This document shows positions 1-64,000 of a stretch of 64,000 nt of DNA, one piece after another (position 1 is the first letter of the stretch; the number at the start of each line of letters is the position of its first letter). Source of the stretch: Actinomycetes bacterium. GTDB taxonomy: Bacteria; Actinomycetota; Acidimicrobiia; Acidimicrobiales; Acidimicrobilacustridaceae. Below the pieces are notes generated by a model that saw only the letters and a program-made list of their open reading frames with translations, was not told the DNA's origin and ran no database searches. A program made the position numbers and the translations under genes. The DNA lies in NCBI GenBank assembly GCA_029782025.1, contig JAKOVR010000119.1, positions 62,001 to 126,000 of the forward strand, read 5' to 3'.

Positions 1-2
1 TG

Positions 3-2441
3 GCCGGTCAGGCGGGCGGCGCGGTCACCGTCCGCCAGGGCGACACCGTCGTCCTCGTCACCGCCACGGCCGCCAAGGGCGTCCGCGACGGCATCGACTT
101 CTTCCCGCTCACCGTCGACCTCGAGGAGCGGATGTACGCCGCCGGCAAGATCCCCGGCTCGTTCTTCCGCCGTGAGGGCAAGTCCTCCGACGAGGCCATC
201 CTCACGTGCCGCCTCACCGACCGGCCCTTGCGCCCCTGCTTCCCCGACGGCTTCCGCAACGAGGTCCACATCGTGGGCACCGTCGTCGCCGCCGACAAGG
301 TGAACCGGCACGACATCCTCGTGATCAACGGCGCCTCGGCCGCGCTGGCGCTGTCGAACATCCCGTTCTCCGGCCCGATCGGCGCCGTGCGCATCGCCTA
401 CAGCACCGAGGGCTCGTGGATCCCGAACCCCACGTGGGAGGAGGGTGAGCAGTCCACCTTCGAGATGGTGGTCGCCGGGCGCGTGCTCGAGAACGACGAC
501 GTCGCCATCATGATGGTGGAAGCCGGCGGCACCGAGGCCACCTGGCCCGCCTTCGAGGGCGGTGCCCCCAAGGTGACCGAAGCGGTCATCGCCGAGGGCC
601 TCGAGGCCTCGAAGCGGTGGATCCGCGAGGCGGTCGAGCTCCAGGAGGAGCTGGTGGAGAAGGCCGGCGGCAAGCCGGCCCTCATGGACTACCCCGTGCA
701 GGCCGACTACTCCCCGGAGATCTTCGACGCCGTGGCCGCCGCCGCGAGCGCCAAGGTGACCGAGGTGTACTCGATCATCGACAAGCACGCCCGTCAGAAC
801 GCCGAGGACGCGCTCAAGGCCGAGGTCGTCGCCTCGGTCGTGCCCGGGCTCGTGTCCGACGACCTCGACGAGGAGAAGGCCACCAAGCAGGTCAAGGCCG
901 CCTTCCGCTCCCTCTCGAAGAAGATCGTGCGCGGCCGCATCGTGAACGAGGGCTTCCGCATCGACGGGCGGGGCACCCGTGACATCCGCCCGCTGTCGTC
1001 CGAGGTCTCGGTCCTGCCCTCGGTCCACGGGTCGGGCTTGTTCCAACGGGGCGAGACCCAGGTCCTCAACGTGACCACCCTCGGCATGCCCCGCATGGAG
1101 CAGATGCTCGACACCCTGAGCAACGTCGACCGCAAGCGCTACATGCACCACTACAACTTCCCGCCGTACTCGACCGGTGAGACCGGCTTCATGCGTGGCC
1201 CGAAGCGGCGCGAGATCGGCCACGGCGCCCTGGCCGAGCGGGCCCTCGTCCCCGTCATCCCCCCGTCGCTCGAGTTCCCCTACACGATCCGCACCGTGTC
1301 CGACGTGCTGTCGTCCAACGGCTCCACCTCGATGGGCTCGGTGTGCGGCTCGACGCTGTCGCTGATGGACGCCGGCGTGCCGATCAAGGCGCCGGTGGCC
1401 GGCATCGCCATGGGCCTGGTGTTCCACGAGGGCAAGTACACGACCCTCACCGACATCCTCGGCGCCGAGGACGCGTTCGGTGACATGGACTTCAAGGTCG
1501 CCGGCACGAGCGAGTTCGTCACCGCCCTCCAGCTCGACACCAAGATCGACGGCATCCCGGCCGAGGTCCTGGCCGAGGCCCTCGACCAGGCCAAGGAGGC
1601 CCGCCTCGCCATCCTCGACGTGATGGGCAAGGCGATCGCCGAGCCGCGGCCCGAGGTCGGCGCGACGGCCCCGAAGATCATCAGCTTCGAGATCCCGATC
1701 GACAAGATCGGCGAGGTGATCGGGCCCAAGGGCAAGGTCATCAACACGATCCAGCAGGAGACCGGCGCCGACATCGCGGTCGACGACGACGGCGCCGTGG
1801 GCATCGTCAGCATCGGCGGCACCGATCGTGGCGCCGTGGCCGAGGCCGAGCGCCAGATCCGGCTGATCATCAACCCGCCGTCGGCCGAGGTCGGCGCCGT
1901 GTACATGGGCCGCGTGGTCAACGTCACCAAGTTCGGCGCCTTCGTGAACATCCTCCCGGGCCGGGACGGGCTGCTCCACATCTCCAAGATGGGCGACGGC
2001 CGCCGGGTCGACCGGGTCGAGGATTGCCTGGATCTCGGCGACGAGGTCGAGGTGAAGGTCGACGACGTCGACCCCAACGGCAAGGTCTCCCTCACCCCCG
2101 TCAACCCCGTCCCGATCCGTGAGGGTCGTGGCGGCGGCGGCGGCGACCGCCCCGAGCGGGGCGGGCGTGACCGCGACCGTGGTGACCGCGACCGCGGTGA
2201 CCGCGGTGACCGCGGCGAGCGGGCCGAGCACGGCGATCGCGAGGGCCGCGAGTACGTGTCGTTCGAGGACTCCTTCGACAACGAGCTGCGCTCGGAGTTC
2301 GGTGACCTCGGTCCGGCCGACCGGGGCGACGCCGGTGGTCGCGGTGGCGACCGTGGCGGCGACCGCGGTGGTCGCGGCGGCGGTGGTGGTGGCCGGAGCG
2401 GTGGCCGCGGCGGTGGCCGGGGCGGTGACCGACGGCGGTGA
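3..2441 (+). CDS. pnp: Polyribonucleotide nucleotidyltransferase (PNPase), 5' end outside window
   Basis: PNPase degrades RNA 3' to 5' using phosphate, releasing nucleoside diphosphates. About 812 codons are visible. The reading frame is open from base 3 with typical PNPase N-terminal sequence, so the start lies outside the window. Two RNase PH-like core domains are followed by a KH domain at about codons 558-625 (motif IGEVIGPKGKVI) and an S1 domain at about 631-700 (GRVVNVTKFGAFV). The last 105 or so codons form an Arg/Gly/Asp low-complexity tail, much longer than the short tails of most PNPases. The stop overlaps the GTG start of the M16 peptidase by 4 bp, so the two are probably cotranslated. 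The pnp-M16-dapB order is common in actinobacteria. Confidence 0.97.
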   Translation, partial: AGQAGGAVTVRQGDTVVLVTATAAKGVRDGIDFFPLTVDLEERMYAAGKIPGSFFRREGKSSDEAILTCRLTDRPLRPCFPDGFRNEVHIVGTVVAADKVNRHDILVINGASAALALSNIPFSGPIGAVRIAYSTEGSWIPNPTWEEGEQSTFEMVVAGRVLENDDVAIMMVEAGGTEATWPAFEGGAPKVTEAVIAEGLEASKRWIREAVELQEELVEKAGGKPALMDYPVQADYSPEIFDAVAAAASAKVTEVYSIIDKHARQNAEDALKAEVVASVVPGLVSDDLDEEKATKQVKAAFRSLSKKIVRGRIVNEGFRIDGRGTRDIRPLSSEVSVLPSVHGSGLFQRGETQVLNVTTLGMPRMEQMLDTLSNVDRKRYMHHYNFPPYSTGETGFMRGPKRREIGHGALAERALVPVIPPSLEFPYTIRTVSDVLSSNGSTSMGSVCGSTLSLMDAGVPIKAPVAGIAMGLVFHEGKYTTLTDILGAEDAFGDMDFKVAGTSEFVTALQLDTKIDGIPAEVLAEALDQAKEARLAILDVMGKAIAEPRPEVGATAPKIISFEIPIDKIGEVIGPKGKVINTIQQETGADIAVDDDGAVGIVSIGGTDRGAVAEAERQIRLIINPPSAEVGAVYMGRVVNVTKFGAFVNILPGRDGLLHISKMGDGRRVDRVEDCLDLGDEVEVKVDDVDPNGKVSLTPVNPVPIREGRGGGGGDRPERGGRDRDRGDRDRGDRGDRGERAEHGDREGREYVSFEDSFDNELRSEFGDLGPADRGDAGGRGGDRGGDRGGRGGGGGGRSGGRGGGRGGDRRR
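2118..2438 (+). repeat. Low-complexity RGD/RGG-coding tract in pnp
   Basis: The 3' end of pnp is built of short imperfect repeats around gaccgcggt (about 2163-2220) and ggtggccgcggc (about 2336-2435). They encode runs of DRDRGDRG and GGRGG type. RGG-like tails commonly bind RNA, but that role is inferred here. Confidence 0.8.
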
Positions 2442-3724
2442 CCGACCCCGCCGGATCGGTCGAGGTGGCGCCCGGCATCACCAAGACCGTCCTCCCCAAC
2501 GGGATCCGCGTGATCTCCGAACACATGGCCCACGCCCTCTCGGTCAGCCTCGGCTGCTGGGTGGGCGTGGGCTCGCGTGACGAGCCGGCCGAACTGGCCG
2601 GCGCGTCGCACTTCCTCGAGCACCTGCTGTTCAAGGGCACCGACGCACGGTCGGCGCTCGACATCGCCATGGCCACCGATGCCGTGGGCGGCGAGATGAA
2701 CGCCTTCACCGCCCGCGAGCACACCGCCTACTACGCCCGGCTGCCCCGGGCCGAGCTGGCCTTCGGGCTCGACCTGATGGGCGAGGTGATCACCCGACCG
2801 GCGTTGCGCCCCGAGGAGATCGACGGCGAGCGCGAGGTCATCCTCGAGGAGATCCTCATGAACGAGGACACCCCCGAGGACGTGGTCCACACCGAGCTCT
2901 ACGAGGCGCTCTTCCCGGACCACCCCCTCGGGCGGGAGACGCTCGGGACCGAGGACTCCATCGAGGTGATGCACCGCGACGAGATCGCCCGGTTCTTCGG
3001 TACCTGGTACCGGCCGGCCAACCTCGTGGTGGCGGCCGCCGGTGCCCTCGACCACGCCGAGGTGGTCGACCGCGTGGCCGCGTGGTTCGGCGATCGCTCG
3101 GAGGGGGCGGCGCCGGTGCGGGTGGCGCCGATCTCGCCCCCCGAACGGCTGCGGGTGGTGACCCGGGCCACCGAGCAGGCCCACCTCGCGATGGCGTGGC
3201 GGGGGCTCGACGCCTTCGACCCCGACCGCTTCGCCCTGGCCGTTGCCGCCCACGTCCTCGGCGGCGGCCCGGCCAGCCGGCTCTTCCAGGAGGTGCGGGA
3301 GAAGCGGGGCCTCGCCTACAGCGTGTACGCCGTGCCCAGCTCCTACACCGACGCCGGGTCGCTCGTGCTCTACGCCGGCACCGTCCCCAACCGGCTCGAC
3401 GAGCTGCTCGGCGTCACCGAAGGCGTGGTCGCGGCGATGGCCGACGAAGGCATCACCGACGAGGAGCACCGCGTGGCCCTCGGGTACCTCGAAGGGTCGC
3501 TGCTGCTCGGCTTGGAGGACACGGGGAGCCGCATGTCCCGCCTCGGCACCGGGGAGATCACCCGAGGCTACGTGGTCCCGCTCGACGACTACCTGGCCCG
3601 CCTCCGTTCCGTCACGCCCGACGACGTCCGCCGCGTCGTGCGGCGCGTGCTCGGCGGTGACCGGGCCGTGGCCGTGGTCGGCCCGTTCGAGGCCGACCAC
3701 GCCGCCTTCGCTCCCTACCGCTGA
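2438..3724 (+). CDS. M16 family zinc metallopeptidase
   Basis: This 428-aa protein belongs to the insulinase/processing-peptidase family, which cleaves peptides inside a clamshell made of two homologous halves. The inverted zinc motif HFLEH is at about residue 58 (HxxEH, where the histidines bind zinc and the glutamate is catalytic). The expected downstream acidic ligand region follows near EREVILEEIL. Size and layout match actinobacterial M16 proteins encoded next to pnp. The GTG start overlaps the pnp stop (GTGA). The substrate is unknown. The gene ends 44 bp before dapB, which has its own promoter-like sequence. Confidence 0.93.
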   Translation: MTDPAGSVEVAPGITKTVLPNGIRVISEHMAHALSVSLGCWVGVGSRDEPAELAGASHFLEHLLFKGTDARSALDIAMATDAVGGEMNAFTAREHTAYYARLPRAELAFGLDLMGEVITRPALRPEEIDGEREVILEEILMNEDTPEDVVHTELYEALFPDHPLGRETLGTEDSIEVMHRDEIARFFGTWYRPANLVVAAAGALDHAEVVDRVAAWFGDRSEGAAPVRVAPISPPERLRVVTRATEQAHLAMAWRGLDAFDPDRFALAVAAHVLGGGPASRLFQEVREKRGLAYSVYAVPSSYTDAGSLVLYAGTVPNRLDELLGVTEGVVAAMADEGITDEEHRVALGYLEGSLLLGLEDTGSRMSRLGTGEITRGYVVPLDDYLARLRSVTPDDVRRVVRRVLGGDRAVAVVGPFEADHAAFAPYR

Positions 3725-3755
3725 ACCGCCTGTTCCCCGGGCCGGTGGCGCCTTG

Positions 3756-3761
3756 TAGCGT
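3756..3761 (+). promoter_or_regulatory. -10 element for leaderless dapB
   Basis: TAGCGT lies 7 nt before the ATG at 3769, with no Shine-Dalgarno sequence between. This supports the ATG over the in-frame GTG at 3745 and suggests a leaderless transcript. Confidence 0.55.
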
Positions 3762-3768
3762 GGGCCCC

Positions 3769-4557
3769 ATGACGATTCGCGTGGGAGTGTTCGGGGCCGG
3801 TGGACGGATGGGGGCCACGGTGTGCGACGCCGTCACCAAGGATCCCGACCTCGAGCTGGTGGCCGCGGTCGATCCGTTCCACGCCGGGCTCGACCTCCAT
3901 CAGGTCACGGGGGTCGACGCGCCGCTCCAGCTGGCGGCGAGCGCGGAGGTGCTCGATGCGTCGGGGATCGACGTGGTGGTCGACTTCACCCAGGTCGAGG
4001 CCGCCCGCGACAACCTGGCCTGGATGGCGGCGCACGGCGTGCACGCCGTGGTGGGCACGACCGGGTTCGACGACGCCGACTACGAGCGGTTCCGGGCCGA
4101 CTTCACCCGGAGCAACTGCGTGATCGCTCCCAACTTCGCCATCGGCGCCGTGCTCATGATGCGCTTCGCCGAGCTGGCCGCGCCGTACTTCGAGACGGCC
4201 GAGATCATCGAGCTGCACCACAACCAGAAGATCGACGCGCCGTCCGGCACGGCGATGCACACCGCCCGCCGCATGGCCGCGGCGTCGAGGGACTGGGCCC
4301 CCGACCCCACCACCAAGCACGTGCTCGAGGGGGCTCGGGGCGGGCGCACGGTCGACGGGATCCCGATCCACTCGGTCCGGCTGCAGGGCATGGTCGCCCA
4401 CCAGGAGGTGCTCTTCGGCACCACCGGGCAGTCGCTGTCCATCCGGCACGACTCGTACGACCGCACGTCGTTCATGCCCGGCGTGGTGCTGGCGGTGAAG
4501 CGGATCGCCTCGGTGCCGGGGGTGACCCTCGGCCTCGAGCACCTGCTCGACCTCTGA
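3769..4557 (+). CDS. dapB: 4-hydroxy-tetrahydrodipicolinate reductase
   Basis: DapB makes tetrahydrodipicolinate with NAD(P)H in the lysine/diaminopimelate pathway, which feeds peptidoglycan. The product is 262 aa, the normal length. The N-terminal Rossmann motif is VGVFGAGGRMG. The family signature HHNQKIDAPSGTA contains the catalytic His-His pair and Lys. The start at 3769 is chosen because a -10-like TAGCGT sits just upstream. The partner enzyme dapA lies 10 kb downstream rather than adjacent. The gene ends 7 bp before the convergent DMT transporter gene. Confidence 0.96.
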   Translation: MTIRVGVFGAGGRMGATVCDAVTKDPDLELVAAVDPFHAGLDLHQVTGVDAPLQLAASAEVLDASGIDVVVDFTQVEAARDNLAWMAAHGVHAVVGTTGFDDADYERFRADFTRSNCVIAPNFAIGAVLMMRFAELAAPYFETAEIIELHHNQKIDAPSGTAMHTARRMAAASRDWAPDPTTKHVLEGARGGRTVDGIPIHSVRLQGMVAHQEVLFGTTGQSLSIRHDSYDRTSFMPGVVLAVKRIASVPGVTLGLEHLLDL

Positions 4558-4563
4558 GGGCGC

Positions 4564-5442
4564 TCACCCACCCGGCGGGCCGGCGGCGGCCAGCAGGTCG
4601 GGCGAGCGGGCCAGCCGGCCGACGCTGACGGCCGCCAGTGCGGCCGCGGCCGTGGCGCCGATGGCCCGCAGGGGGGTCAGCTCGATCGTCTCGCCGAACA
4701 CGGCGAGGCCGAGCACGGCCGACACCAGCGGCCCGACGGTGGTGAGCGCGGTCTGGGCCGCCGACAGGCGTCCGGCCCGGAGCGACGCGTTCTGGATGAC
4801 CACCGCCACCGGCACGATGGCGGCGGCCGCCCAGGGCGCCCACCACCACAGCAGGCCGGCCGGTGTGGTGCCGGGCCCGAGCGAGCCCGTGACCTCCTTC
4901 ACGATGGCGTTCATCACCCCGAAGAGCACGCCCGACGAGGCCCCGAGCAGGGCGGCGGCGAGGTCGGGGATGCGTCGGCCGGCCAGGGCGAGGGCCAGGG
5001 CCACGGCGATCAGCGGCGGGACCGCCATGCGCCAGCCCGAGGCCGAGCCGCTCGCCGAACCGGCCGCCGGTGCCAGCGCGGCGATGAGCAGGGCGAGGGC
5101 GGCGACGAGCGCCGATGCCGCGAGCCAGTCCTCGCGTCGGACCGGGTGGCGGGCCACCCAGGCGCCGAGGGGAACGCTGAAGAGGATCTGGGTCACCTGG
5201 ATGGTCTGGACCAACAGCAGCGACCCGAGTCGCAGGGCGGCGGCGAGCAGGACGAAGCCCCCGAGGCCGGCGGCGAGGAACCCGACGAGCCAGGCCGGCT
5301 GGCGGATCGTGTCGAGTGCGCTGGAACGGCTGCCGCGGCCGTCGCGCCGCGCCTCGAGGGCGGCGAGGTTGCCCTTCTGCTGGAGGGCGAGGCCGCCGGC
5401 GAACACGAAGGCGGCGACGAGGGAGAGGACACCGGCGATCAC
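4564..5442 (-). CDS. DMT (EamA-like) family transporter
   Basis: This 292-aa integral membrane protein has about nine or ten hydrophobic helices spread over its length. It belongs to the drug/metabolite transporter superfamily, whose members export or import small metabolites. The substrate cannot be told. It is the last gene of a minus-strand operon: VTT membrane protein, SDR, this gene. Its ATG is 1 bp past the SDR stop codon, so translation is probably coupled. Confidence 0.8.
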   Translation of the reverse strand: MIAGVLSLVAAFVFAGGLALQQKGNLAALEARRDGRGSRSSALDTIRQPAWLVGFLAAGLGGFVLLAAALRLGSLLLVQTIQVTQILFSVPLGAWVARHPVRREDWLAASALVAALALLIAALAPAAGSASGSASGWRMAVPPLIAVALALALAGRRIPDLAAALLGASSGVLFGVMNAIVKEVTGSLGPGTTPAGLLWWWAPWAAAAIVPVAVVIQNASLRAGRLSAAQTALTTVGPLVSAVLGLAVFGETIELTPLRAIGATAAAALAAVSVGRLARSPDLLAAAGPPGG

Positions 5443-5443
5443 G

Positions 5444-6181
5444 TCAGGGGGTGTGGCGGTGGACGTGCCGGGCGCCGGCCTGGTCGCGAGCCAGGACGAT
5501 CATGGCGTCGATGTTCACGTGGCTCGGCCGGGTCACGGCGAAGGCGATGCAGTCGGCCACGTCGTCGGCGGTGAGCGGGGTGACGCCCTCGTAGACCTTG
5601 GCCGCCCGAGCCTCGTCGCCGCCGAACCGGACGATCGAGAACTCCGTCTCGACCATTCCCGGGTCGATCTCCGTGACCCGCACCGGTTGGCCGAGGAGCT
5701 CCTGGCGCAGGACGGACATGGCGGCCCGCACGCCGAACTTGGCGGCGTTGTAGCCGGCCCCGCCGGGGTAGGGCTCGTGGGCGGCGATGGAGCCCACCGT
5801 CACGATGTGGCCGTCGCCGCTGGCCACGATGGCCGGGAGGAGGGCCTTGGTGACCCGGATGACCCCGAGGACGTTGGTGGCGTACATGGCCTCCCACCGG
5901 TCGAGGTCGGCCTCGGCCACCGGATCGAGGCCGAGCGCGCCGCCGGCGTTGTTGACGAGGACGGCGCACTCGGGGACCGCGGCGCAGAACGCGTCGACCG
6001 ACGCCTGGTCGGTGACGTCGAGCCCGACGGCCCGGCCGCCGATCTCGGCCGCCAATGCCTCGAGGCGGTCGATCCGGCGGGCGCCGACCACGACGTCGAA
6101 GCCCTCGGCGGCGAGGCGGCGGGCCGTGGCCGCGCCGATCCCGGAGCTGGCCCCCGTGACCACGGCGACCCGGCCCGTCAT
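5444..6181 (-). CDS. Short-chain dehydrogenase/reductase (SDR)
   Basis: This 245-aa NAD(P)-dependent oxidoreductase starts MTGRVAVVTGASSGIG, the classical TGxxxGxG cofactor motif. NNAG follows at mid-domain, and the catalytic YNAAK tetrad residues sit about 20 residues after a Ser. It resembles the YdfG-type 3-hydroxy acid dehydrogenases. The substrate is not evident. The start is chosen at the conserved N-terminus. Its ATG overlaps the stop of the upstream membrane gene by 4 bp (ATGA). Confidence 0.88.
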   Translation of the reverse strand: MTGRVAVVTGASSGIGAATARRLAAEGFDVVVGARRIDRLEALAAEIGGRAVGLDVTDQASVDAFCAAVPECAVLVNNAGGALGLDPVAEADLDRWEAMYATNVLGVIRVTKALLPAIVASGDGHIVTVGSIAAHEPYPGGAGYNAAKFGVRAAMSVLRQELLGQPVRVTEIDPGMVETEFSIVRFGGDEARAAKVYEGVTPLTADDVADCIAFAVTRPSHVNIDAMIVLARDQAGARHVHRHTP

Positions 6182-6921
6182 GCCGTGTCCTCCTCGGGTT
6201 CGAGCTCGTCCTCGAGCTCGGCGAGCTGCTGGACCTCGGTGGTGCCCTTGCGGAACTCGGAGAAGAACAGGAGGAGGCCCGAACCGACGGTGACGGCCAG
6301 GAAGTAGGGGCGGTAGTCCTTCACCACCTGCAGGAACCACGAGATCGGGTCGGCGAGCTTGTCGCCGATCCAGTAGAGCAGGAACATGCGCCCGACGGTG
6401 CCGGCCACGTTGAGGCCGGCGAAGAGCGCCACCGGCATCTCGGCCGCGCCGGCGAGAAGGCAGACCGGGTTGTTGGGCATGATCACCACGAGGGCATGGC
6501 CGGCCCGGCCGAAGAGCCGCTCCAGCGAGCGCATCGATTCGCCCAGCGTCTTGGTGCGGTTCTCCATCCACACGATGGCGCGGTCGCCGTAGAGCTTCCC
6601 CAACAGGTAGAAGGACGCGTCGGGGGCGAGCAGGCGGAAGAACCCGACGGCGAAGTACAGGCCGAAGGCGTCACGGCCGTTCTGCACCGCGTTGGCGGCG
6701 AAGACCACGTTGCGGTTGGACGGGCCGAGGGCCATGAGGGCGATCGGCGCCTCGGTCACCAGCTGCGGGCCGATGATCCAGCCGACGAGGTTGCAGACCC
6801 ACAGGACGCCGATCGGGGCGACGATGACGGTGAGCCGGCGCCGGCCGATGTGGTGGGCGGGCCGGGGGAGCTTGGGGTCGTGCTCGTGGCCATGCAGGTG
6901 GGATGCCGCCGCGTCGCTCAA
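6178..6921 (-). CDS. VTT/DedA-like membrane protein
   Basis: This 247-aa protein has several predicted membrane helices and the re-entrant GRAGHALVVIMPNNPVCLLAG stretch typical of VTT (DedA/SNARE-associated) proteins. Those are now linked to lipid scrambling or flipping. The N-terminus has a His-rich cytosolic segment (HLHGHEHD) and the C-terminus is acidic (ELEDELEPEEDTA). It is the first gene of the three-gene minus-strand operon with the SDR and DMT genes. A role in lipid handling is inferred from the family only. Confidence 0.7.
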   Translation of the reverse strand: MSDAAASHLHGHEHDPKLPRPAHHIGRRRLTVIVAPIGVLWVCNLVGWIIGPQLVTEAPIALMALGPSNRNVVFAANAVQNGRDAFGLYFAVGFFRLLAPDASFYLLGKLYGDRAIVWMENRTKTLGESMRSLERLFGRAGHALVVIMPNNPVCLLAGAAEMPVALFAGLNVAGTVGRMFLLYWIGDKLADPISWFLQVVKDYRPYFLAVTVGSGLLLFFSEFRKGTTEVQQLAELEDELEPEEDTA

Positions 6922-6952
6922 GGCCGGCAGTCTCCCACAAACCCCTGTCGGC

Positions 6953-9589
6953 TCAGTGTTCGATGCCGAGCTTCGACGCCCAGGGCACGGCCCCGCCGCG
7001 GACCAGCTCCCGCCCCATGTCGGCGCGGGCGCCGGTGACGCGCGGGCTGAGGACGAGCGCGTACGGCTCGGAGACGAGGAACACGTAGCCGTTGGTCTCC
7101 TCGAGCCTCGTCGCCAGGTTGGTGTAGGCGGCCCGCCGGGCGTCGAGGTCGGCGGCGCTGCGGCCGTCGGCCAGCAGGGCGTCGATCTTCGGGTCCGACA
7201 GCTTGCTGAGGTTGAGGGGCGAGCCCGAGTGCAGGAACGGGTAGAAGAGGTCGGGGTCGGGCGGGCTGGTGATGGTGGCGACCACGGCGGCGTAGGTGCC
7301 GGTGACCTGCTCCTGGGACAGCTTCTTCGGCTCGATGGCCTTCACCTCGATGGCGAAGGCGTCTCGGAAGCCGGCACCCTCCCACATCTTCTTGAGCCCC
7401 TGGGCCACCTCGGCCGCGCCGCTGTTGAGGGCGGCGTCGAGGGTGAAGTCGAGGGCGAGGCCGCCGCGCTTGAGCTCGGCCAGCGCCCGCCGGGCCTTGG
7501 CCTGGTCGAGCGGGCGGGGGGCTTTGCTCTCGGCCGCCAGTGGCGCGAGGGCGAGGGCGGCCGAGCTCGGCTCGGCCCGCTCGCCGAGGGTGGCGGCCAG
7601 CACCTTGCGGTCGATCGAACCGGCCAGCGCATCGCGCACCCGGTCGTCCTTGAACGGGGCGTTGGCCGTGTTGAACACGAGGTAGTGGAGGAAGGCCTGG
7701 TCCTCCACGACGGCGGGGAACCGGGTGGCGAGGCGGCTGACCGTGTTGCTGTCGGAGATGAACACGGCGTCGACCTCGCCCTTCTCCAGCGCCGTGGCCC
7801 GCTGATCGTCGCCGGTGGTGACGACGAAGTCGATCTCGTCGAGGAAGGGGCGCTCGCCCCAGTAGTTCTCGTTGCGCACGAGCACCACCTCGTTGGCCTT
7901 GCCCAGGTCCTTGATCTTGAAGGGTCCGCACCCGATCGGGGGGCCGGCGTCGGACTTCTTCAGCACCAGGCCGAGCCCTTGGGCCAGGAGGCCGGGGAAG
8001 CCGGCCCATGGGGCGGTGAGCCGTACGACGACGGTGCGGTCGCCGGTGACGTCGACGGTCTTGATGGGCTGGGCGAAGGCGGCGACGACAGGGTTGGCCC
8101 GCAGCAGCGCCATCGAGTCGGCGACGGCACGGCCGTCGACGGGGGAGCCGTCCGAGAACCGGGCCCCGGCGCGCACGGTGATGGTCCACTCGGTGGCGTC
8201 GGCGTTCGGAGTGACCGACTCGGCCAGGAAGCCCTCCGGACCCTTCTCCGTGTAGCGCACCAGCGGGTCGGTGATGCTGGTGAGGACGGCCATGACCGAC
8301 GGGTTGGCGTCGGTCGAGCCGATGCGCAGGTCGCCGATGTCGTCCCGCAGGGCCACGCGGAGGCGGCCGCCCTGCGTCGCCGGCGCGGGGTTGAAGGTCG
8401 GGGTGCCGCCCGGCCCACTCGGTCCCGGCCCGCTCGGCCCGCTCGGCCCGGCCGGCCCGCCGGGGCCGGCGGTGGACCCCGGACCGGCGGCGACGGCGTC
8501 GGATCCCCGCCGGGTGAGGACGAGGGCGGCGAGGAGGCCGAGCACCACCACCACGGCGGCGACGGCGATCCACGGCCCGCCCGATCGGCCCGTTGCCGGG
8601 CCCGAGGGCACCGCGGTGGCTGCCATGATGCTCCCGGTGCCGGTGGTGCGCAGCAGCGACTCGATGCCGGCGGTCGGGTCGACCCCGCCGGAGTCGGAGG
8701 TGGTGAGCATCGGCGTGACGGGCTGGCCGAGGCTGGCCTGGAGCTCCTGGAGACGCTGGCCGAACACCTCGGTGGAGGGGAAACGCCCGGCCGGGTCCTT
8801 GGCCATCGCCGTGGCCAGCACGTCGACCACCTCCGGCGGCGCGATGTCGTCCGGCAGCGGCGGCACCGGATCGTGCATGATCCGCCGGATGAACGGGAGC
8901 AGGCCCTCGTCCTCACGGGACACGAACGGCGGCAGACCGGTGAGGAGGGCGTAGATCGTGGCCCCGAGGGAGTAGACGTCCATGGTGGGATCGGGCGGCT
9001 TGCCCTCGAGGATCTCCGGGGGCGTGTACTCCGGGGTGAAGGTCATGGTGGCCCGCGCCCCGTCGGTGCCCATCCCCACCGCCGAGATGCCGAAGTCGGC
9101 GAGGGCGGGCTCGCCGTAGGCCGACACGAGGATGTTCTGGGGCTTGATGTCGCGGTGGAGGATGCCGGCCGCGTGCACCACGTTGAGCGCGCCGCACATC
9201 TTCACGCCCACCTGGAGGGCGTCGGCCAACGGCATGGGGCCGTTGCGGTCGATCCAGTCGGCGATCGAGCCGCGGGCCATGAGCTCGGTGGTCATGTAGG
9301 GCCGGCCGTCGTCGGTGAGCCCGGCGTCGAGCACCGTGACCACGTTGGGATGGGCACTGAGCCGGCCGGCCGCCCGGCACTCCCGGATGAACCGCTCGCG
9401 CGCCTTCTCGTCGAGGTTGATGGTGAGGACCTTGACGGCGACGACCCGGTCGAACTGCTCCTGGTAGGCCGAGAACACGATGGCGAAGCCGCCCTGGCCC
9501 AGCGGCTTGAAATCGCGGTAGCCGGCGATGCGGGGGCCGTCGGAGCCGCCGGTGCCGCGGTTGGAGAGTGAGATCGTGTCCTCAGCCAT
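6953..9589 (-). CDS. Transmembrane Ser/Thr protein kinase fused to a family-5 solute-binding domain
   Basis: The 878-aa protein has an N-terminal eukaryotic-type kinase at about residues 20-285: glycine loop GQGGFAIVF, ATP lysine in VAVKVL, catalytic HRDIKPQN, and DFG in ADFGIS. All catalytic residues are present. A linker and one membrane helix follow at about 335-357 (WIAVAAVVVVLGLLAALVL), then a Pro/Gly/Ser-rich spacer. About 480 extracytoplasmic residues then resemble dipeptide/nickel-type ABC binding proteins (SBP_bac_5), with the features GGRLRVALRDD, DPLVRYTEKG and YWGERPFLDE. This layout suggests that ligand binding outside controls phosphorylation inside. No ABC permease genes are adjacent. 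An ATG 15 nt upstream (9604) is an alternative start. Confidence 0.88.
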   Translation of the reverse strand: MAEDTISLSNRGTGGSDGPRIAGYRDFKPLGQGGFAIVFSAYQEQFDRVVAVKVLTINLDEKARERFIRECRAAGRLSAHPNVVTVLDAGLTDDGRPYMTTELMARGSIADWIDRNGPMPLADALQVGVKMCGALNVVHAAGILHRDIKPQNILVSAYGEPALADFGISAVGMGTDGARATMTFTPEYTPPEILEGKPPDPTMDVYSLGATIYALLTGLPPFVSREDEGLLPFIRRIMHDPVPPLPDDIAPPEVVDVLATAMAKDPAGRFPSTEVFGQRLQELQASLGQPVTPMLTTSDSGGVDPTAGIESLLRTTGTGSIMAATAVPSGPATGRSGGPWIAVAAVVVVLGLLAALVLTRRGSDAVAAGPGSTAGPGGPAGPSGPSGPGPSGPGGTPTFNPAPATQGGRLRVALRDDIGDLRIGSTDANPSVMAVLTSITDPLVRYTEKGPEGFLAESVTPNADATEWTITVRAGARFSDGSPVDGRAVADSMALLRANPVVAAFAQPIKTVDVTGDRTVVVRLTAPWAGFPGLLAQGLGLVLKKSDAGPPIGCGPFKIKDLGKANEVVLVRNENYWGERPFLDEIDFVVTTGDDQRATALEKGEVDAVFISDSNTVSRLATRFPAVVEDQAFLHYLVFNTANAPFKDDRVRDALAGSIDRKVLAATLGERAEPSSAALALAPLAAESKAPRPLDQAKARRALAELKRGGLALDFTLDAALNSGAAEVAQGLKKMWEGAGFRDAFAIEVKAIEPKKLSQEQVTGTYAAVVATITSPPDPDLFYPFLHSGSPLNLSKLSDPKIDALLADGRSAADLDARRAAYTNLATRLEETNGYVFLVSEPYALVLSPRVTGARADMGRELVRGGAVPWASKLGIEH

Positions 9590-9691
9590 GCGCCTCGCCC
9601 TCGCCATCGAGGTCGGGCCATCATCCCACAGGAGGCATCCCGCCGGTGGCGGCCCTGGCTCTGGCCCGCCGGGGTCGGCCACCATGGAGGG

Positions 9692-10540
9692 GTGACGGCC
9701 GACCGCGACACCCCCGAGGACACCCCCGGCGCTGCGTCGCGCGTGTCCTACGCCTTCGCCCGGCGGCCGAAGTGGGTGGTGTGGCACCTGATCGCCCTCG
9801 CCGTCGTGATCACCTTCGCCAACCTGGGGTTGTGGCAGCTCCGGCGCCTGGCCGAGCGGCGGGAGCACAACGCCACCGTCCTGGCCCGGGGGGACCTGCC
9901 CCCGACCCCGGTGGAGGCGCTCGTGCCGTCGGGGACGTCGGGCGCCGAGGTGGCCGAGCTCGAGTACCGGCGGGCCACCGCCGCCGGCACCTACGTCACC
10001 GCCGACCAGGTGCTCGTCCGCAACCGCACCAACGGCGGGGCGCCGGGCTTCTGGGTGCTCACCCCGGTACGCCTGGCCGACGGGACGGCGGTGGTCGTGA
10101 ACCGCGGCTGGATCCCGCTGCCCTTCGGCGACGGTGGCGATCCCGGTGCCTACGCGCCGCCGGCGGGGCCGGTGGTGGTCACCGGGGTGCTCCATCCCAC
10201 GCAGGTCCGGGAGGGGATCGAGGCCGCCGACCCGGCCGAGGGAAGGCTCGGGGTGCTGAGCCGTGTCGACCTGCCCCGTTTCGCCCAGCAGGTGGGCTAC
10301 CCGGTCCGGCCCGGCTACCTCGACCTCGTGTCCAGCGAGCCGTCCCCGACCGTGGCCTTCCCCACGACGCTGCCCGCACCGGTGCTCGACGACGGCCCCC
10401 ACCTCAACTACGCCGGGCAGTGGTTCATCTACACGACGTTGACCGCGATCACCTACCCGCTCCTCCTGCGCCACACGGCGAGGCGGCAGGCCGAGACCCT
10501 TCCCGCCCTCGAGCCCACCCGGACCGCGGAGCCGGTGTGA
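9692..10540 (+). CDS. SURF1-family protein (cytochrome oxidase assembly)
   Basis: This 282-aa protein has an N-terminal helix (VVWHLIALAVVITFANLGLWQLRRL) and a C-terminal helix (YAGQWFIYTTLTAITYPLLLRH), with a periplasmic domain between them. Family hallmarks are LGLWQLRRLxxR, VLVRNRT near the middle, VVVNRGWIPL, and HLNYAGQWF near the end. SURF1 proteins help assemble aa3-type cytochrome c oxidase and insert heme a. The start is GTG. GGAGG lies directly upstream at 9686-9690, unusually close to the start. The stop overlaps the next gene by 4 bp. Confidence 0.92.
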   Translation: MTADRDTPEDTPGAASRVSYAFARRPKWVVWHLIALAVVITFANLGLWQLRRLAERREHNATVLARGDLPPTPVEALVPSGTSGAEVAELEYRRATAAGTYVTADQVLVRNRTNGGAPGFWVLTPVRLADGTAVVVNRGWIPLPFGDGGDPGAYAPPAGPVVVTGVLHPTQVREGIEAADPAEGRLGVLSRVDLPRFAQQVGYPVRPGYLDLVSSEPSPTVAFPTTLPAPVLDDGPHLNYAGQWFIYTTLTAITYPLLLRHTARRQAETLPALEPTRTAEPV

Positions 10541-11115
10541 CCGGGAGCGACACCCGCTCGCGGGTGCTGGTGGCCTGCCTCGCCTGCGTCGAGCGGTGGG
10601 GCCTGGCCAAGACCTCGCTGGAGGCGGTGGCCCAGGAGGCCGGGGTGTCGAGGGCCACCCTCTACCGGTGGTTCCCCGGCGGGCGGGAGCAGGTCATCTC
10701 CGAGACGGTCACCTGGGAGGTGGCCCGCTTCTTCACCCGGGTCGAAGCGGTCGTGGCCACCGCTCCCGACCTCACGGCCAAGCTGGTGGAAGGCATCGTG
10801 TTCGGGCACCGGGCCATCGTCGAGCACCGGCTCCTGCAGCGGATCCTCTCCACCGAGCGCGAGGCCCTCCTGGCCGAGCTGTCGGAGAGCTCGCTGCTGG
10901 TGCTCGGCGTGATCCGGGCCTACGTGCAGGAGCTGCTGCGGGGGGAGGAGCTGCGGGCCGGGATCGATCCCGAGGAGGCGGCCGACCACATCGCCCGGCT
11001 GTTCCTGTCGTACCTCGGGAGCGGCGGCCGCTGGGACCTGACCGATCGCGACGAGGTGACGCGCCTGGTGCGGACCCAGTTCGTCGCCGGCGTCCTGGAC
11101 GACGGCCGATCATGA
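10537..11115 (+). CDS. TetR-family transcriptional regulator
   Basis: This 192-aa regulator has an N-terminal TetR helix-turn-helix at about residues 15-60 (LEAVAQEAGVSRATLYRWFPGG) and a ligand-binding C-terminal domain. The GTG start overlaps the SURF1 stop (GTGA). It is similar in the HTH to the next gene (SRATxYRxFPGG), so the pair looks like an old tandem duplication. The ligand is unknown. One of this pair is a candidate for the regulator that binds the CTGAC-N6-GTCAG sites, because one such site lies 11 bp after this gene. Confidence 0.9.
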   Translation: MTGSDTRSRVLVACLACVERWGLAKTSLEAVAQEAGVSRATLYRWFPGGREQVISETVTWEVARFFTRVEAVVATAPDLTAKLVEGIVFGHRAIVEHRLLQRILSTEREALLAELSESSLLVLGVIRAYVQELLRGEELRAGIDPEEAADHIARLFLSYLGSGGRWDLTDRDEVTRLVRTQFVAGVLDDGRS

Positions 11116-11125
11116 CCGCTATTCG

Positions 11126-11141
11126 CTGACGACCCCGTCAG
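11126..11141. promoter_or_regulatory. Palindromic operator CTGACGACCCCGTCAG (regulon site 1)
   Basis: Arms CTGACG/CGTCAG flank 4 bp. The design is the same as the site at 42851 and shares CTGAC-N6-GTCAG with three more sites in the acyl-CoA island. It lies between two TetR genes, 24 bp upstream of the -35 of the second. This suggests autoregulation. Confidence 0.6.
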
Positions 11142-11154
11142 TGACCCATGTCAC
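11141..11154. promoter_or_regulatory. Second inverted repeat GTGAC-N4-GTCAC
   Basis: This perfect 5-bp inverted repeat (GTGACCCATGTCAC) overlaps the end of the site at 11126 by one base. Arms of TGAC/GTCA type are shared but the spacing is shorter. It may be a second binding site for a TetR dimer. Confidence 0.4.
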
Positions 11155-11165
11155 GGGCGCGGCCC

Positions 11166-11195
11166 TTGGCAATGAGACAGATCCCTGCTTATTGT
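11166..11195 (+). promoter_or_regulatory. Promoter TTGGCA-N18-TATTGT
   Basis: The -35 is at 11166-11171 and the -10 at 11190-11195. The -10 ends 6 nt before the ATG at 11202, suggesting a leaderless transcript for the TetR gene and the ferritin-like gene behind it. Confidence 0.6.
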
Positions 11196-11201
11196 CAGCA
11201 G

Positions 11202-11888
11202 ATGCCGGTCATTGATCTGAGCGATGGGGGCCCGACGGGGCGTGGGGGCGCAACCGACACCATCGGCGCGCCCACCTCGGCGTCGCTGCTGGTCGCTCCG
11301 GCCGCCTCGCTGGAGCAGCGGATCATCGCCGCCACCCTCCGGTGCGTCAGCCGCTGGGGCGTGGCCAAGTCCACCCTCGACGACATCGCCCGCGAGGCGG
11401 GGTGCAGCCGGGCCACCGTGTACCGGGTCTTCCCCGGCGGCAAGGACGTCGTCCTGCTCGCCACCGCCCGCCACGAGGTGGAGGCCCTCCTGTCCGACGT
11501 GGCCGCCGCGGCCGACGGCGCCACGACCCTGGCCGGCACCGTGACCGCCAGCCTCGCCACCGCCGTGCGGTGGCTCCACGACCACCCGGCCCTGCAGTAC
11601 CTGGCCGAGCACGAGCCCGAGGTGATCCTGCCGTGGATCGCCTTCGACGGCCTCGACCCGATCCTGGCCCTCGTGACCACCTATTTCGCCCCGCGCCTCG
11701 GCCGGTACCTCCCGGAGCGGGAGGCGGCCGAACTGGCCGAGGCCCTGTGCCGGGTCGTCGTGTCCCACGCCTTCGAGTCGGCCGACGACGCCGCCATCGA
11801 TCTCACGTCGGAGCAGGAGGCCGGTCGGTTCGCCGACACCTTCCTCCTGCCCGGCTACCGCTCCACCACCGTCCACCACCGCTCTTGA
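11202..11888 (+). CDS. TetR-family transcriptional regulator, likely autoregulated
   Basis: This 228-aa protein (MPVIDLSD start) has about 35 disordered residues, then a TetR HTH (LDDIAREAGCSRATVYRVFPGG) and a helical C-terminal domain. The ATG at 11202 is preferred over the in-frame ATG at 11148 because a good promoter ends just before it and the palindrome array would otherwise be coding. A ferritin-like gene follows after 29 bp. An operator-like palindrome upstream matches four sites in the acyl-CoA island, so this protein is my first candidate for the regulator of that island. That link is inference. Confidence 0.88.
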   Translation: MPVIDLSDGGPTGRGGATDTIGAPTSASLLVAPAASLEQRIIAATLRCVSRWGVAKSTLDDIAREAGCSRATVYRVFPGGKDVVLLATARHEVEALLSDVAAAADGATTLAGTVTASLATAVRWLHDHPALQYLAEHEPEVILPWIAFDGLDPILALVTTYFAPRLGRYLPEREAAELAEALCRVVVSHAFESADDAAIDLTSEQEAGRFADTFLLPGYRSTTVHHRS

Positions 11889-11917
11889 CCGAGCGATCAC
11901 CTCAGGGGGAACCCGCC

Positions 11918-13045
11918 ATGTCCACCACCGAGATGTCGAGCACCGAGGAGATCCTCGGTCGATCCGATGCCAACGACCTCGATGCCATCCTGGCGGTCCC
12001 GAACCCGTACCTCGAGGGCACCATCCACACGGTGAAGGACCACGCCGACGCCATCTTCACCTGGGACTACGAGAAGGGCGCCCGCCCGGCGCTGAACAAG
12101 CTCTACGAGAAGGCCAAGAACGCCCAGTGGAACGGCGAGACCGACCTCGACTGGTCGATCGACGTCGACCAGGAGGAGCTGGCCAAGAGCGCCGTCACCA
12201 ACTCGCCGATCAACTCCCAGCTCGATCTGAGCGGCACCTGCTTCGAGAAGTGGAACGACGACGACTGGGCCCGGCTCAACGTCGAGATGCAGAACTGGAC
12301 GCTCAGCCAGTTCATGCACGGCGAGCAGGGGGCGCTGCTCTGCACGGCCAAGATCGTCGAGACGGTGCCGTGGATCGACGCCAAGTACTACGCCGCCACG
12401 CAGGTGATGGACGAGGCCCGTCACGTCGAGGTCTTCGCCAAGTACCTCGACGAGAAGCTCTCGGGCCACTACCCGATGAACACCCACCTCGGCCTGCTCC
12501 TCGACGACATCATCCTCGACAGCCGGTGGGACATGACCTACCTCGGCATGCAGATCATGGTGGAGGGCCTCGCCCTCGCCGCCTTCGGCTTCATCCACAT
12601 GATGACCACCGAGCCGCTGCTCAAGCAGATGCTCCGGTACGTGATGAGCGACGAGGCTCGGCACGTGGCCTTCGGGGTGCTCTCCCTCAAGGAGTACTAC
12701 GCCGAGCTGACCGACGTGGAGCTCCGGGAGCGCCAGGAGTTCGCCTTCGAGGCCGCCGTCCGCATGCGTGACCGGCTCCTCCAGCAGGAGGTGTGGGAGC
12801 GGGTGGGCGTGCCCGTGAAGGAGGCCATCCAGCTCACGAAGATGACGCCGGAGTCGGAGATCTTCAACCAGATGCTCTTCTCCAAGATCGTGCCGAACTG
12901 CAAGAAGCTCGGCCTCCTCGACGCGTCGGGCGGCTGGCTCCGCCAGCGCTTCGGCGAGATCGGCGTGATCCAGTTCGAGGACTGGGTCGACACCGGCGAG
13001 GAGTACGAGAGCTTCGCCCTCGGCCAGGATCTGCAGGCCGGCTGA
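11918..13045 (+). CDS. Ferritin-like diiron protein
   Basis: This 375-aa protein has two copies of the EARH motif (DEARHVEVF and DEARHVAFG), each about one helix after another conserved Glu (HGEQGALL and VEGLALAAF). That is the ligand set of a four-helix-bundle diiron site, as in ferritin-like oxygenases and ribonucleotide-reductase R2-like proteins. It is probably an oxidase or oxygenase. The substrate is unknown. The start is supported by a GGGGGA ribosome site 7 nt upstream (11905-11910). It is probably cotranscribed with the TetR gene before it. Confidence 0.82.
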   Translation: MSTTEMSSTEEILGRSDANDLDAILAVPNPYLEGTIHTVKDHADAIFTWDYEKGARPALNKLYEKAKNAQWNGETDLDWSIDVDQEELAKSAVTNSPINSQLDLSGTCFEKWNDDDWARLNVEMQNWTLSQFMHGEQGALLCTAKIVETVPWIDAKYYAATQVMDEARHVEVFAKYLDEKLSGHYPMNTHLGLLLDDIILDSRWDMTYLGMQIMVEGLALAAFGFIHMMTTEPLLKQMLRYVMSDEARHVAFGVLSLKEYYAELTDVELRERQEFAFEAAVRMRDRLLQQEVWERVGVPVKEAIQLTKMTPESEIFNQMLFSKIVPNCKKLGLLDASGGWLRQRFGEIGVIQFEDWVDTGEEYESFALGQDLQAG

Positions 13046-13082
13046 CCCCACCACGATTCGGTCCGGCTGCACGTAGTTCCGC

Positions 13083-13088
13083 TACGCT
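13083..13088 (+). promoter_or_regulatory. Possible -10 element TACGCT upstream of hairpin
   Basis: TACGCT lies 14 bp before the hairpin at 13102. If used, transcription would start near 13095 and run straight into the hairpin before reaching the ATP-grasp gene. I see no clear -35. Confidence 0.3.
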
Positions 13089-13101
13089 GGACCCGCTTCC
13101 T

Positions 13102-13137
13102 AGCAGAGAGGGTCGTCCTTGGGCGGCCCTCTCTGCT
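13102..13137 (+). terminator. Hairpin terminator (perfect 11-bp stem) before ATP-grasp gene
   Basis: AGCAGAGAGGG pairs perfectly with CCCTCTCTGCT across a 14-nt loop, followed by TT. It lies 57 bp after the ferritin-like gene and 39 bp before the next start. The simplest reading is an intrinsic terminator. An attenuator role is possible given the -10-like element upstream. Confidence 0.7.
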
Positions 13138-13175
13138 TTGTCCACCCGGGGCGAGGAGCCCCCTCGAGGAGCCTC

Positions 13176-14063
13176 GTGACCCGTCCCATCGCCCTCGCCA
13201 CCTGCGACCCGCTGCCCGTCGAGGCCGACGAGTCCGCCATCGAGGCCGCGCTCTCCGCCGCCGGGGTTCCGTACGAGTGGGCGGTGTGGGACGACCCGGG
13301 GGTGGCGTGGGCGGGGTTCGCCGCCGTGGTGATCCGCACCACGTGGGACTACCACCGGCGCCTCGACGAGTACCTGGCCTGGGCCCGCGCCGTCGGCGCC
13401 GTGACCTCGCTCTGGAACCCGGCCGAGCTGGTGGTGTGGAACAGCCACAAGGGCTACCTGGCCGACCTCGCCGCCGCGGGGATCGTCACCGTCCCGACCG
13501 AGGTCGTGCCCGCCGCGGGGCCCTGCCCGCCGTTGGGCGAGATCGTCGCCGCCCGGGGCTGGCCCCCCGGTGGCGAGGTCGTGGTCAAGCCGGCGGTGTC
13601 GGTGGGCTCGCTCGGGGCCAGCCGGGGTCCGTCCGACGACCCTTCGCTGCACGCCGCTCTGGCGGCGCTGGTGGCCGAGGGCGACGCCCTGGTCCAGCCC
13701 TTCCTGCCCGAGGTCACCACCGCCGGGGAGGTCTCGACCGTGTTCGTCGACGGCGCCGTCACCCATGCCCTCCGGAAGGTGCCCTCGGCCGGCGACTACC
13801 GGTCGCAACCGGAGTGGGGCGGCCGCCTCGAGGGGATCCCGCCCCGCCGCGACTGCGTGGCTCTCGGGCGCGACGCCCTCGCCGCCGTCGCCGACCGCTT
13901 CGGTGTCGAGCCGCTCTACGCCCGCGTCGACACCATCGACCTCGACGGTCGGCCCCACCTGATCGAGCTCGAGATCATCGAGCCCGACCTCTTCTTCGGC
14001 TTCGGCCCCCCGGAGGCGGCCGCCGCCTTCGCTGCGGCGCTGCGTCGCCTCTCGCACGCGTGA
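13176..14063 (+). CDS. ATP-grasp domain protein (RimK/glutathione-synthase-like)
   Basis: This 295-aa protein has an N-terminal pre-grasp region (IALATCDPLP...VVIRTTWDYHRR), an ATP-grasp core with lysines in NSHKGYLADL and EVVVKPAVSVGSLG, and an acidic Mg-binding end (PHLIELEIIEPDLFF). ATP-grasp enzymes join a carboxylate to an amine or thiol through an acyl-phosphate. The actual substrates are unknown. The GTG start is chosen by a GAGGA ribosome site 5 nt upstream. No other biosynthetic genes are nearby. Confidence 0.78.
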   Translation: MTRPIALATCDPLPVEADESAIEAALSAAGVPYEWAVWDDPGVAWAGFAAVVIRTTWDYHRRLDEYLAWARAVGAVTSLWNPAELVVWNSHKGYLADLAAAGIVTVPTEVVPAAGPCPPLGEIVAARGWPPGGEVVVKPAVSVGSLGASRGPSDDPSLHAALAALVAEGDALVQPFLPEVTTAGEVSTVFVDGAVTHALRKVPSAGDYRSQPEWGGRLEGIPPRRDCVALGRDALAAVADRFGVEPLYARVDTIDLDGRPHLIELEIIEPDLFFGFGPPEAAAAFAAALRRLSHA

Positions 14064-14093
14064 AGGCCCCCGGGACCGTCGCGCGGCGTCCGG

Positions 14094-14099
14094 TAGGGT
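14094..14099 (+). promoter_or_regulatory. -10 element for leaderless transcript
   Basis: TAGGGT ends 8 nt before the ATG at 14108, and no ribosome site is visible. Confidence 0.5.
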
Positions 14100-14107
14100 G
14101 CACGGCC

Positions 14108-14755
14108 ATGGCGACACCCCTGGCCTCGGAGCCGGCCCTCCTCGTGCTGCTCACGCTGCGCCTGCGCTCCTTCGCCTCCGCCGCCGTCGTGGCCGACGCC
14201 TCGGGGGTGCCGGTGGGCGAGGTCAGCCGGCTCCTGGGGGAGTTCGCCGCCGCCGACCTCGTGAAGTACCGGGAGGGCAAGCTCACGGGCTGGCTGCTGA
14301 CCGGCGCCGGCCGGGCCGAGGGGCAGCGCCTCCTCGCCGACGAGCTCGCCGCCGCCCCCGACCACGTGGGCGTCACCGTGCGGTCGTGCTACCAGGACTT
14401 CCTGGCCCGCAACCAGGAGATGCTCGAACTGTGCACCGCCTGGCAGCTCAAGGGCGGGGCCAGCAGCCAGGTGATCAACGACCACACCGACGCCGACTAC
14501 GACCGCGGCGTGCTGGCCGACCTGCGCCGGCTCGACACCGACATCCTGCCGGTGGTCGAGGGGCTGGCCGGGGTCCTGGCCCGCTTCGGCTCGTACGGGC
14601 GCCGGTTCGGGCACGCCCTCACCATGGTCGAGGGCGGCGACCCCGATTTCTTCACCAAGCCCCTGATCGACTCGTACCACACTGTGTGGTTCGAGCTGCA
14701 CGAGCACCTGCTCGCCAGCCTCGGCATCGAGCGCAGCTCGGAAGCCGCCCCCTGA
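14108..14755 (+). CDS. Winged-helix DNA-binding protein (MarR-like), function unknown
   Basis: This 215-aa protein has a winged helix in its first 80 residues: helices around ASAAVVADASGVPVGEVSRLLGEFAAADLV, then a beta wing KYREGKLTGWLLTGAGR. The rest is helical with several Trp and acidic residues (LELCTAWQLKGG, HTDADYDRGVLADL). Such C-terminal halves usually bind a ligand or dimerise, but I do not recognise the subfamily. dapA begins 11 bp downstream with its own ribosome site, so the two are probably cotranscribed. Confidence 0.7.
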   Translation: MATPLASEPALLVLLTLRLRSFASAAVVADASGVPVGEVSRLLGEFAAADLVKYREGKLTGWLLTGAGRAEGQRLLADELAAAPDHVGVTVRSCYQDFLARNQEMLELCTAWQLKGGASSQVINDHTDADYDRGVLADLRRLDTDILPVVEGLAGVLARFGSYGRRFGHALTMVEGGDPDFFTKPLIDSYHTVWFELHEHLLASLGIERSSEAAP

Positions 14756-14766
14756 AGGAGACCCAG

Positions 14767-15657
14767 ATGCCCCGCTTCGGCCCCGTCCTCACCGCCATGG
14801 TCACACCGTTCACCGACGACGGCGCCCTCGACCTCGACGGCACGGCCAAGCTGGCAGCGTGGCTGGTGGAGCAGGGCAACGACGCCCTGGTCGTGACCGG
14901 CACCACGGGCGAGGCGTCGGTGCTCACCGACGAGGAGCAGGTCGAGGTGTGGCGGGCCGTCCGGGGGGCCGTCGACGTGCCCCTCGTGGCCGGCTCGGGC
15001 ACCAACGACACCGCCCACGCCGCCCACCTCACGGCCCAGGCCGCCGGGGCCGGGATGGACGGCGTGCTCGTCGTCGCGCCGTACTACAACCGGCCGAGCC
15101 AGGCCGGCATGGACGCCCACTTCCGGGCCGTGGCCGCCGCCACCGAGCTCCCCGTGATCCTCTACGACATCCCGGTGCGCACCGGCCGCAAGGTCGCCAC
15201 CGACACCCTGCTCCGCCTCGTGGCCGAGGTGCCCAACATCGTGGCCGTCAAGGACGCGGCGGGGAACCCGGCCGAGTCGGCCCGCCTCGTGGCCGACGCG
15301 CCCGACGGCTTCGAGCTCTACTCGGGCGACGACGCCCTCACCCTGCCCCTCCTCGCCGTCGGGGCGGTGGGCACCATCGGCGTGGCCACCCACTGGTGCG
15401 CGGCGGAGGTGGGGGCGATGATCCGGGCCTTCCAGGCCGGGGATGTGGCCGGGGCCGCCCGCATCAACGCCGGGCTCATCGAGAGCTACGACTTCGAGAC
15501 CGGCGACGCCAGTCCCAACCCGATCCCGTCCAAGGCCATGCTCCGCGTGCTCGGTCTGCCGGTGGGCCAGTGCCGGCTGCCCATGGGCCCGGCCCCCGAC
15601 GGGCTCGAGGACCGGGCCCGCCAGGTGCTGCACAACCTCGGCCGCCCTGGCTTCTGA
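14767..15657 (+). CDS. dapA: 4-hydroxy-tetrahydrodipicolinate synthase
   Basis: DapA condenses pyruvate with aspartate semialdehyde, the first committed step of lysine/diaminopimelate synthesis. The 296-aa TIM barrel shows GTTGE near residue 46, the conserved Tyr in YDIPVRTG, and the Schiff-base Lys in IVAVKDAAGN. AAGGAG at 14755-14760 is a good ribosome site. The position just before rnj is the usual actinobacterial order and supports DapA over related aldolases. Confidence 0.94.
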   Translation: MPRFGPVLTAMVTPFTDDGALDLDGTAKLAAWLVEQGNDALVVTGTTGEASVLTDEEQVEVWRAVRGAVDVPLVAGSGTNDTAHAAHLTAQAAGAGMDGVLVVAPYYNRPSQAGMDAHFRAVAAATELPVILYDIPVRTGRKVATDTLLRLVAEVPNIVAVKDAAGNPAESARLVADAPDGFELYSGDDALTLPLLAVGAVGTIGVATHWCAAEVGAMIRAFQAGDVAGAARINAGLIESYDFETGDASPNPIPSKAMLRVLGLPVGQCRLPMGPAPDGLEDRARQVLHNLGRPGF

Positions 15658-15700
15658 CCGGAGCGCTGCCGGCACCCCGGGGCCCGACAGTCCCATGGCC

Positions 15701-15706
15701 TAGACT
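15701..15706 (+). promoter_or_regulatory. -10 element for leaderless rnj
   Basis: TAGACT lies 9 nt before the ATG at 15716, within the short gap after dapA. Confidence 0.5.
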
Positions 15707-15715
15707 CCCGGGACC

Positions 15716-17380
15716 ATGGCTGAACCCGTCAGCGTCACCTTCCTCGGCGGGTTGGGGGAGATCGGACGCAACTGCGCCTGCATCGAGGTCGACGGCCGCA
15801 TCATGCTGCTCGACTGCGGTCTGATGTTCCCCGACCTCGACATGCTCGGCATCGACCTCGTCCTCCCGGACTTCTCCTACCTGCTCGACAACGCCGACCG
15901 CATCGAGGGGTGCATCGCCACCCACGGCCACGAGGACCACGTGGGGGGCCTGTCCTTCGCCCTCCGCCAACTCGAGTTCCCGATCTTCGGCTCCGCGCTC
16001 ACGCTCGGTCTGGCCCGCAACCGGATCGAGGAGGCCGGCCTGCTCAGCCGCACCGAGCTGATCCCGGTGGCCGACGGCGAGCGCCGCAAGATCGGGCCCT
16101 TCGACGTCGAGTTCATCCCGGTCACCCACTCGGTGCCCCACGGGTTCGCCACCGCCTTCCACACCCCGCAGGGGGTGATCCTGCACACCGGCGACTTCAA
16201 GCTCGACCTCACCCCCGTCGACGGCCGCCTCACCGACCTCGCCCGCATCGGCAGCATCGCCCACGAGCACGGGATCCGCCTCCTGCTGTCGGACTCCACC
16301 AACGCCGACCAGAAGGGCCACTCCCACTCCGAGCGGGCCGTCGGCCGGGTGCTCTACGACCTGTTCCACGAGCACGACGGCAAGCGGATCATCACCACCT
16401 GCTTCGCCTCGCACATCCACCGGGTCCAGCAGATCGCCGATGCGGCGCTGTCGTTCGGGCGCACGATCGCCACGATGGGCCTCTCGATGAAGCGCAACGT
16501 CCGCACGGCGCGCGAGATGGGCCTGCTCGACATCCCCGAAGGCGCCATCGTCGACATCGCCGACGCCCGTGACATGGACCCGGCCAAGCTGTGCGTCATC
16601 TCGACCGGCTCCCAGGGCGAGCCGATGTCGGCCCTGGCCCTGCTGGCGTCGCGCAGCAACAAGTTCATCGAGCTGGGCGAAGGCGACGTGGTGATCCTCT
16701 CGTCGCACCCCATCCCCGGCAACGAGGCCAACGTCAGCAAGGTGATCGACGGCCTGGTGCGGATCGGGGTGGAGGTGGTGCACTCCGGCATCGCCGACGT
16801 CCACGCCACCGGCCACGCCAAGGCCGAGGAGCTGAAGACCTTCCTCTCGATCACCCAGCCCGACCACTTCGTGCCCGTCCACGGCGAATACCGGCACATG
16901 GTGGCCCACGCCCGCCTCGGCAAGCAGATGGGGGTGGCCGACGACCACGTCCACGTGTGCGAGGACGGCGACCGGGTGGTGCTCCACGACGACGGGGTCA
17001 CCGTCGAGCGCGACGTGGTGCCCTCGGGGTACCTCTACGTCGACGGGATCGTGGGCGACGTCGGCTCGGGGGTGCTGCGCGACCGGCGGGTGCTGGCCGA
17101 AGAGGGCGTGGTCGTGGTGGTGGTCGCCGTCGACCGGCGCACCGGCGCCATCTTCACCGGGCCCGAGATCATCACCCGGGGCTGGGTGTACGCCCCCGAA
17201 GCGGAGGACCTCCTCGAGGGCTGCGCCGAGCGGGTGCGCGACGCGATCAAGGAGGCCTTCGCCTCCGACGGCACCGACATCGAGACGCTCCAGCGCGTCG
17301 TGCGCAAGGCCGCGGGCAAGTACGTCAACGACCAGACCCGCCGCCGGCCGATGATCGTGCCGGTGGTGATGGAGGCCTGA
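15716..17380 (+). CDS. rnj: Ribonuclease J
   Basis: RNase J is a metallo-beta-lactamase/beta-CASP nuclease with 5' exonuclease and endonuclease activity, used in rRNA maturation and mRNA decay. The 554-aa protein carries THGHEDHVGG (zinc ligands), HTGDFKLD, the beta-CASP motifs SDSTNAD, STGSQGEP and SSHPIPGNE, and VHGEYRHM. It is complete and of normal length. pnp, the other main exonuclease here, lies 13 kb upstream. Confidence 0.96.
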   Translation: MAEPVSVTFLGGLGEIGRNCACIEVDGRIMLLDCGLMFPDLDMLGIDLVLPDFSYLLDNADRIEGCIATHGHEDHVGGLSFALRQLEFPIFGSALTLGLARNRIEEAGLLSRTELIPVADGERRKIGPFDVEFIPVTHSVPHGFATAFHTPQGVILHTGDFKLDLTPVDGRLTDLARIGSIAHEHGIRLLLSDSTNADQKGHSHSERAVGRVLYDLFHEHDGKRIITTCFASHIHRVQQIADAALSFGRTIATMGLSMKRNVRTAREMGLLDIPEGAIVDIADARDMDPAKLCVISTGSQGEPMSALALLASRSNKFIELGEGDVVILSSHPIPGNEANVSKVIDGLVRIGVEVVHSGIADVHATGHAKAEELKTFLSITQPDHFVPVHGEYRHMVAHARLGKQMGVADDHVHVCEDGDRVVLHDDGVTVERDVVPSGYLYVDGIVGDVGSGVLRDRRVLAEEGVVVVVVAVDRRTGAIFTGPEIITRGWVYAPEAEDLLEGCAERVRDAIKEAFASDGTDIETLQRVVRKAAGKYVNDQTRRRPMIVPVVMEA

Positions 17381-17392
17381 CTCGGCCGACGG

Positions 17393-18475
17393 TCAGCCGG
17401 CGGGGTGGGGCGGGGCGAACCCGAACCCGACCCCGCTGCGGATGAGCGGGAGGTCGGCCATCGTGGCGATGCCCGGCGCGGCCCGGCACACCGCCGGGAT
17501 GGCGTTGACGACCTGCATGGCCGTGGCGATGCTGGCCGCCCGCACGTGCTCGGCCATCGGCAGGGGACGCTCCCAGCTCCCGAGGGCGAGGAAGTGGGCC
17601 CGCATGGACGGGTCGCCCTCGATGGTGAGGGTCCAGCCGTCGGCCGGCGTCGGCCAGTGCGACGGGTACTCGCCCCCCACCGTCCAGAGGGCGTCGATCT
17701 CCACCAGCGTGCGGCCCTGGCGGCGCCCCTGCCAGTGCCACCGCTGCCCGGCCACCGTGCCGGCCCGCAGGACCGTGCCGAAGATGTCGTGGTCCTCCCG
17801 GGCGAGCACCAGGTCGACGTCGGTGACGATCTCGTCGATCCCGGCCCCGAGGGCGTCGGCCAGCAGCTTGACCTCCTCCTGGAAGATCCCGCTGTTGAAC
17901 CGGAGGAAGTCGCTGGCCTCCTCGCTGACCTCCTCGGGTGCGCACCCGAAGCGCATGTTGTCGAAGGTGATGTGGGTGCTCTCGTAGAAGGACCAGTCCG
18001 CCCGCTCCTGCAGGGTGAGCCGGTCGATGCGCCGGCTCATGCCGGACAGGGCGAGGGGGAGGACGCCGCTCAGGTTGCCGGGGTTCAGGCCCGACCCGTG
18101 GATCGTCGAGCCGCCCCGCTCGCAGGCGGCGAGGAGGCGCTCGAGGTCGGCGGGCGGGAGCGTGCGGGGGTGGAACAGGAACGCCGTCGTGACCACGTTC
18201 TTGCCGCTGGCCAGCAGGGCCACGACCTCGTCGAGGCTGGTGTTGCGGGGCAGGTAGCACACGCAGTCGGCCTCGATGGCCAGCACCTCGTCGAGGTCAC
18301 GGGTGGCCCGCACGCCGAGCGGGTCGATCCCGGCGAGGGTGCCGAGATCGGCGCCGTCCTTGCCGGCCGAGTGGACCCAGCCGCCCACCAGCTCGAGGTC
18401 GGGACGTTCGGCCACGGCCCGGATCGCCTCCACGCCCTGGTTGCCGGTCGCCCATTGGATCACGCGGAGAGGCAT
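17393..18475 (-). CDS. Dihydrodipicolinate reductase-like / diaminopentanoate dehydrogenase-like NAD(P) oxidoreductase
   Basis: The 360-aa protein starts with a Rossmann motif, VIQWATGNQGVEAIRAV. It resembles actinobacterial proteins annotated as dihydrodipicolinate reductase, which are closer to 2,4-diaminopentanoate dehydrogenase. It lacks the DapB signature HHxxKxDxPSG, so it is unlikely to act in lysine synthesis, and a true dapB is present at 3769. The substrate is unknown. It diverges from bioB. TAGCCT on the minus strand (18482-18487) is 6 nt before its ATG. The end is convergent with rnj, 12 bp apart. Confidence 0.75.
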   Translation of the reverse strand: MPLRVIQWATGNQGVEAIRAVAERPDLELVGGWVHSAGKDGADLGTLAGIDPLGVRATRDLDEVLAIEADCVCYLPRNTSLDEVVALLASGKNVVTTAFLFHPRTLPPADLERLLAACERGGSTIHGSGLNPGNLSGVLPLALSGMSRRIDRLTLQERADWSFYESTHITFDNMRFGCAPEEVSEEASDFLRFNSGIFQEEVKLLADALGAGIDEIVTDVDLVLAREDHDIFGTVLRAGTVAGQRWHWQGRRQGRTLVEIDALWTVGGEYPSHWPTPADGWTLTIEGDPSMRAHFLALGSWERPLPMAEHVRAASIATAMQVVNAIPAVCRAAPGIATMADLPLIRSGVGFGFAPPHPAG

Positions 18476-18481
18476 CGTTCG

Positions 18482-18530
18482 AGGCTACCGCCCCTTGCCT
18501 TTCGCACCCGTCGGGGCCCGCCGCTACCCT
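18482..18530. promoter_or_regulatory. Divergent leaderless promoters, oxidoreductase / bioB
   Basis: Minus-strand TAGCCT (18482-18487) is 6 nt from the start at 18475. Plus-strand TACCCT (18525-18530) is 8 nt from the bioB ATG at 18539. No ribosome site precedes either gene. I see no clear palindromic operator between them. Confidence 0.5.
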
Positions 18531-18538
18531 CGGCCCCC

Positions 18539-19558
18539 ATGTCCGACGCCGCTGCGCCGCCCGCCCGCACGCTCCTCGCCGAGGCCGCCGAGGCCCTGCT
18601 CGACCGCAAGGAGCAGCTCACCCTCGACCAGCTCCGGGCCCTCGCCGCCCTGCCGTCCGAGGCCGTCCCGTCGCTGGCCGCGCTGGCCCACGAGGTCCGC
18701 CTGGCCTGGTGCGGCCCCGAGGTCGAGGTGGAAGGGATCCTGTCGGCCAAGACCGGCGGCTGCCCCGAGGACTGCCACTTCTGCAGCCAGTCCTCGAAGT
18801 TCGAGACCCCGGTCCTGGCCACGCCGTTCCTCGACGAGGCCGACGTGCTGCGCGCCGCCGAGGAGACGGCACGGCTCGGGGCATCGGAGTTCTGCATCGT
18901 CCTGGCGGTCCGGGGCCCCGACGAGCGCACCATGACCCGCATCCTCGACCTCGTGCCCAAGGTGCGCGAGCGGGTCGGCATCAACGTGGCCGTGAGCGCC
19001 GGGATCCTGACCGACGACCAGGCCCGGCGCCTGGCCGAGGGCGGCGTGCACCGCTACAACCACAACCTCGAGACGGCCCGCTCCTTCTTCCCAGAGATCG
19101 TCACGACCCACACCTGGGAGGAGCGCCACGACACCTGCCGGCTCGTCCACACCTACGGCATGGAGCTGTGCTGCGGCGTGCTCCTCGGGATGGGGGAGAC
19201 CGACGAGCAGCGCATCGAGCTCATCGGCCAGCTGCGCGACGTGGAGCCGGCCGAGGTGCCGATCAACTTCCTGAACCCCCGCCCCGGCACCCCGCTCGGC
19301 GACCGCACCCTGGTCGAACCGCTCGAGGCCATCCGCTGGATCGCCCTGTTCCGCCTCGGCCTGCCGTCGGTGATCCTGCGCTACGCCGGCGGGCGCGAGG
19401 TCACCCTCCGCGAGCTCCAGGCCCTCGGCATGACCTCGGGCATCAACGCCCTGATCGTGGGCAACTACCTCACCACGCTCGGCCGGTCGCCCGACGACGA
19501 CCTCCAGATGCTCGACGACCTCGAGATGCCGATCGGCATCCTGTCCAAGGTCCTCTGA
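18539..19558 (+). CDS. bioB: Biotin synthase
   Basis: BioB is a radical-SAM enzyme that inserts sulfur into dethiobiotin. The 339-aa protein has the CxxxCxxC cluster motif in GCPEDCHFCSQS, YNHNLETARSFFPEIVTTHTW, GMGETDEQR, and PINFLNPRPGTP. The start is set by the -10-like TACCCT 8 nt upstream. bsaP follows after 10 bp. No other biotin genes (bioA, bioD, bioF) lie in the window, so the pathway is split or partly salvage-based. Confidence 0.96.
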   Translation: MSDAAAPPARTLLAEAAEALLDRKEQLTLDQLRALAALPSEAVPSLAALAHEVRLAWCGPEVEVEGILSAKTGGCPEDCHFCSQSSKFETPVLATPFLDEADVLRAAEETARLGASEFCIVLAVRGPDERTMTRILDLVPKVRERVGINVAVSAGILTDDQARRLAEGGVHRYNHNLETARSFFPEIVTTHTWEERHDTCRLVHTYGMELCCGVLLGMGETDEQRIELIGQLRDVEPAEVPINFLNPRPGTPLGDRTLVEPLEAIRWIALFRLGLPSVILRYAGGREVTLRELQALGMTSGINALIVGNYLTTLGRSPDDDLQMLDDLEMPIGILSKVL

Positions 19559-19568
19559 GCGCCGGTCG

Positions 19569-19751
19569 GTGACCGACCCGTTCTGCCGCTGGTGCGGGCA
19601 GCCCGCCGGGGGCTGCGACCAGCGCTCGTGCCGACGGGCCCTCGACCCGCCCCGATGCTGTCCCACCTGTGGCCGCCGGCTCCGGGTGCTCGTGATCCCC
19701 ACCGGCTACGAGGCCACCTGCCGCGACCACGGTCCCGTGCCCGGGGGGTGA
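19569..19751 (+). CDS. bsaP: Biotin synthase auxiliary protein
   Basis: This 60-aa Cys-rich protein has FCRWCG near its start, CCPTCGRR in the middle and ATCRDHG near its end. The pattern and the position directly behind bioB match BsaP, the small actinobacterial partner shown in mycobacteria to be needed for biotin synthase activity, probably in iron-sulfur cluster handling. The GTG start is 10 bp past bioB. The identification rests on the Cys pattern and context. It is somewhat shorter than the mycobacterial form. Confidence 0.8.
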   Translation: MTDPFCRWCGQPAGGCDQRSCRRALDPPRCCPTCGRRLRVLVIPTGYEATCRDHGPVPGG

Positions 19752-19822
19752 CCATCCCCGTTCCGGGGTCTACCATCGTGTGAACTAGTTGCTGTCGTCC
19801 CGCGGCGCGGGCATCGGGGCCG

Positions 19823-19850
19823 TTGACGAGGCGATGCGTCCTTCTACGCG
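19823..19850 (+). promoter_or_regulatory. Promoter TTGACG-N16-TACGCG for ftsK
   Basis: A consensus-like -35 is at 19823-19828 and TACGCG at 19845-19850, 9 nt before the ATG at 19860. It is one of the best sigma-70-type promoters in the window. Confidence 0.55.
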
Positions 19851-19859
19851 TCTGCCCGG

Positions 19860-22358
19860 ATGGTCCGAGTGTCAACCAAGCAAAAGCCCAGGTCAGGGGC
19901 ATCATCGCCCCGAACGAAGGCCCAGCCCGCCCCCCGTGCCGCCTCTGGCGGTGGGTCGCGGGCCGGCCGCTGGACCGAGCCGCCGGCGCCGCCGCAGGAG
20001 CGGGCGGTCGGGCGGGCCGTGCGGGTGGCCTTCGACGGGCACGGCCACGACGCCTGGGGACTCGGGCTCATCGTGGCCGGCGTGGTCTCGGGCCTCGGGA
20101 TCTACCTCAACTCGGCCGGGCCGGTCGGGCACGGCATCGCCGTCGGCACCGGCTGGCTCATCGGGCGGGCCGCGCTCCTCGTGCCCGTGGTGCTCCTCGC
20201 CTCCGGCCTGCTGCTCGTGCGCGGCCCGCGGGTCGACGAGCTCGGTGAACCGGTCGACGACGAGATGGTCGACACCATCCGGCTCGGGATCGGCTCGGCC
20301 CTCCTCGCCCTCGCCACCACCGGCCTCCTCCACCTCGCCGGCGGCCAGCCCGGGCTCGACGCCGGGACCGACACCCTCACCCGGGCCGGCGGGTCCGTCG
20401 GCTCCGCCGTCGGCGGCGCGCTGGTCGGCCTGATCGGCTCGTGGGGCGCCGGCATCGTGCTCGTCGCCCTCGCCGTGCTCGCCGCCGTGGTCGCCACCGG
20501 CACCACCGTGCGCACCGCGGCCGACGGCACGGCCGAGCGCATCCGCCCGGTGCGTCACGGCCTCGCCGCGGTGTTCGGCCGGCTCTTCGTGCTCCGCGCC
20601 GATCAGGAGGCCGGGCTCGAGGACTGGGGCCTCTACGACCAGGACGCCGAGGACGACCTGGCGCCGGTGATCCCCCTGGCCGTCGACGGCACCGAGGTCG
20701 CGTCCGCCCCCGCCGAGCCCGACGCGGCGGAGAAGCCCAAGCGGGCCCGCAAGGCCAAGCCCAAGGAGGAGCTGCACGTCCCCGAGGAAGCCGAGGAGAC
20801 CGAACAGCTCAGCATCGACCTCGCCGCCGGCGAGTCGCCGTGGCGCCTGCCCGCCCCGAAGCTGCTCGACACGGTCGAGGCGGCCGAGGTCGACGCGGTG
20901 GCGGTGGAGGCCCGCGGGCGGCTGCTCGAGCGGGCCCTCGCCGCCCACGGGGTGGAGACCCACCTCGTGGGGATGGTGGTCGGGCCCACGGTCACGCGCT
21001 ACGAGCTGGCGTTGGGCGAGGGCGTGAAGGTGGCCCGGGTCACCTCCCTCAACCGCGACATCGCCTACGCCATGGCCTCGCCCGACGTGCGCATCCTCGC
21101 CCCCATCCCGGGGCGGCAGGCCATCGGCGTGGAGGTGCCCAACGAGGAGCGCCAGGTGGTGGCCCTCGGCGACATCCTCTCGAGCAACGAGGCCAAGAAG
21201 GCCAAGCACCCCCTCGAGGTGGGCGTCGGGCGCGACATCAACGGCAAGAGCATCCTCGTGAACCTGGCCAAGATGCCCCACATCCTGATCGCCGGCGCCA
21301 CCGGGGCGGGCAAGTCGAGCTGCATCAACTCGCTGATCACCTCGATCCTCATGCGCTCGACCCCGGATCAGGTCCGTCTCATCCTCATCGACCCCAAGCG
21401 GGTGGAGCTCGGCCAGTACAACAAGCTGCCCCACCTGCTCACCCAGGTGGTGACCAACCCCAAGAAGGCCGCCAACGCCCTGACCTGGGCCGTGCGGGAG
21501 ATGGAGCGCCGGTACGACCTGCTGTCGGAGGTCGGGGTGCGCGACATCGACGGCTACAACGCCGCCTACGACCGCGGCGACTTCGAGCCGGGGCCGGCCG
21601 AGGATCCGGAGCTGGCCCGCGGCTACGAGCGCCTGCCCTACATCCTCGTGGTGGTGGACGAGCTCAACGACCTGATGATGGTGGCCGCCCGCGACGTGGA
21701 GGAGTCGATCTGCCGGATCGCCCAGATGGCCCGGGCGGTGGGGATCCACCTGGTCATCGCCACCCAGCGCCCGTCGGTCAACGTCATCACCGGTGTGATC
21801 AAGGCCAACATCCCGGCCCGGCTGGCCTTCGCCGTCTCGTCGATCGCCGACTCCCGGGTGATCCTCGACCAGGCCGGAGCCGAACGCCTCGTCGGCAAGG
21901 GCGACATGCTGCTGCTCGACCAGACCAGCTCGGTGCCCCAGCGCATCCAGGGCTCGTGGGTGAGCGAGAAGGAGGTGCGGGCCGTGGTCGGGCACTGGCG
22001 GCGCCTGGCCCCCCAGGTGGCCTACGACGACGACGGCGTGCAGGGCACCGACGACGAGGGGTCGGCCGGGTCCGCCGGGGCCGGCGGTGGCGGCGGGGCC
22101 GGGGACGACGACGACGACCTCCTGGTGCAGGCCATGGAGCTGGTGGTGCGCAGCCAGCTCGGCTCCACGTCGATGCTCCAGCGCAAGCTGCGGGTGGGGT
22201 TCGCCCGGGCCGGGCGGCTCATGGACCTCCTCGAACAGCGCGGGGTCGTCGGCCCCGGCGAGGGGTCCAAGGCCCGCGCCGTGCTGATGACGGTCGAAGA
22301 GTTCGAGGCCGCCTACGGCCAGGGTGGGGGAGGGTCGCTCGACGACGCCGTGGCCTGA
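19860..22358 (+). CDS. ftsK: DNA translocase FtsK/SpoIIIE
   Basis: FtsK pumps chromosomal DNA at the division septum. The 832-aa protein has four or so N-terminal membrane helices (about residues 60-210), a charged linker with KPKRARKAKPKEE, and a RecA-like motor: Walker A GATGAGKSSCIN, Walker B YILVVVDELNDLMM, and IATQRPSVNVITG. A C-terminal winged-helix gamma domain follows a Gly/Asp-rich linker (LRVGFARAGRLMDLLEQRGVVGP). The N-terminus is compact. An in-frame GTG at 19869 is an alternative start. Confidence 0.96.
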   Translation: MVRVSTKQKPRSGASSPRTKAQPAPRAASGGGSRAGRWTEPPAPPQERAVGRAVRVAFDGHGHDAWGLGLIVAGVVSGLGIYLNSAGPVGHGIAVGTGWLIGRAALLVPVVLLASGLLLVRGPRVDELGEPVDDEMVDTIRLGIGSALLALATTGLLHLAGGQPGLDAGTDTLTRAGGSVGSAVGGALVGLIGSWGAGIVLVALAVLAAVVATGTTVRTAADGTAERIRPVRHGLAAVFGRLFVLRADQEAGLEDWGLYDQDAEDDLAPVIPLAVDGTEVASAPAEPDAAEKPKRARKAKPKEELHVPEEAEETEQLSIDLAAGESPWRLPAPKLLDTVEAAEVDAVAVEARGRLLERALAAHGVETHLVGMVVGPTVTRYELALGEGVKVARVTSLNRDIAYAMASPDVRILAPIPGRQAIGVEVPNEERQVVALGDILSSNEAKKAKHPLEVGVGRDINGKSILVNLAKMPHILIAGATGAGKSSCINSLITSILMRSTPDQVRLILIDPKRVELGQYNKLPHLLTQVVTNPKKAANALTWAVREMERRYDLLSEVGVRDIDGYNAAYDRGDFEPGPAEDPELARGYERLPYILVVVDELNDLMMVAARDVEESICRIAQMARAVGIHLVIATQRPSVNVITGVIKANIPARLAFAVSSIADSRVILDQAGAERLVGKGDMLLLDQTSSVPQRIQGSWVSEKEVRAVVGHWRRLAPQVAYDDDGVQGTDDEGSAGSAGAGGGGGAGDDDDDLLVQAMELVVRSQLGSTSMLQRKLRVGFARAGRLMDLLEQRGVVGPGEGSKARAVLMTVEEFEAAYGQGGGGSLDDAVA

Positions 22359-22400
22359 GGCCGCGCCGCCGTCCCCGCCATCGAGTCCGCCTCCACGGAT

Positions 22401-22449
22401 GGACCGGCCGCCGGAGGAGCCTCTGCGGGGCTCACCCGGCGGCCGGTCC
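22401..22449. terminator. Nested hairpin behind ftsK
   Basis: GGACCGGCCGCCGG (22401-22414) pairs perfectly with 22436-22449. Inside the loop GAGCC and GGCTC can also pair, extending the stem past a small AG/AC internal loop. No U-tract follows. It probably ends ftsK transcription or protects the 3' end. Confidence 0.65.
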
Positions 22450-22482
22450 GCGTCCGGGCCGTCGTGGTGGCAGGATGCGGGC

Positions 22483-23460
22483 ATGACGAGCCCCGAACCC
22501 CGCTCCATGCCCCTCGACGTGCGCGTCGTCGCCGAGGGTCTCCAGTTCCCGGAGGGGCCGGTGGCCATGCCCGACGGGTCGGTGGTCCTCGTCGAGATCG
22601 CCCGGGGCACCCTCACCCGCGTCGACCCGGCCACCGGCGAGGCCACGGTCGTGGCCGAGTGCGGGGGTGGGCCCAACGGGGCGGCGGTCGGCCCCGACGG
22701 CAAGGTGTACCTGTGCAACAACGGCGGGTACTTCACCTGGCTCACCAACGACGGCGTCACCATCCCCGGGCCGTCGCCCGACACCTACGACCACGGGTGC
22801 ATCCAGCGGGTCGACCTCGGGACGGGCGAGGTGGAGACCCTCTACGAGGCCTGCGACGGCCAGCCCCTCGTGGCCCCCAACGACCTGGTCTTCGACGCCC
22901 ACGGCGGGTTCTGGTTCACCGACCACGGCGTCCAGCACGGCGCCCACCCGGACCGCCCGGGCCTCCTCTACGCCAAGGCCGACGGCTCGGAGGTGCGGGC
23001 CATGGCCTTCGGGACGGAGGCCACCAACGGTGTGGGCCTCGCCCCCGACGGCTCGCGGGTGTACGTGGCCGAGACCCACAGCGGCACGGTCTGGGAGTGG
23101 GCCGTGGGCGACGCCCCCGGCACCTTCGGAGCGCCGCTCGACCCGGACTCGGCCAAGAGCGGTGGCCGCCTGCTGTTCACGGCGCCGGCCGGCTGGCTCT
23201 TCGACTCGCTCGCGGTCGACGGCGACGGGTGGGTGTGCGTCGCCACCATCGGGGTCGGCGGCGGCGTCACCGCGGTGTCGCCCGACGGCACGCAGGCCGA
23301 CAACGTCCCGAGCGGCGACTTCCTCACCACCAACATCTGCTTCGGTGGCGCCGCCCACGGCGACGACGACCACCGGACGGCCTACCTCACCGCCTCGTCG
23401 AGCGGCCGGCTGTTGGCCGTGACCTGGCCGCGACCGGGCTTGCCGCTGGCCCACGGGTAG
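22483..23460 (+). CDS. SMP-30/gluconolactonase-like protein
   Basis: This 325-aa beta-propeller protein has the metal-site pattern of the family: LQFPEGPVAM (Glu), APNDLVFD (Asn/Asp), and TNGVGLAPDG with a following Asp. Family members hydrolyse lactones such as gluconolactone. The substrate here is unknown. The ATG at 22483 is 6 nt past CAGGAT, a weak -10-like element. Its last 74 bp overlap the 3' end of the TetR gene on the opposite strand. Confidence 0.83.
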   Translation: MTSPEPRSMPLDVRVVAEGLQFPEGPVAMPDGSVVLVEIARGTLTRVDPATGEATVVAECGGGPNGAAVGPDGKVYLCNNGGYFTWLTNDGVTIPGPSPDTYDHGCIQRVDLGTGEVETLYEACDGQPLVAPNDLVFDAHGGFWFTDHGVQHGAHPDRPGLLYAKADGSEVRAMAFGTEATNGVGLAPDGSRVYVAETHSGTVWEWAVGDAPGTFGAPLDPDSAKSGGRLLFTAPAGWLFDSLAVDGDGWVCVATIGVGGGVTAVSPDGTQADNVPSGDFLTTNICFGGAAHGDDDHRTAYLTASSSGRLLAVTWPRPGLPLAHG

Positions 23461-24016
23461 CGGGCAGGGTGGCGTCGAGGAGGGCGTCGAGGTAGCGGTC
23501 GGTCACCGGCATCTTCGACACGAGGTGGCGGTAGAACAGCGGGGCCACGAGCTGATCGGTGAGGAGCTCGAGGTCGGTGCCGGCCGGGAGCTCGCCGCGG
23601 GCCAGCCCCCGCCGCAGGACGGTGAGGGTCTTGGTGCGGCGGGTCCGCACCAGCCGCTGCTGGTGCTGGACCATCTCGGGGTTGCGGACCCCGCAGTCGA
23701 TCATCGTGGGCAGGACCTGGCCCCAGCACTCGTGGCGGAGCGCCCCGGCCAGTTGCCCGAGGAGCGCTCGGAGGTCGTCGCGGAGCGTGCCGGTGTCGGG
23801 GGGCTCGATGGCCGAGCCGATCGATTCGAAGGCGTCGGAGAGGAGCTGGCTGCGGTCGGGCCAGTGGCGGTAGATCGTGGTGCGGGCGACGCCCGCCCGT
23901 CGGGCCACGCCGTCGATCGTGACGCCCTCGTGGCCCTCCTCGATGAGCAGGTCGCGCGCCGCGGCGAGCACGGTGGCCCGGGTGCGGGCCACCCGGGGGT
24001 CGATCTCAGTGGCCAT
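23387..24016 (-). CDS. TetR-family repressor of the adjacent MFS transporter
   Basis: This 209-aa regulator has an N-terminal HTH (TIDGVARRAGVARTTIYRHWPDR) and a TetR C-terminal domain. It is encoded behind the MFS gene with an 11-bp overlap, so both are made from one transcript. A palindrome in the MFS promoter spacer (25731-25742) is the likely operator, giving self-controlled efflux. The last 24 or so codons overlap the SMP-30 gene in antisense and are Arg/Ser/Pro-rich, so they may be a poorly constrained extension. Confidence 0.88.
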   Translation of the reverse strand: MATEIDPRVARTRATVLAAARDLLIEEGHEGVTIDGVARRAGVARTTIYRHWPDRSQLLSDAFESIGSAIEPPDTGTLRDDLRALLGQLAGALRHECWGQVLPTMIDCGVRNPEMVQHQQRLVRTRRTKTLTVLRRGLARGELPAGTDLELLTDQLVAPLFYRHLVSKMPVTDRYLDALLDATLPATRGPAASPVAARSRPTAGRSTRR

Positions 24017-25664
24017 GGCCCTCGCCCCCCGGTCGCATCGCCGCCGGCGTGGGCAGCGCATCGGGGATGAATCGGGGGATCACCACCGCGGCGAAGAGCA
24101 GGACCCCCGACAGCACCCAGAAGCTGATCGACGTGCCCGACACGAAGGCCGACGCCGCCGAGGTCCGCAGCTGCTCGAACTGGGGTGGGGTGATGGCGCC
24201 GCTGGCCAACGCCCGCTTCCCGACGCCGAGGGCCTGCCCGATCGAGCCCAGCGCGGCCTCCCGGGCCTGGGCGTCGCCGATCCGGTCCACGAAGTCGGCG
24301 TGGGCGCGGTAGATGGTGGCGGTGACGCTGCCAGCCAGGGCGATGCCGAGGGCGCCACCGACCTCCCTCGTGACGTCGTTGACGGCCGAGCCGACGCCGG
24401 CCTTGTGGAGCGGCAGCGACCCGACGATGTGCTGGCTGGAGGGGGGCATCAGCATGGCCATGCCCGCCCCGTTGATCACCAGCCCGATGGCGATGAGGAG
24501 GTAGGGGGTGTCGGCCCGGGCCAGGCCGAAGAGGAACAGGCCGGTGGTGGTGCACAGGAACCCGGCCCGCACCACCTTCTTCACGCCGAACCGGGCCACC
24601 AGCTTGGGGCTGCGGGGAGCGACCAGCACCAGCATCAGGGCGCTCGGGATGACCCGCACGCCGGTCTCGAGCGGGGTGAAGCCCTTCACGTACTGCAGGT
24701 ACTGGGTGAGGAGGAAGAACTGGCCGAACATGGCGAAGAAGGCCAGCGTGACCGCCCCGGCGCCGGCCGAGAAGCCGTGCAGCTTGAACAGCCTCGGGTC
24801 GAGCATCGGGTGGGTGATGCGCAGTTCGTACCGGACGAACCCGACGAGGGCGGCGACGGCCACCACGAACCCGACGAGGGTGAGCGGATGGGTCCACCCG
24901 AGCTCGGGGCCCTGGATCACGCCGAACACCAGCGAGGCCAGGCCGACGAGCGAGAGGCCGGCGCCGACGAAGTCGAGGGCGGTGGCGTTGGGGTCCTTCG
25001 AGGTGGGCACGAGGAAGCCCACGAGGCCGATGAGCAGGGCGGCCAGGATCACGTTGACGAAGAACACCGACCCCCACCAGAAGTGATCGATGAGCAGGCC
25101 GGAGGAGATGGGGCCGAGGGCGCCGCCGACCCCGGCGAAGCCGGCCCAGATGGCGATGGCCTTGGGCCGCTCGAACGGCGGGAAGGCGTTGACGATGATC
25201 GAGAGGGTCGACGGCATGATCAGCGCCGCGCCCACCCCCAGCGCGGCGCGGATGCCGATGAGCACGGCCGGCGAGGCAGCCTGGCTGGCCGCCAACGACC
25301 CGAGGCCGAAGACGGTGAGGCCGACCAGGAGGGCGCCCTTGCGCCCGAACCGGTCGCCCAGGGCCCCGGCCGTGAGCAACATGCCGGCGAAGACCAGCGC
25401 GTAGGCATCGATGATCCACTGGAGCTGGGTGCCCGAGGCGTCGAGCGCGTCGCGGATCGAGGGGATGGCCACGTTGAGGGAGCTGACCGCGGTCACCACC
25501 ATCACGAGGCTGATGTTCAGGACGCCGAGGATGATCCACCGGCGGTGGTACACCTCGGGAGCGATGCCGAAGGTGTCGGGGTGGGCGGCGTTGGCCGCCG
25601 CCCGCTCGACGGCGCTGGCCGGGTGGCGGGGTGGGACGGGTGCGGTGTCCTCCGTCGCGGTCAT
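24006..25664 (-). CDS. MFS drug transporter (DHA2/EmrB-QacA-like)
   Basis: This 552-aa protein has about 14 membrane helices. MFS motif A, GDRFGRKG, lies between helices 2 and 3, and motif C-like GVGGALGPISSGLL is in helix 5, typical of drug/H+ antiporters. It probably exports hydrophobic compounds or antibiotics. The start is fixed by a very strong AGGAGGAGGA ribosome site just upstream. It is followed by its TetR gene with an 11-bp overlap. The promoter at 25721-25748 contains the likely operator. Confidence 0.9.
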   Translation of the reverse strand: MTATEDTAPVPPRHPASAVERAAANAAHPDTFGIAPEVYHRRWIILGVLNISLVMVVTAVSSLNVAIPSIRDALDASGTQLQWIIDAYALVFAGMLLTAGALGDRFGRKGALLVGLTVFGLGSLAASQAASPAVLIGIRAALGVGAALIMPSTLSIIVNAFPPFERPKAIAIWAGFAGVGGALGPISSGLLIDHFWWGSVFFVNVILAALLIGLVGFLVPTSKDPNATALDFVGAGLSLVGLASLVFGVIQGPELGWTHPLTLVGFVVAVAALVGFVRYELRITHPMLDPRLFKLHGFSAGAGAVTLAFFAMFGQFFLLTQYLQYVKGFTPLETGVRVIPSALMLVLVAPRSPKLVARFGVKKVVRAGFLCTTTGLFLFGLARADTPYLLIAIGLVINGAGMAMLMPPSSQHIVGSLPLHKAGVGSAVNDVTREVGGALGIALAGSVTATIYRAHADFVDRIGDAQAREAALGSIGQALGVGKRALASGAITPPQFEQLRTSAASAFVSGTSISFWVLSGVLLFAAVVIPRFIPDALPTPAAMRPGGEGHGH

Positions 25665-25720
25665 GGATCCTCCTCCTCGGCCGGAGCGGGCGCAGGCGAC
25701 TCTCTCCGCTACAGCTGTGG

Positions 25721-25748
25721 AGCCTACCGATACACACGTGTAGCACAA
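25721..25748 (-). promoter_or_regulatory. MFS-tetR promoter with operator in the spacer
   Basis: On the minus strand, -35 TTGTGC (25743-25748) and -10 TAGGCT (25721-25726) are 16 bp apart. The spacer holds the inverted repeat TACAC-AC-GTGTA (25731-25742), a classical TetR placement. A second palindrome, ACAGCTGT (25711-25718), lies at the predicted transcript start. Confidence 0.65.
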
Positions 25749-25778
25749 CCTCGAATTCCGGCGGGAGAGCGCAACGGC

Positions 25779-25784
25779 TAGAAC
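25779..25784 (+). promoter_or_regulatory. -10-like element for Nudix gene
   Basis: TAGAAC lies 7 nt before the ATG at 25792. It is weaker than other TANNNT elements because the last base is C. Confidence 0.35.
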
Positions 25785-25791
25785 GGCGGGC

Positions 25792-26340
25792 ATGCGATGG
25801 ACGGTCCACGGCGAGCGGTCGTTGTACGAGAGCGAGTGGATGAGCCTGCGCATGGTCGACGTGGAGATCCCGGGCGAGCGCCGGTTCGACCACCACGTGC
25901 TGCGCCTGCCCCGGCCCGCGGCCGGGGCGGTGGTGGCCGACCCCGAGCGCGGCGTCCTCCTGCTCTGGCGCCACCGCTTCATCACCGACACGTGGGGGTG
26001 GGAGATCCCGGCCGGCCGGGTCGACGACGGCGAGACCCCCGAGCAGGCGGCGGCCCGCGAGACGCTGGAGGAGACGGGGTGGGCCGCCGGACCCCTCACC
26101 CACCTCGCCACCTGGCACCCCACCAACGGCTCGACCGACACCACCTTCGTCGTGTTCCGGGCCGAGGGCGCCACCCACGTCGGCGATCCGAGCGACCCGA
26201 GCGAAGCAGAGCGCATCGAGTGGGTGCCCTGGCCGGAGGTGCGGGCACTCGTCCGTTCGGGCGAGGTGCGCGACGGCCTGTCCCTGGTGGGGCTGCTGCA
26301 CGTGCTGGCCTTCCAGTCCGAGGTCGAGGCGTCGCCCTAG
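25792..26340 (+). CDS. Nudix hydrolase
   Basis: This 182-aa protein has a complete Nudix box at about residues 76-98: GRVDDGETPEQAAARETLEETGW fits GX5EX7REUXEEXGU, with the metal-binding glutamates in place. The N-terminal half resembles ADP-ribose pyrophosphatase-type enzymes. It should hydrolyse a nucleoside diphosphate linked to another group. The substrate is unknown. The sterol-desaturase-like gene starts 3 bp after the stop. Confidence 0.9.
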   Translation: MRWTVHGERSLYESEWMSLRMVDVEIPGERRFDHHVLRLPRPAAGAVVADPERGVLLLWRHRFITDTWGWEIPAGRVDDGETPEQAAARETLEETGWAAGPLTHLATWHPTNGSTDTTFVVFRAEGATHVGDPSDPSEAERIEWVPWPEVRALVRSGEVRDGLSLVGLLHVLAFQSEVEASP

Positions 26341-26343
26341 GGC

Positions 26344-27258
26344 GTGAACCGCGAGCGCGCCGGGGTACGACAGGGGAGCGTGCAACCGGTGCTCTGGTAT
26401 CCCGCCGCCCCGAGGGCCCGCGTGCCCGGCTGGGCCGCCACCCTCGCCCTCGTGGTGCTGACCGTCGTCCTGCTCCGAGCCGGCGTCGGTGCGGCCGGGG
26501 GCATGGTGCTCGGCTTCGCCGTGCTGACCCCCGTCGAGCGACACTGGCGCCGACACGACCAGCCGGTGCGCCGGCCGGGACTGCGCACCGACCTCTTCCA
26601 CCTGCTGCTCTCGGGCGGGCTGAACACCGCCGGCCTCGTGGTCGCCGTCGTGCTGTGGGCGATCGTCCTCTTCCCGTTCCGCCCCCTCAGCCTGGCGCCG
26701 TGGTTCCAGTCGCTCCCCGCTGCGGTGCAGGCGGTGAGCGCCTTCGTGGCCCTCGAGGTGGTGGGCTACCTGGCCCACCGGCTCGAGCACGAGGTCGGGT
26801 TCCTGTGGCGCTTCCACGCCGTGCACCACTCGTCCGCCCACCTGGACTGGGTCGCCGGCGCGCGGCTGCACCCGATGGAGGGGCTGATCGTGGGAACCAT
26901 CGTCGCCCCGCCATTGCTGTTCCTCGGGGTGGGGCCCACCACCCTCGGCGCACTCGGGGCGATCACCCAGCTCTGGGGCGTGCTCCTCCACATGAACGTG
27001 CGGTGGCGCATGCGGGCGCTCGACGGGGTGTGGTCGTCGCCGGACTTCCACCACTGGCACCACAGCAACCACCCCGAGGCGCGCAACACCAACTACGCCG
27101 GGTTCCTCCCGGTGCTGGACCGGCTGTTCGGCACCTACCACCTCCCGCGCCAGGGCCGGCCGACCGTGTACGGAATCGACGAGCCGATGCCCGACGGCTG
27201 GTGGCGGCAACTGGCCCATCCGTTCCGTCGACGGCCGGCGGTCGGGCGGGGGAGCTGA
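26344..27258 (+). CDS. Sterol desaturase / fatty acid hydroxylase family membrane enzyme
   Basis: This 304-aa membrane protein has the three histidine clusters that bind two irons: HRLEHE, HAVHH, and HHWHH followed by NHPE. Several membrane helices surround them. Family members hydroxylate or desaturate lipids with oxygen. The GTG at 26344 gives the longest form. A GTG at 26380, preceded by GGGGAG and by TACGAC in the -10 position, is a good alternative start. Context gives no substrate. Confidence 0.85.
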   Translation: MNRERAGVRQGSVQPVLWYPAAPRARVPGWAATLALVVLTVVLLRAGVGAAGGMVLGFAVLTPVERHWRRHDQPVRRPGLRTDLFHLLLSGGLNTAGLVVAVVLWAIVLFPFRPLSLAPWFQSLPAAVQAVSAFVALEVVGYLAHRLEHEVGFLWRFHAVHHSSAHLDWVAGARLHPMEGLIVGTIVAPPLLFLGVGPTTLGALGAITQLWGVLLHMNVRWRMRALDGVWSSPDFHHWHHSNHPEARNTNYAGFLPVLDRLFGTYHLPRQGRPTVYGIDEPMPDGWWRQLAHPFRRRPAVGRGS

Positions 27259-27261
27259 GCC

Positions 27262-27846
27262 GTGCTGACGGCGCTCTGCGAGACTGCTGCCGTGCCGGGG
27301 CCGGGAGACGCCGAGGCGCAGGACCGGTTCCTGCTCGCCGCCATCGCGCGGCACGACCGCGGGGCGTTGGCCGAGCTCTACCGTCGCCACGCCGGCTGGC
27401 TCACGGTGCGGCTGCAGCGCCGGTGCCCCGACCCCGAGTTGGTCGACTCCGCCCTGCAGGACACCTTCGTGGCCGTGTGGCGCCGACCCGACGGCTACCG
27501 CGGGGAGGGCGACGTGGGTGCGTGGCTGTGGGGCATCGCCGTGCGGCGGCTGGTCGACCAGCAGCGCAAGCGCCGTCCCGTCCCAGTGGGCGACGACCCG
27601 ACGGTGGTGGGCGGCGGCGCCGACGCCCCGTCGGCCGAGGCCGCCGCCCTCGACCTCACCTGGCTGGGCGGCGACCTGGCCGATGCGATGGGCGCCCTGC
27701 CCGCCGATCTGCAGGAGGTCCTCGTCGTGACCGCCGTCGACGGCCTCACCACGGCCGAGGCTGCCGACCTCCTCGGCATCCCGCAGGGCACCGTCAAGAC
27801 CAGGCTCATGCGGGCCCGATCCATCCTCCAGGAGCGCATGCGATGA
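27262..27846 (+). CDS. ECF-type RNA polymerase sigma factor
   Basis: This 194-aa protein has sigma region 2 (LAELYRRHAGWLTVRL...DSALQDTFVAVWRRPDGY) and region 4 (LPADLQEVLVVTAVDGLTTAEAADLLGIPQGTVKTRLMRARSIL). The linker between them is short, as in ECF factors. It is followed with 4-bp overlaps by an anti-sigma-like membrane protein and an ABC ATPase, an operon type common in actinobacteria. A GTG at 27292 with GAGACT upstream is an alternative start. The signal is unknown. Confidence 0.9.
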   Translation: MLTALCETAAVPGPGDAEAQDRFLLAAIARHDRGALAELYRRHAGWLTVRLQRRCPDPELVDSALQDTFVAVWRRPDGYRGEGDVGAWLWGIAVRRLVDQQRKRRPVPVGDDPTVVGGGADAPSAEAAALDLTWLGGDLADAMGALPADLQEVLVVTAVDGLTTAEAADLLGIPQGTVKTRLMRARSILQERMR

Positions 27847-28679
27847 ACCCCGTGCCCGAACCGGTGGTCGGGGCCTACGTGGCCGGCAGGATCGACGCCG
27901 CGGAAGCGGTCCGCCTCGAGCAGTACCTGGCCGTCAGCGGCGAGGCGAGGCTGCAGGTCGGCGCGGCGGCCACGGCGGTCATCGATCCCGCCCGCCTCGA
28001 GGCCACGTGGCTGGCCATCGACGTCGTCATCGATCCGCCCCGCCGCCCCTTGGTCGAGCGGGTCGTGACCGCCCTCGGGTTCCCGGCCGACCTCGCCCGG
28101 CTGATGGCGGCCACCCCGGCCATGCGGCGCTCCTGGTACCTCGCCATCGTGGGTGCGATCCTGTTCGGCCTGGCCGCGGCCGGGCCGAACCGGCAGGGCG
28201 GCGGGAGCGAGCTGCTGTTCCTCGTGCTGGCGCCCCTCATCCCGGTGATGGGGGTGGCCCTGGCCTACGGCCCGGGCGTCGACCCCGCCCACGAGGTCAC
28301 CGTGGCCGCGCCGCTGAGCGGCTTCCGGCTCGTGCTGGCCCGGGTGGTCGGCGTGCTGGTGGTGAGCATGGCCTGCGGGGGCATCGGCGCGCTCCTCCTC
28401 GAGCGCCGGGAGGGGCTCATGGCCGCGGCCTGGCTGCTGCCCGCCTTCGGGTTGAGCATGGCGTGCCTGGCCCTCACCACCTGGGTGCGGCCGAAGACGG
28501 CCGGGTGGGCGGTCGGCGGCGCCTGGCTGCTCGTGGCCACCACCGTGTCCAACCGGGCGGCCGACCAGCTGGCGCTGTTCCGGGGTCCGGGGCAGGTGGC
28601 CCTGCTGCTCGTGGGCCTGGCCGGCCTGGTCGTGACGGTGGCCCGGCGCGAGGCCTTCGACCTGGCGAGGGTCGGGTGA
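27843..28679 (+). CDS. Membrane anti-sigma-like protein lacking the zinc motif
   Basis: This 278-aa protein has a short cytosolic N-terminus followed by about six membrane helices from residue 95 onward. The N-terminus (VGAYVAGRIDAAEAVRLEQYL) matches the zf-HC2 anti-sigma proteins that sit between ECF sigma and ABC ATPase genes in actinobacteria. The usual zinc ligands HxxxCxxC are replaced by YLAVSGEA, so all three are lost. The following text (DPARLEATWLAIDVVID, AATPAMRRSWYLAI) also fits that family. It may hold the sigma factor and act as the ABC membrane partner. Start ATGA overlaps the sigma stop. Confidence 0.75.
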   Translation: MNPVPEPVVGAYVAGRIDAAEAVRLEQYLAVSGEARLQVGAAATAVIDPARLEATWLAIDVVIDPPRRPLVERVVTALGFPADLARLMAATPAMRRSWYLAIVGAILFGLAAAGPNRQGGGSELLFLVLAPLIPVMGVALAYGPGVDPAHEVTVAAPLSGFRLVLARVVGVLVVSMACGGIGALLLERREGLMAAAWLLPAFGLSMACLALTTWVRPKTAGWAVGGAWLLVATTVSNRAADQLALFRGPGQVALLLVGLAGLVVTVARREAFDLARVG

Positions 28680-29560
28680 CGGCGTCATCGGTCGTGGCCG
28701 AGGACCTCCGCCTCCGGCTCGGCGGCCACGACGCGCTGGCCGGGGTGTCGCTCACGGCGCGCGGGGGCGTGGTCGCCCTGCTCGGACCCAACGGCGCCGG
28801 CAAGACGTCGCTCCTGCGGTGCCTGGCCACGGTGGTCGATCCCGACGCGGGCTCGATCCGGGTCGACGGCCTCGACCCGGCCGACCACCGCCAGCGGGTC
28901 GAGATCCGCCGCCGCCTCGGGTACCTGCCCCAGGAGGTGGGCTTCGCCGAGCGGGCCACCGTCTTCGACGTGGTCGACTACTGCGGCATCGTGAAGGAGC
29001 ACGGCCCGGCCGAGCGGCGACACGCCGAGGTGGTGCGGGTGCTGTGCGCCGTCGGCCTGGCCGATCGCCGCCACGAGCGGGTCGGGGCACTGAGCGGGGG
29101 CATGCGCCAGCGGCTCGGCATCGCCCAAGCCCTGTTGGGTGCGCCCGGCCTCGTGATCCTCGACGAGCCCGCCAACGGCCTCGACCCCGAGCAGCGCCTG
29201 GCCCTCCGGGAGCAGCTCTCCCGGGTGGGGGAACGCAGCACGGTGCTGTTGTCGACCCACCTCACCGAGGAGGCCGCCGCCTTCAGCCAGGTGCTCCACG
29301 TGATGGACGGCGGCCGCATCGTGTATTCGGGGACCCCGGCCGGCCTCACGGCCACGGCCCGCGGGCGGGTGTGGACGGCGCCGGCGCCGCCGCCGGCCGG
29401 CCCCTCGATCCGGGCCTCGTGGCGCCTGCCCGACGGGCGGTTCCGGTTCGTGGGCGACCCCCCGGCCGGCCTCGCCCTGCCGGTCACGCCGGCCGAGCCG
29501 ACGCTCGAGGACGCCTACCTGCTGCTCGTCCAGCGGGTGCCCACTACCATCGGCGGGTGA
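28676..29560 (+). CDS. ABC transporter ATP-binding protein
   Basis: This 294-aa protein has Walker A LLGPNGAGKTSLL, signature LSGGMRQRLGIAQALLG, Walker B LVILDEPANGLDP and the switch His in LLSTHLTEE. It resembles ATPases of drug- or peptide-type exporters. The GTG start overlaps the previous stop, so the membrane protein before it is the likely permease. The last 70 residues form a small beta-rich regulatory tail. Confidence 0.9.
   Translation: MTASSVVAEDLRLRLGGHDALAGVSLTARGGVVALLGPNGAGKTSLLRCLATVVDPDAGSIRVDGLDPADHRQRVEIRRRLGYLPQEVGFAERATVFDVVDYCGIVKEHGPAERRHAEVVRVLCAVGLADRRHERVGALSGGMRQRLGIAQALLGAPGLVILDEPANGLDPEQRLALREQLSRVGERSTVLLSTHLTEEAAAFSQVLHVMDGGRIVYSGTPAGLTATARGRVWTAPAPPPAGPSIRASWRLPDGRFRFVGDPPAGLALPVTPAEPTLEDAYLLLVQRVPTTIGG
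29545..29550 (+). promoter_or_regulatory. Internal -10 element for rimO
   Basis: TACCAT lies inside the end of the ABC gene, 6 nt before the rimO GTG at 29557. It may give rimO a leaderless transcript independent of the sigma operon. Confidence 0.4.
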
Positions 29561-30834
29561 CTCCGCGGCGGTACTGGATCGAGACGCTCGGCTGCCCCAA
29601 GAACCAGGTCGACTCCGACAAGCTGGAGGGCACGCTGCAGCTCGGGGGCTACCTGCCCGCCGAGGGCCCCGACGGGGCCGACCTGGTGGTGGTCAACACC
29701 TGCGCCTTCGTGGAGGAGGCCCGGCAGGAGTCGATCGACACGATCCTCGCCCTCGCCGACGCCAAGGCCGACGGCGCCGAGCTCGTGGTCACCGGCTGCC
29801 TGGCCGAGCGCTACGGCGACGAGCTGGCCACGGCCCTGCCCGAGGCCGATGCCGTGGTCGGCTTCGGCGTGCCGGTGACGCTCGGCCCCAAGCCGGCCGG
29901 CGCCGCCGTCCCCACCTTCGACCTGCTCAACCTGCCCCGCCCGGCCTCCGTCCGGCCGTGGGCCTACGTGAAGGTGGCCGAGGGGTGCGACCGGGCCTGT
30001 GGGTTCTGCGCCATCCCGAGCTTCCGGGGACCCCAGCGCAGCCGCGCCGTCGCCGACGTCCTGGCCGAGGTCGACGCGCTCGGCGCCCGCGAGATCGTGC
30101 TCGTCGCCCAGGACCTGGCCGCCTACGGACGGGACCGGGGACAGGGGGAGCGCCGCATCGTCGAGCTGGTGGCGGCCGTGGCCGAGCGGGTCGACTGGGT
30201 GCGGTTGCTGTACCTGTACCCGTCGGACCTCACCGACGGCCTCGTCGAGACCATCCTCGCCACCGGCGTGCCCTACTTCGATCTGTCGCTGCAGCACGTG
30301 TCGCCGCCGCTGCTCCGCCGGATGCGCCGGTGGGGCGACGGCGACCGGTTCCTCACCCGCATCGAGGCGATCCGGGCGGTCGAGCCCGAGGCGGCCTTCC
30401 GGTCCAACTTCATCGTCGGCTACCCGGGTGAGACCGAGGCCGACCACGACCAGCTCCTCGCCTTCGTCGCCGCCGCCCGCCTCGATTGGTGCGGGTTCTT
30501 CGCCTACTCCGAGGAGGAGGGCACCCACGCCGCCGGCCTCGACGGAAAGGTGCCGGCGGGCCTGGCCGGCGAGCGCCTGGCCGAGCTGCGGGAGCTGCAG
30601 GACCGCATCACCGAGGAACGACGTGACGAACTGATCGGCCGCCGGGTCAGAGTGCTCGTGGACGAGCCCGGCATCGCCCGAAGTCACCGTGAGGCCCCCG
30701 AGATCGACGGGGTCGTCCACGTGCCCCCGTCGCTGGCAGCGGGTACCTTCGCGGACGTGGAGATCGTGGCGGCGCTGGGACCCGACCTCGACGGCGCGCC
30801 CGTCGCCGCCGCCGACCGTGGGGGCCGGCGGTGA
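29557..30834 (+). CDS. rimO: Ribosomal protein S12 methylthiotransferase
   Basis: RimO adds a methylthio group to an aspartate of ribosomal protein S12. The 425-aa protein has the N-terminal UPF0004 cysteines (LGCPKNQ, NTCAF, TGCLAERY), the radical-SAM motif CDRACGFCAIP, and a C-terminal TRAM domain. RimO rather than MiaB is favoured by the LGCPKN motif and by the rimO-pgsA-cinA order typical of actinobacteria. The GTG start overlaps the ABC gene stop, and its stop overlaps pgsA by 4 bp. Confidence 0.93.
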   Translation: MTPRRYWIETLGCPKNQVDSDKLEGTLQLGGYLPAEGPDGADLVVVNTCAFVEEARQESIDTILALADAKADGAELVVTGCLAERYGDELATALPEADAVVGFGVPVTLGPKPAGAAVPTFDLLNLPRPASVRPWAYVKVAEGCDRACGFCAIPSFRGPQRSRAVADVLAEVDALGAREIVLVAQDLAAYGRDRGQGERRIVELVAAVAERVDWVRLLYLYPSDLTDGLVETILATGVPYFDLSLQHVSPPLLRRMRRWGDGDRFLTRIEAIRAVEPEAAFRSNFIVGYPGETEADHDQLLAFVAAARLDWCGFFAYSEEEGTHAAGLDGKVPAGLAGERLAELRELQDRITEERRDELIGRRVRVLVDEPGIARSHREAPEIDGVVHVPPSLAAGTFADVEIVAALGPDLDGAPVAAADRGGRR

Positions 30835-31445
30835 CCGACACCGCGTCCGCCCCGCCCGGCGCCGCGGTGCCGTCGCCCACCTTCGGGCCCTCCGCCATCG
30901 CCACGCCGGCCAACGCCGTGACCGTGATCCGGGTCCTGGCGTCGCCCTTCCTGTTCTCGCTGATCGTGAACGAGGGGCCCACCTGGAAGGTGTTCGCGGC
31001 GTGGAGCGTGCTGGCCTGCACCGACGGCATCGACGGGTGGATCGCCCGGCGGATGGGCACCACCCGCAGCGGCGCCTTCCTCGACCCCTTGGCCGACAAA
31101 GTGCTGGTGCTCGGCGGCCTCTGCTCGCTGGCCTCCACCGGGGTGTTCCCGTGGTTCCCGGTGGTGCTGATGGGCGGGCGGGAGCTCGGCATCAGCCTGT
31201 ACCGCGTCTACTGGGGCCGGTTCGGGCTGGCCGTGCCGGCCCGGACGTCGGCCAAGGCCAAGACGTTCGTCCAGAGCTTCGCCGTGGCCGCCGCCCTCAT
31301 GCCGTGGCTGCAGGACAGCCTCTGGGTGTCGCTCGTGCTGCTCTGGGTCGCCACCGCCCTCGCCCTCTGGAGCGCGGCCCGCTACCTGATCGACGGCCAG
31401 CGGGCCCTCACCCGCATGGAGCACCCCTCCGCCACCGCCCACTGA
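30831..31445 (+). CDS. pgsA: CDP-diacylglycerol-glycerol-3-phosphate 3-phosphatidyltransferase
   Basis: This 204-aa membrane enzyme makes phosphatidylglycerophosphate. It has the CDP-alcohol phosphotransferase motif DGx2ARx8Gx3Dx3D in TDGIDGWIARRMGTTRSGAFLDPLADK and several membrane helices. The N-terminus has a 20-residue Pro/Ala-rich extension. It is translationally coupled to rimO. The genomic order supports the PgsA assignment over related enzymes. Confidence 0.92.
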   Translation: MTDTASAPPGAAVPSPTFGPSAIATPANAVTVIRVLASPFLFSLIVNEGPTWKVFAAWSVLACTDGIDGWIARRMGTTRSGAFLDPLADKVLVLGGLCSLASTGVFPWFPVVLMGGRELGISLYRVYWGRFGLAVPARTSAKAKTFVQSFAVAAALMPWLQDSLWVSLVLLWVATALALWSAARYLIDGQRALTRMEHPSATAH

Positions 31446-31451
31446 GTCCGG

Positions 31452-31457
31452 TAGGGT
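31452..31457 (+). promoter_or_regulatory. -10 element for leaderless cinA
   Basis: TAGGGT lies 6 nt before the cinA ATG at 31464, directly after the pgsA stop. Confidence 0.5.
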
Positions 31458-31463
31458 CCGGCG

Positions 31464-32702
31464 ATGCGTTGCGAAGTCGTCGCCGTCGGGACGGAGCTGC
31501 TGCTCGGGCAGATCGTCGACACCAACTCGGCCTTCATCGGCGAGCAGCTGGCCCTGGCCGGCATCGACTGCCTCTTCCAGGCCAAGGTCGGTGACAACCC
31601 CGACCGCATCCGCTCGGCCATCGCCTCGGCCCTGGAGCGGGCCGACGCCGTGGTCGTCTGCGGCGGCCTGGGCCCCACCCAGGACGACATCACCCGCGAC
31701 ATGATCGCCGAGGTGATGGGGGTGCCCCTCGACCGCGACCCCGACCTCGAGGACCGCATCCGGGCCATGTTCGGCTCGCGCGGCCGGGACATGCCGGCCA
31801 ACAACCTGCGCCAGGCCGACGTGCCCCGAGGGGCGGCGATCATGGACCAGATGCCGGGCACGGCGCCGGGCCTGGTGTGCCCCGTCGGCGACAAGGTGAT
31901 CTACGCCGTCCCCGGGGTGCCGTGGGAGATGCAGCAGATGGTCGAGGGCACGGTGATCCCCGACCTGCGGCGCCGGGCCGGCGACACCGCGGTGATCCGC
32001 AGCCGGGTGATCCGGACCTGGGGCCAGAGCGAGTCGGGGATCGCCGAGCAGCTCGCCCCGTACCACGAGGAGCTCGAGGCGTCGGGCCATTGCACCCTCG
32101 CCTTCCTGGCCAGCGGCATCGACGGCCTCAAGGTCCGGCTCACCGCCAAGGCGGCCACGGCCGACGAGGCCGACGACCTGCTGGCCCGCGAGGTCGAGGT
32201 GGTGGCCGGCATCCTCGGGCCGTCGGTCTTCACCGTCCACGACCAGTCGATGGAACAGGTCGTCCTCGAGCTCTGCCGCCGTCAGGGATTGACCCTCGGC
32301 ACGGCGGAATCGATGACCGGCGGGCTCATCGCCGCCCGACTGACCGCGGTCCCGGGGGCGTCGGACGTGTTCCGCGGGGCGGTCGTGTCCTACGCCAGCG
32401 AGGTGAAGTACGACGTGCTCGGCGTTCCCCGCGGACCGGTCGTGTCGGAGGAGGCGGCCACCGCCATGGCCGAAGGCGCCTGCCGCGTGCTCGGGTGCGA
32501 CGTCGCCGTCGCCGTCACCGGGGTGGCCGGGCCCGAGCCCCAGGAGGGCCAGAAGCCCGGCACGGTGTGGCTCGGCACCTGTGTCGACGGGGAGGCGGGC
32601 GCCCTGCTGGTGCGCCTGCCCGGCGACCGCGAGCGCGTCCGGCAGTTCGCCACGATCTCCGTGCTCGATCTGCTCCGGCGCCAGCTCGTCGCCCGTGGCT
32701 GA
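31464..32702 (+). CDS. cinA: CinA-family nicotinamide-nucleotide amidohydrolase
   Basis: The 412-aa protein has an N-terminal MoaB/MogA-like domain (GTELLLGQIVDTNS, GGLGPTQDDITRD) and a C-terminal amidase domain (TAESMTGGLIAARLTAVPGASDVFRG). CinA proteins deamidate nicotinamide mononucleotide and may hydrolyse ADP-ribose. It is of full length. In most actinobacteria clgR or recA follows nearby. Here thpR follows with an 8-bp overlap, and then the conserved order stops. Confidence 0.94.
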   Translation: MRCEVVAVGTELLLGQIVDTNSAFIGEQLALAGIDCLFQAKVGDNPDRIRSAIASALERADAVVVCGGLGPTQDDITRDMIAEVMGVPLDRDPDLEDRIRAMFGSRGRDMPANNLRQADVPRGAAIMDQMPGTAPGLVCPVGDKVIYAVPGVPWEMQQMVEGTVIPDLRRRAGDTAVIRSRVIRTWGQSESGIAEQLAPYHEELEASGHCTLAFLASGIDGLKVRLTAKAATADEADDLLAREVEVVAGILGPSVFTVHDQSMEQVVLELCRRQGLTLGTAESMTGGLIAARLTAVPGASDVFRGAVVSYASEVKYDVLGVPRGPVVSEEAATAMAEGACRVLGCDVAVAVTGVAGPEPQEGQKPGTVWLGTCVDGEAGALLVRLPGDRERVRQFATISVLDLLRRQLVARG

Positions 32703-33276
32703 GCGGCTGTTCCTGGCCCTCTGGCCCCCGGCCGAGATCGTCGAGGCTCTGGCCGCGCTGCCCCGTCCGGCCGAGGCCGGGGTGCGCTGGGTCGAGCCGG
32801 ACCACTGGCACATCACCCTCCGCTTCTTCGGCGAGGCCGAGCCGGTGGCCGTCGGCGCGGCGATCGACGCCCTGGTCGAGGCCCCGATCGCCGGAGCTCC
32901 GATCGCCGACACCCCGATCGACGACCGTGCCGTCGAGGTCGTGCTGGGGCCGAAGGTGAGCCGGCTCGGGCGGGCCGTGGTCTGCCTGCCGGCCCGGGGC
33001 CTCGACGAGCTGGCCCGGCGGATCGCCGCCGCCACCGGCGACCTCGGTCAGCCGCCCGATCCCCGTCCGTTCGCCGGTCACCTCACGCTGGCCCGATTGC
33101 GCCACCGGGCGGCCTGCGGCCTGGCCGGCGCGCCGTTCTCGGCACGGTTCCCGGCCACCGAGCTCACGCTGGTGGCCAGTCGGCGGGGGCCGACCGGCCT
33201 CCGCTACGACGTGATCGCCCGCTGGCCCCTGCCCCTCCCTGCCGGCTCGCCGGGGCGGGCCGATCAGGCCAGGTAG
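32695..33276 (+). CDS. thpR: RNA 2',3'-cyclic phosphodiesterase (2H/LigT family)
   Basis: This 193-aa protein has the two catalytic HxT motifs of 2H phosphoesterases: HITL at about residue 38 and HLTL at about 127. ThpR enzymes open 2',3'-cyclic phosphate ends on RNA. The GTG start overlaps the cinA stop by 8 bp, so the pair is cotranslated. A repeat-like APIAGAPIADTPIDD loop sits mid-protein. The end overlaps the convergent kinase gene by 13 bp. Confidence 0.88.
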   Translation: MAERLFLALWPPAEIVEALAALPRPAEAGVRWVEPDHWHITLRFFGEAEPVAVGAAIDALVEAPIAGAPIADTPIDDRAVEVVLGPKVSRLGRAVVCLPARGLDELARRIAAATGDLGQPPDPRPFAGHLTLARLRHRAACGLAGAPFSARFPATELTLVASRRGPTGLRYDVIARWPLPLPAGSPGRADQAR

Positions 33277-34304
33277 CGGGTGGCCTCGAGCACCCGCTGC
33301 TCCCACCACCGGTACTCGTCGTCGGGCCCGTCCATGGCCTTGCTCCACCCGAGCTGGAGGAAGGCGCCGATGAGCGCCAGGCCGAGGTGGGCGTCCCAGT
33401 CCGGCTCGGGATCGATGCCGCAGACGACGAGGGCCCGCCGGTAGGCGTCGATGGCGTCCTCCTTGGCCTCGGGGAGCCGGCGGCAGTTGACGGCGAGGTA
33501 CCACGCCAGGTCGGCCGCGGGCGGGGCCCATCCGGGGAAGGCCCAGTCGAGCAGGACGGTGGCGCCGGCGCCCGGCGTGCCGTCCGGGCCCGGCAGCGAG
33601 CCGAGGTTGCCGAACTTCCAGTCGCTGTGGACGAGGGTGACGGGCAGGGGCGCCACCGCCTCGAACAGCGGGCCGGGGTCGGCGAAGAGGTCGTCGACCA
33701 GGGCGCCGAGGCCAGGGTTGAGGGCCCGCAGCGCCTCCCATCCCCCGGCGACGACCGACGGCACCCCGCCGGAGTTCCCGAGCGCCCGCTCGATGACGGG
33801 CAGGTGGGGGTTGAACAGACACCACCGGGCGAAGTGCGGGGCCAGCTCGACGTCGGCGGGGGAGTCCCAGAAGGCGGCGTGGAGCGCGGCCATGTGGGCC
33901 AGGAACCGGCGGTGCTGGTCGAAGGGGACCACTCCGTCGCCCTCGGGCACGAGGTGGGGGCCGACGTCGCGCATCAGCACCGCCGCTCCCCACCCGTGGC
34001 GCCCGAGCCCGGTGGCCACGTCGACGATCGTGGTGTCGATCTCGGGGGGGAGGGCGTCGAGGAGCCCGGCCTGCCACAACATGGCCGGGCGGCAGCGGAG
34101 GTCGCCGGTGGCCCGCATGATCCAGTCGTCGTCGTAGTGCAGGTACTTCACCACGAACCGCTCGCCGTCCTTGACGACCCGCTCGAGGCTGGCCGAGGAC
34201 AGCGAATCGCCGGGCGCCATCGCCTCCCGGGCGCTCACCCCGGCGAGGAGGGCGTCGACCGACGCCGCCGGGGCGCGGGGCTGGAGGACGATCGGCCGGG
34301 CCAT
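33264..34304 (-). CDS. Aminoglycoside-phosphotransferase-like (APH/ChoK-fold) kinase
   Basis: The 346-aa protein has the catalytic loop HSDWKFGN (HxDxxxxN) and the metal-binding LLDWAFPG. Upstream sequence around RFVVKYLHYDDD likely carries the ATP lysine. This fold phosphorylates small molecules or, in acyl-CoA catabolic settings, unknown hydroxyl compounds. It lies 49 bp downstream of the ADP-ligase/thiolase/DUF35 operon and may be its last gene. GGGAGGG is a plausible ribosome site. No resistance role is implied. Confidence 0.8.
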   Translation of the reverse strand: MARPIVLQPRAPAASVDALLAGVSAREAMAPGDSLSSASLERVVKDGERFVVKYLHYDDDWIMRATGDLRCRPAMLWQAGLLDALPPEIDTTIVDVATGLGRHGWGAAVLMRDVGPHLVPEGDGVVPFDQHRRFLAHMAALHAAFWDSPADVELAPHFARWCLFNPHLPVIERALGNSGGVPSVVAGGWEALRALNPGLGALVDDLFADPGPLFEAVAPLPVTLVHSDWKFGNLGSLPGPDGTPGAGATVLLDWAFPGWAPPAADLAWYLAVNCRRLPEAKEDAIDAYRRALVVCGIDPEPDWDAHLGLALIGAFLQLGWSKAMDGPDDEYRWWEQRVLEATRYLA

Positions 34305-34353
34305 GCCCTCCCATGTTGGCCCACGGCGGGCGCCCTCGCCCGGCCGAGCGGGG

Positions 34354-34818
34354 TCAGGTCGTCCGGCGGCGCCAGCGGGGGAGGGCCAGGCCGTCCTCCA
34401 CGGGCTCGAACACCACCTCGACCGGGTCGCCGATGGCGATGCGGTGGGGGTCGACGTGGTCGAGTCGATCCCCGGGGCTTTCCACGATGTTGCCGACGAA
34501 GCGGATCGCCGGGTCGTCGTCGCTCGTGACCACCACCACGTTGTAGGGGGCCTGCTCGGCGTAGGCGGCGAGCAGCGGCGGGTGGGCGACGACCCAGCTC
34601 CAGACCGTGCCCCGGCCCGACAACCTCGCCCAGTCGTGGTCGAAGGCCCGGCAGTGCGGGCACAGCGGGCGGGGCGGGAAGCGCAGGGCGCCGCAGGCCG
34701 CGCACTGCTGCACCCGCAACTCGCCCGCGGCGCACCAGCGCCAGAACGCCGCCGCGTCCTCGTCGTCGGCGGCCGGGAGCAACATGCCCGTGACCGGCTG
34801 GCGGGCCTCCCCGCTCAT
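34354..34818 (-). CDS. DUF35 zinc-ribbon/OB-fold protein
   Basis: This 154-aa protein has a rubredoxin-like zinc ribbon (CAACGALRFPPRPLCPHC, two CxxC pairs) followed by an OB-fold. Such proteins pair with thiolase-like enzymes, as in the Ltp2-ChsH2 aldolase of mycobacterial steroid breakdown and other thiolase complexes. The gene overlaps its thiolase partner (34815) by 4 bp, which supports a complex made in equal amounts. Confidence 0.88.
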   Translation of the reverse strand: MSGEARQPVTGMLLPAADDEDAAAFWRWCAAGELRVQQCAACGALRFPPRPLCPHCRAFDHDWARLSGRGTVWSWVVAHPPLLAAYAEQAPYNVVVVTSDDDPAIRFVGNIVESPGDRLDHVDPHRIAIGDPVEVVFEPVEDGLALPRWRRRTT

Positions 34819-36002
34819 CGATCGTCGCTCCGGAGGAGGAGGGCCGACGTGGGGACACCCTCGCCGCTCGTGACCAGGCAGGTGGTCGCGCCCGGCACCT
34901 GCGAGCGCGAGGTGCCCCGCATCTGGCGCACGCCCTCGACGATCAGGTTGAAGCCGTGGAGGTAGGCCTCGCTCATGCCCCCGCCGCTGGTGTTCACGGG
35001 GAGGCCGCCGCCGATCCGGCCCGGGCCGTCGAAGGCGAGGCGGTCGCCCTCGCCGAAGGAGGCGCCCTCACCCCGGCCGCAGAACCCGTAGCCCTCGAGC
35101 GAGAGCGGGACGAGGGGGCTGAAGGCGTCGTAGAGCTGGGCCACGTCGACGTCGCCGGGACCGAAAGCGGCGTGGCGCCAGAGCAGAGACGCGCAGGCGT
35201 GGCTCGGTCCGAGCAGCGGGTCGTCGCAGAAGTAGTTGGTCATGACCTGGTGCTGGCGGGGCACGGCCTGGGCGAACCCGTGAATCAGGACGGGCGGGCC
35301 GGGGAGGTCACGGGCCCGGTCGGTGCCGGTGATGACGACGGCGGCGGCCCCGTCCGATTCGAGGCAGTTGTCGAACAGGCAGAGCGGCTCGGACACCCAC
35401 CGGGCGTCGAGGTACTGCTCGAGCGTGAGCGTCTTGGCGTGCATCATGGCGTCGGGGTTGCGGTTGGCGTGGCGCCGCACGGTCACGGCCACGGCGCCGA
35501 GCTGCGGGCGGGTGGCGCCGTGGTCGTGCATGTACCGCCGGGTGAGCATCGCGATCTCGTCGACGGGGCGGAGCAGGCCGAAGGGTCGGGTCCACTGGTG
35601 GTTGCCCTTCACCCGTTCCGCCACCCCGGCCCACGGTCGGGCCGACGCCGCCCCGCGCTTGCGGGAGCGCCAGGCCACGGCGACGCGGCACTGCCCCGTG
35701 GCCACCGCCATCGCCGCCTGCCCCACCACCCCGCAGCCGGCCCCGCCGCCGTAGCCGACCTGGGAGAACCAGGTGAGGTCGCCGAGGCCGAGGTTGCGGG
35801 CGATCTCGGTCTCGTCGGTGGTCTCCAGCGTGTAGGACGACAGCCCGTCGACCTCGTACGGCGCGATCCCCGCGTCGGCGAGGGCGGCGAGGATGGCCTC
35901 CAGGGCGAGGCGCTTCTCCGAGCGGTCGATCGACTTGGCGTACTCGGTGTGCCCGACCCCGACGATGGCCGTGCGGTCCCGGATGAGCAACGGCTCGTCC
36001 AC
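34815..36002 (-). CDS. Thiolase-like (SCP-x/Ltp-type) protein
   Basis: This 395-aa thiolase-fold protein lacks the usual thiolase CGSSQ/CSSG nucleophile context. In its place is VGYGGGAGCGVVGQAAMAVATG. The C-terminal His/Cys active-site text is replaced by NTSGGGMSEAYLHG, as in lipid-transfer-protein thiolases. YDAFSP is also typical. It may work as a retro-aldolase or thiolase with the DUF35 protein. The GTG start at 36002 is chosen from the conserved N-terminus (RDRTAIVGVGHTEYAK). The -10-like TAGGCG lies 8 nt upstream on the minus strand. Confidence 0.82.
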   Translation of the reverse strand: MDEPLLIRDRTAIVGVGHTEYAKSIDRSEKRLALEAILAALADAGIAPYEVDGLSSYTLETTDETEIARNLGLGDLTWFSQVGYGGGAGCGVVGQAAMAVATGQCRVAVAWRSRKRGAASARPWAGVAERVKGNHQWTRPFGLLRPVDEIAMLTRRYMHDHGATRPQLGAVAVTVRRHANRNPDAMMHAKTLTLEQYLDARWVSEPLCLFDNCLESDGAAAVVITGTDRARDLPGPPVLIHGFAQAVPRQHQVMTNYFCDDPLLGPSHACASLLWRHAAFGPGDVDVAQLYDAFSPLVPLSLEGYGFCGRGEGASFGEGDRLAFDGPGRIGGGLPVNTSGGGMSEAYLHGFNLIVEGVRQMRGTSRSQVPGATTCLVTSGEGVPTSALLLRSDDR

Positions 36003-36013
36003 CGCCGGGCCGC

Positions 36014-38191
36014 CTACCGACCCACGATCAGGGCGTCGAGGGCGACGACGCCCTTGCCCTTTGGGCGCACGAGCAACGGGTTGATGTCGATCTCGGCGAT
36101 GGCGCCGGCCTGGTCGAGGGCGAGTCGCTGCACCTTCATGATGGTGTCGACGAGGGCGTCCACGTCGGCGGGCCGGCCGCCCCGGACGCCTTCGAGGAGG
36201 GCGAACCCGGCGACCTCCCGCACCATACGACGGGCTTCGTCGCGCGAGAAGGGCGGTACCCGGAAGGTGACGTCGCCGAGCACCTCGACGAACACCCCAC
36301 CGAGGCCGAACATGATCACCGGCCCGAAGAGGTCGTCGTGGCTCACCCCGACCACGCACTCGACGCCGCCCTTGGCCTGCTCGCACACGAGCACACCGTC
36401 GATCTGGGGCCGGGCGTGCGGGGACCGGCCCCGGCCGGCGCGGGCCCCGGCGCTGGCCTCCATGAGCTCGGCGAAGGTGCGCTTGACCTCGGGCGCCGAC
36501 CGCACGCCCACCCGGACCAGACCGAGGTCACTCTTGTGGAGCAGGTCGGGCGAGGCGATCTTCATGACCACCGGGTAGCCGAGCGACTCGGCCGCCCGCA
36601 CCGCCTCGGCCGGCGTCCCGCACAGCACGTCGCGCGACACCTTCACCCCGTAGGCCGCCAGCACCGCCTTGCTGTCGACCTCGCTCAGGGCCCGGCCGCC
36701 CGACACCGAGGCCAGCGCCGGCGCCACCTTCCGCGCCGCCGGCAGCGGGGTGGTCGGCACCTCGGCGAAGGGCGATTCGTAGCGGGCCTGGAAGTCCCAG
36801 TAGTCGAAGTAGGCCTTGGCCGCCTGGACGCAGTTGTGGAAGGTCCGGAACACCGGAATCCCGCCGGGGAGCAGGATGTCGGTGTAGGCGGGGTCGTTGC
36901 CGTCGGGCGAGCCCCACACCACGAACACCGGCTTGCGGGTGGTGCGGGCGGCCTCGACGAGGTCGCGCGAGAGCGGCACCGACATCGAGGCGAGGGCGCC
37001 GGTGATCGGGCAGATCACGAGGTCGACGTTGGGGTCGGCGAGGATGGCGTCGATGATCTTGCGGCCCCGCTCGTCCGACGACGGGGGACCGCCGTTGTCG
37101 ACCGGGTTGCTGACCCGCAGGTAGGTCGGGATCCACTGGTGCAGGGCCTTCTGCGTGCGGGGGGCGAGCTCGGGCATCGACAGCCCGGCCGCGGCGCAGA
37201 GGTCGGCCATGTGGGCGCCGGTGCCGCCCGAGATGGCGTAGATGCAGACCCCGCGCCCCTTGGGGCGCGTGGTGCGGGCGAACATGGCGGCGGTGTCGGT
37301 GAGCTCGTCGAGCCCGTCGACGCGCGTCACACCGAACTGCCGGAACACGGCGTCGACCACTTTGTCGGAGCCGGTGAGGTGGCCGGTGTGGCTCTTGGCC
37401 ATCGACGCCCCGGCGTCGGTGCGCCCCACCTTCACCAGCACGAGCGGCTTCTTGCGCCGGGCGGCGTGGTCGGCGGCGAGCATGAGCGTGCGCCCGTCCT
37501 TGAACCCCTCGATGTACCCGGCGATCACCCCGACCTCCTTCTGGTCGGCGAAGTAGCGGGCGAAGTCGGCGAACTCGAGGTCGGCCTCGTTGCCGGTGGG
37601 GGCCCAGTGCGAGAGCTTCACCCCGAAGTCCTGGGCCTGGAACACCGGCCGGCCCTGGTGCCCGCTCTGGGTGACGAGGGCGATCGCCGGCCCGGGGAGG
37701 TCGTCGCGGAAGTTCTCGAAGGCGTTGAGGTTGGTGTTGGGCCCGAGCAGGCGGGTGGCGGTCGTGGCCAGGAGGGCGTCGAGCCGGGCCTGGAGCGCCT
37801 CGCCCTCCTCGCCGATCTCGGCGAAGCCGGCGCTGAAGATCACGGCGAAGCGCGGGGCCTTCTGGAGGACGGTCTCGAACATCCCGACGGCGTCGGCCAC
37901 GAGGATCACGGCGAGGTCGACGGGCCCCTCGATGTCGAGGATCGACGCCACGCAGGGCTTGCCGTCGAGCTCGGTCCGGCCCGGGTTGACCGGGATGACG
38001 GTGGCGCCGGCCTTCTCCCCCCAGGCGTTGACCTTGCGCCACATGGCGGTGTTGGGCCGGCGCTCGGCGTCGGAGGCCCCGATCACGGCGACGACCCGAG
38101 GATGGAAGAACCCGTCGAGGCCGGCGTCACGCAGCCGAGTGGGGCGGCCGGACACGTCGGTGCCGGCGGGGGAGGGGCGGGAGGCGGCCAT
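36014..38191 (-). CDS. ADP-forming acyl-CoA synthetase (fused alpha and beta subunits)
   Basis: The 725-aa protein has an N-terminal CoA-binding Rossmann domain (HPRVVAVIGASDAERRPN), succinyl-CoA-ligase-like domains (GPNTNLNAFENFRDD, ISGGTGAHMADL), and a C-terminal ATP-grasp domain (LGYPVVMKIASPDLLHKSDLG). This is the acetate-CoA ligase (ADP-forming) family. Here SGHQG replaces the more usual SGALG, so the substrate may be an unusual acid. It is the first gene of the operon with the thiolase-like and DUF35 genes. The operator at 38207 sits 1 bp from its -10 TAGGCT. Confidence 0.88.
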   Translation of the reverse strand: MAASRPSPAGTDVSGRPTRLRDAGLDGFFHPRVVAVIGASDAERRPNTAMWRKVNAWGEKAGATVIPVNPGRTELDGKPCVASILDIEGPVDLAVILVADAVGMFETVLQKAPRFAVIFSAGFAEIGEEGEALQARLDALLATTATRLLGPNTNLNAFENFRDDLPGPAIALVTQSGHQGRPVFQAQDFGVKLSHWAPTGNEADLEFADFARYFADQKEVGVIAGYIEGFKDGRTLMLAADHAARRKKPLVLVKVGRTDAGASMAKSHTGHLTGSDKVVDAVFRQFGVTRVDGLDELTDTAAMFARTTRPKGRGVCIYAISGGTGAHMADLCAAAGLSMPELAPRTQKALHQWIPTYLRVSNPVDNGGPPSSDERGRKIIDAILADPNVDLVICPITGALASMSVPLSRDLVEAARTTRKPVFVVWGSPDGNDPAYTDILLPGGIPVFRTFHNCVQAAKAYFDYWDFQARYESPFAEVPTTPLPAARKVAPALASVSGGRALSEVDSKAVLAAYGVKVSRDVLCGTPAEAVRAAESLGYPVVMKIASPDLLHKSDLGLVRVGVRSAPEVKRTFAELMEASAGARAGRGRSPHARPQIDGVLVCEQAKGGVECVVGVSHDDLFGPVIMFGLGGVFVEVLGDVTFRVPPFSRDEARRMVREVAGFALLEGVRGGRPADVDALVDTIMKVQRLALDQAGAIAEIDINPLLVRPKGKGVVALDALIVGR

Positions 38192-38199
38192 GGCCCGGG

Positions 38200-38247
38200 A
38201 GCCTATCTGACACGCGTGTCAGGTCAGGGCGGGCGGCGGGGTATCCT
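38200..38247. promoter_or_regulatory. Divergent promoter with palindrome CTGACACGCGTGTCAG (regulon site 2)
   Basis: A perfect 16-bp palindrome lies at 38207-38222. On the minus strand TAGGCT (38200-38205) starts 1 bp after it and ends 8 nt before the ATG at 38191. On the plus strand TATCCT (38242-38247) is 6 nt before the ATG at 38254, and the palindrome's right arm falls at its -35. A bound repressor would block both genes. Confidence 0.72.
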
Positions 38248-38253
38248 CCCGCG

Positions 38254-39489
38254 ATGACCACCGTCCGGGAAGCCGTGATCGTCGACACCCTCCGCACCCC
38301 GATCGGGAAGCGCAAGGGGAAGCTGGCCACGTGGCACCCCACCGACCTCCTGGCCCACGCCCTCAACGGCCTGCTCGACCGCACCGGCGTCGATCCCGAG
38401 CGCATCGACGACGTGATCGGGGGGTGCATCACCCAGTCGGGCGAGCAGGGGTGCAACGTGATCCGCAACGCGTGGGTGGCGGCCGGGCTCCCGCAGTCGG
38501 TGAGCGCCACCACCGTCGACCGCCAGTGCGGGTCCTCGCAGCAGGCCGTGCACTTCGCCGCGCAGGGGATCATCGCCGGCAGCTACGACCTCGTGGTGGC
38601 GTGCGGGGTGGAGTCGATGACCCGGGCGCCGATGGCCAGCAACGCCATGAGCAAGCCCGTGGCCCTCGGCAAGGGCGACGACGCCCCGAAGGTGGGCGGC
38701 ACGGGGCCGTTCAGCCCCGACTTCCTGAAGCACTGCGACAACCAGCTCATGACCCAGTTCGAGGTGGCCCAGATCCTGGCGGGGCGCTACGGCATCACCC
38801 GGGAGGAGATGGACGCCTTCGCCGTGGAGAGCCACCGCCGCGCCGCCGAGAACACCGCCAACGGGCACTTCGCCAGCGAGATCCTGCCCACGCCCGTGAA
38901 GGCCCTCGACGGGTCGCTCACCGGTGAGGTGATGACCACCGACGAGGGCATCCGTCCCGACTGCTCGCTCGAGTCGCTGGCCGCCCTGCCCAGCGCCGCG
39001 GGCTGGGATCCCGCGTTGGCCCCCGACATCACCGCCGGCAACGCCTCGCAGATGAACGACGGCGCCGCCGCGATGCTGCTGGCCGACCGGGCCACGGCCG
39101 AGCGCCTCGGGCTCCCGGTCCGGGCCGTCATCCGCCACATGGTGGTCGGCGCCGACGACGCCGTGTTGGTGCTGAGCGCCCCGAACCCGGTCACCCGCAA
39201 GCTCCTCGCCCGCACTGGGCTCACCATCGCCGACTTCGACGCCATGGAGTGCAACGAGGCGTTCGCCGCCATCGCCCTCATGTGGGCCCGCGAGTTCGAG
39301 CCGGCCCCCGAGCGCTACAACCCCCGCGGGGGCGCCATCGCCCTCGGGCATCCGCTCGGGGCCAGCGGGATCCGCATCATGACCACGCTCCTGCACCACC
39401 TCGAGGCCACCGGTGGTCGCCTCGGCTTCCAGACCATGTGCGAGGGGGGTGGCCAGGCCAACGCCACCGTGATCGAGCGGGTGGGGTGA
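38254..39489 (+). CDS. Acetyl-CoA C-acyltransferase (thiolase)
   Basis: The 411-aa enzyme is a canonical degradative thiolase: nucleophile Cys in VDRQCGSSQ, GGAIALGHPLGASG with the catalytic His, and the second Cys in CEGGGQANA. It cleaves 3-ketoacyl-CoA to acetyl-CoA and a shortened acyl-CoA. It diverges from the ADP-forming ligase operon and shares its palindromic operator. I leave the symbol open because fadA-type names are not determined by sequence. Confidence 0.94.
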   Translation: MTTVREAVIVDTLRTPIGKRKGKLATWHPTDLLAHALNGLLDRTGVDPERIDDVIGGCITQSGEQGCNVIRNAWVAAGLPQSVSATTVDRQCGSSQQAVHFAAQGIIAGSYDLVVACGVESMTRAPMASNAMSKPVALGKGDDAPKVGGTGPFSPDFLKHCDNQLMTQFEVAQILAGRYGITREEMDAFAVESHRRAAENTANGHFASEILPTPVKALDGSLTGEVMTTDEGIRPDCSLESLAALPSAAGWDPALAPDITAGNASQMNDGAAAMLLADRATAERLGLPVRAVIRHMVVGADDAVLVLSAPNPVTRKLLARTGLTIADFDAMECNEAFAAIALMWAREFEPAPERYNPRGGAIALGHPLGASGIRIMTTLLHHLEATGGRLGFQTMCEGGGQANATVIERVG

Positions 39490-39521
39490 GGGGCGGGGAA
39501 CCCCGGGCCGTGGCGCCGCAC

Positions 39522-39527
39522 TAGCAT
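39522..39527 (+). promoter_or_regulatory. -10 element with a 5' leader
   Basis: TAGCAT at 39522 precedes a leader of about 70 nt ending in GGAGAGAAG just before the ATG at 39604. This transcript is not leaderless. Confidence 0.4.
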
Positions 39528-39603
39528 CGGGTCGGGTGGCCAGCGCACGCTGTGGGCAACCAGTGCGTCACGGTCGGCGTGCCTGGCCCGGTCCGGAGAG
39601 AAG

Positions 39604-40713
39604 ATGAGCCTGCCCCGCTGCCCCCGCTGCATGACGCCGATCCAGTACGAGTGGGACTACTGCCACACGTGTGGACTCAGTGCCGACGAGATCATCGCGG
39701 GCCTGGCCGAGGCCGGTGGTGGCTCGGCCGACGGCGACGAGTGGCTGACCGGCATCCCGGCCACGGGGCCGACCGAGCCGGAGAACGAGCCCTCGGCCCC
39801 GCCACCTGCGCCGACGCCGGAGTACCCGGGCATGGCGACGCCGGAGTACCCGGCCATGGGGGGCGCGGACGACCCGGCGATGGGAGGTGCGGCGTACCCG
39901 GCCGTGGGGGGCCCGGAGCTCCCGGCCATGGGAGGCGCCGACCCTGCGCTCCCACCCACCGCGATGCCGCCGGTCCCCCCGATGCCACCGGTCCCTCCGT
40001 CGGGCCCGCCCATGCCGCCGCCCCTCCCGGGGGTCAGCCCCGGGGAACCGGTGATCGGCGGCGGGATCACCCGTGCCGGGCTGATCGGCGGGGCGGTGAT
40101 GTTCGGCCTCCTCATCGTCGCCTTCCTCCTCTTCGGACGGGGCGGCCGGCCCGAGGTGCAGACCTCCTCCAGTGCCCCGCCGCTCGGCGAGATCACGCTG
40201 CGCCGATCCACCGAAGCGACCGGCACGTCCCTGCCCCGGTCCACCACCTCGTCGACCGACCGACCGGCGGGCGTGGCCACCTGGGTGCCGTTCCAGCCGG
40301 ACGACCAGTCGTTCTCGGTGATGTTGCCCGGCCCGCCCACCAAGAAGGCCGAGCTCGCGCTCGACACCGCGGTCGGGTCGTTGACCACCGTGGCCTTCGA
40401 GTACTCCGACGCCGAGACCCGCGAGTACCTGGTCCTGGTGGCCCCGGCGCCGGCCGGCAAGGAGCGCGACCTGCTGGCCGACATCGCTCCCGCCTTCGCC
40501 CGCACGATCCCCGGTGGCCGTGGGGCCCGGGCCGACGAGGTCGACCACTTCGGCGACCCGGCGCTGAACGCCAGCGTCGACGGTGGCGGCGCCCACTACA
40601 ACGGGCGGGCGATCCTCGTCGGCTCGAAGGTGTACCTCATCCTGGCCGGGAGCCCGCGCACGATCCCGATCTACTGGGACTACTTCCGGGACTCCTTCCG
40701 GCCGGCCCACTGA
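39604..40713 (+). CDS. Zinc-ribbon membrane protein with Pro/Met-rich linker, function unknown
   Basis: The 369-aa protein begins with a zinc ribbon (CPRCMTPIQYEWDYCHTC, residues 6-23). A long Pro/Gly/Met-rich linker (55-150) follows, with five EYPAMGG-like repeats at 73-111, then one membrane helix (about 156-178) and an extracytoplasmic domain of about 150 residues. The ribbon would be cytosolic. The outer domain (FQPDDQSFSVMLPGPP) resembles that of the next gene (FSAPDGAFSVEFPGPA). The two are tandem paralogs. No function is known to me. Confidence 0.78.
   Translation: MSLPRCPRCMTPIQYEWDYCHTCGLSADEIIAGLAEAGGGSADGDEWLTGIPATGPTEPENEPSAPPPAPTPEYPGMATPEYPAMGGADDPAMGGAAYPAVGGPELPAMGGADPALPPTAMPPVPPMPPVPPSGPPMPPPLPGVSPGEPVIGGGITRAGLIGGAVMFGLLIVAFLLFGRGGRPEVQTSSSAPPLGEITLRRSTEATGTSLPRSTTSSTDRPAGVATWVPFQPDDQSFSVMLPGPPTKKAELALDTAVGSLTTVAFEYSDAETREYLVLVAPAPAGKERDLLADIAPAFARTIPGGRGARADEVDHFGDPALNASVDGGGAHYNGRAILVGSKVYLILAGSPRTIPIYWDYFRDSFRPAH
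39820..39936 (+). repeat. Imperfect tandem repeat coding EYPAMGG-like units
   Basis: About five units of 21-27 bp around gagtacccggccatgggg encode EYPGMATP, EYPAMGGADD, PAMGGAA, YPAVGGP and ELPAMGGA. Such tracts vary in copy number and act as flexible linkers. Confidence 0.75.
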
Positions 40714-40720
40714 GTCCTGG

Positions 40721-41569
40721 ATGACCGATCCCACGGCGCTGCCGACCCCGCTCGACGGCCCGACCTGCCCCCAGTGCGGCGCTCTGGTGGAGCGCGACTG
40801 GCACTGGTGCCGTCACTGCGGCTTCGACCCGGAGGGGCTCCGGGCGTTGCTCGAACCCGACGCCCCGGGGGGCGGGCCGCCGCGCTACGCCCGCAAGGCC
40901 CCGGTGCCCCCGCCGGCTCGTCCGCCGACCATGGCCCGGACCCGCCGACGCTGGGGGACGAGGGAGGTCGCCCTCGCCGCCGTCCTGGTGGCGCTGGTGG
41001 TCGGCGGCGTCGCCGTGTTCCAGTCGTCGAACGGCTCGGAGCCGACCCGGCCGGCGCCCGGTACCGTTCCGGCGACCGCCGCCGTCGGCCCGAAGGCCAC
41101 CTCGCCGCCCTCGTCGGCGCCGGTGCCCGCGGCCGCCGCCGACTGGACCCGGTTCAGCGCTCCGGACGGCGCCTTCTCCGTCGAGTTCCCGGGTCCGGCG
41201 TCCACCGCCACCGATCGTCGCCAGGTCGACGGCCGGCCGGCCGACGTCACCACGTACGCCGCGTCGACGGGCACCATGCGTGTGTCGGTCGCCGTCTACC
41301 GCATCAACGCGTTCGGTCTCGACGTGGCCCGGGCGGCTAGCGCGGTGGTCGCCGACCTGGCCACCACCACCAAGGGCTCCGTGGTCCGATCGACGCCCCG
41401 TTCCCAGGGCGACAGGGGCGCCGACTTCCAGGTCAGCGGCCCGGGCGGGCCGCGGCAGGGGACGGTCCGCTTCGTGAGCGGCGCCATCTACGTCCTGCTC
41501 TACGAGGCGCCGACGCTCGACCCGAAGACGTGGGAGCGGTTCCAGGCGTCGCTGCGGGTGCCGGCCTGA
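40721..41569 (+). CDS. Zinc-ribbon membrane protein, paralog of upstream gene
   Basis: This 282-aa protein repeats the plan of the gene 7 bp upstream: zinc ribbon (CPQCGALVERDWHWCRHC, residues 16-33), Pro-rich linker, membrane helix (about 82-100), Ala/Pro/Ser-rich spacer, and an outer domain of about 140 residues (FSAPDGAFSVEFPGPA...). Both genes are cotranscribed. A structural or sensor role at the cell envelope is plausible. The end is 6 bp from the convergent acyl-CoA dehydrogenase. Confidence 0.78.
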   Translation: MTDPTALPTPLDGPTCPQCGALVERDWHWCRHCGFDPEGLRALLEPDAPGGGPPRYARKAPVPPPARPPTMARTRRRWGTREVALAAVLVALVVGGVAVFQSSNGSEPTRPAPGTVPATAAVGPKATSPPSSAPVPAAAADWTRFSAPDGAFSVEFPGPASTATDRRQVDGRPADVTTYAASTGTMRVSVAVYRINAFGLDVARAASAVVADLATTTKGSVVRSTPRSQGDRGADFQVSGPGGPRQGTVRFVSGAIYVLLYEAPTLDPKTWERFQASLRVPA

Positions 41570-41575
41570 CGCGGG

Positions 41576-42817
41576 CTACTTGCGGGGGAGCTTGATCGCC
41601 CGGTCGGCGATGATGTTCTTCTGCACCTCGGTGGTGCCGGCCCCGATCGAGGTGTAGCGCTGGAACACGTAGAGCCGGTTCCACGCGCCGCCATCGACGG
41701 CGTCGGGCCCGCCCTTGGCCAGCATCCCGCTCGGACCCAGCAGGTCGACGGCCAGCTCGGCGAGGGTCTGGGCGAGATGGCTCCACTGGAGCTTGGCCAT
41801 CGGCACCTCGGGCCAGGGCTTCTGGTTCTTGAGGATGCGGGACATGGCCCGGTAGGTGAGCAGCCGGGTGTACTCGATGTCGGTGTGGGCCCGGGCGATG
41901 CGGGCCCGGAGCTCGGGGTCGGCCAGGGCCTGGGGGTTGACCGACCGGGCCAGGTTGACCATGGCGTCGAGGTCGGCCCGCATGCCGATGGCCAGGCTGG
42001 CGGTGCCCACCCGCTCGGAGCCGAGGGTGCCCATGGCCACCAGCCACCCTTCGCCCTCGCCGCCGAGGCGGTGGTCGACGGGCACGTGCACGTCCTCGAA
42101 GAAGACGTCGCAGATCATCTCCTCGCCGGCGATGTCCTTGATCGGCCGGATGGTGACGCCGGGGACGTCGAGGTCGACGATGAGGGCGGTGATGCCGTCG
42201 TGCTTGCGCCCCTCGGGGATGGAGGTGGGGTCGGTCCGGACGAGGAACAGGCCCCAGCGGGCGAGGTGGGCCGAGCTGCACCACGTCTTCTGGCCGTTGA
42301 GGACGTAGTGGTCGCCGTCGAGGATGGCCATGGTGCGCAGGTTGGCCAGATCGCTGCCGGCCTGGGGCTCGGAGAAGCCCTGGCACCAGTGCTCGTCGGC
42401 GTTGAGGATGTTGGGGACCCACCGCTGCTTCTGCTCGTCGGTGCCCCAGCGGATGATCATGGGGCCGATCTGCCACAGCCCGTTGGCGTTGTAGATGCCG
42501 GGCGTGCGGTAGCGCGACATCACTTCGGAGTAGATGACGTTCTGGGTGACGGTGGCGTCGCGTCCACCCCACTCGGCCGGCCAGGTGATGGCGGCCCACC
42601 GGCCGGCGGCGAGGATGCGCTGCCAGGCCCGGCGCCGCTCCATCGCGGCCATGATCCCGCCGCTGCCGGCGCCGGTGGTGTCGTCGAGATCGTCGAGGTC
42701 GGCCTCGTCTCCGTGCTTGGCGTTCCACTCGGCGAGGAAGGCGGGGAGGTGCTCGTCGAGCCAGCCGCTCAGCTCGGCCCGGAAGGCCTCGTCCTCTTCG
42801 GTGTAGGAGAAGTCCAC
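41576..42817 (-). CDS. Acyl-CoA dehydrogenase, FAD/catalytic-type subunit
   Basis: The 413-aa protein has the family fold with FSEPQAGSDLAN and the C-terminal FAD loop GAGTTEVQKNIIADR. The usual catalytic Glu in EGT is Ala here (A393). A Glu at about 268 in GSERVG fits the alternative base of isovaleryl-CoA and long-chain enzymes and of two-subunit mycobacterial dehydrogenases. Its partner is likely the divergent gene at 42909, forming an alpha2beta2 enzyme. The GTG start lies 7 nt after minus-strand TAGTCT. Confidence 0.9.
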   Translation of the reverse strand: MDFSYTEEDEAFRAELSGWLDEHLPAFLAEWNAKHGDEADLDDLDDTTGAGSGGIMAAMERRRAWQRILAAGRWAAITWPAEWGGRDATVTQNVIYSEVMSRYRTPGIYNANGLWQIGPMIIRWGTDEQKQRWVPNILNADEHWCQGFSEPQAGSDLANLRTMAILDGDHYVLNGQKTWCSSAHLARWGLFLVRTDPTSIPEGRKHDGITALIVDLDVPGVTIRPIKDIAGEEMICDVFFEDVHVPVDHRLGGEGEGWLVAMGTLGSERVGTASLAIGMRADLDAMVNLARSVNPQALADPELRARIARAHTDIEYTRLLTYRAMSRILKNQKPWPEVPMAKLQWSHLAQTLAELAVDLLGPSGMLAKGGPDAVDGGAWNRLYVFQRYTSIGAGTTEVQKNIIADRAIKLPRK

Positions 42818-42846
42818 GGGCGGCAGACTAGCCGCGCGCCGCTGGC

Positions 42847-42866
42847 TAAGCTGACGCCCACGTCAG
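42847..42866. promoter_or_regulatory. Divergent promoter palindrome CTGACGCCCACGTCAG (regulon site 3)
   Basis: The palindrome is at 42851-42866, with 6-bp arms CTGACG/CGTCAG. TAAGCT (42847-42852), a possible plus-strand -10, overlaps its left edge. For the minus-strand gene a -10 TAGTCT lies at 42825-42830. The right flank CAGGTTTGTC recurs next to site 4 at 48031. Confidence 0.65.
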
Positions 42867-42908
42867 GTTTGTCCGGCGCCTGCACCCGCACGCCGACCAG
42901 GGGGCCCC

Positions 42909-44015
42909 GTGGAGTTCACGTTCAACGACGACCAGGAGCAGCTGCGCGAGGCGGTGCGCGACTTCATGGCCCGGACCGCGCCGGTGCACGAGACCCGTCT
43001 GCTCTGGGACGACGATCGCGGGTTCCGGGACGAGACGTGGGGCCTCATGGCCGAGCTCGGGTGGACCGGGTTGCTGGTCCCGGAGGCGGCCGGGGGCCTC
43101 GGCCTCGGCCTCGTCGACCTCGTGCCGGTGCTCGAGGAGATGGGCCGGGTGCCCTTCGCCGGGCCGTTCCTCTCCTCGGCGGTGATGGCCACGCGGGCCG
43201 CCACCCTCCTCGGTCTCGACGATCGGCTGGCCGGCCTGGCCGACGGCACCAGCCGGGGGGCGGTGGCCATCGACGAGGACGGCCACGGCGACGTGGTCGA
43301 CCGGGTGCGCTGCCGGGGCTCCCGCAAGACCGGGGCCTGGCTGCTCGACGGGAAGAAGCCGGTGGTGGTCGACGGCCACACCGCGGACTGGGTGCTCGTG
43401 GTGGCCCGCACCCAGGAAGGGCTCGGCACCTTCCTGCTGGAGGCGCCGGGGGAGGCCGGCCTGGCCGAGGTCGTGCCGAGTTGGGACGGCTCCCGCAAGG
43501 TCGCCCGGCTCGACCTGCACCAGGTGCCGGCGGTGCCGGTGGGGCCCGAGGGCGACCACACCGCCATCTGGCGCCGGGTGGTCGACGACACCTCGGTCGC
43601 GCTGTGTGCCGAGCTGATCGGCTCGATGGAGGCCGCGCTCGATCTGGCCGTGGAGTACGCCAAGGTCCGCGAGGTCTTCGACCGACCCATCGCCACCTTC
43701 CAGGCCATCAAGCACAAGACCGTCGACATGCTCCACCGCATCGAGCTCTCCCGGGTGGGCACCCACTGGGCCGCCTGGGCCTCCGACGTGGACGACCCCC
43801 GCCGGGCCGAAGCGGCGGCCATGGCCAAGGCCTACGTGCCCGAGGCCGCCAACTTCGTGGCCGGCGAGTGCATCCAGATCCACGGCGGCGTGGGCTTCAC
43901 GTGGGAGTGCGACGCCCACCTGCACTACAAGCGGGCCAAGCAGAACGACCTCCTCCTCGGCTACCACGGCATCCACCGTGAACGGGTGGCCGAGCTCTAC
44001 CTCGCCACGGCGTAG
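42909..44015 (+). CDS. Acyl-CoA dehydrogenase, partner subunit
   Basis: The 368-aa protein has the acyl-CoA dehydrogenase fold but not the C-terminal EGT/AGT FAD loop. It ends in IHGGVGFTWECDAHLHYKRAKQND. Neither catalytic Glu position is clear. This is the pattern of the non-catalytic half of two-subunit acyl-CoA dehydrogenases such as mycobacterial FadE26/FadE27. It is therefore the probable partner of the divergent gene at 41576. The GTG start at 42909 matches the conserved N-terminus (MEFTFNDDQEQLREAVRDFM). Confidence 0.88.
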   Translation: MEFTFNDDQEQLREAVRDFMARTAPVHETRLLWDDDRGFRDETWGLMAELGWTGLLVPEAAGGLGLGLVDLVPVLEEMGRVPFAGPFLSSAVMATRAATLLGLDDRLAGLADGTSRGAVAIDEDGHGDVVDRVRCRGSRKTGAWLLDGKKPVVVDGHTADWVLVVARTQEGLGTFLLEAPGEAGLAEVVPSWDGSRKVARLDLHQVPAVPVGPEGDHTAIWRRVVDDTSVALCAELIGSMEAALDLAVEYAKVREVFDRPIATFQAIKHKTVDMLHRIELSRVGTHWAAWASDVDDPRRAEAAAMAKAYVPEAANFVAGECIQIHGGVGFTWECDAHLHYKRAKQNDLLLGYHGIHRERVAELYLATA

Positions 44016-44023
44016 CGGGCTGC

Positions 44024-44076
44024 GGGATCTGTGGCTGTTTGGGTGGCCCATGGCCACCCAAACAGCCACAGATCCC
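44024..44076. terminator. Perfect 25-bp hairpin between convergent genes
   Basis: 44024-44048 and 44052-44076 are exact reverse complements with a 3-nt loop, CAT. It lies between the ends of the acyl-CoA dehydrogenase (+) and the CoA-transferase (-) and reads the same from both sides, so it is probably a bidirectional terminator. No U-tract follows. Confidence 0.8.
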
Positions 44077-44084
44077 TGAATCGG

Positions 44085-45314
44085 TCAGACGACGCCGGCG
44101 GCGCGGTGGGCGGCCAGCTCGTCGGGGGTGAGGCCGACGAGGCCGCACCACACCTCGTCGTTGTGCTCACCGAGCTTGGGCGGGCCGGCCGGGACGGGAA
44201 GGGGCTCGCCCACGAACCGCGGGAACGGGGCCTGCTGGCGCACGGGCCCGATGGTGGAGTCCATCACCGTGACCAGGTCGCCCCGCTCGGCCATGTGCGG
44301 GTCGGCGGCGATGTCGGCCGCGGTGTACGCCGTGGCCACGGGTACGTCGTGCTCGATGCAGCGGGCCTCGATCTCGGCCGAGGGCAACGACCCGGTCCAG
44401 GCGGCGACGATCCCGTTGATCTCGTCGGACCGGGACGCGCGGTCGGCCAGCCGGGCGAAGCGGGGATCGTCGATCAGGTCCTCCCGCCCCATGGCGCGGC
44501 AGAGGCGCCGGTAGTTGGCATCCGAGCCGGCCACGATGCACACGAACCGGCCGTCGGCGGTGGGGTAGTTGTCGAGGGGGGCGGAGTTGGCCAGGCGGTT
44601 GCCCTCCCGCTCCCGCACGATGCCGAGGCGGTCGTAGCCGGCGATGGTCCACTCGAGGATCCGCAGGACCGAGCCGTACAGGTAGGCGTCGACCACGGCC
44701 CCGGTGCCGGTGGCCCGGGGCCCGGCGTCGCGGCGGTACAGCGCGGCGAGGGCGGCCTGGGATGCGAACACGCCCGTGAGGTAGTCCGACACGGTGACCC
44801 CCACCCGGACGGGCGGGCGGTCGGGGTAACCGGTGAGGTGCAGGAGCCCGCCGTAGCCGATGCCGAGCCGGTCGAGCCCGGGGCGGGGCGAGTTGGGGCC
44901 GCTCTGGCCGAACACCGAGATCCGCACCATCACGAGGCGGGGGTCGAGGTCGGCCGGCCCGACGTGCCACTTCTCCATGGTGCCGGGGCGGAAGTTCTCG
45001 CACACGACGTCGGCGGTGGCGCACAGCCGGCGGAACAGCTCCTGGCCCTCGGGGACCCGCAGGTTGCAGGTGACGCCCTTGCGGCCGCGGCCCTCCACGG
45101 CCCAGAACAGCGAGTAGCCCCGCCCGTCGGGGTCGGCCGGATCGGGGACGAACGGGCCGATCTCCCGCATGAAGTCGCCCTCGCCGGGTTGCTCGACCTT
45201 GATCACCTCCGCCCCCATCTCGCCCAGCAGCCCGGCGCAGAACGGGGCGGCGATGCGGGTGCCGACGTCGATCACGCGGAGCCCGGCCAGCGGGCCTCCG
45301 GCGCTCGCCGCCAT
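44085..45314 (-). CDS. CaiB/BaiF-family CoA-transferase
   Basis: The 409-aa protein is a class III CoA-transferase: N-terminal GLRVIDVGTRIAAPFCAGLLGEMGAEVIKVEQPGEGD, ENFRPGTMEKWHV, with an Asp expected as the acyl acceptor in the VTVSDYLTGVFA region. It moves CoA between acids without ATP. Its ATG shares one base with the stop of the enoyl-CoA hydratase gene upstream, so both are in one operon. Confidence 0.9.
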   Translation of the reverse strand: MAASAGGPLAGLRVIDVGTRIAAPFCAGLLGEMGAEVIKVEQPGEGDFMREIGPFVPDPADPDGRGYSLFWAVEGRGRKGVTCNLRVPEGQELFRRLCATADVVCENFRPGTMEKWHVGPADLDPRLVMVRISVFGQSGPNSPRPGLDRLGIGYGGLLHLTGYPDRPPVRVGVTVSDYLTGVFASQAALAALYRRDAGPRATGTGAVVDAYLYGSVLRILEWTIAGYDRLGIVREREGNRLANSAPLDNYPTADGRFVCIVAGSDANYRRLCRAMGREDLIDDPRFARLADRASRSDEINGIVAAWTGSLPSAEIEARCIEHDVPVATAYTAADIAADPHMAERGDLVTVMDSTIGPVRQQAPFPRFVGEPLPVPAGPPKLGEHNDEVWCGLVGLTPDELAAHRAAGVV

Positions 45315-46156
45315 CAGGTGTCGCCCTTGTCGCGCGCCTCGAACACCTCGCGCATCGAGCCCATCTGCTCGCGCTCGGCCAGCTTGCCGAGGGCCGTGGC
45401 CGTGTTGTGGGTGAAGTGGTGGGCCATGAAGTGGTAGTTCCAGCTGTTGCGCTTGCCCATGAGCTCGAAGGTCTGGTTGATCGAGTCCTTGATGCGCTCG
45501 GCCGTGACTGGCGGGACGAGGGCCACCTTGGCCGCCATCGCCTTGGCCTCGTCGAGGAGCGCGGCCCGGGGCACCACGCGGTTGACCATGCCGAGCCGCC
45601 ACGCCTCCTGGGCGTCGATCGAGTCGCCGGTGAGGAGGAACTCCTTGGCCTTGCGGATGCCGAGCTCCCACGGTTCCACCAGGAGCTCGACGCCCATGCC
45701 GCTCATCCGCGCCACCGGGTTCTGGAACACGGCGTCGTCGGCGGCCACGATCAGGTCGCACATGGCGGCGAGCATGAGGCCCCCGGCGATGCACTTGCCC
45801 TGGACGGCGGCGATCGTGGGTTTGGGGAACTCGTAGATGCGCACGCACCGGTCGAAGTACATGCGACGCTCGTGGCGGAACTTGCCCTCGGCCGTCGCCC
45901 GCTCGGCCTGCAGCTCGGCCGACGCCTCCGGTCCGACGAGCTCCTTGAGGTCGTGGCCCGAGGAGAAGTGCTTCCCTTCGGCCGCCAGCACCACGACCCG
46001 CACTTCGGCGTCGGCGGCGGCGAGATCGAAGGCGGCGTCGAGCTCGTCGATCATCTGCATCGACTGGGCGTTGGCCTGGCCCGGCCGGTTCAGCGTGACG
46101 ACGGCGACGGGCCCGTCCGTCTCGTAGGTGATGGTGTCGAAGTGGGTCGTGGTCAT
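45314..46156 (-). CDS. Enoyl-CoA hydratase/isomerase family protein
   Basis: This 280-aa crotonase-fold enzyme has the oxyanion-hole texts FSSGHDLKEL and GKCIAGGLMLAAMCDLIVA. The second catalytic Glu position falls in VARMSGMGVELLVEPWELG, which is unusual, so hydratase activity is likely but not certain. It is the first gene of the operon with the CoA-transferase and fits the beta-oxidation theme. Confidence 0.88.
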   Translation of the reverse strand: MTTTHFDTITYETDGPVAVVTLNRPGQANAQSMQMIDELDAAFDLAAADAEVRVVVLAAEGKHFSSGHDLKELVGPEASAELQAERATAEGKFRHERRMYFDRCVRIYEFPKPTIAAVQGKCIAGGLMLAAMCDLIVAADDAVFQNPVARMSGMGVELLVEPWELGIRKAKEFLLTGDSIDAQEAWRLGMVNRVVPRAALLDEAKAMAAKVALVPPVTAERIKDSINQTFELMGKRNSWNYHFMAHHFTHNTATALGKLAEREQMGSMREVFEARDKGDT

Positions 46157-46169
46157 GGGTGCCCCGGTT

Positions 46170-46589
46170 TCACTCGGCCGTGCCGCGCTTGACCACCCAC
46201 TCGGTGGGTTGGCCGGTGAGCTTGGCGATCTTGTCGAAGTCGGCGTCGTAGTGCAGCACCGTGAGCCCGCTCATCTCGGCGGCCGCAGCCACCAGCAGGT
46301 CGACCAGTGACAACGCCCGATGGAACCCCTTGCGGGCGGCCAGCGCCTGGACCTCCAGCGCGCGGTCGAAGCACCACGGCCGCATCTCGACGGTCGGGAA
46401 GCCGCCGAGTTCGTGGCGCACCCCGTCGATGGCCCGTGCGTTCGGGGCCATGTACTGGAGCTCGAACTGGACCGGCGGGCAGCACGCGATCTGGTTGGCG
46501 GCGAGGAGCGGCGTGACGGCGTCGGCGACCCGAGGCCGCTCGAGCCGGGCGAGGACGCTGGTGTCGGCGAGGTAGCGGGTCAGCGCCAC
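46170..46589 (-). CDS. vapC: PIN-domain toxin (VapC-like ribonuclease)
   Basis: The 139-aa PIN-domain protein has acidic active-site residues in YLADTSVLARLE, SLVDLLVAAAAE and LHYDADFDKIA. PIN toxins cut RNA and are blocked by a VapB partner. The GTG start overlaps the vapB end by 10 bp, the normal toxin-antitoxin layout. It lies 13 bp past the enoyl-CoA hydratase gene start and looks inserted between lipid-catabolism genes. Confidence 0.88.
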   Translation of the reverse strand: MALTRYLADTSVLARLERPRVADAVTPLLAANQIACCPPVQFELQYMAPNARAIDGVRHELGGFPTVEMRPWCFDRALEVQALAARKGFHRALSLVDLLVAAAAEMSGLTVLHYDADFDKIAKLTGQPTEWVVKRGTAE

Positions 46590-46786
46590 GCGTGTCGGGC
46601 CTCGTCGAGGAGGTGGAGGTCCATGTCCTTGCCCGTGCGCATCCTCTCGAGGAAGGCCATGCGCCGCTGGAGGTTGACGTACTCGCGCATGGCCTCGTTC
46701 ACCGTGTCGGTGAGGGTGGAGGTGCCGAGATAGCCCTTGGCCTCTTCGGCCAGCTCGTCGTCGATCCGGATGGCGGTCTTGTGCAT
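46580..46786 (-). CDS. vapB: VapB-like antitoxin
   Basis: The 68-aa protein MHKTAIRIDDELAEEAKGYLG... has a ribbon-helix-helix-type N-terminus and a C-terminal toxin-binding tail (LLDEARHAWR). The ATG at 46786 is preferred over 46810 because minus-strand TATCCT lies 7 nt upstream. It binds its own promoter in related systems, and an inverted repeat overlaps this -10. Confidence 0.85.
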   Translation of the reverse strand: MHKTAIRIDDELAEEAKGYLGTSTLTDTVNEAMREYVNLQRRMAFLERMRTGKDMDLHLLDEARHAWR

Positions 46787-46793
46787 CGATCCA

Positions 46794-46824
46794 AGGATAG
46801 CTGCGTTCATCGAAGGGAGCTATC
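46794..46824 (-). promoter_or_regulatory. vapBC promoter with inverted-repeat operator
   Basis: GATAGCT (46796-46802) and AGCTATC (46818-46824) form an inverted repeat 15 nt apart. The left arm overlaps the minus-strand -10 TATCCT (46794-46799). It is a good candidate for VapBC autoregulation. Confidence 0.6.
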
Positions 46825-46825
46825 G

Positions 46826-48013
46826 CTACTTCGCTGGTCGCGGTAGCCCGAGGACGCGCTCGCCGATGATCGTGCGCTGGATCTCGTTGGTGCCGGCGAA
46901 CACCGAGGCCGATTGGTAGTAGAGCCAGCTGCGCTGCCACCGCCCGCCGCCGGGGTTGTCGTCGGCCCCCCACCAGAGGGGAGCGGCGTCGCCGAGGACG
47001 GCCATGGCCGTGTCGTGCAGGCGCTTGCTCATCTCGCTCCAGTAGAGCTTCAGGGCGCTGCCCTCCGGGCCGAGGGGCTTGCCGCTCTCGATGCGGGACA
47101 GGGAGCGCCAGTTGTGGAGCTGGAACAGCCGCACCTCCACGTAGGCCTCGGCCAGGCGCTGCTGGAGCCGGTGGTCGTCGTAGGCGCCGTGCTCGAGGGC
47201 CAGGCGGAGCAGCTCCTCGAGGAGCTGGGCGTGGATGACGAGCTGGCGGGGGTTGGTGCCCCGCTCGTGGGTGAGGGTGGACTGGCTCACCCGCCAGCCG
47301 TCGTGCTCGGCCCCGATGCGCTGGTCGTCGGGGATGAAGGCCCCGTCGAAGAACACCTCGTTGAAGTCGCGCTCGTCGGTGATCTGGCGCAGCGGCCGCA
47401 CCTCCACGCCCGGCGCGTGCATGTCGAGGGCGAAGGCGGTGATGCCGGCCTGCTTCTTCGCCGTGGGGTCGGTGCGGGCGAGGAGCAGGCCCCAGTCGGC
47501 GAACTGGGCGTAGCTGGTCCACACCTTCTGCCCGGTGATCCGCCACCCGCCGGCGGCCTCGTCGCGCTCGGCCCGGGTGCTCAGGGCGGCGAGGTCGGAC
47601 CCGGCGTCGGGCTCGCTGAAGAGCTGGCACCACAGCGTGCGGGCGCCGAGGATGTCGGGCAGCCAGCGGGCCTTCTGCTCCTCGGTGCCGTGGGCAAGGA
47701 GGGTGGGGCCCACGAGGTTGATGCCGATGCGCCCGACCAGCTCGGGGGCCCGGGCCCGGGCCAGCTCCTCCTGCACGATGTAGTGCAGCAGCGCCCCGGC
47801 CCCCCGGCCGCCGTACTGCTCGGGCCACGTGACGCCCACCCAGCGCCCCTCGGCCAGCTGGGCCTGCCAGTCGCGCAGGTAGGCCACCTCCTCGGCCAGG
47901 TCGTCGAAGTGGGGCGGGAACCCGGTGCCGTAGGCCCAGGGCAGGTTGGCCTCGAGCCAGCGGCGGCAGGCCAGCCGGAAGGCGTCCTGCTCGGGGGTGG
48001 GCGAGAGGTCCAT
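46826..48013 (-). CDS. Acyl-CoA dehydrogenase, FAD/catalytic-type subunit
   Basis: The 395-aa protein has FSEPDAGSDLAAL, a Glu at about 250 in THERG, and the FAD loop FAGTNEIQRTIIGER, where the usual EGT Glu is Ala. The features match the catalytic half of two-subunit acyl-CoA dehydrogenases. The ATG at 48013 (MDLSPTPEQ) is preferred over 48028 because TATGCT (minus strand, 48024-48029) would be its -10. The likely partner is the divergent gene at 48082. Confidence 0.9.
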   Translation of the reverse strand: MDLSPTPEQDAFRLACRRWLEANLPWAYGTGFPPHFDDLAEEVAYLRDWQAQLAEGRWVGVTWPEQYGGRGAGALLHYIVQEELARARAPELVGRIGINLVGPTLLAHGTEEQKARWLPDILGARTLWCQLFSEPDAGSDLAALSTRAERDEAAGGWRITGQKVWTSYAQFADWGLLLARTDPTAKKQAGITAFALDMHAPGVEVRPLRQITDERDFNEVFFDGAFIPDDQRIGAEHDGWRVSQSTLTHERGTNPRQLVIHAQLLEELLRLALEHGAYDDHRLQQRLAEAYVEVRLFQLHNWRSLSRIESGKPLGPEGSALKLYWSEMSKRLHDTAMAVLGDAAPLWWGADDNPGGGRWQRSWLYYQSASVFAGTNEIQRTIIGERVLGLPRPAK

Positions 48014-48023
48014 GGCGTCGGCG

Positions 48024-48071
48024 AGCATATCTGACAGTCGTGTCAGGTTTGTCGGGTCGGCGGTGTAGGGT
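48024..48071. promoter_or_regulatory. Divergent promoter with palindrome CTGACAGTCGTGTCAG (regulon site 4)
   Basis: The palindrome lies at 48031-48046, with arms CTGACA/TGTCAG. Minus-strand TATGCT (48024-48029) starts 1 bp after it, the same spacing as at sites 2 and 5. Plus-strand TAGGGT (48066-48071) is 10 nt before the ATG at 48082. Confidence 0.7.
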
Positions 48072-48081
48072 CGCGGCCGCT

Positions 48082-49218
48082 ATGGACTTCGAGCTGAGCG
48101 ACGACCAGGTGGCGCTGGGCGATGCGGCCCGCGAGCTCCTCGACGGGTACGCCGCCCCGAGCCAGGTGCGGGCCGTGGTCGACGGCGGCGGTGGCCTCGA
48201 CGCCGCGCTGTGGGCGGCGATGGTGGAGCAGGGCTGGCTGGGGGTGGCCGTGCCCGAGGCCATGGGCGGGCTGGGGCTGGGCTGGGTCGAGCTGGCCGTC
48301 CTGCTGGAGCAGACCGGCGCCCACGTCGCCCCGGCCCCCTTTGCCACCCAGGTCGTGGCCATCGACGCGCTGGTCCGGGCCGGCGCGGCGGCCGACGACC
48401 CGGGTGGGGCCGTGGCCGAGGCGCGGGCGTCACTGATCGCCGGCGCGGCGGTCGCCGTGGCGCCCTGGCGGACCGTGGTCGCCACCCCCTCGGGGCCGGG
48501 CTGGACCCTGACCGGGCGCACCGAGCCGGCCCTCTGGGCGCCCCGGGCCCGCTGGGCCGTGGTGCGGGCCGTCGACGCCACCGACCCGAGCGGCGACGGC
48601 GTGCTCGTCGGTGACGAGAGCCTGTACCTCGTTGACCTCGAGGCGGCCGGCCTCGTGCCCCCACGGGAACCGGCGATGGACCTCACCCGGGAGCTCGGCT
48701 GGCTCACGTTCGACTCGACCCCGGCCGTGGGCCTCGGCGGGGCCGACCTCGTGGCGTCGTTCCTCGACGCCGGGGCGGTGGCCCACGCCTGCGAGCTGCT
48801 CGGGGGCGCGTCCACGGTGATGGACCTGGCCGTGGCCTACGCCAAGGAGCGCAAGCAGTTCGGCCAACCCATCGGTGCGTTCCAGGCGGTCAAGCACCGA
48901 TGCGCCGACATGCTCGTCGACGTCGAGGGCATGCGGTCGGCCGCCCTCTACGCCGCGTGGTGCTTGGCCGCCGACGACGACGACCGCTCGGTGGCGGCGT
49001 CCACGGCCAAGACCTGGTGCTCGGACGCCGGGGTGCGGGTGGCCAAGTCGGCGCTCCAGGTCCACGGGGGGATCGGCTTCACGTGGGAGTGCGACGTCCA
49101 CCTGTACCTGAAGCGCTCCCAGCTCGACGCCATCAGCTTCGGCGACGCCGCCTTCCACCGCGCCCGCCTCGGCGACCTCCTGCGCCATCGGCTCCTGGCC
49201 GGCCACTCGGTGATCTGA
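48082..49218 (+). CDS. Acyl-CoA dehydrogenase, partner subunit
   Basis: The 378-aa protein starts MDFELSDDQVALGDAARELL and ends with IHGGIGFTWECDVHLYLKRSQLD. It lacks the AGT/EGT FAD loop. As with the gene at 42909, this is the non-catalytic partner type. It diverges from the catalytic-type gene at 46826 and shares operator site 4. The ATG at 48082 follows the -10 TAGGGT by 10 nt. Confidence 0.88.
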   Translation: MDFELSDDQVALGDAARELLDGYAAPSQVRAVVDGGGGLDAALWAAMVEQGWLGVAVPEAMGGLGLGWVELAVLLEQTGAHVAPAPFATQVVAIDALVRAGAAADDPGGAVAEARASLIAGAAVAVAPWRTVVATPSGPGWTLTGRTEPALWAPRARWAVVRAVDATDPSGDGVLVGDESLYLVDLEAAGLVPPREPAMDLTRELGWLTFDSTPAVGLGGADLVASFLDAGAVAHACELLGGASTVMDLAVAYAKERKQFGQPIGAFQAVKHRCADMLVDVEGMRSAALYAAWCLAADDDDRSVAASTAKTWCSDAGVRVAKSALQVHGGIGFTWECDVHLYLKRSQLDAISFGDAAFHRARLGDLLRHRLLAGHSVI

Positions 49219-49235
49219 TCCACCGGCTCCACGCG

Positions 49236-50708
49236 TCAGCCCCCGAGCGACGCCCGGAGCGCGGCCTTGTCGACCTTGCCGGCGGGCAGCACGGGGAGCG
49301 ACCGCCGGCGCACGATGCGCTCGGGGGTGGTGAAGCGGGCCGCCCCCTGCGCTTCGAACCAGCGGCGGCACTCGGCCAGGTCGAACCGGCCATCGGCCAC
49401 CACGAAGGCCACGACCCGCTCGCCGAGCACGTCGTGGGGCTCGCCGATCACGGCGGCCTGCCGCACCCGGGGGTGGGCTTCGAGGACGGCTTCGACCGCG
49501 CCGGCGCTGATGTTCTCCCCGCCCCGGATGATCACGTCCTTCTTGCGGCCGGTGATCGTGCACCATCCCCCGTCGGGGTCGACGGTGCCGAGGTCGCCGG
49601 TGCGGAACCACCCGCCCCGGGCGAACGCGCCCTCGTTGTGGGCCGGATCGACGTAGCCGGCGAAGAGCTCGGGCCCGCGCACCAGCACCTCGCCGTCGGC
49701 GGCGATGCGCACCTCGGTGTCGCCGGTGGGTCGCCCGTCGGTGTGGGCCGCGGGCCAGGGCGGGTCGCCGGCCGACGAGGTGGTCACGGTCGGGGCCTCG
49801 GTGGAGCCGTAGGACCGCTTGAACACGGCGCCGAACCGGGCGGTGGCGTCCTCGATGAAGGCCGGGGTGACCCCGGCCCCGCCGCTCGAGACCAGTCGCA
49901 GCGACCGCACCTTCGCCGCCGAGAAGGTCGACGCGCCGGCCATGGCCACGAAGAAGGTCGGGGGGCCGACCATGAACGAGACCTCGTGGTGCTCGATGAG
50001 GCCCAGGGCGTCGTCGGGGTCCCACCGGGCCTGGAGCACCGTGGACATGCCGACGAGGGCCGGGAGCAGGACGCCGTTGAGCAGCCCCGACACGTGGGCC
50101 AGCGGGGCGGGCATGAGCACGGTATCCCGCGGGGTCAACCCGTGCACGCCCGCCATCTGGACCGCCTTGGCCGCGAGCGTGCGGTGGGTGTGGAGCACGC
50201 CCTTCGGCGCGCCGGTGGAGCCGGCGGTGAACAGCACGACGGCCGGGTCGGTGGGGCGGGCGTGGGCCGCTCGGTGGGGGGCGGCCGTGGACCAGCGGCG
50301 CACCTCGGCCGCGTCGGTGACGCATCGTGGCGCGCCGAGCGACGCGGCCAGCGCCTCCCGTTCGGCCGCCGAGGCCCGGTGGTGGATCGGGGCGGCCACC
50401 AGCCCGAGCTGCCACGCCGCCCGGTAGAGCAACAGCGCCTCGACCGAGTTGGGGAGCTGCCACGCGACGGCGTCGCCCCGCCGGTACCCGTCGGCCCGCA
50501 GGCCGGTGGCCACGCGGGCGGCCAGGTCGTCGACGGCAGGTGAGCGGAGCGCATCGGGTCCCGCCACGACGGTGCCCGTCCGACGTCCCGTGAGCAACCG
50601 GTGGAGGTCGGGGGCGAGCCAGGGTCCGCCCGGGCGCCGGTACCGCCGGACCAGGTCCGGACCGGGCCGGTGGGTGGGGTGCACCCGGCGTGCGGCGGCG
50701 GTGCTCAC
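49236..50708 (-). CDS. AMP-forming acyl-CoA synthetase
   Basis: The 490-aa ANL-family ligase has an intact P-loop (LFTAGSTGAPKGV), GRKKDVIIRGGENIS, and the C-terminal catalytic Lys in LPAGKVDKAAL. It activates a carboxylic acid with ATP and CoA. It is the last gene of a four-gene minus-strand operon after the lipoate-ligase-like, SDR and alcohol dehydrogenase genes. The GTG start overlaps the dehydrogenase stop by 4 bp. Confidence 0.92.
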   Translation of the reverse strand: MSTAAARRVHPTHRPGPDLVRRYRRPGGPWLAPDLHRLLTGRRTGTVVAGPDALRSPAVDDLAARVATGLRADGYRRGDAVAWQLPNSVEALLLYRAAWQLGLVAAPIHHRASAAEREALAASLGAPRCVTDAAEVRRWSTAAPHRAAHARPTDPAVVLFTAGSTGAPKGVLHTHRTLAAKAVQMAGVHGLTPRDTVLMPAPLAHVSGLLNGVLLPALVGMSTVLQARWDPDDALGLIEHHEVSFMVGPPTFFVAMAGASTFSAAKVRSLRLVSSGGAGVTPAFIEDATARFGAVFKRSYGSTEAPTVTTSSAGDPPWPAAHTDGRPTGDTEVRIAADGEVLVRGPELFAGYVDPAHNEGAFARGGWFRTGDLGTVDPDGGWCTITGRKKDVIIRGGENISAGAVEAVLEAHPRVRQAAVIGEPHDVLGERVVAFVVADGRFDLAECRRWFEAQGAARFTTPERIVRRRSLPVLPAGKVDKAALRASLGG

Positions 50709-51943
50709 CGGAAGTCGAACGCCACCTTGATGGCGCCGGTGGTGCCCTGCTCGATCAGGGTGGTGAGGGCGTCGCGCCACTGGTCGAGACGGAAGGTGTG
50801 GGTGAGCATCCCGGTGAGGTCGATACGCCCGTCGCGGACGAGGTCGAGGTAGTGGGCGATGGCGTGCTGGCGGACCCCGTCGACCTCCTCCACCCCGAAG
50901 GCGTTGGACCCGACGAGCCGCAGCTCCTTGAAGTACCACGGCGTCCACTCGAAGCGGGCGGGCGAGGCCACGCCGAGCTGGACCATGGTGGCGCCGTGGG
51001 CCAACACCCGCAGCGCCACCTCGATGGTGGAGGGGTAGCCGACCGTGTCGTACACGACGTCGATGTGCCCGGGGTAGGCGACGGGGAGCCCGGCCCACGG
51101 GGCCCGCAGCGGCGCCCCGCTCCACGCCGCCAGCGCCTCGATCAGCGCCTCGCGGGGCTCCGGTTCGAACACCACGGCGCCGAGCCGCTCGGCCAGGGCC
51201 CGCTGGGCCGGGAACCGGGCGATGGTGGCCACCTCGACGTCGGGGTACAGGGCCCGGAGGATGGCGGTGGCGGTGGTGCCGAGGGCGCCGGCGCCGTAGA
51301 CCACGGCCCGCCCGCCGGGCGGCGGCGGGTTGCGCACGATGGCGTGGAGCGACACGGCGAAGGGATCGGCCAGGACCGCCACCTCGTCGGGGACGTCGTC
51401 GGGCACGGGGATGGCCATCAGCTGGTGGGCCGGGAGCAGGTCGGCGAACCCGCCGGTGGCGTCGGAGGAGTTGCCGGTGTGGATGCCGGGGGCGAGGCGG
51501 CCCTCGGTGAAGTTCCAGCAGGCCGAGTAGTCGCCGTGCTCGCAGGCCGGGCAGGGCGGCGATATCCCCCGTGGGCCGCACGACAGCCACGGGTTGAGCA
51601 CCACCCGGCGCCCCGGCTCGAGGCGGGGGTCGTCGACGGCCGGCCCGGCGGTCTCCACCGTGGCGACGACCTCGTGCCCCAGGACCTGGGGGAAGGAGAT
51701 GAACGCCGTCATCGGGTTGTCGTCGGCGTCGTCGAAATCCATGAGCATCTGCTTGGAGTCGGAGCCGCAGATGCCGGTGAGGCGGGTGCGCAGCACCAGC
51801 CAGTCGTCGCCGAGGAGCGCGGGGTCGGGACGGTCCTCGATCTTCATCGGCGTGGTGGCGAGGTGCTGCACCAGCCGGGGCGCGTCGGGGGGCGGGGCCG
51901 GGACGTCGGGGTCGGGGTCGGTGAGGAAGACCAGCGCCCGCAT
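50705..51943 (-). CDS. Zinc-dependent alcohol dehydrogenase (MDR family)
   Basis: The 412-aa protein has catalytic-zinc residues in GICGSDS and GHEVVATVE, a structural zinc-type Cys cluster (CPACEHGDYSAC), and a NAD motif VVYGAGALGTTA. It oxidises an alcohol or reduces an aldehyde. It shares one base with the SDR stop upstream (TGATG). The C-terminal region is complete. Confidence 0.9.
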   Translation of the reverse strand: MRALVFLTDPDPDVPAPPPDAPRLVQHLATTPMKIEDRPDPALLGDDWLVLRTRLTGICGSDSKQMLMDFDDADDNPMTAFISFPQVLGHEVVATVETAGPAVDDPRLEPGRRVVLNPWLSCGPRGISPPCPACEHGDYSACWNFTEGRLAPGIHTGNSSDATGGFADLLPAHQLMAIPVPDDVPDEVAVLADPFAVSLHAIVRNPPPPGGRAVVYGAGALGTTATAILRALYPDVEVATIARFPAQRALAERLGAVVFEPEPREALIEALAAWSGAPLRAPWAGLPVAYPGHIDVVYDTVGYPSTIEVALRVLAHGATMVQLGVASPARFEWTPWYFKELRLVGSNAFGVEEVDGVRQHAIAHYLDLVRDGRIDLTGMLTHTFRLDQWRDALTTLIEQGTTGAIKVAFDFR

Positions 51944-52746
51944 CAGGCCGGCCCGCCGTCGGGGTGCTTCACCATGGCCTCGGCCCCTTCGAGGTAGACG
52001 TCGATGTCGGAGGTCTTGAACACCGCGATGTCGCGCATGTCCGGAAGGTAGTGCTCGAACCGGTCGGACCCGAGGGCGGCGATGATGCCGTCGGCCACCG
52101 TCTCGGGCGGCTCGAGCGGGCCGTCGTAGTCGGGCGGGTCGTTGCCGTCGGCGTGCCAGATCTCGGTGTCGATGGCGCCGGGGATGATCAGGCGCACGCC
52201 GACGCCGGTGCGCCACAGGTCGAGGGCGAGGGATTCCGACCAGCCGCACAGGGCGAACTTCGAGGCGCAGTAGGCGGCCTCGCCGGGGATGCCGGCCCGG
52301 CCCCCGAAGCTCGAGACGTTCACGATCACGCCCCGGTCGCGGGTGAGCATGCGGGGGAGGACGGCAAGGGTCATTCGCACGGGGGAGTGGAAGTTGACGT
52401 CCATGGCCTGCCGGACCAGCTCGTCGTCGAGCGCCCGCACGTGGTGGCGCGACGGGATGGCGGCGTTGTTGACGAGCACGTCGAGCCGGCCGAACGCGTC
52501 CCACGCCTCCAGGGCCACGGCTTCGGCGGCGTCGAGGTCACCGAGGTCGACCGACCACGAGCGCGACTCGGGGGCGTGGACGCGGCAGCGTTCCAGCACC
52601 TCGGCCAGGCGGTCGGCCCGGCGGGCGACCAGGCCGACGGTGGCCCCGGCCTCGGCCAGGCGCACGGCCAGGGTGGCGCCGATCCCCGATGACGCACCGG
52701 TGACGAGCACCGCGCTGCCCGCGACCTCGATGGGGGTCTGGGCCAT
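51943..52746 (-). CDS. Short-chain dehydrogenase/reductase (SDR)
   Basis: The 267-aa SDR has VTGASSGIG, NNAAIPSRHH, and YCASKFA with the catalytic Tyr and Lys. GGAGAAAGGGGA upstream is a ribosome site. It probably acts on a hydroxyacyl or keto intermediate and lies in the same operon as the ligase and alcohol dehydrogenase. Confidence 0.9.
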   Translation of the reverse strand: MAQTPIEVAGSAVLVTGASSGIGATLAVRLAEAGATVGLVARRADRLAEVLERCRVHAPESRSWSVDLGDLDAAEAVALEAWDAFGRLDVLVNNAAIPSRHHVRALDDELVRQAMDVNFHSPVRMTLAVLPRMLTRDRGVIVNVSSFGGRAGIPGEAAYCASKFALCGWSESLALDLWRTGVGVRLIIPGAIDTEIWHADGNDPPDYDGPLEPPETVADGIIAALGSDRFEHYLPDMRDIAVFKTSDIDVYLEGAEAMVKHPDGGPA

Positions 52747-52766
52747 GGTCGTCCCCTTTCTCCGCG

Positions 52767-53903
52767 TCAGGACGCGGCGGCGATGGCGCCCTCGACGGCG
52801 GCGAGCAGGTCGTCGGTGGTGACACCGAGGGAGGCGTCGGCCTGCCGGACGTCGTCGGCCTCGAACACGGTCGAGAGCCGGCGCCGCAGCTCGGCCGGAT
52901 CGCCGGCCGCGGCCCCGACCAGCGCCTCGGCCGTGCGGTCGATGGCGTCGGCCGGGCTCACGTGCATGTCGCCGGCCAGCATGGCTGCGCTGATGGTGCC
53001 GTCGGGATCGATCGCCACCCCGGCCCGGCAGAGCTTGCGGCCCTTGTGGTTGGCGAAGCCGACGCGATGGCCGGCGGGCGCCTCGGCCCGGAACCGCTCC
53101 GAGGAGATGCGTCTGATCATCTCGTCGCCCCCGACCCGGCCCGATCCCTTGGCGATGCCCTTGCGCTCGCCGTCGGTGAGCTCGCTGCGGTCCAGCACGA
53201 CGCCGGCCTCGGACTCGAGGGCGGCCACCAGCGCGTCACGGAAGGCCTCGTAGGTGACCGGGTGCCCGACCACCTCCTCGGCCGTGCACACGTACTCGCG
53301 CAGATCCTTGACGATCTTGTCCTTGAACTTGTCGTCGGGGACGCGGGCGACGGCGAGGTACAGGTCGAGGTCGGGCGGGGCGAGGTTGAAGAACCCGCCC
53401 ACGGTCTGGGCCACCATCACGTCCTGGGCGGTGATGGCGCCGAGCTTGCGGCCGTGCCAGCGCAGGTCCGACGCCTTCTCGATCTCGACCTCGTGCAGGC
53501 CGAGGGTGTCGAGGGTGGCCCGCATCACGGGATGGAACCGGGCCAGCAGGGCGTCGAGGTCGGCGAACTGGGGGTAGGCCTCGCCCTTGGGGAAGAAGAA
53601 CCCCCACATGCAGGCGCATTCGGCCGCGTAGTAGGCGGTACCGCCGCCGTAGCTGTGGCGGCGGATGACCTGCACGCCCCGCGCCGCGCACTCGGCGAGG
53701 TCGAGGGTGGCGTCGACGTCGTCGAACCACCCGACGTTGAGGTGGGTCTGGCCCCACACGCTGGTCTGCGCGATCGGCGTGCCGTGCTCCATCACCGAGC
53801 GCAGCAGCACCGGCATCGTGGCCGCGTTCTCGAACGGGCCCTGGCGGTCGAGGTCGAGGTAGCGCCACACCTCGGGGGTGTGGCCGTCGGGGGCACCGGG
53901 CAT
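52767..53903 (-). CDS. Lipoate-protein ligase A-like protein
   Basis: The 378-aa protein belongs to the biotin/lipoate ligase fold: VIRRHSYGGGTAYYA corresponds to the RxSGGG lipoate-binding motif, and DLRWHGRKLGAIT to the conserved Lys region. A C-terminal domain of about 100 residues follows. It is the first gene of an acyl-CoA operon, which suggests it lipoylates a local enzyme or has changed substrate. Operator site 5 lies just upstream. The ATG at 53903 is 8 nt after minus-strand TAGGCT. Confidence 0.75.
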   Translation of the reverse strand: MPGAPDGHTPEVWRYLDLDRQGPFENAATMPVLLRSVMEHGTPIAQTSVWGQTHLNVGWFDDVDATLDLAECAARGVQVIRRHSYGGGTAYYAAECACMWGFFFPKGEAYPQFADLDALLARFHPVMRATLDTLGLHEVEIEKASDLRWHGRKLGAITAQDVMVAQTVGGFFNLAPPDLDLYLAVARVPDDKFKDKIVKDLREYVCTAEEVVGHPVTYEAFRDALVAALESEAGVVLDRSELTDGERKGIAKGSGRVGGDEMIRRISSERFRAEAPAGHRVGFANHKGRKLCRAGVAIDPDGTISAAMLAGDMHVSPADAIDRTAEALVGAAAGDPAELRRRLSTVFEADDVRQADASLGVTTDDLLAAVEGAIAAAS

Positions 53904-53911
53904 GGTGGGGG

Positions 53912-53953
53912 AGCCTAGCTGACACCCGTGTCAGCTTCGGGGGCCGGTAGGGT
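53912..53953. promoter_or_regulatory. Divergent promoter with palindrome CTGACACCCGTGTCAG (regulon site 5)
   Basis: The palindrome core is at 53919-53934, and 9-bp arms AGCTGACAC/GTGTCAGCT extend to 53917-53936. Minus-strand TAGGCT (53912-53917) starts 1 bp after the 16-bp core. Plus-strand TAGGGT (53948-53953) is 6 nt before the ATG at 53960. Confidence 0.72.
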
Positions 53954-53959
53954 CGAGCG

Positions 53960-54742
53960 ATGGAGGCGTTCCGGCTCGACGGCAGGGGAGCCCTGGTCAC
54001 CGGGGCGGCGCAAGGGATCGGCGCGGCGGTGGCCGAGGTGCTGGCCGCGGCCGGCGCGGCCGTCGCGCTCTGCGACCGCGACGCCGCCGGGCTCGACGCC
54101 GTCGCCGGCCGCATCGCCGCCGCCGGTGGGCAGGCCCACTGCGGCGTGCTCGACGTGCGGGACACCGATGCGGCGTCGACCTTCGTCGGCGAGGCGGCCG
54201 CCGAGCTCCGCGGTGTCCACGTGCTGGTGAACAACGCCGGGGGCGGGTTCCTGGCCCCGTTCCTCGACGTCCGCCCCAAGGGCGAGGCGGCGCTGATCGC
54301 CGAGAACTTCACCAGCGCCACCCACCTCATCCGGGCCACCGTCCCCCACCTCCGCGGCGCGGGCGGCGGCAGCATCGTCAACATCACGTCGATCGAGGCC
54401 CACCGCGCCGCTCCCGGCTTCGCAACCTACGCGGCGATGAAGGCGGCCCTGGCCAACCTCACCGCCAGCCTCGCCCTCGAGCTGGCGGCCGACGGCATCC
54501 GGGTCAACTGCGTGGCTCCCGACATGATCCCCACGCCGGGCATCGAGCCCGATCCGGCCCACCCGCTCCCCGTGTCGACGCCGCTGGCCGTCCGGGCCGA
54601 TCCGGTGGACGTGGCCCACGCCGTGCTGTTCCTCGCCGCCCCGGCCAGCCGGTTCGTCACCGGCACCACCATCCACGTCGACGGGGGCAACCTGGCCGCC
54701 GGCGGGTGGCGCCGTCAGCCCGACGGCACCTACGCGACCTGA
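53960..54742 (+). CDS. Short-chain dehydrogenase/reductase (SDR)
   Basis: The 260-aa SDR has VTGAAQGIG, NNAGGGF, and YAAMKAAL with catalytic Tyr/Lys. It resembles 3-oxoacyl reductase-type enzymes. It is divergent from the lipoate-ligase-like operon and shares operator site 5. The GGDEF/EAL gene follows after 25 bp with its own -10-like TAGGAT (54744-54749). Confidence 0.9.
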   Translation: MEAFRLDGRGALVTGAAQGIGAAVAEVLAAAGAAVALCDRDAAGLDAVAGRIAAAGGQAHCGVLDVRDTDAASTFVGEAAAELRGVHVLVNNAGGGFLAPFLDVRPKGEAALIAENFTSATHLIRATVPHLRGAGGGSIVNITSIEAHRAAPGFATYAAMKAALANLTASLALELAADGIRVNCVAPDMIPTPGIEPDPAHPLPVSTPLAVRADPVDVAHAVLFLAAPASRFVTGTTIHVDGGNLAAGGWRRQPDGTYAT

Positions 54743-54767
54743 GTAGGATGGTCCTCGCGGTTCGTGG

Positions 54768-57494
54768 GTGACGTCCCGAGCTGAGGGGGCCGCAGTGGCG
54801 AGCAAGGGCGACGGAGTCGAGTCCGGCGGGCGGATCCCGGTCACGCGCGCCGTCGAGCCCCTGGCCGACCCCGGCGGGCTGGCCCACCCGACCCCGGCGT
54901 TCGCCGAGACCCTTCGCCAACTCGTCCTGCACGGGGCCAGCCTCGGCGGCTCGGTGGAGCTCGGGCTCCGGGCGTTGTTCGCGCACCTCCCGATCGTGGT
55001 GTACGGCGTCGACGAGCACGGCGTGATGACGGCCTGCTTCGGCGGCGGGCTGGCCCGGTTGGGCCTCGATGACGACGAGCTGGTGGGGGTGCCGACCGAG
55101 GCCTTCGGCGAGCCGGCCGCGGCGCTGACCGAGCGGGTGCTCGGCGGGGAGCCGGCGTCGGCCCTCATCGAGGGCGACGGGGCGCTCGGGCCGTTCCGGT
55201 TCCAGTCCTTCGCCGCCCCGCTCGATGACGGCACCGGGTACCTGGCCGTGGCCATCGACGTCACCGACCAGGCCCTGGCCGAGTGGGCGGCCGCGGAGCA
55301 GAGCACGCGGCACCAGGCCACGCTCGCCGCGCTGCGCGGGAGCGAGGAGCGCTTCGAGACGGTGTCGCAGAACGTGCCCATCGGGGTGTTCCTCACCGAC
55401 ACCGATGGGCACGTCACCTACGCCAACCCCGAGCTGCTGCGCATCCTCGGGCGGTCCGACGCCGGGCTGGCCGAGGTGGAGAGCTTCCACTCGCTCATCC
55501 ACCCCGACGACCTGCCCGAAGCGGTGGTGGCGCTCGACCGCCACACCCGCTCGGGGGAGTCGGGCATCTTCCAGTGCCGGGTGCGCCGACCCGACGACGA
55601 CACCGTCAAGGTGCGGATCCGGCTCGTCACCCTCACCGACGACGACGGCGAGCGCGTGGGCATGGTCGGGAGCGTGGCCGACATCACCGAGTTCGTGGCC
55701 GCCGACGAGCGGCTGCGGGAGCGGGAGGAGCGCACCCGGGCCATCCTCGAGAACGCAGGCGAGGCCATCGTCAGCTTCGGCGAGGCCGGCGTGATCTTCG
55801 AGTTCAACGCTGCGGCGGAGCGCATGTTCGGGTACGACTCCGACGAGGTCATCGGTCGCATGGTGTGGACCGACCTGCTGGCCCAGCCGCACCGGGGCTA
55901 CTTCGAGACCCGGGTACGCGCCTATGTCGACGGCCACCGGGAATCCGTCGGGCTCGATCGCTCGGCCGAGCTGCAGGGTGTGCGCAAGGACGGCTCGCAC
56001 GTCCCGATGGAGGCGGCGCTCACCGAGGTGCGGGCGGGCGGCCAGCGCCTGTTCACCGCCATCATGCGCGATCTCACCGAACGCCAGATCCTCGAACGGG
56101 AGCTCGAGCGTCGCAGCACCTACGACGACCTCACCGGGCTCCCCAACCGGGTCCTGCTGTACGGCCAGCTCGAGATGGCGCTGGCCCGAGCCAACCGGCA
56201 CGACACCTCGGTGGCGGTGCTGTTCGTCGACATCGATCGCTTCAAGCTCGTCACCGAATCGCTCGGCCACCGGGCCGGCGACGAGCTCGTGGTGCAGGTG
56301 GCGCGGCGGCTCGAGGGCGCGGTGCCCGAGGACGCCGCCATCACCCGGTTCTCCTCCGACCAGTTCGTGATCTACGTGGAGGATCTCAGCACGATCAGCG
56401 AGGCCGTCGACGTGGCCTCCACCATCGTCGAAGCCATCAACGAGCCCTTCGAGGTCGCCGGCGACGAGGCCTTCGTGGGTGCGACGGTGGGCATCGCCTT
56501 CGCATCGAACGGCATGGGGACGGCCGAGACCCTGGTCAACAACGCCGGGGTGGCCATGAGCAGGGCCAAGGAGCACAGCGTCACCCGGTACGAGGTGTTC
56601 GACGCCGAGATGCGGGCCAAGGTCGACTCGATCCGACGGTTGGAGATCGCCATGCGGCACGGACTCGACCGCCACGAGTTCGAGCTGCACTACCAGCCCG
56701 TCGTCTGGCTCCACACCGGCGAGGTGCGCGGCGTCGAGGCCCTCGTGCGCTGGAACCACCCGCGCCTCGGCTTCCTCCCCCCGGGCGAGTTCATCTCGGT
56801 GGCCGAGGACAGCGGCCTCATCCTGCGCCTCGGCGAGTGGATCTTCGAGGAGGCGTGCCGGCAGCAGGCCATGTGGGCCCGGCAGTTCCCCGAGACCCCG
56901 CTGCTCATGTCGATCAACCTGAGCGGTCGCCAGCTCGTCCAGCCCGGCCTGGCCGAGCTGCTGCGGGCCGCCATCGCCCGCACCGGGGCCGACCCCCGCT
57001 CGATCGCCTGCGAGATCACCGAGACGATGATCCTCCACGACGTCGAGACCGCTGGGGCCACGCTCCACGAGCTGAAGCAGATCGGCGTCCGCCTCGCCCT
57101 CGACGACTTCGGCACCGGCTACTCGTCGCTCAGCTACCTGTGCCGGTTCCCGATCGACGTGCTGAAGATCGACCGCAGCTTCGTGAGCCAGCTCGGCACC
57201 GCCACCCCCGACGCCAGCATCGTGGAGATGGTGGTGAACCTGGCCCGGACCATGCAGCTCGACGTGATCGCCGAGGGGGTCGAGACCGAGATCCAGGTCC
57301 GTCACCTGAAGGCGCTCGGTTGCCCGCTGGCCCAGGGCTACCTGTTCTCCCGCCCCGTCACGGCGGCGGGGATCGAGGCCATGGTGATGGGCGTCGACCA
57401 CGACGGCCTGTTCGACGAGCTGGTCGACGACGAGGTGATCGACCTCGACCAGCTGCCGCCGGTGGCGTCGGCCGGTCAGCCCGAGCCGGGGTAG
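54768..57494 (+). CDS. PAS-GGDEF-EAL protein with degenerate GGDEF, probable c-di-GMP phosphodiesterase
   Basis: The 908-aa cytosolic sensor has about three PAS domains (residues 60-430), a GGDEF domain (445-600) and an EAL domain (620-870). In the GGDEF domain the active-site text is SSDQF instead of GGDEF, so cyclase activity is probably lost. In the EAL domain the metal and catalytic residues are present: EALVRW, NLSGRQL, ETM, DDFGTGYSS, KIDRSFV, EGVET. It probably breaks down c-di-GMP in response to a signal. A GTG at 54795, 5 nt after GAGGGGG, is a good alternative start. The end overlaps the convergent ligase by 19 bp. Confidence 0.9.
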   Translation: MTSRAEGAAVASKGDGVESGGRIPVTRAVEPLADPGGLAHPTPAFAETLRQLVLHGASLGGSVELGLRALFAHLPIVVYGVDEHGVMTACFGGGLARLGLDDDELVGVPTEAFGEPAAALTERVLGGEPASALIEGDGALGPFRFQSFAAPLDDGTGYLAVAIDVTDQALAEWAAAEQSTRHQATLAALRGSEERFETVSQNVPIGVFLTDTDGHVTYANPELLRILGRSDAGLAEVESFHSLIHPDDLPEAVVALDRHTRSGESGIFQCRVRRPDDDTVKVRIRLVTLTDDDGERVGMVGSVADITEFVAADERLREREERTRAILENAGEAIVSFGEAGVIFEFNAAAERMFGYDSDEVIGRMVWTDLLAQPHRGYFETRVRAYVDGHRESVGLDRSAELQGVRKDGSHVPMEAALTEVRAGGQRLFTAIMRDLTERQILERELERRSTYDDLTGLPNRVLLYGQLEMALARANRHDTSVAVLFVDIDRFKLVTESLGHRAGDELVVQVARRLEGAVPEDAAITRFSSDQFVIYVEDLSTISEAVDVASTIVEAINEPFEVAGDEAFVGATVGIAFASNGMGTAETLVNNAGVAMSRAKEHSVTRYEVFDAEMRAKVDSIRRLEIAMRHGLDRHEFELHYQPVVWLHTGEVRGVEALVRWNHPRLGFLPPGEFISVAEDSGLILRLGEWIFEEACRQQAMWARQFPETPLLMSINLSGRQLVQPGLAELLRAAIARTGADPRSIACEITETMILHDVETAGATLHELKQIGVRLALDDFGTGYSSLSYLCRFPIDVLKIDRSFVSQLGTATPDASIVEMVVNLARTMQLDVIAEGVETEIQVRHLKALGCPLAQGYLFSRPVTAAGIEAMVMGVDHDGLFDELVDDEVIDLDQLPPVASAGQPEPG

Positions 57495-59092
57495 CCGCCG
57501 CCGCCGAACGCGGCGTCGAGGGCGTCGTAGTCGACGGCCCAGCCCTGGCGGGGCAGCTCGTCGACGAACTCCACCAGCCGGGGCTTCTTGTAGGACGCGA
57601 TCGACGTGCGGCAGTGCTCGACGATGGCCTCGGCCGTGACGGGCTCGTCGCCCGGGTCGGTGGGGCGGCGGACCACGATGGCTTTGACGCTCTGGGTCCA
57701 GGTGGGGTCGGGCACGCCGATGACGGCGACGTCGGCCACGCCGGGGTGGAGACGGATGCAGGCCTCGACCTCGGCCGGATAGATGTTCTCGGCCGCCGAC
57801 TTGATGATGCGGGTCCGGGGGCCGACGAAGGTGATCGAGCCGTCGGCCTCCCGGCGGCCGAGGTCGTTGGTGTGGTGCCACCCGTCGCGCAGGCGCTCGG
57901 CCGTGAGGTCCGGCCGGTTCCAGTAGCCGCTGTGGATGGTGGGGCCACTGGCCACGATCTCGCCCGTCTCGCCGTCGGGCACCTCGGCGCCCTCGGGGTC
58001 GACGATGCGCACGCGGGTGAGCGGGTGGGGCCGGCCGGCGCTGCCGATGCTGCCGAGGCCCCAGGCGTCGAGCGTGAGCATGCCCATGCACTCGGTCTGG
58101 CCGAACCCGGTGGGGTTGCGGGCCCAGGGGCTGGTGTCGGGCGTGACCAGCGCGTTCCACCGGGGGTGGCCCGGGAAGGCCCGCAGGCTCGACAGGTCGT
58201 AGGGATGCTCCTCGGCCAGGAGGGTCATCTCCTTGATGGTGGGGCCCTGGAGGAAGGCGCCGGTGCACCGTTCCGTTTCGATGAGCCGGCACAGCTCCTC
58301 GGCCTGCACCCGCGGGGTGAAGACGTTGGTGCCCCCGAAGTGGAACGTGGCGAGGGTGGTCATGAACGTGGCGACGTGGAACAGCGGACCGCTGTTCAGG
58401 TACACGTACTGGTTGGAGATCTCCTGCATCATCCCCATGACCATGTCCTGGGCCAGGATGGCGCGGTGGCTCAGCATGGCTGCGCTGGGACGGCCGGCGA
58501 AGGCGGCGGTGTAGAGGAGGAGCAGCGGCGTGTCGGGGTCGGTGCACGGGTGGGGGAGCGCGTCGGTGGCGTCGGTGACGGGATCGGCCAGCAGCGCCTC
58601 GTAGGAGTCGGGCGGCGGGGCGCCGCGGCCGGTCGGGTCGCCGGCGTCGGTCGGGTCGCCGCCGGCGTCGTGCTGGCGCCAGCCGGCCGGGCCCGGCCCG
58701 ACGCCGGCCGGGAGGAGGGCGCGGGCCGCCCGCACGGTGTCGCCGATCTCGGCCTCCTGCCACACGACCAGGGCGGGGTCGAGGTCCTCGATGACGAAGG
58801 CCAACTCCTCGGCCGAGCTGCGCCAGTTGGCCGGGCACAGCATGGCGCCGAGCTTGGCCGCGGCGCCGAGGCACTCGAGCACCCGGAAGGAGTTCTGCCC
58901 GAGCCACAGGATCCGGTCGCCCGCGCCGCACCCCAGCACCCGGTCGAGGGCGTTGGCCAGGCGGTTGACCCGGTCGTCGAGCTCAGGCCAGGTCAGGCGG
59001 ACGTCGCCGTCGACCACGGCCGTGCGCCCCGGGTAGCTGCGCCGGTGCTCGCGCAGCACGTCGCCGACGGTGAGGGCGTGCAGGGCGTCCAT
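57476..59092 (-). CDS. ANL-family acyl-CoA synthetase-like protein with altered catalytic motifs
   Basis: The 538-aa protein has the AMP-ligase fold (TEC in GQTECMGML, YWNRPD, GWHHTNDLG). The P-loop is YTAAFAGRPSAAM (about 194-206) instead of YTSGTTGxPKG, with its Lys lost. The C-terminal catalytic Lys motif PxxGK is PRQGW. A divergent clade with TAA-type P-loops exists, so it may still be active, but the missing C-terminal Lys is notable. A Gly/Asp/Pro-rich insert is at 138-160. It is a single gene, convergent with the GGDEF/EAL gene. Confidence 0.85.
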   Translation of the reverse strand: MDALHALTVGDVLREHRRSYPGRTAVVDGDVRLTWPELDDRVNRLANALDRVLGCGAGDRILWLGQNSFRVLECLGAAAKLGAMLCPANWRSSAEELAFVIEDLDPALVVWQEAEIGDTVRAARALLPAGVGPGPAGWRQHDAGGDPTDAGDPTGRGAPPPDSYEALLADPVTDATDALPHPCTDPDTPLLLLYTAAFAGRPSAAMLSHRAILAQDMVMGMMQEISNQYVYLNSGPLFHVATFMTTLATFHFGGTNVFTPRVQAEELCRLIETERCTGAFLQGPTIKEMTLLAEEHPYDLSSLRAFPGHPRWNALVTPDTSPWARNPTGFGQTECMGMLTLDAWGLGSIGSAGRPHPLTRVRIVDPEGAEVPDGETGEIVASGPTIHSGYWNRPDLTAERLRDGWHHTNDLGRREADGSITFVGPRTRIIKSAAENIYPAEVEACIRLHPGVADVAVIGVPDPTWTQSVKAIVVRRPTDPGDEPVTAEAIVEHCRTSIASYKKPRLVEFVDELPRQGWAVDYDALDAAFGGGGYPGSG

Positions 59093-59230
59093 GCCCGGGA
59101 TTCTTGCCGACGCTGCCATCGGCGTCAGGCCCGTGGTTGGGTCGGTGGCCCGGGCCGCGCCATCATGGTGCAGTTGCCGGCGCGGGAACCCGACGGGTCC
59201 CGACGAGCGGCCCGAAGCAGGAGGTCCCCG

Positions 59231-60163
59231 ATGGCCATGACCGCCGACGCGTTCGACGAGGACTACGCCCCGCGCCACGACGTGCCCAAGGCCGGCCGGA
59301 GCGGCTTCGTCGTGATCGAGGACCGGCAGGTCCACTACCTCGAGTGGGGCCACCGCGGGCTCCCGCCCGTGCTGTGCCTGCACGGTGGCGGGCAGACCGC
59401 GTACATGTACGAGGAGCTCGGCGCCGCCGCCGCCGACCGCTTCCACATCGTGGCGCCCGACCTGCCCAGCCACGGCGATTCCGATCCGCTCCCGTCGGCA
59501 CTGGTGGAAGGGCTCGGGCCGCTCAACATCAGCGCCACCATGCCGCCGCTGATGGATGCGTTCGGCTTCGACCGGGCCGCCCTCGTCGGCGCGTCGCTCG
59601 GGGGGCTCACGTCGATCCGGTTGGCCGAGCGGGCGCCGGACCGGGTGGGGTCGATCGTGCTCATCGACGTGGGGCACCGGCTCGAGAGCGAGGGGGTGCG
59701 CAAGATCGTGGACTTCATGCGGGCCCATGAGTCGTTCGCCTCGCTCGAGGAGGCGGCGGCCGAGATCAGCCAGTACCTGCCCCAGCGCAAGGCGGTGCGG
59801 CCCGAGAGCCTCACCCGCAACCTGCGCCAGCGGCCCGACGGGCGCTGGGTCTGGAAGCACGGGTTCGGCCGGCGGTTCCGCCAGATGGGCGAGCAGACCG
59901 TGCACCCCGCCGACAACCTCGACACCTTCCTCGACGGGATCGAGGAGGCGGCCCGCACGATCCGTTGCCCGGTGCTGGTGCTGCGGGGCCAGCAGAGCGA
60001 CGTGCTCTCGGACGAGGGAGCCGAGGAGGTGGCGTCGGTCATCCCCGGCGCCCGCCTCGAGGTGGTGGAGAAGGCCGGCCACCTCGCCGCCGGCGACAAC
60101 CCCCACTCGACGACCAACCTGGTCCTGTCCTTCCTCGCCGAGGTCACCCCCTTGGGTGCGTAA
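59231..60163 (+). CDS. Alpha/beta hydrolase
   Basis: The 310-aa protein has the oxyanion HGGGQTAYMY, nucleophile GASLGG, and a C-terminal His in KAGHLAAGDNP. It hydrolyses an ester or thioester, or cleaves a C-C bond. AGGAGG (59219-59224) is a good ribosome site for the ATG at 59231. The last codons (PLGA and stop) are encoded by the repeated hairpin at 60150. Confidence 0.9.
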   Translation: MAMTADAFDEDYAPRHDVPKAGRSGFVVIEDRQVHYLEWGHRGLPPVLCLHGGGQTAYMYEELGAAAADRFHIVAPDLPSHGDSDPLPSALVEGLGPLNISATMPPLMDAFGFDRAALVGASLGGLTSIRLAERAPDRVGSIVLIDVGHRLESEGVRKIVDFMRAHESFASLEEAAAEISQYLPQRKAVRPESLTRNLRQRPDGRWVWKHGFGRRFRQMGEQTVHPADNLDTFLDGIEEAARTIRCPVLVLRGQQSDVLSDEGAEEVASVIPGARLEVVEKAGHLAAGDNPHSTTNLVLSFLAEVTPLGA

Positions 60164-60201
60164 GGGCGCGCATAGCGCACCCTTACGCACCCAAGGAATG
60201 C
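60150..60201. repeat. Hairpin repeat copy 1 (52 bp, identical to copy 2)
   Basis: Arms of 17 bp (CCTTGGGTGCGTAAGGG) close over one C/A mismatch, 4 bp of GCGC, and an ATA loop (60150-60196). The 52 bp to 60201 are identical to 61184-61235. It supplies stop codons to genes from both sides (TTGGGTGCGTAA, Leu-Gly-Ala-stop). It is probably also a bidirectional terminator. Confidence 0.85.
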
Positions 60202-61145
60202 ATTGCAGCGAGGGCGGCCCATTCGGTCTGGCGGCGCTCGACGTGGCGGCGGATGGTGGCGGCGGTCTCCCGCGGGTGGTCCACCACCTGGCGGTAGGTG
60301 ACCTGGATGACGCGCCATCCGAGGAGCTCGAGGTCGCTGCGCCGGATCCGGTCGTACTCCCATTGCCAGAGGTCGGTGTGGAACTCCCACCCTTCGACCT
60401 CGACCGCGAACATGATCTCCGGCCAGCTCATGTCGATCCGGTAGGTGCGGTCGCCGATGGTCACCTCGAACTGGAAGACCGGCTCGGGGATCCCCGCCTC
60501 GCGGCAGAGGTCGGCCGCCCGGACTTCGAGGATCGAGTCGGGGAGCGTGGTCTGCATCGCCCGGGTCTCGAGATAGGCCCGAACGGCGGGAGGGCCGAGC
60601 CGGCGGGGCGCATCGAGGGTGCAGGCCCAGTGCATGAGGCGGCTGGGCGTGGTGCGCTTCCGGACGAAGCTCTGCTCGATCACCTCGGCGAGCTCCGCGG
60701 GAGCGAGGACGGCGCCGCAGTCGATGAGGGTCCGGTCGATCCGGGTGACGAGGAACCCGTCACGTTCGTGGACGAAGAACGGGTCGAGGCGCCACGCGCG
60801 GTGCACGATCACGCCGTCGGTGCGGGCCGACGCCGGCCGGGGGGCCGTCACCTCGATGATCTCCTCGACCCCCGGCAGGTGCAGGCCATGGAACGCCAGG
60901 GCGCTGCGGTGCGACACCACGGTCGCCCGCCCGTTGACGAGGCAGGCCGCCATCAGGTGCTGGTGGCGGGTCTCGGGTGCGCCGACGCACCGGTAGACCC
61001 CGCGCCAGGGTGTGTCCTGCAGGACGCCGCGGGACCGCAACCGGAACACCTGGTCGCGGGAGGCACCGAGCTCTTGGAGTTGGGTGCGGGCGACGAGGCC
61101 GTGCTGGCGCCGGCCGTGGGCTTCGACGAGGGCGATGAGATCCAT
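60183..61145 (-). CDS. AbiEi-like/DUF559 protein in a repeat-flanked cassette
   Basis: The 320-aa protein has an AbiEi-type antitoxin winged helix at its N-terminus (QHGLVARTQLQELGASRDQVFRLRSRGVLQ) and a DUF559 nuclease-like C-terminus: YRIDMSW, FAVEVEGWEFH and DRIRRSDLELLGWRVIQVTYRQV. This matches the Vsr/PD-(D/E)XK-like fold, with acidic residues kept. The family is common and variable in actinobacteria. The function is unsettled. The gene's stop codon lies in one copy of a 52-bp hairpin repeat, and the other copy sits 39 bp upstream of its start. Confidence 0.8.
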   Translation of the reverse strand: MDLIALVEAHGRRQHGLVARTQLQELGASRDQVFRLRSRGVLQDTPWRGVYRCVGAPETRHQHLMAACLVNGRATVVSHRSALAFHGLHLPGVEEIIEVTAPRPASARTDGVIVHRAWRLDPFFVHERDGFLVTRIDRTLIDCGAVLAPAELAEVIEQSFVRKRTTPSRLMHWACTLDAPRRLGPPAVRAYLETRAMQTTLPDSILEVRAADLCREAGIPEPVFQFEVTIGDRTYRIDMSWPEIMFAVEVEGWEFHTDLWQWEYDRIRRSDLELLGWRVIQVTYRQVVDHPRETAATIRRHVERRQTEWAALAAMHSLGA

Positions 61146-61180
61146 GCCCGTCAGTCAAGCGACGGGGTGCGACAGGCAAG

Positions 61181-61235
61181 ATTCCTTGGGTGCGTAAGGG
61201 CGCGCATAGCGCACCCTTACGCACCCAAGGAATGC
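61181..61235. repeat. Hairpin repeat copy 2
   Basis: Arms of 20 bp (ATTCCTTGGGTGCGTAAGGG) run at 61181-61200 and 61214-61233, with a C/A mismatch, GCGC/GCGC and loop ATA. 61184-61235 is identical to copy 1. It lies between the DUF559 gene start and the MaoC-like gene end. Confidence 0.85.
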
Positions 61236-61245
61236 GACGGGGGCG

Positions 61246-61683
61246 CTACTTCTTGGCCCGGACGATCAGGGTGAACTTGTCGTCGACGACGGGGGCGCCG
61301 GATTCGGCGTCGCGCCAGGCCGTCTCCATCACGTAGAACTCCATGACGGCGCTGCCCGAGTCCTTCTCGTAGACGTCGGAGATGGTGCGGTGCCCGATCA
61401 GGCGCTGCCCGATCCGGGGCTGGTCGTGGTACACGAACTCCTGCTCGCCGTGCAGGATCATCCCCCGGGGCCGGAGCTGGCCGATGGGCAGGCCCTTGAG
61501 CTCGCCGCCTTCGGTGCCCCAGTAGGCCCACACGAAGGGGTAGGTGGGCGGCACGGGCCCACCGTCGGCCCGGAAGGTGTCGGGGTCCTCGCCCACGGCC
61601 TTGGCGAACACGGGCACGGGTGCCCGTTCCACCACCACGGTCTGCTCGCCGAGGTCCTGTCCCTTGAGCTCATCGAGTGCCAT
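61246..61683 (-). CDS. MaoC-like / FAS1-like dehydratase domain protein
   Basis: The 145-aa hot-dog-fold protein resembles N-terminal MaoC or HadA/HadC-like dehydratases (GEDPDTFRADGGPVPPTYPFVW, ILHGEQEFVYHDQP). It probably hydrates or dehydrates an acyl-CoA, possibly needing a partner subunit not seen here. It overlaps the acyl-CoA ligase gene by 14 bp and is the last gene of that operon. Confidence 0.85.
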   Translation of the reverse strand: MALDELKGQDLGEQTVVVERAPVPVFAKAVGEDPDTFRADGGPVPPTYPFVWAYWGTEGGELKGLPIGQLRPRGMILHGEQEFVYHDQPRIGQRLIGHRTISDVYEKDSGSAVMEFYVMETAWRDAESGAPVVDDKFTLIVRAKK

Positions 61684-63238
61684 TGCTGGGTCCTTTCGGG
61701 TTCGCTGCCGCGGCAGGGGTCTCCACCGGCAGCTCGTGCTTGAGCACCTTGCCGGTGGGATTGCGGGGGAGATGGTCGACGACGGTGATGCGCCGGGGGC
61801 ACTTGTAGTCGGTGAGGCGGGCGCGGCAGAAGGCCTCGACCTCCTCGGGGTCGAGCTCGGCGCCGGGCACGGCCACCACGAAGGCGGCGACGTCCTCGCC
61901 CAGGACCTCGTGAGGCACGCCGACCACAGCGGCCTCGAGGATCCCGGGGTGCTCCATGAGGACCGATTCGACGTCGGTGGCGTGGATGTTGTTGCCGCCC
62001 CGGATGATGACGTCCTTCATGCGACCCACGATGTAGAGGAAGCCGTCGTCGTCGAGGTAGCCGATGTCGCCGGTGTGCAGCCAGCCGTCCGGCGTCCAGG
62101 TGCGGGCCGTGGCCTCGGGGTCGCGGTAGTACTCCCGCTCCCGGCCCCGGGCCCGGACGAGGATCTCGCCGTGCTCGCCGGCCGGGAGGTCGTCGGCGCC
62201 GTCGGACGCCCCGCCCCCGCCCAGCTCGGTCGGGACGACGCGCACCTCCATCGGCGGCATCGGCTTGCCCACCGACCCGATCCGGCGGAGCACGTCCTCC
62301 TTGCCGATGGCGCAGAAGGCCGGGCCGGCCTCGGTCATGCCGTAGCCGTTGGTGACGGTGGCGTGGTCGAGCCGGGTGCACAGCTTCACGAGGGTGTCGG
62401 GGGCCAGCGGGGCCGAGCCGCAGCTGACCAGCTCGAGCGACGACAGGTCGGCGTCGTCCCAGCGGGGATGGGTGACCAGCAGCTGGGCGAACGACGGCAC
62501 GATGAACGCGGCCTGGGGGCGCCAGCGTTCGACGTACTCGAGCCACCGGCCGGCGTCGAAGCGGGCCTGGTAGAGCCCGGACATCCCGAGCTTCATCGGG
62601 TTGTAGACGAAGGCGATGCCGGCGAAGGTGAACGGCGGCGACGAGTGCAGCCAGCCCTTGCCCGAGAACGGCACCTCGCCGTTGGGCAGGAGGGCGAGGC
62701 TGCGGTGACGCACGGCCACGCCCTTGGGGGTGCCGGTGGTGCCGCTCGTGTACATGATGTCGGCCAGGTCGCCCTCGTCCACGGGCACCTGCACGTCCGA
62801 GCCGTCGGGGTCGAGCACGCCGCTGGCGTCGAGCGGCACCTGGATCACCGTGGTGAGCGACGGCACCTCGGCCCGCACCCCCTCGAGGTGGGCGGCGAAG
62901 GTGGCGTCGGTGATGGCCACCCGGACGCCGGCGTGGCCGAGGATCGTGGCCAGCTCCCGGTCGGTGAGCCGCGTGTTGACCGGGACCGCCACGGCGCCGG
63001 CCTTGTGGATCGCCGGGTAGGCCACGATCCAGTCGAGGAACTCCTCGTTGGGCAGGTAGATGGCCACCCGGTCGCCGGGCTCGACCCCGAGGGCGGCCAG
63101 GCCGCGGGCCAGGCGGTTGGCCCGCTGGTTCCACTCGCCGAAGGTGAGCTCCCCGCCGCCGTCGAGGTCGGCGTAGCCGAGCCCGTCGGGGTACAGCCGG
63201 GCCATGATGGCCAGCTGACCCACCTGCAGGTCGGTCAC
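61670..63238 (-). CDS. AMP-forming acyl-CoA synthetase
   Basis: The 522-aa ANL ligase has intact motifs: YTSGTTGTPKGV, GRMKDVIIRGGNNIHA, and the catalytic Lys in NPTGKVLKHEL. The GTG start overlaps the stop of the SDR upstream (GTGA). It is the second gene of the operon SDR, ligase, MaoC-like. It activates an acid that the other two then oxidise or hydrate. Confidence 0.93.
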   Translation of the reverse strand: MTDLQVGQLAIMARLYPDGLGYADLDGGGELTFGEWNQRANRLARGLAALGVEPGDRVAIYLPNEEFLDWIVAYPAIHKAGAVAVPVNTRLTDRELATILGHAGVRVAITDATFAAHLEGVRAEVPSLTTVIQVPLDASGVLDPDGSDVQVPVDEGDLADIMYTSGTTGTPKGVAVRHRSLALLPNGEVPFSGKGWLHSSPPFTFAGIAFVYNPMKLGMSGLYQARFDAGRWLEYVERWRPQAAFIVPSFAQLLVTHPRWDDADLSSLELVSCGSAPLAPDTLVKLCTRLDHATVTNGYGMTEAGPAFCAIGKEDVLRRIGSVGKPMPPMEVRVVPTELGGGGASDGADDLPAGEHGEILVRARGREREYYRDPEATARTWTPDGWLHTGDIGYLDDDGFLYIVGRMKDVIIRGGNNIHATDVESVLMEHPGILEAAVVGVPHEVLGEDVAAFVVAVPGAELDPEEVEAFCRARLTDYKCPRRITVVDHLPRNPTGKVLKHELPVETPAAAANPKGPSNGTR

Positions 63239-64000
63239 GAGCCGAACCCCATCGGGGGGAGGCCGTGCTTGCGGTCGCCGAAGAGCTCGTCCTTGCGGGC
63301 GGTCAGGGCGTCGAGGGTCCAGCGGCCGTCGGTCTCGATCGTGTTGTGGAGGTCCCACCCGTGCATGAGGTGCACGCGGTTGGCGAACACCACGAAGACC
63401 TGGCCGTTGATGTCCTGGCTGTCGGGGGAGGCGAGCCACGCCACGATCGGCGCGATGTTGGCGGGATCCCACTCGTCGAACCCGTCGGGGTTGGGGCCGA
63501 TGCCGGAGAGGACGGTCTCGGTCATGCGGGTGCGGGCCCGCGGCGCGATGGCGTTGACGGTCACGCCGTACTTCTTCAGCTCTCGCCCGAGCACGACGGT
63601 CATCGAGGCGATGCCGGCCTTGGCGGCGGCGTAGTTGATCTGGCCGGCCAGCCCGTAGAGGCCCGACTCCGATGCCGTGTTGATGATGCGGCCGGTGATC
63701 CCCTCCTCCCCGGCCTTGGCCCGCTCCCGCCAGTGCATGCCGGCGAAGTGGCTGCAGGCGAAGTGGCCCTTGAGGTGGACCTGGATGACGGCGTCCCACT
63801 GGGCCTCGTCCATCGAGAAGCTCATGGCGTCACGCAGGATGCCGGCGTTGTTGACGAGGATGTCGAGCTGCCCCCCGGCATCGACGGCGGCGGCCACCAC
63901 CGATTCGGCGCCGGCCCAGGTGGCGACATCGTCGGTGTGGGCCCGCGCCCGCCCGCCGGCGCCCTCGATGGCGGCCACGACCGCCGCGGCCTCGGCGGCG
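63235..64000 (-). CDS. SDR dehydrogenase, 5' end outside window
   Basis: At least 255 residues are visible, with NNAGILRDAMSFSM and YAAAKAGI. They match HSD17B4/MFE-type 3-hydroxyacyl-CoA dehydrogenases. The frame stays open to the window edge (AAEAAAVVAAIEGAGG), so the Rossmann GxxxGxG start is missing. It is the first visible gene of the operon with the ligase and MaoC-like protein. Confidence 0.9.
   Translation of the reverse strand, partial: AAEAAAVVAAIEGAGGRARAHTDDVATWAGAESVVAAAVDAGGQLDILVNNAGILRDAMSFSMDEAQWDAVIQVHLKGHFACSHFAGMHWRERAKAGEEGITGRIINTASESGLYGLAGQINYAAAKAGIASMTVVLGRELKKYGVTVNAIAPRARTRMTETVLSGIGPNPDGFDEWDPANIAPIVAWLASPDSQDINGQVFVVFANRVHLMHGWDLHNTIETDGRWTLDALTARKDELFGDRKHGLPPMGFGS

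Follow-up and report, generated by a model that had tools for sequence, protein, structure and literature searches.

Many membrane anti-sigma factors are controlled by regulated proteolysis. In Bacillus subtilis, the SigY operon (sigY-yxlCDEFG) brings together an autoregulated ECF sigma factor, a small membrane anti-sigma factor and an ABC transporter, the anti-sigma factor and the permease being separate proteins, and in the BceAB-BceRS flux-sensing modules an ABC transporter senses for the regulator and has a histidine kinase as its partner. For class I anti-sigma domains, PMC7406223 describes contacts of helix 1 with sigma4 and of helix 4 with sigma2, and states that the zinc motif Hx3Cx2C is not obligatory: about 44% of the domains lack it, the zinc can be structural, some groups mix zinc and zinc-less types, and RskA and RseA are members that do not rely on zinc. 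PMC8999054 describes ECF257, a group of ECF sigma factors without a cognate anti-sigma factor that lie beside ABC transporters and AAA ATPases and whose regulation was uncharacterized as of that publication. Hydroxylated ornithine lipids, for their part, have been linked to stress tolerance (PMC3972451).

Here we describe a locus whose telling features are the fusion of an anti-sigma-like domain to a permease-like part, the dismantling of that domain in relatives and a candidate lipid hydroxylase regulon, and to a lesser degree the loss of a zinc site. In the literature searched, which included few subscription papers and had the main ECF reclassification paper outside its scope, we found no anti-sigma domain fused to an ABC permease.

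Operon layout, promoter and candidate regulon

The window, that is, the whole stretch of 64,000 nucleotides that we analysed, belongs to a draft genome of 4.63 Mb in 219 contigs. An earlier note on this DNA had described an ECF sigma factor, a membrane protein and an ABC ATPase in one overlapping operon, and this was borne out, since the three + strand open reading frames overlap by 4 bp each and the triad recurs in relatives. The unit probably begins further upstream, with a hydroxylase gene and a promoter at 26345. The features are as follows (window positions).

26345..26372, + strand: exact copy of the ECF-type promoter TGAACCG-N16-CGACA, 7 nt upstream of the probable start codon of the hydroxylase gene
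26380..27258, + strand: OlsE-like membrane fatty-acid/lipid hydroxylase (PF04116), probably heading the unit, with GTG 26380 as its probable start
27256..27283, + strand: weak second promoter-like site, TGAGCCG-N16-CGAGA (10 of 12 positions), overlapping the hydroxylase stop
27262..27846, + strand: ECF sigma factor, regions 2 and 4 (Pfam); GTG 27292 is the probable true start
27843-28679, + strand: middle protein, 278 aa, its ATG within the sigma stop
27843..28034, + strand: N-terminal class I anti-sigma-like domain, zinc-less (AlphaFold models, PDB fold matches)
27924..27947, + strand: YLAVSGEA where HxxxCxxC is expected (Y28, S32, A35; family alignment)
27987..28031, + strand: predicted helix 4 segment, residues 49-63, retained by bundle-less relatives (model and alignment)
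28086..28670, + strand: predicted six-helix ABC-2 type permease domain, residues 82-276 (AlphaFold model and VIA-align)
28676..29560, + strand: ABC ATPase, its GTG within the middle-protein stop (Pfam and motifs)

The sigma factor has the ECF architecture, with regions 2 and 4 (Sigma70_r2, 9e-11; Sigma70_r4_2, 9e-14; Pfam) and no region 3, and it scored 67.9 bits against a cut-off of 42.9 for TIGR02937 (NCBIfam); its start is probably GTG 27292 rather than 27262. The ATPase (ABC_tran, 3e-30, Pfam) has intact Walker A (GPNGAGKT), LSGG, Walker B (VILDEP) and H-loop (STH) motifs. A RimO gene (MiaB-like radical SAM, window 29557-30834) starts inside the ATPase stop, and may therefore be co-transcribed with the operon. 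Judged by eye, a RimO-like gene also lies 3' of the operon in L081-L084, and the bundle-less loci listed showed none over a distance of about 2.6 kb.

Across the phylum the triad was found with the sigma gene in 68 of 71 loci and the ATPase gene in 64, the 71 including duplicates and contig ends. A 4-bp start-stop overlap, counted with script-chosen start codons, was present in 54 of 65 loci. Left out before this count were L030 (a fragment), L031 and L080 (kinase fusions without sigma) and L068 and L079 (duplicates); L028 had no usable start in it, and L051, cut by a contig end, was also left out of the permease tree.

The word TGAACCG-N16-CGACA headed a spaced-word enumeration upstream of 69 sigma genes, as one family of overlapping hits. 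Upstream of these genes 18 sites were exact, 37 matched at least 11 of 12 positions and 54 at least 10, as compared with 0, a mean of 0.25 and a mean of 3.95 in shuffled sequences, counts that are partly circular because the motif was derived from these same sequences. The genome scan is less circular, some of its sites being among those that yielded the motif: 13 genomes of the Acidimicrobiia clade described below held 29 exact sites against 4 for the reversed pattern, with at least one site in 12 of them. Ten of the 29 precede a sigma gene, ten an OlsE-like hydroxylase gene and nine other genes or none; the distances are 3-78 nt to the sigma start and 1-29 nt to the start of the window-hydroxylase homologue. 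PF04116 was confirmed in all four hydroxylases scanned behind sites, and three of the ten hydroxylase sites lie on contigs separate from the sigma operon (G000:C137, G379:C275 and G448:C461). Back-to-back promoters between sigma and hydroxylase genes occur in five genomes. Nine clade loci were examined with longer flanks, and in each a site matching 10 to 12 of the 12 positions precedes the hydroxylase gene, L081, L082 and L074 being among those in which this gene lies upstream on the sigma strand; the family mate G687 has no exact site and carries an 11/12 site before its hydroxylase. These upstream sequences suggest that the sigma factor is autoregulated, from a promoter with an AAC-type -35 element; a search of the same literature for the -35 word found nothing relevant. 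The start codon follows the -10 element by 5-9 nt in 14 of 20 sigma or hydroxylase sites (window 26372-26380), a short spacing that suggests leaderless transcripts.

The exact copy at 26345 is the only one in the window and one of four in the genome, the others preceding a paralogous sigma operon (C80), a second hydroxylase (C137) and an esterase (C105). The last of these (G000:C105:9224, - strand, locus L119) lies 7 nt before a PHB-depolymerase-like esterase gene with a lipoprotein-like start, whose product is over its cut-off for NF050058 (NCBIfam); an FA_hydroxylase gene is found about 2 kb from it on the opposite strand. Regulon counts use exact sites alone. Matches with up to three mismatches were not in excess in the window (51 against a shuffled mean of 72.8), the second site at 27256..27283, with its two mismatches, is not significant alone, and one-mismatch sites in the genome barely exceeded the control (14 against 10). 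Among the matches listed for nine further clade genomes, one-mismatch sites exceeded the control in eight, G310 being the exception. Outside the clade, 26 genomes held 20 exact sites against 2 in the control. The 19 examined (L150 was left out) include five sigma genes and two genes from those neighbourhoods that, by eye, appear to encode membrane proteins, and no hydroxylase was found behind them, so that the promoter-hydroxylase link appears clade-specific. At L149 (G052:C206), an exact copy precedes what by eye is a Cu/Zn superoxide-dismutase-like gene, on the sigma-operon contig.

A hydroxylase gene adjoins the operon in 16 of 20 clade loci and in 0 of 49 outside (Fisher 2.5e-12), a value that overstates the evidence because the clade is one lineage and its loci are not independent; most loci show only about 0.9 kb upstream of sigma, and L044, with no upstream DNA, was left out. 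Two of the ten FA_hydroxylases in the window genome carry the exact site and the other eight reach at most 10/12; in a hydroxylase tree the promoter-bearing ones fall on one side of a branch with a support of only 42. The window enzyme (PF04116, 5e-28, Pfam) has OlsE as its best NCBIfam hit, at 147.3 bits against an equivalog cut-off of 475, and the genome contains no match to PF13444 (OlsB-type). Because of these two results the substrate is probably another lipid; ornithine lipid was considered and rejected for want of the OlsB-type match.

The middle protein: zinc site, predicted fold and permease-like part

Searches with the middle protein returned nothing significant in Pfam or NCBIfam (no match at E≤1) or, for the whole model, in plain Foldseek (no E≤0.001). 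The earlier assignment to zf-HC2 was thus not upheld for the window copy, which does not reach the PF13490 cut-off of 22.2 bits; of ten relatives scanned, eight do give a zf-HC2 hit with E≤0.025 and a score of 15 to 32 bits, a single one exceeding the curated cut-off, and the two without a match are bundle-less. The reading of YLAVSGEA as a replaced HxxxCxxC proved correct, in that all 45 zinc-type rows show H, C and C in the columns of Y28, S32 and A35; as these rows were picked for carrying the motif, the alignment tests no more than its placement there. The window copy also lacks the WH that is usual at the N-terminus. Since the replaced residues are the family's zinc ligands, the window copy cannot sense through that site; to this extent the proposal that it no longer senses through zinc stands, but to equate zinc loss with a lost sensor is an overstatement, the motif being often absent and the zinc sometimes structural. 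Zinc loss as a main finding was rejected as ordinary, because so many class I domains lack the motif (PMC7406223).

The AlphaFold model of the whole protein (15 sequences, pLDDT 78) places four helices at the N-terminus, ahead of the membrane helices, and the N-terminal domain folded alone again gave four helices (pLDDT 87), at residues 6-13, 19-31, 33-46 and 49-63. Of 24 Foldseek PDB matches of the domain, the top 19 are chains of seven anti-sigma entries, namely ChrR (two), RslA, DdvA, RsiW, MucA and RskA, the matched chain being taken as the anti-sigma partner by its length. Against ChrR the domain gave a Z of 7.4 and an rmsd of 6.3 over 66 residues, the best unrelated row having a Z of 2.3. 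The match list is uniform; the Foldseek E is weak (0.19 at best) and the Z is under 8, and such a weak E and large rmsd may be expected for 73 residues. Y12, E26 and R36 are invariant in a 14-row alignment of the domain and present in the window copy. The modelled domain therefore looks like a class I four-helix fold, that is, a three-helix bundle plus helix 4.

For the membrane part (residues 81-277), the first 22 VIA-align rows by Z are membrane parts of ABC transporters and the next, unrelated row has a Z of 7.7. The values over about 190 residues were 11.9 for ABCG5/G8, 11.5 for a mycobacterial efflux pump and 10.2 for NosY, so that even the best lies under the guide value of about 13 below which helical bundles can match by chance. 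The model suggests a six-helix ABC-2 type permease that is a likely partner of the ATPase; on the two fold comparisons combined, the anti-sigma factor is most likely the permease. When Acidimicrobiia loci with longer flanks were passed through a crude ORF filter, no obvious second permease gene appeared directly behind that of the ATPase, L074 excepted, where a 274-aa protein with seven hydrophobic stretches follows; elsewhere, for instance in L087, L089 and L094, more membrane genes lie downstream.

The same six-helix domain also occurs without the anti-sigma part, fused to a HisKA_3/HATPase kinase (L080:3077-4567, - strand; by eye, a similar stretch at L096:5212-7158, - strand) and to a guanylate/adenylate cyclase (L079:4663-6012, - strand), L079 and L096 being on contigs that carry a sigma operon. 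The permease-like domain is thus paired with three different outputs: anti-sigma domain, kinase and cyclase. In all three proteins the BLAST match begins beyond helix 4, between residues 66 and 71 of the window protein, and the helix-4 segment therefore looks linked to sigma, as far as three controls can tell.

Loss of the bundle in relatives

Relatives of the middle protein were found in 29 of 296 phylum genomes, 40 of 397 order genomes and 3 of 37 family genomes sampled, each count including the genome of the window itself. A further copy in that genome, L002 on contig C80, has the motif intact. The family mates L058 and L059 (53 and 50% identity) also retain HxxxCxxC. The tree built from the membrane part, with 64 rows and with alignment columns starting at residue 47, contains 19 rows without the motif and requires five motif changes, of which the starred branches force at least three. 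The window groups with two zinc-type mates at a starred branch (95), so that its zinc loss looks separate from the others. A sigma tree, from which duplicate rows and fragments under 121 residues were left out, recovered the same Acidimicrobiia clade independently of the permease gene (starred, 99), its Acidimicrobiia rows forming one starred clade of 20.

Within this clade the window, L032, L034 and L042 have an N-terminus of bundle length without the ligands, and 15 loci lack the bundle, eight with a short N-terminus and seven with a truncated or unlike one. A first bundle-less clade comprises L010, L033, L035, L036, L037, L039 and L040, which start 6-12 residues before helix 4, and is joined by L051 in the sigma tree. 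The second comprises L038, L041, L043, L044, L047 and L053, with 27-34 unlike residues before helix 4, and is joined by L022, whose start was set 41 nt into the frame, so that its row in the identity comparison is too short; a GTG that keeps helix 4 is likelier. The short N-termini depend on taking the start codon that overlaps the sigma stop. Conservation in the first clade is highest in the helix-4 segment, at 64% pairwise identity against 47.5% for the permease, as compared with 27% and 36% in the 45 zinc-type rows. The pattern holds in one of the two clades, the values in the second being 40% and 51%. The high conservation in the first speaks for a kept contact. Taken together, the Acidimicrobiia form a series in which the ligands are lost with the fold kept (window), and then the bundle is lost with the helix-4 segment kept.

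Outside the clade, L066 lacks the motif, and in L087:2126-2827, from an uncultured member of the Corynebacteriales far from the Acidimicrobiia clade, the whole bundle is gone with sigma and ATPase kept. We also considered sigma substitutions tied to bundle loss and rejected them: of the seven positions at which bundle-less rows differ from zinc-type ones, five lie in region 4, and phylogeny accounts for the differences equally well because five of the seven are common to both zinc-type family mates.

Possible mechanism and relation to known systems

The account that we favour, and consider reasonably probable, is that a zinc-independent anti-sigma/permease protein holds an autoregulated sigma factor controlling lipid hydroxylation, with the state of the transporter as the probable signal. 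The ECF sigma factor would read TGAACCG-N16-CGACA and drive the hydroxylase-sigma-permease-ATPase operon and, judging from the promoter copies, also the paralogous sigma operon, the second hydroxylase and the esterase. The cytoplasmic four-helix domain would hold sigma without zinc, on the model of RskA or RseA; going by the fold, helix 4 would sit on sigma2, and sigma4 would be bound by the bundle. The ATPase would work with the permease domain of the middle protein, and a change in transporter state, such as a lipid-like substrate engaging, might loosen the domain and free sigma, this being the least certain step. Freed sigma would raise the levels of the transporter and the lipid hydroxylase, and hydroxylation would be expected to alter the membrane. 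Coupling of sigma release to an ABC transporter, which the earlier note had suggested by way of the ATPase, is plausible, and in a more direct form, because the modelled membrane part of the anti-sigma factor itself resembles an ABC-2 permease. It is also possible, and we suggest it only tentatively, that the permease-ATPase is itself the sigma switch: helix 4 on sigma2 would chiefly hold sigma, the transport cycle would free it, a zinc-binding sigma4 bundle would be unnecessary, the window would be an intermediate and its relatives the minimal form, and lipid hydroxylation would be tuned. The bundle may matter little in the window, given that relatives lacking it retain the promoter.

A scheme in which the domain restrains sigma and release comes from proteolysis or a membrane cue, the ATPase being merely a co-regulated target, differs from our favoured account in the last step alone and seems to us somewhat unlikely. 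Co-transcription is no proof of coupling, and regulated proteolysis of membrane anti-sigma factors is common; against this, no separate extracytoplasmic sensor domain was seen, the permease itself carries the anti-sigma part, and the fusions of the six-helix domain to a kinase (L080) and a cyclase (L079) are as expected of an input domain. More doubtful still is the idea that the domain is an anti-sigma remnant being lost, with sigma unrestrained and controlled by its level or by autoregulation alone. All 15 bundle-less clade loci keep sigma, and all but L051, at a contig end, keep the ATPase; 10 of 16 bundle-less rows have a site of at least 10/12 upstream of sigma, and the separate look of the zinc losses in the window and elsewhere fits as well. 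The window copy, however, keeps the fold in the model together with the three invariant residues, and helix 4 is the best conserved segment in one bundle-less clade, not in the second. We think it improbable that this is an ordinary zf-HC2-like anti-sigma factor that has lost a structural zinc and has an ABC ATPase beside it without a functional link: the abundance of motif-less domains and the mixed groups described in PMC7406223 would suit it, but a single polypeptide contains both the anti-sigma and the permease-like domain, and the triad is found repeatedly across the phylum.

If the favoured account is true, the locus would represent a signal-transducing ABC transporter with an ECF sigma factor as its output, and a natural series in which an anti-sigma domain is dismantled stepwise while the circuit survives. 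It would also offer a candidate regulator for ECF groups that lie beside ABC transporters without a known anti-sigma factor, and would link a family of bacterial lipid hydroxylases to a sigma factor, with a defined promoter and target gene. Were the sigma-switch version true, a transporter would act as an anti-sigma factor tuning membrane lipid hydroxylation.

The closest described proteins are the class I anti-sigma factors (ChrR, RslA, RskA, RseA and RsiW), with which the window protein shares the predicted four-helix fold and a gene beside an ECF sigma gene; it differs from them in that the domain is joined to an ABC-2-like permease of six helices, which has an ATPase gene of its own, and in having relatives without helices 1-3. 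ECF257, as described, is alike in combining an ECF sigma factor with a conserved ABC transporter neighbour, whereas here the permease carries an anti-sigma domain or, in relatives, only helix 4. The window hydroxylase is, like the ornithine lipid hydroxylase OlsE, a PF04116 membrane enzyme, but scores far below the OlsE cut-off. As in the BceAB-BceRS modules, an ABC transporter would be the sensor, with the permease bearing an anti-sigma domain instead. The SigY operon contains the same kinds of genes in one operon, and in the window the anti-sigma-like domain and the permease-like part are fused.
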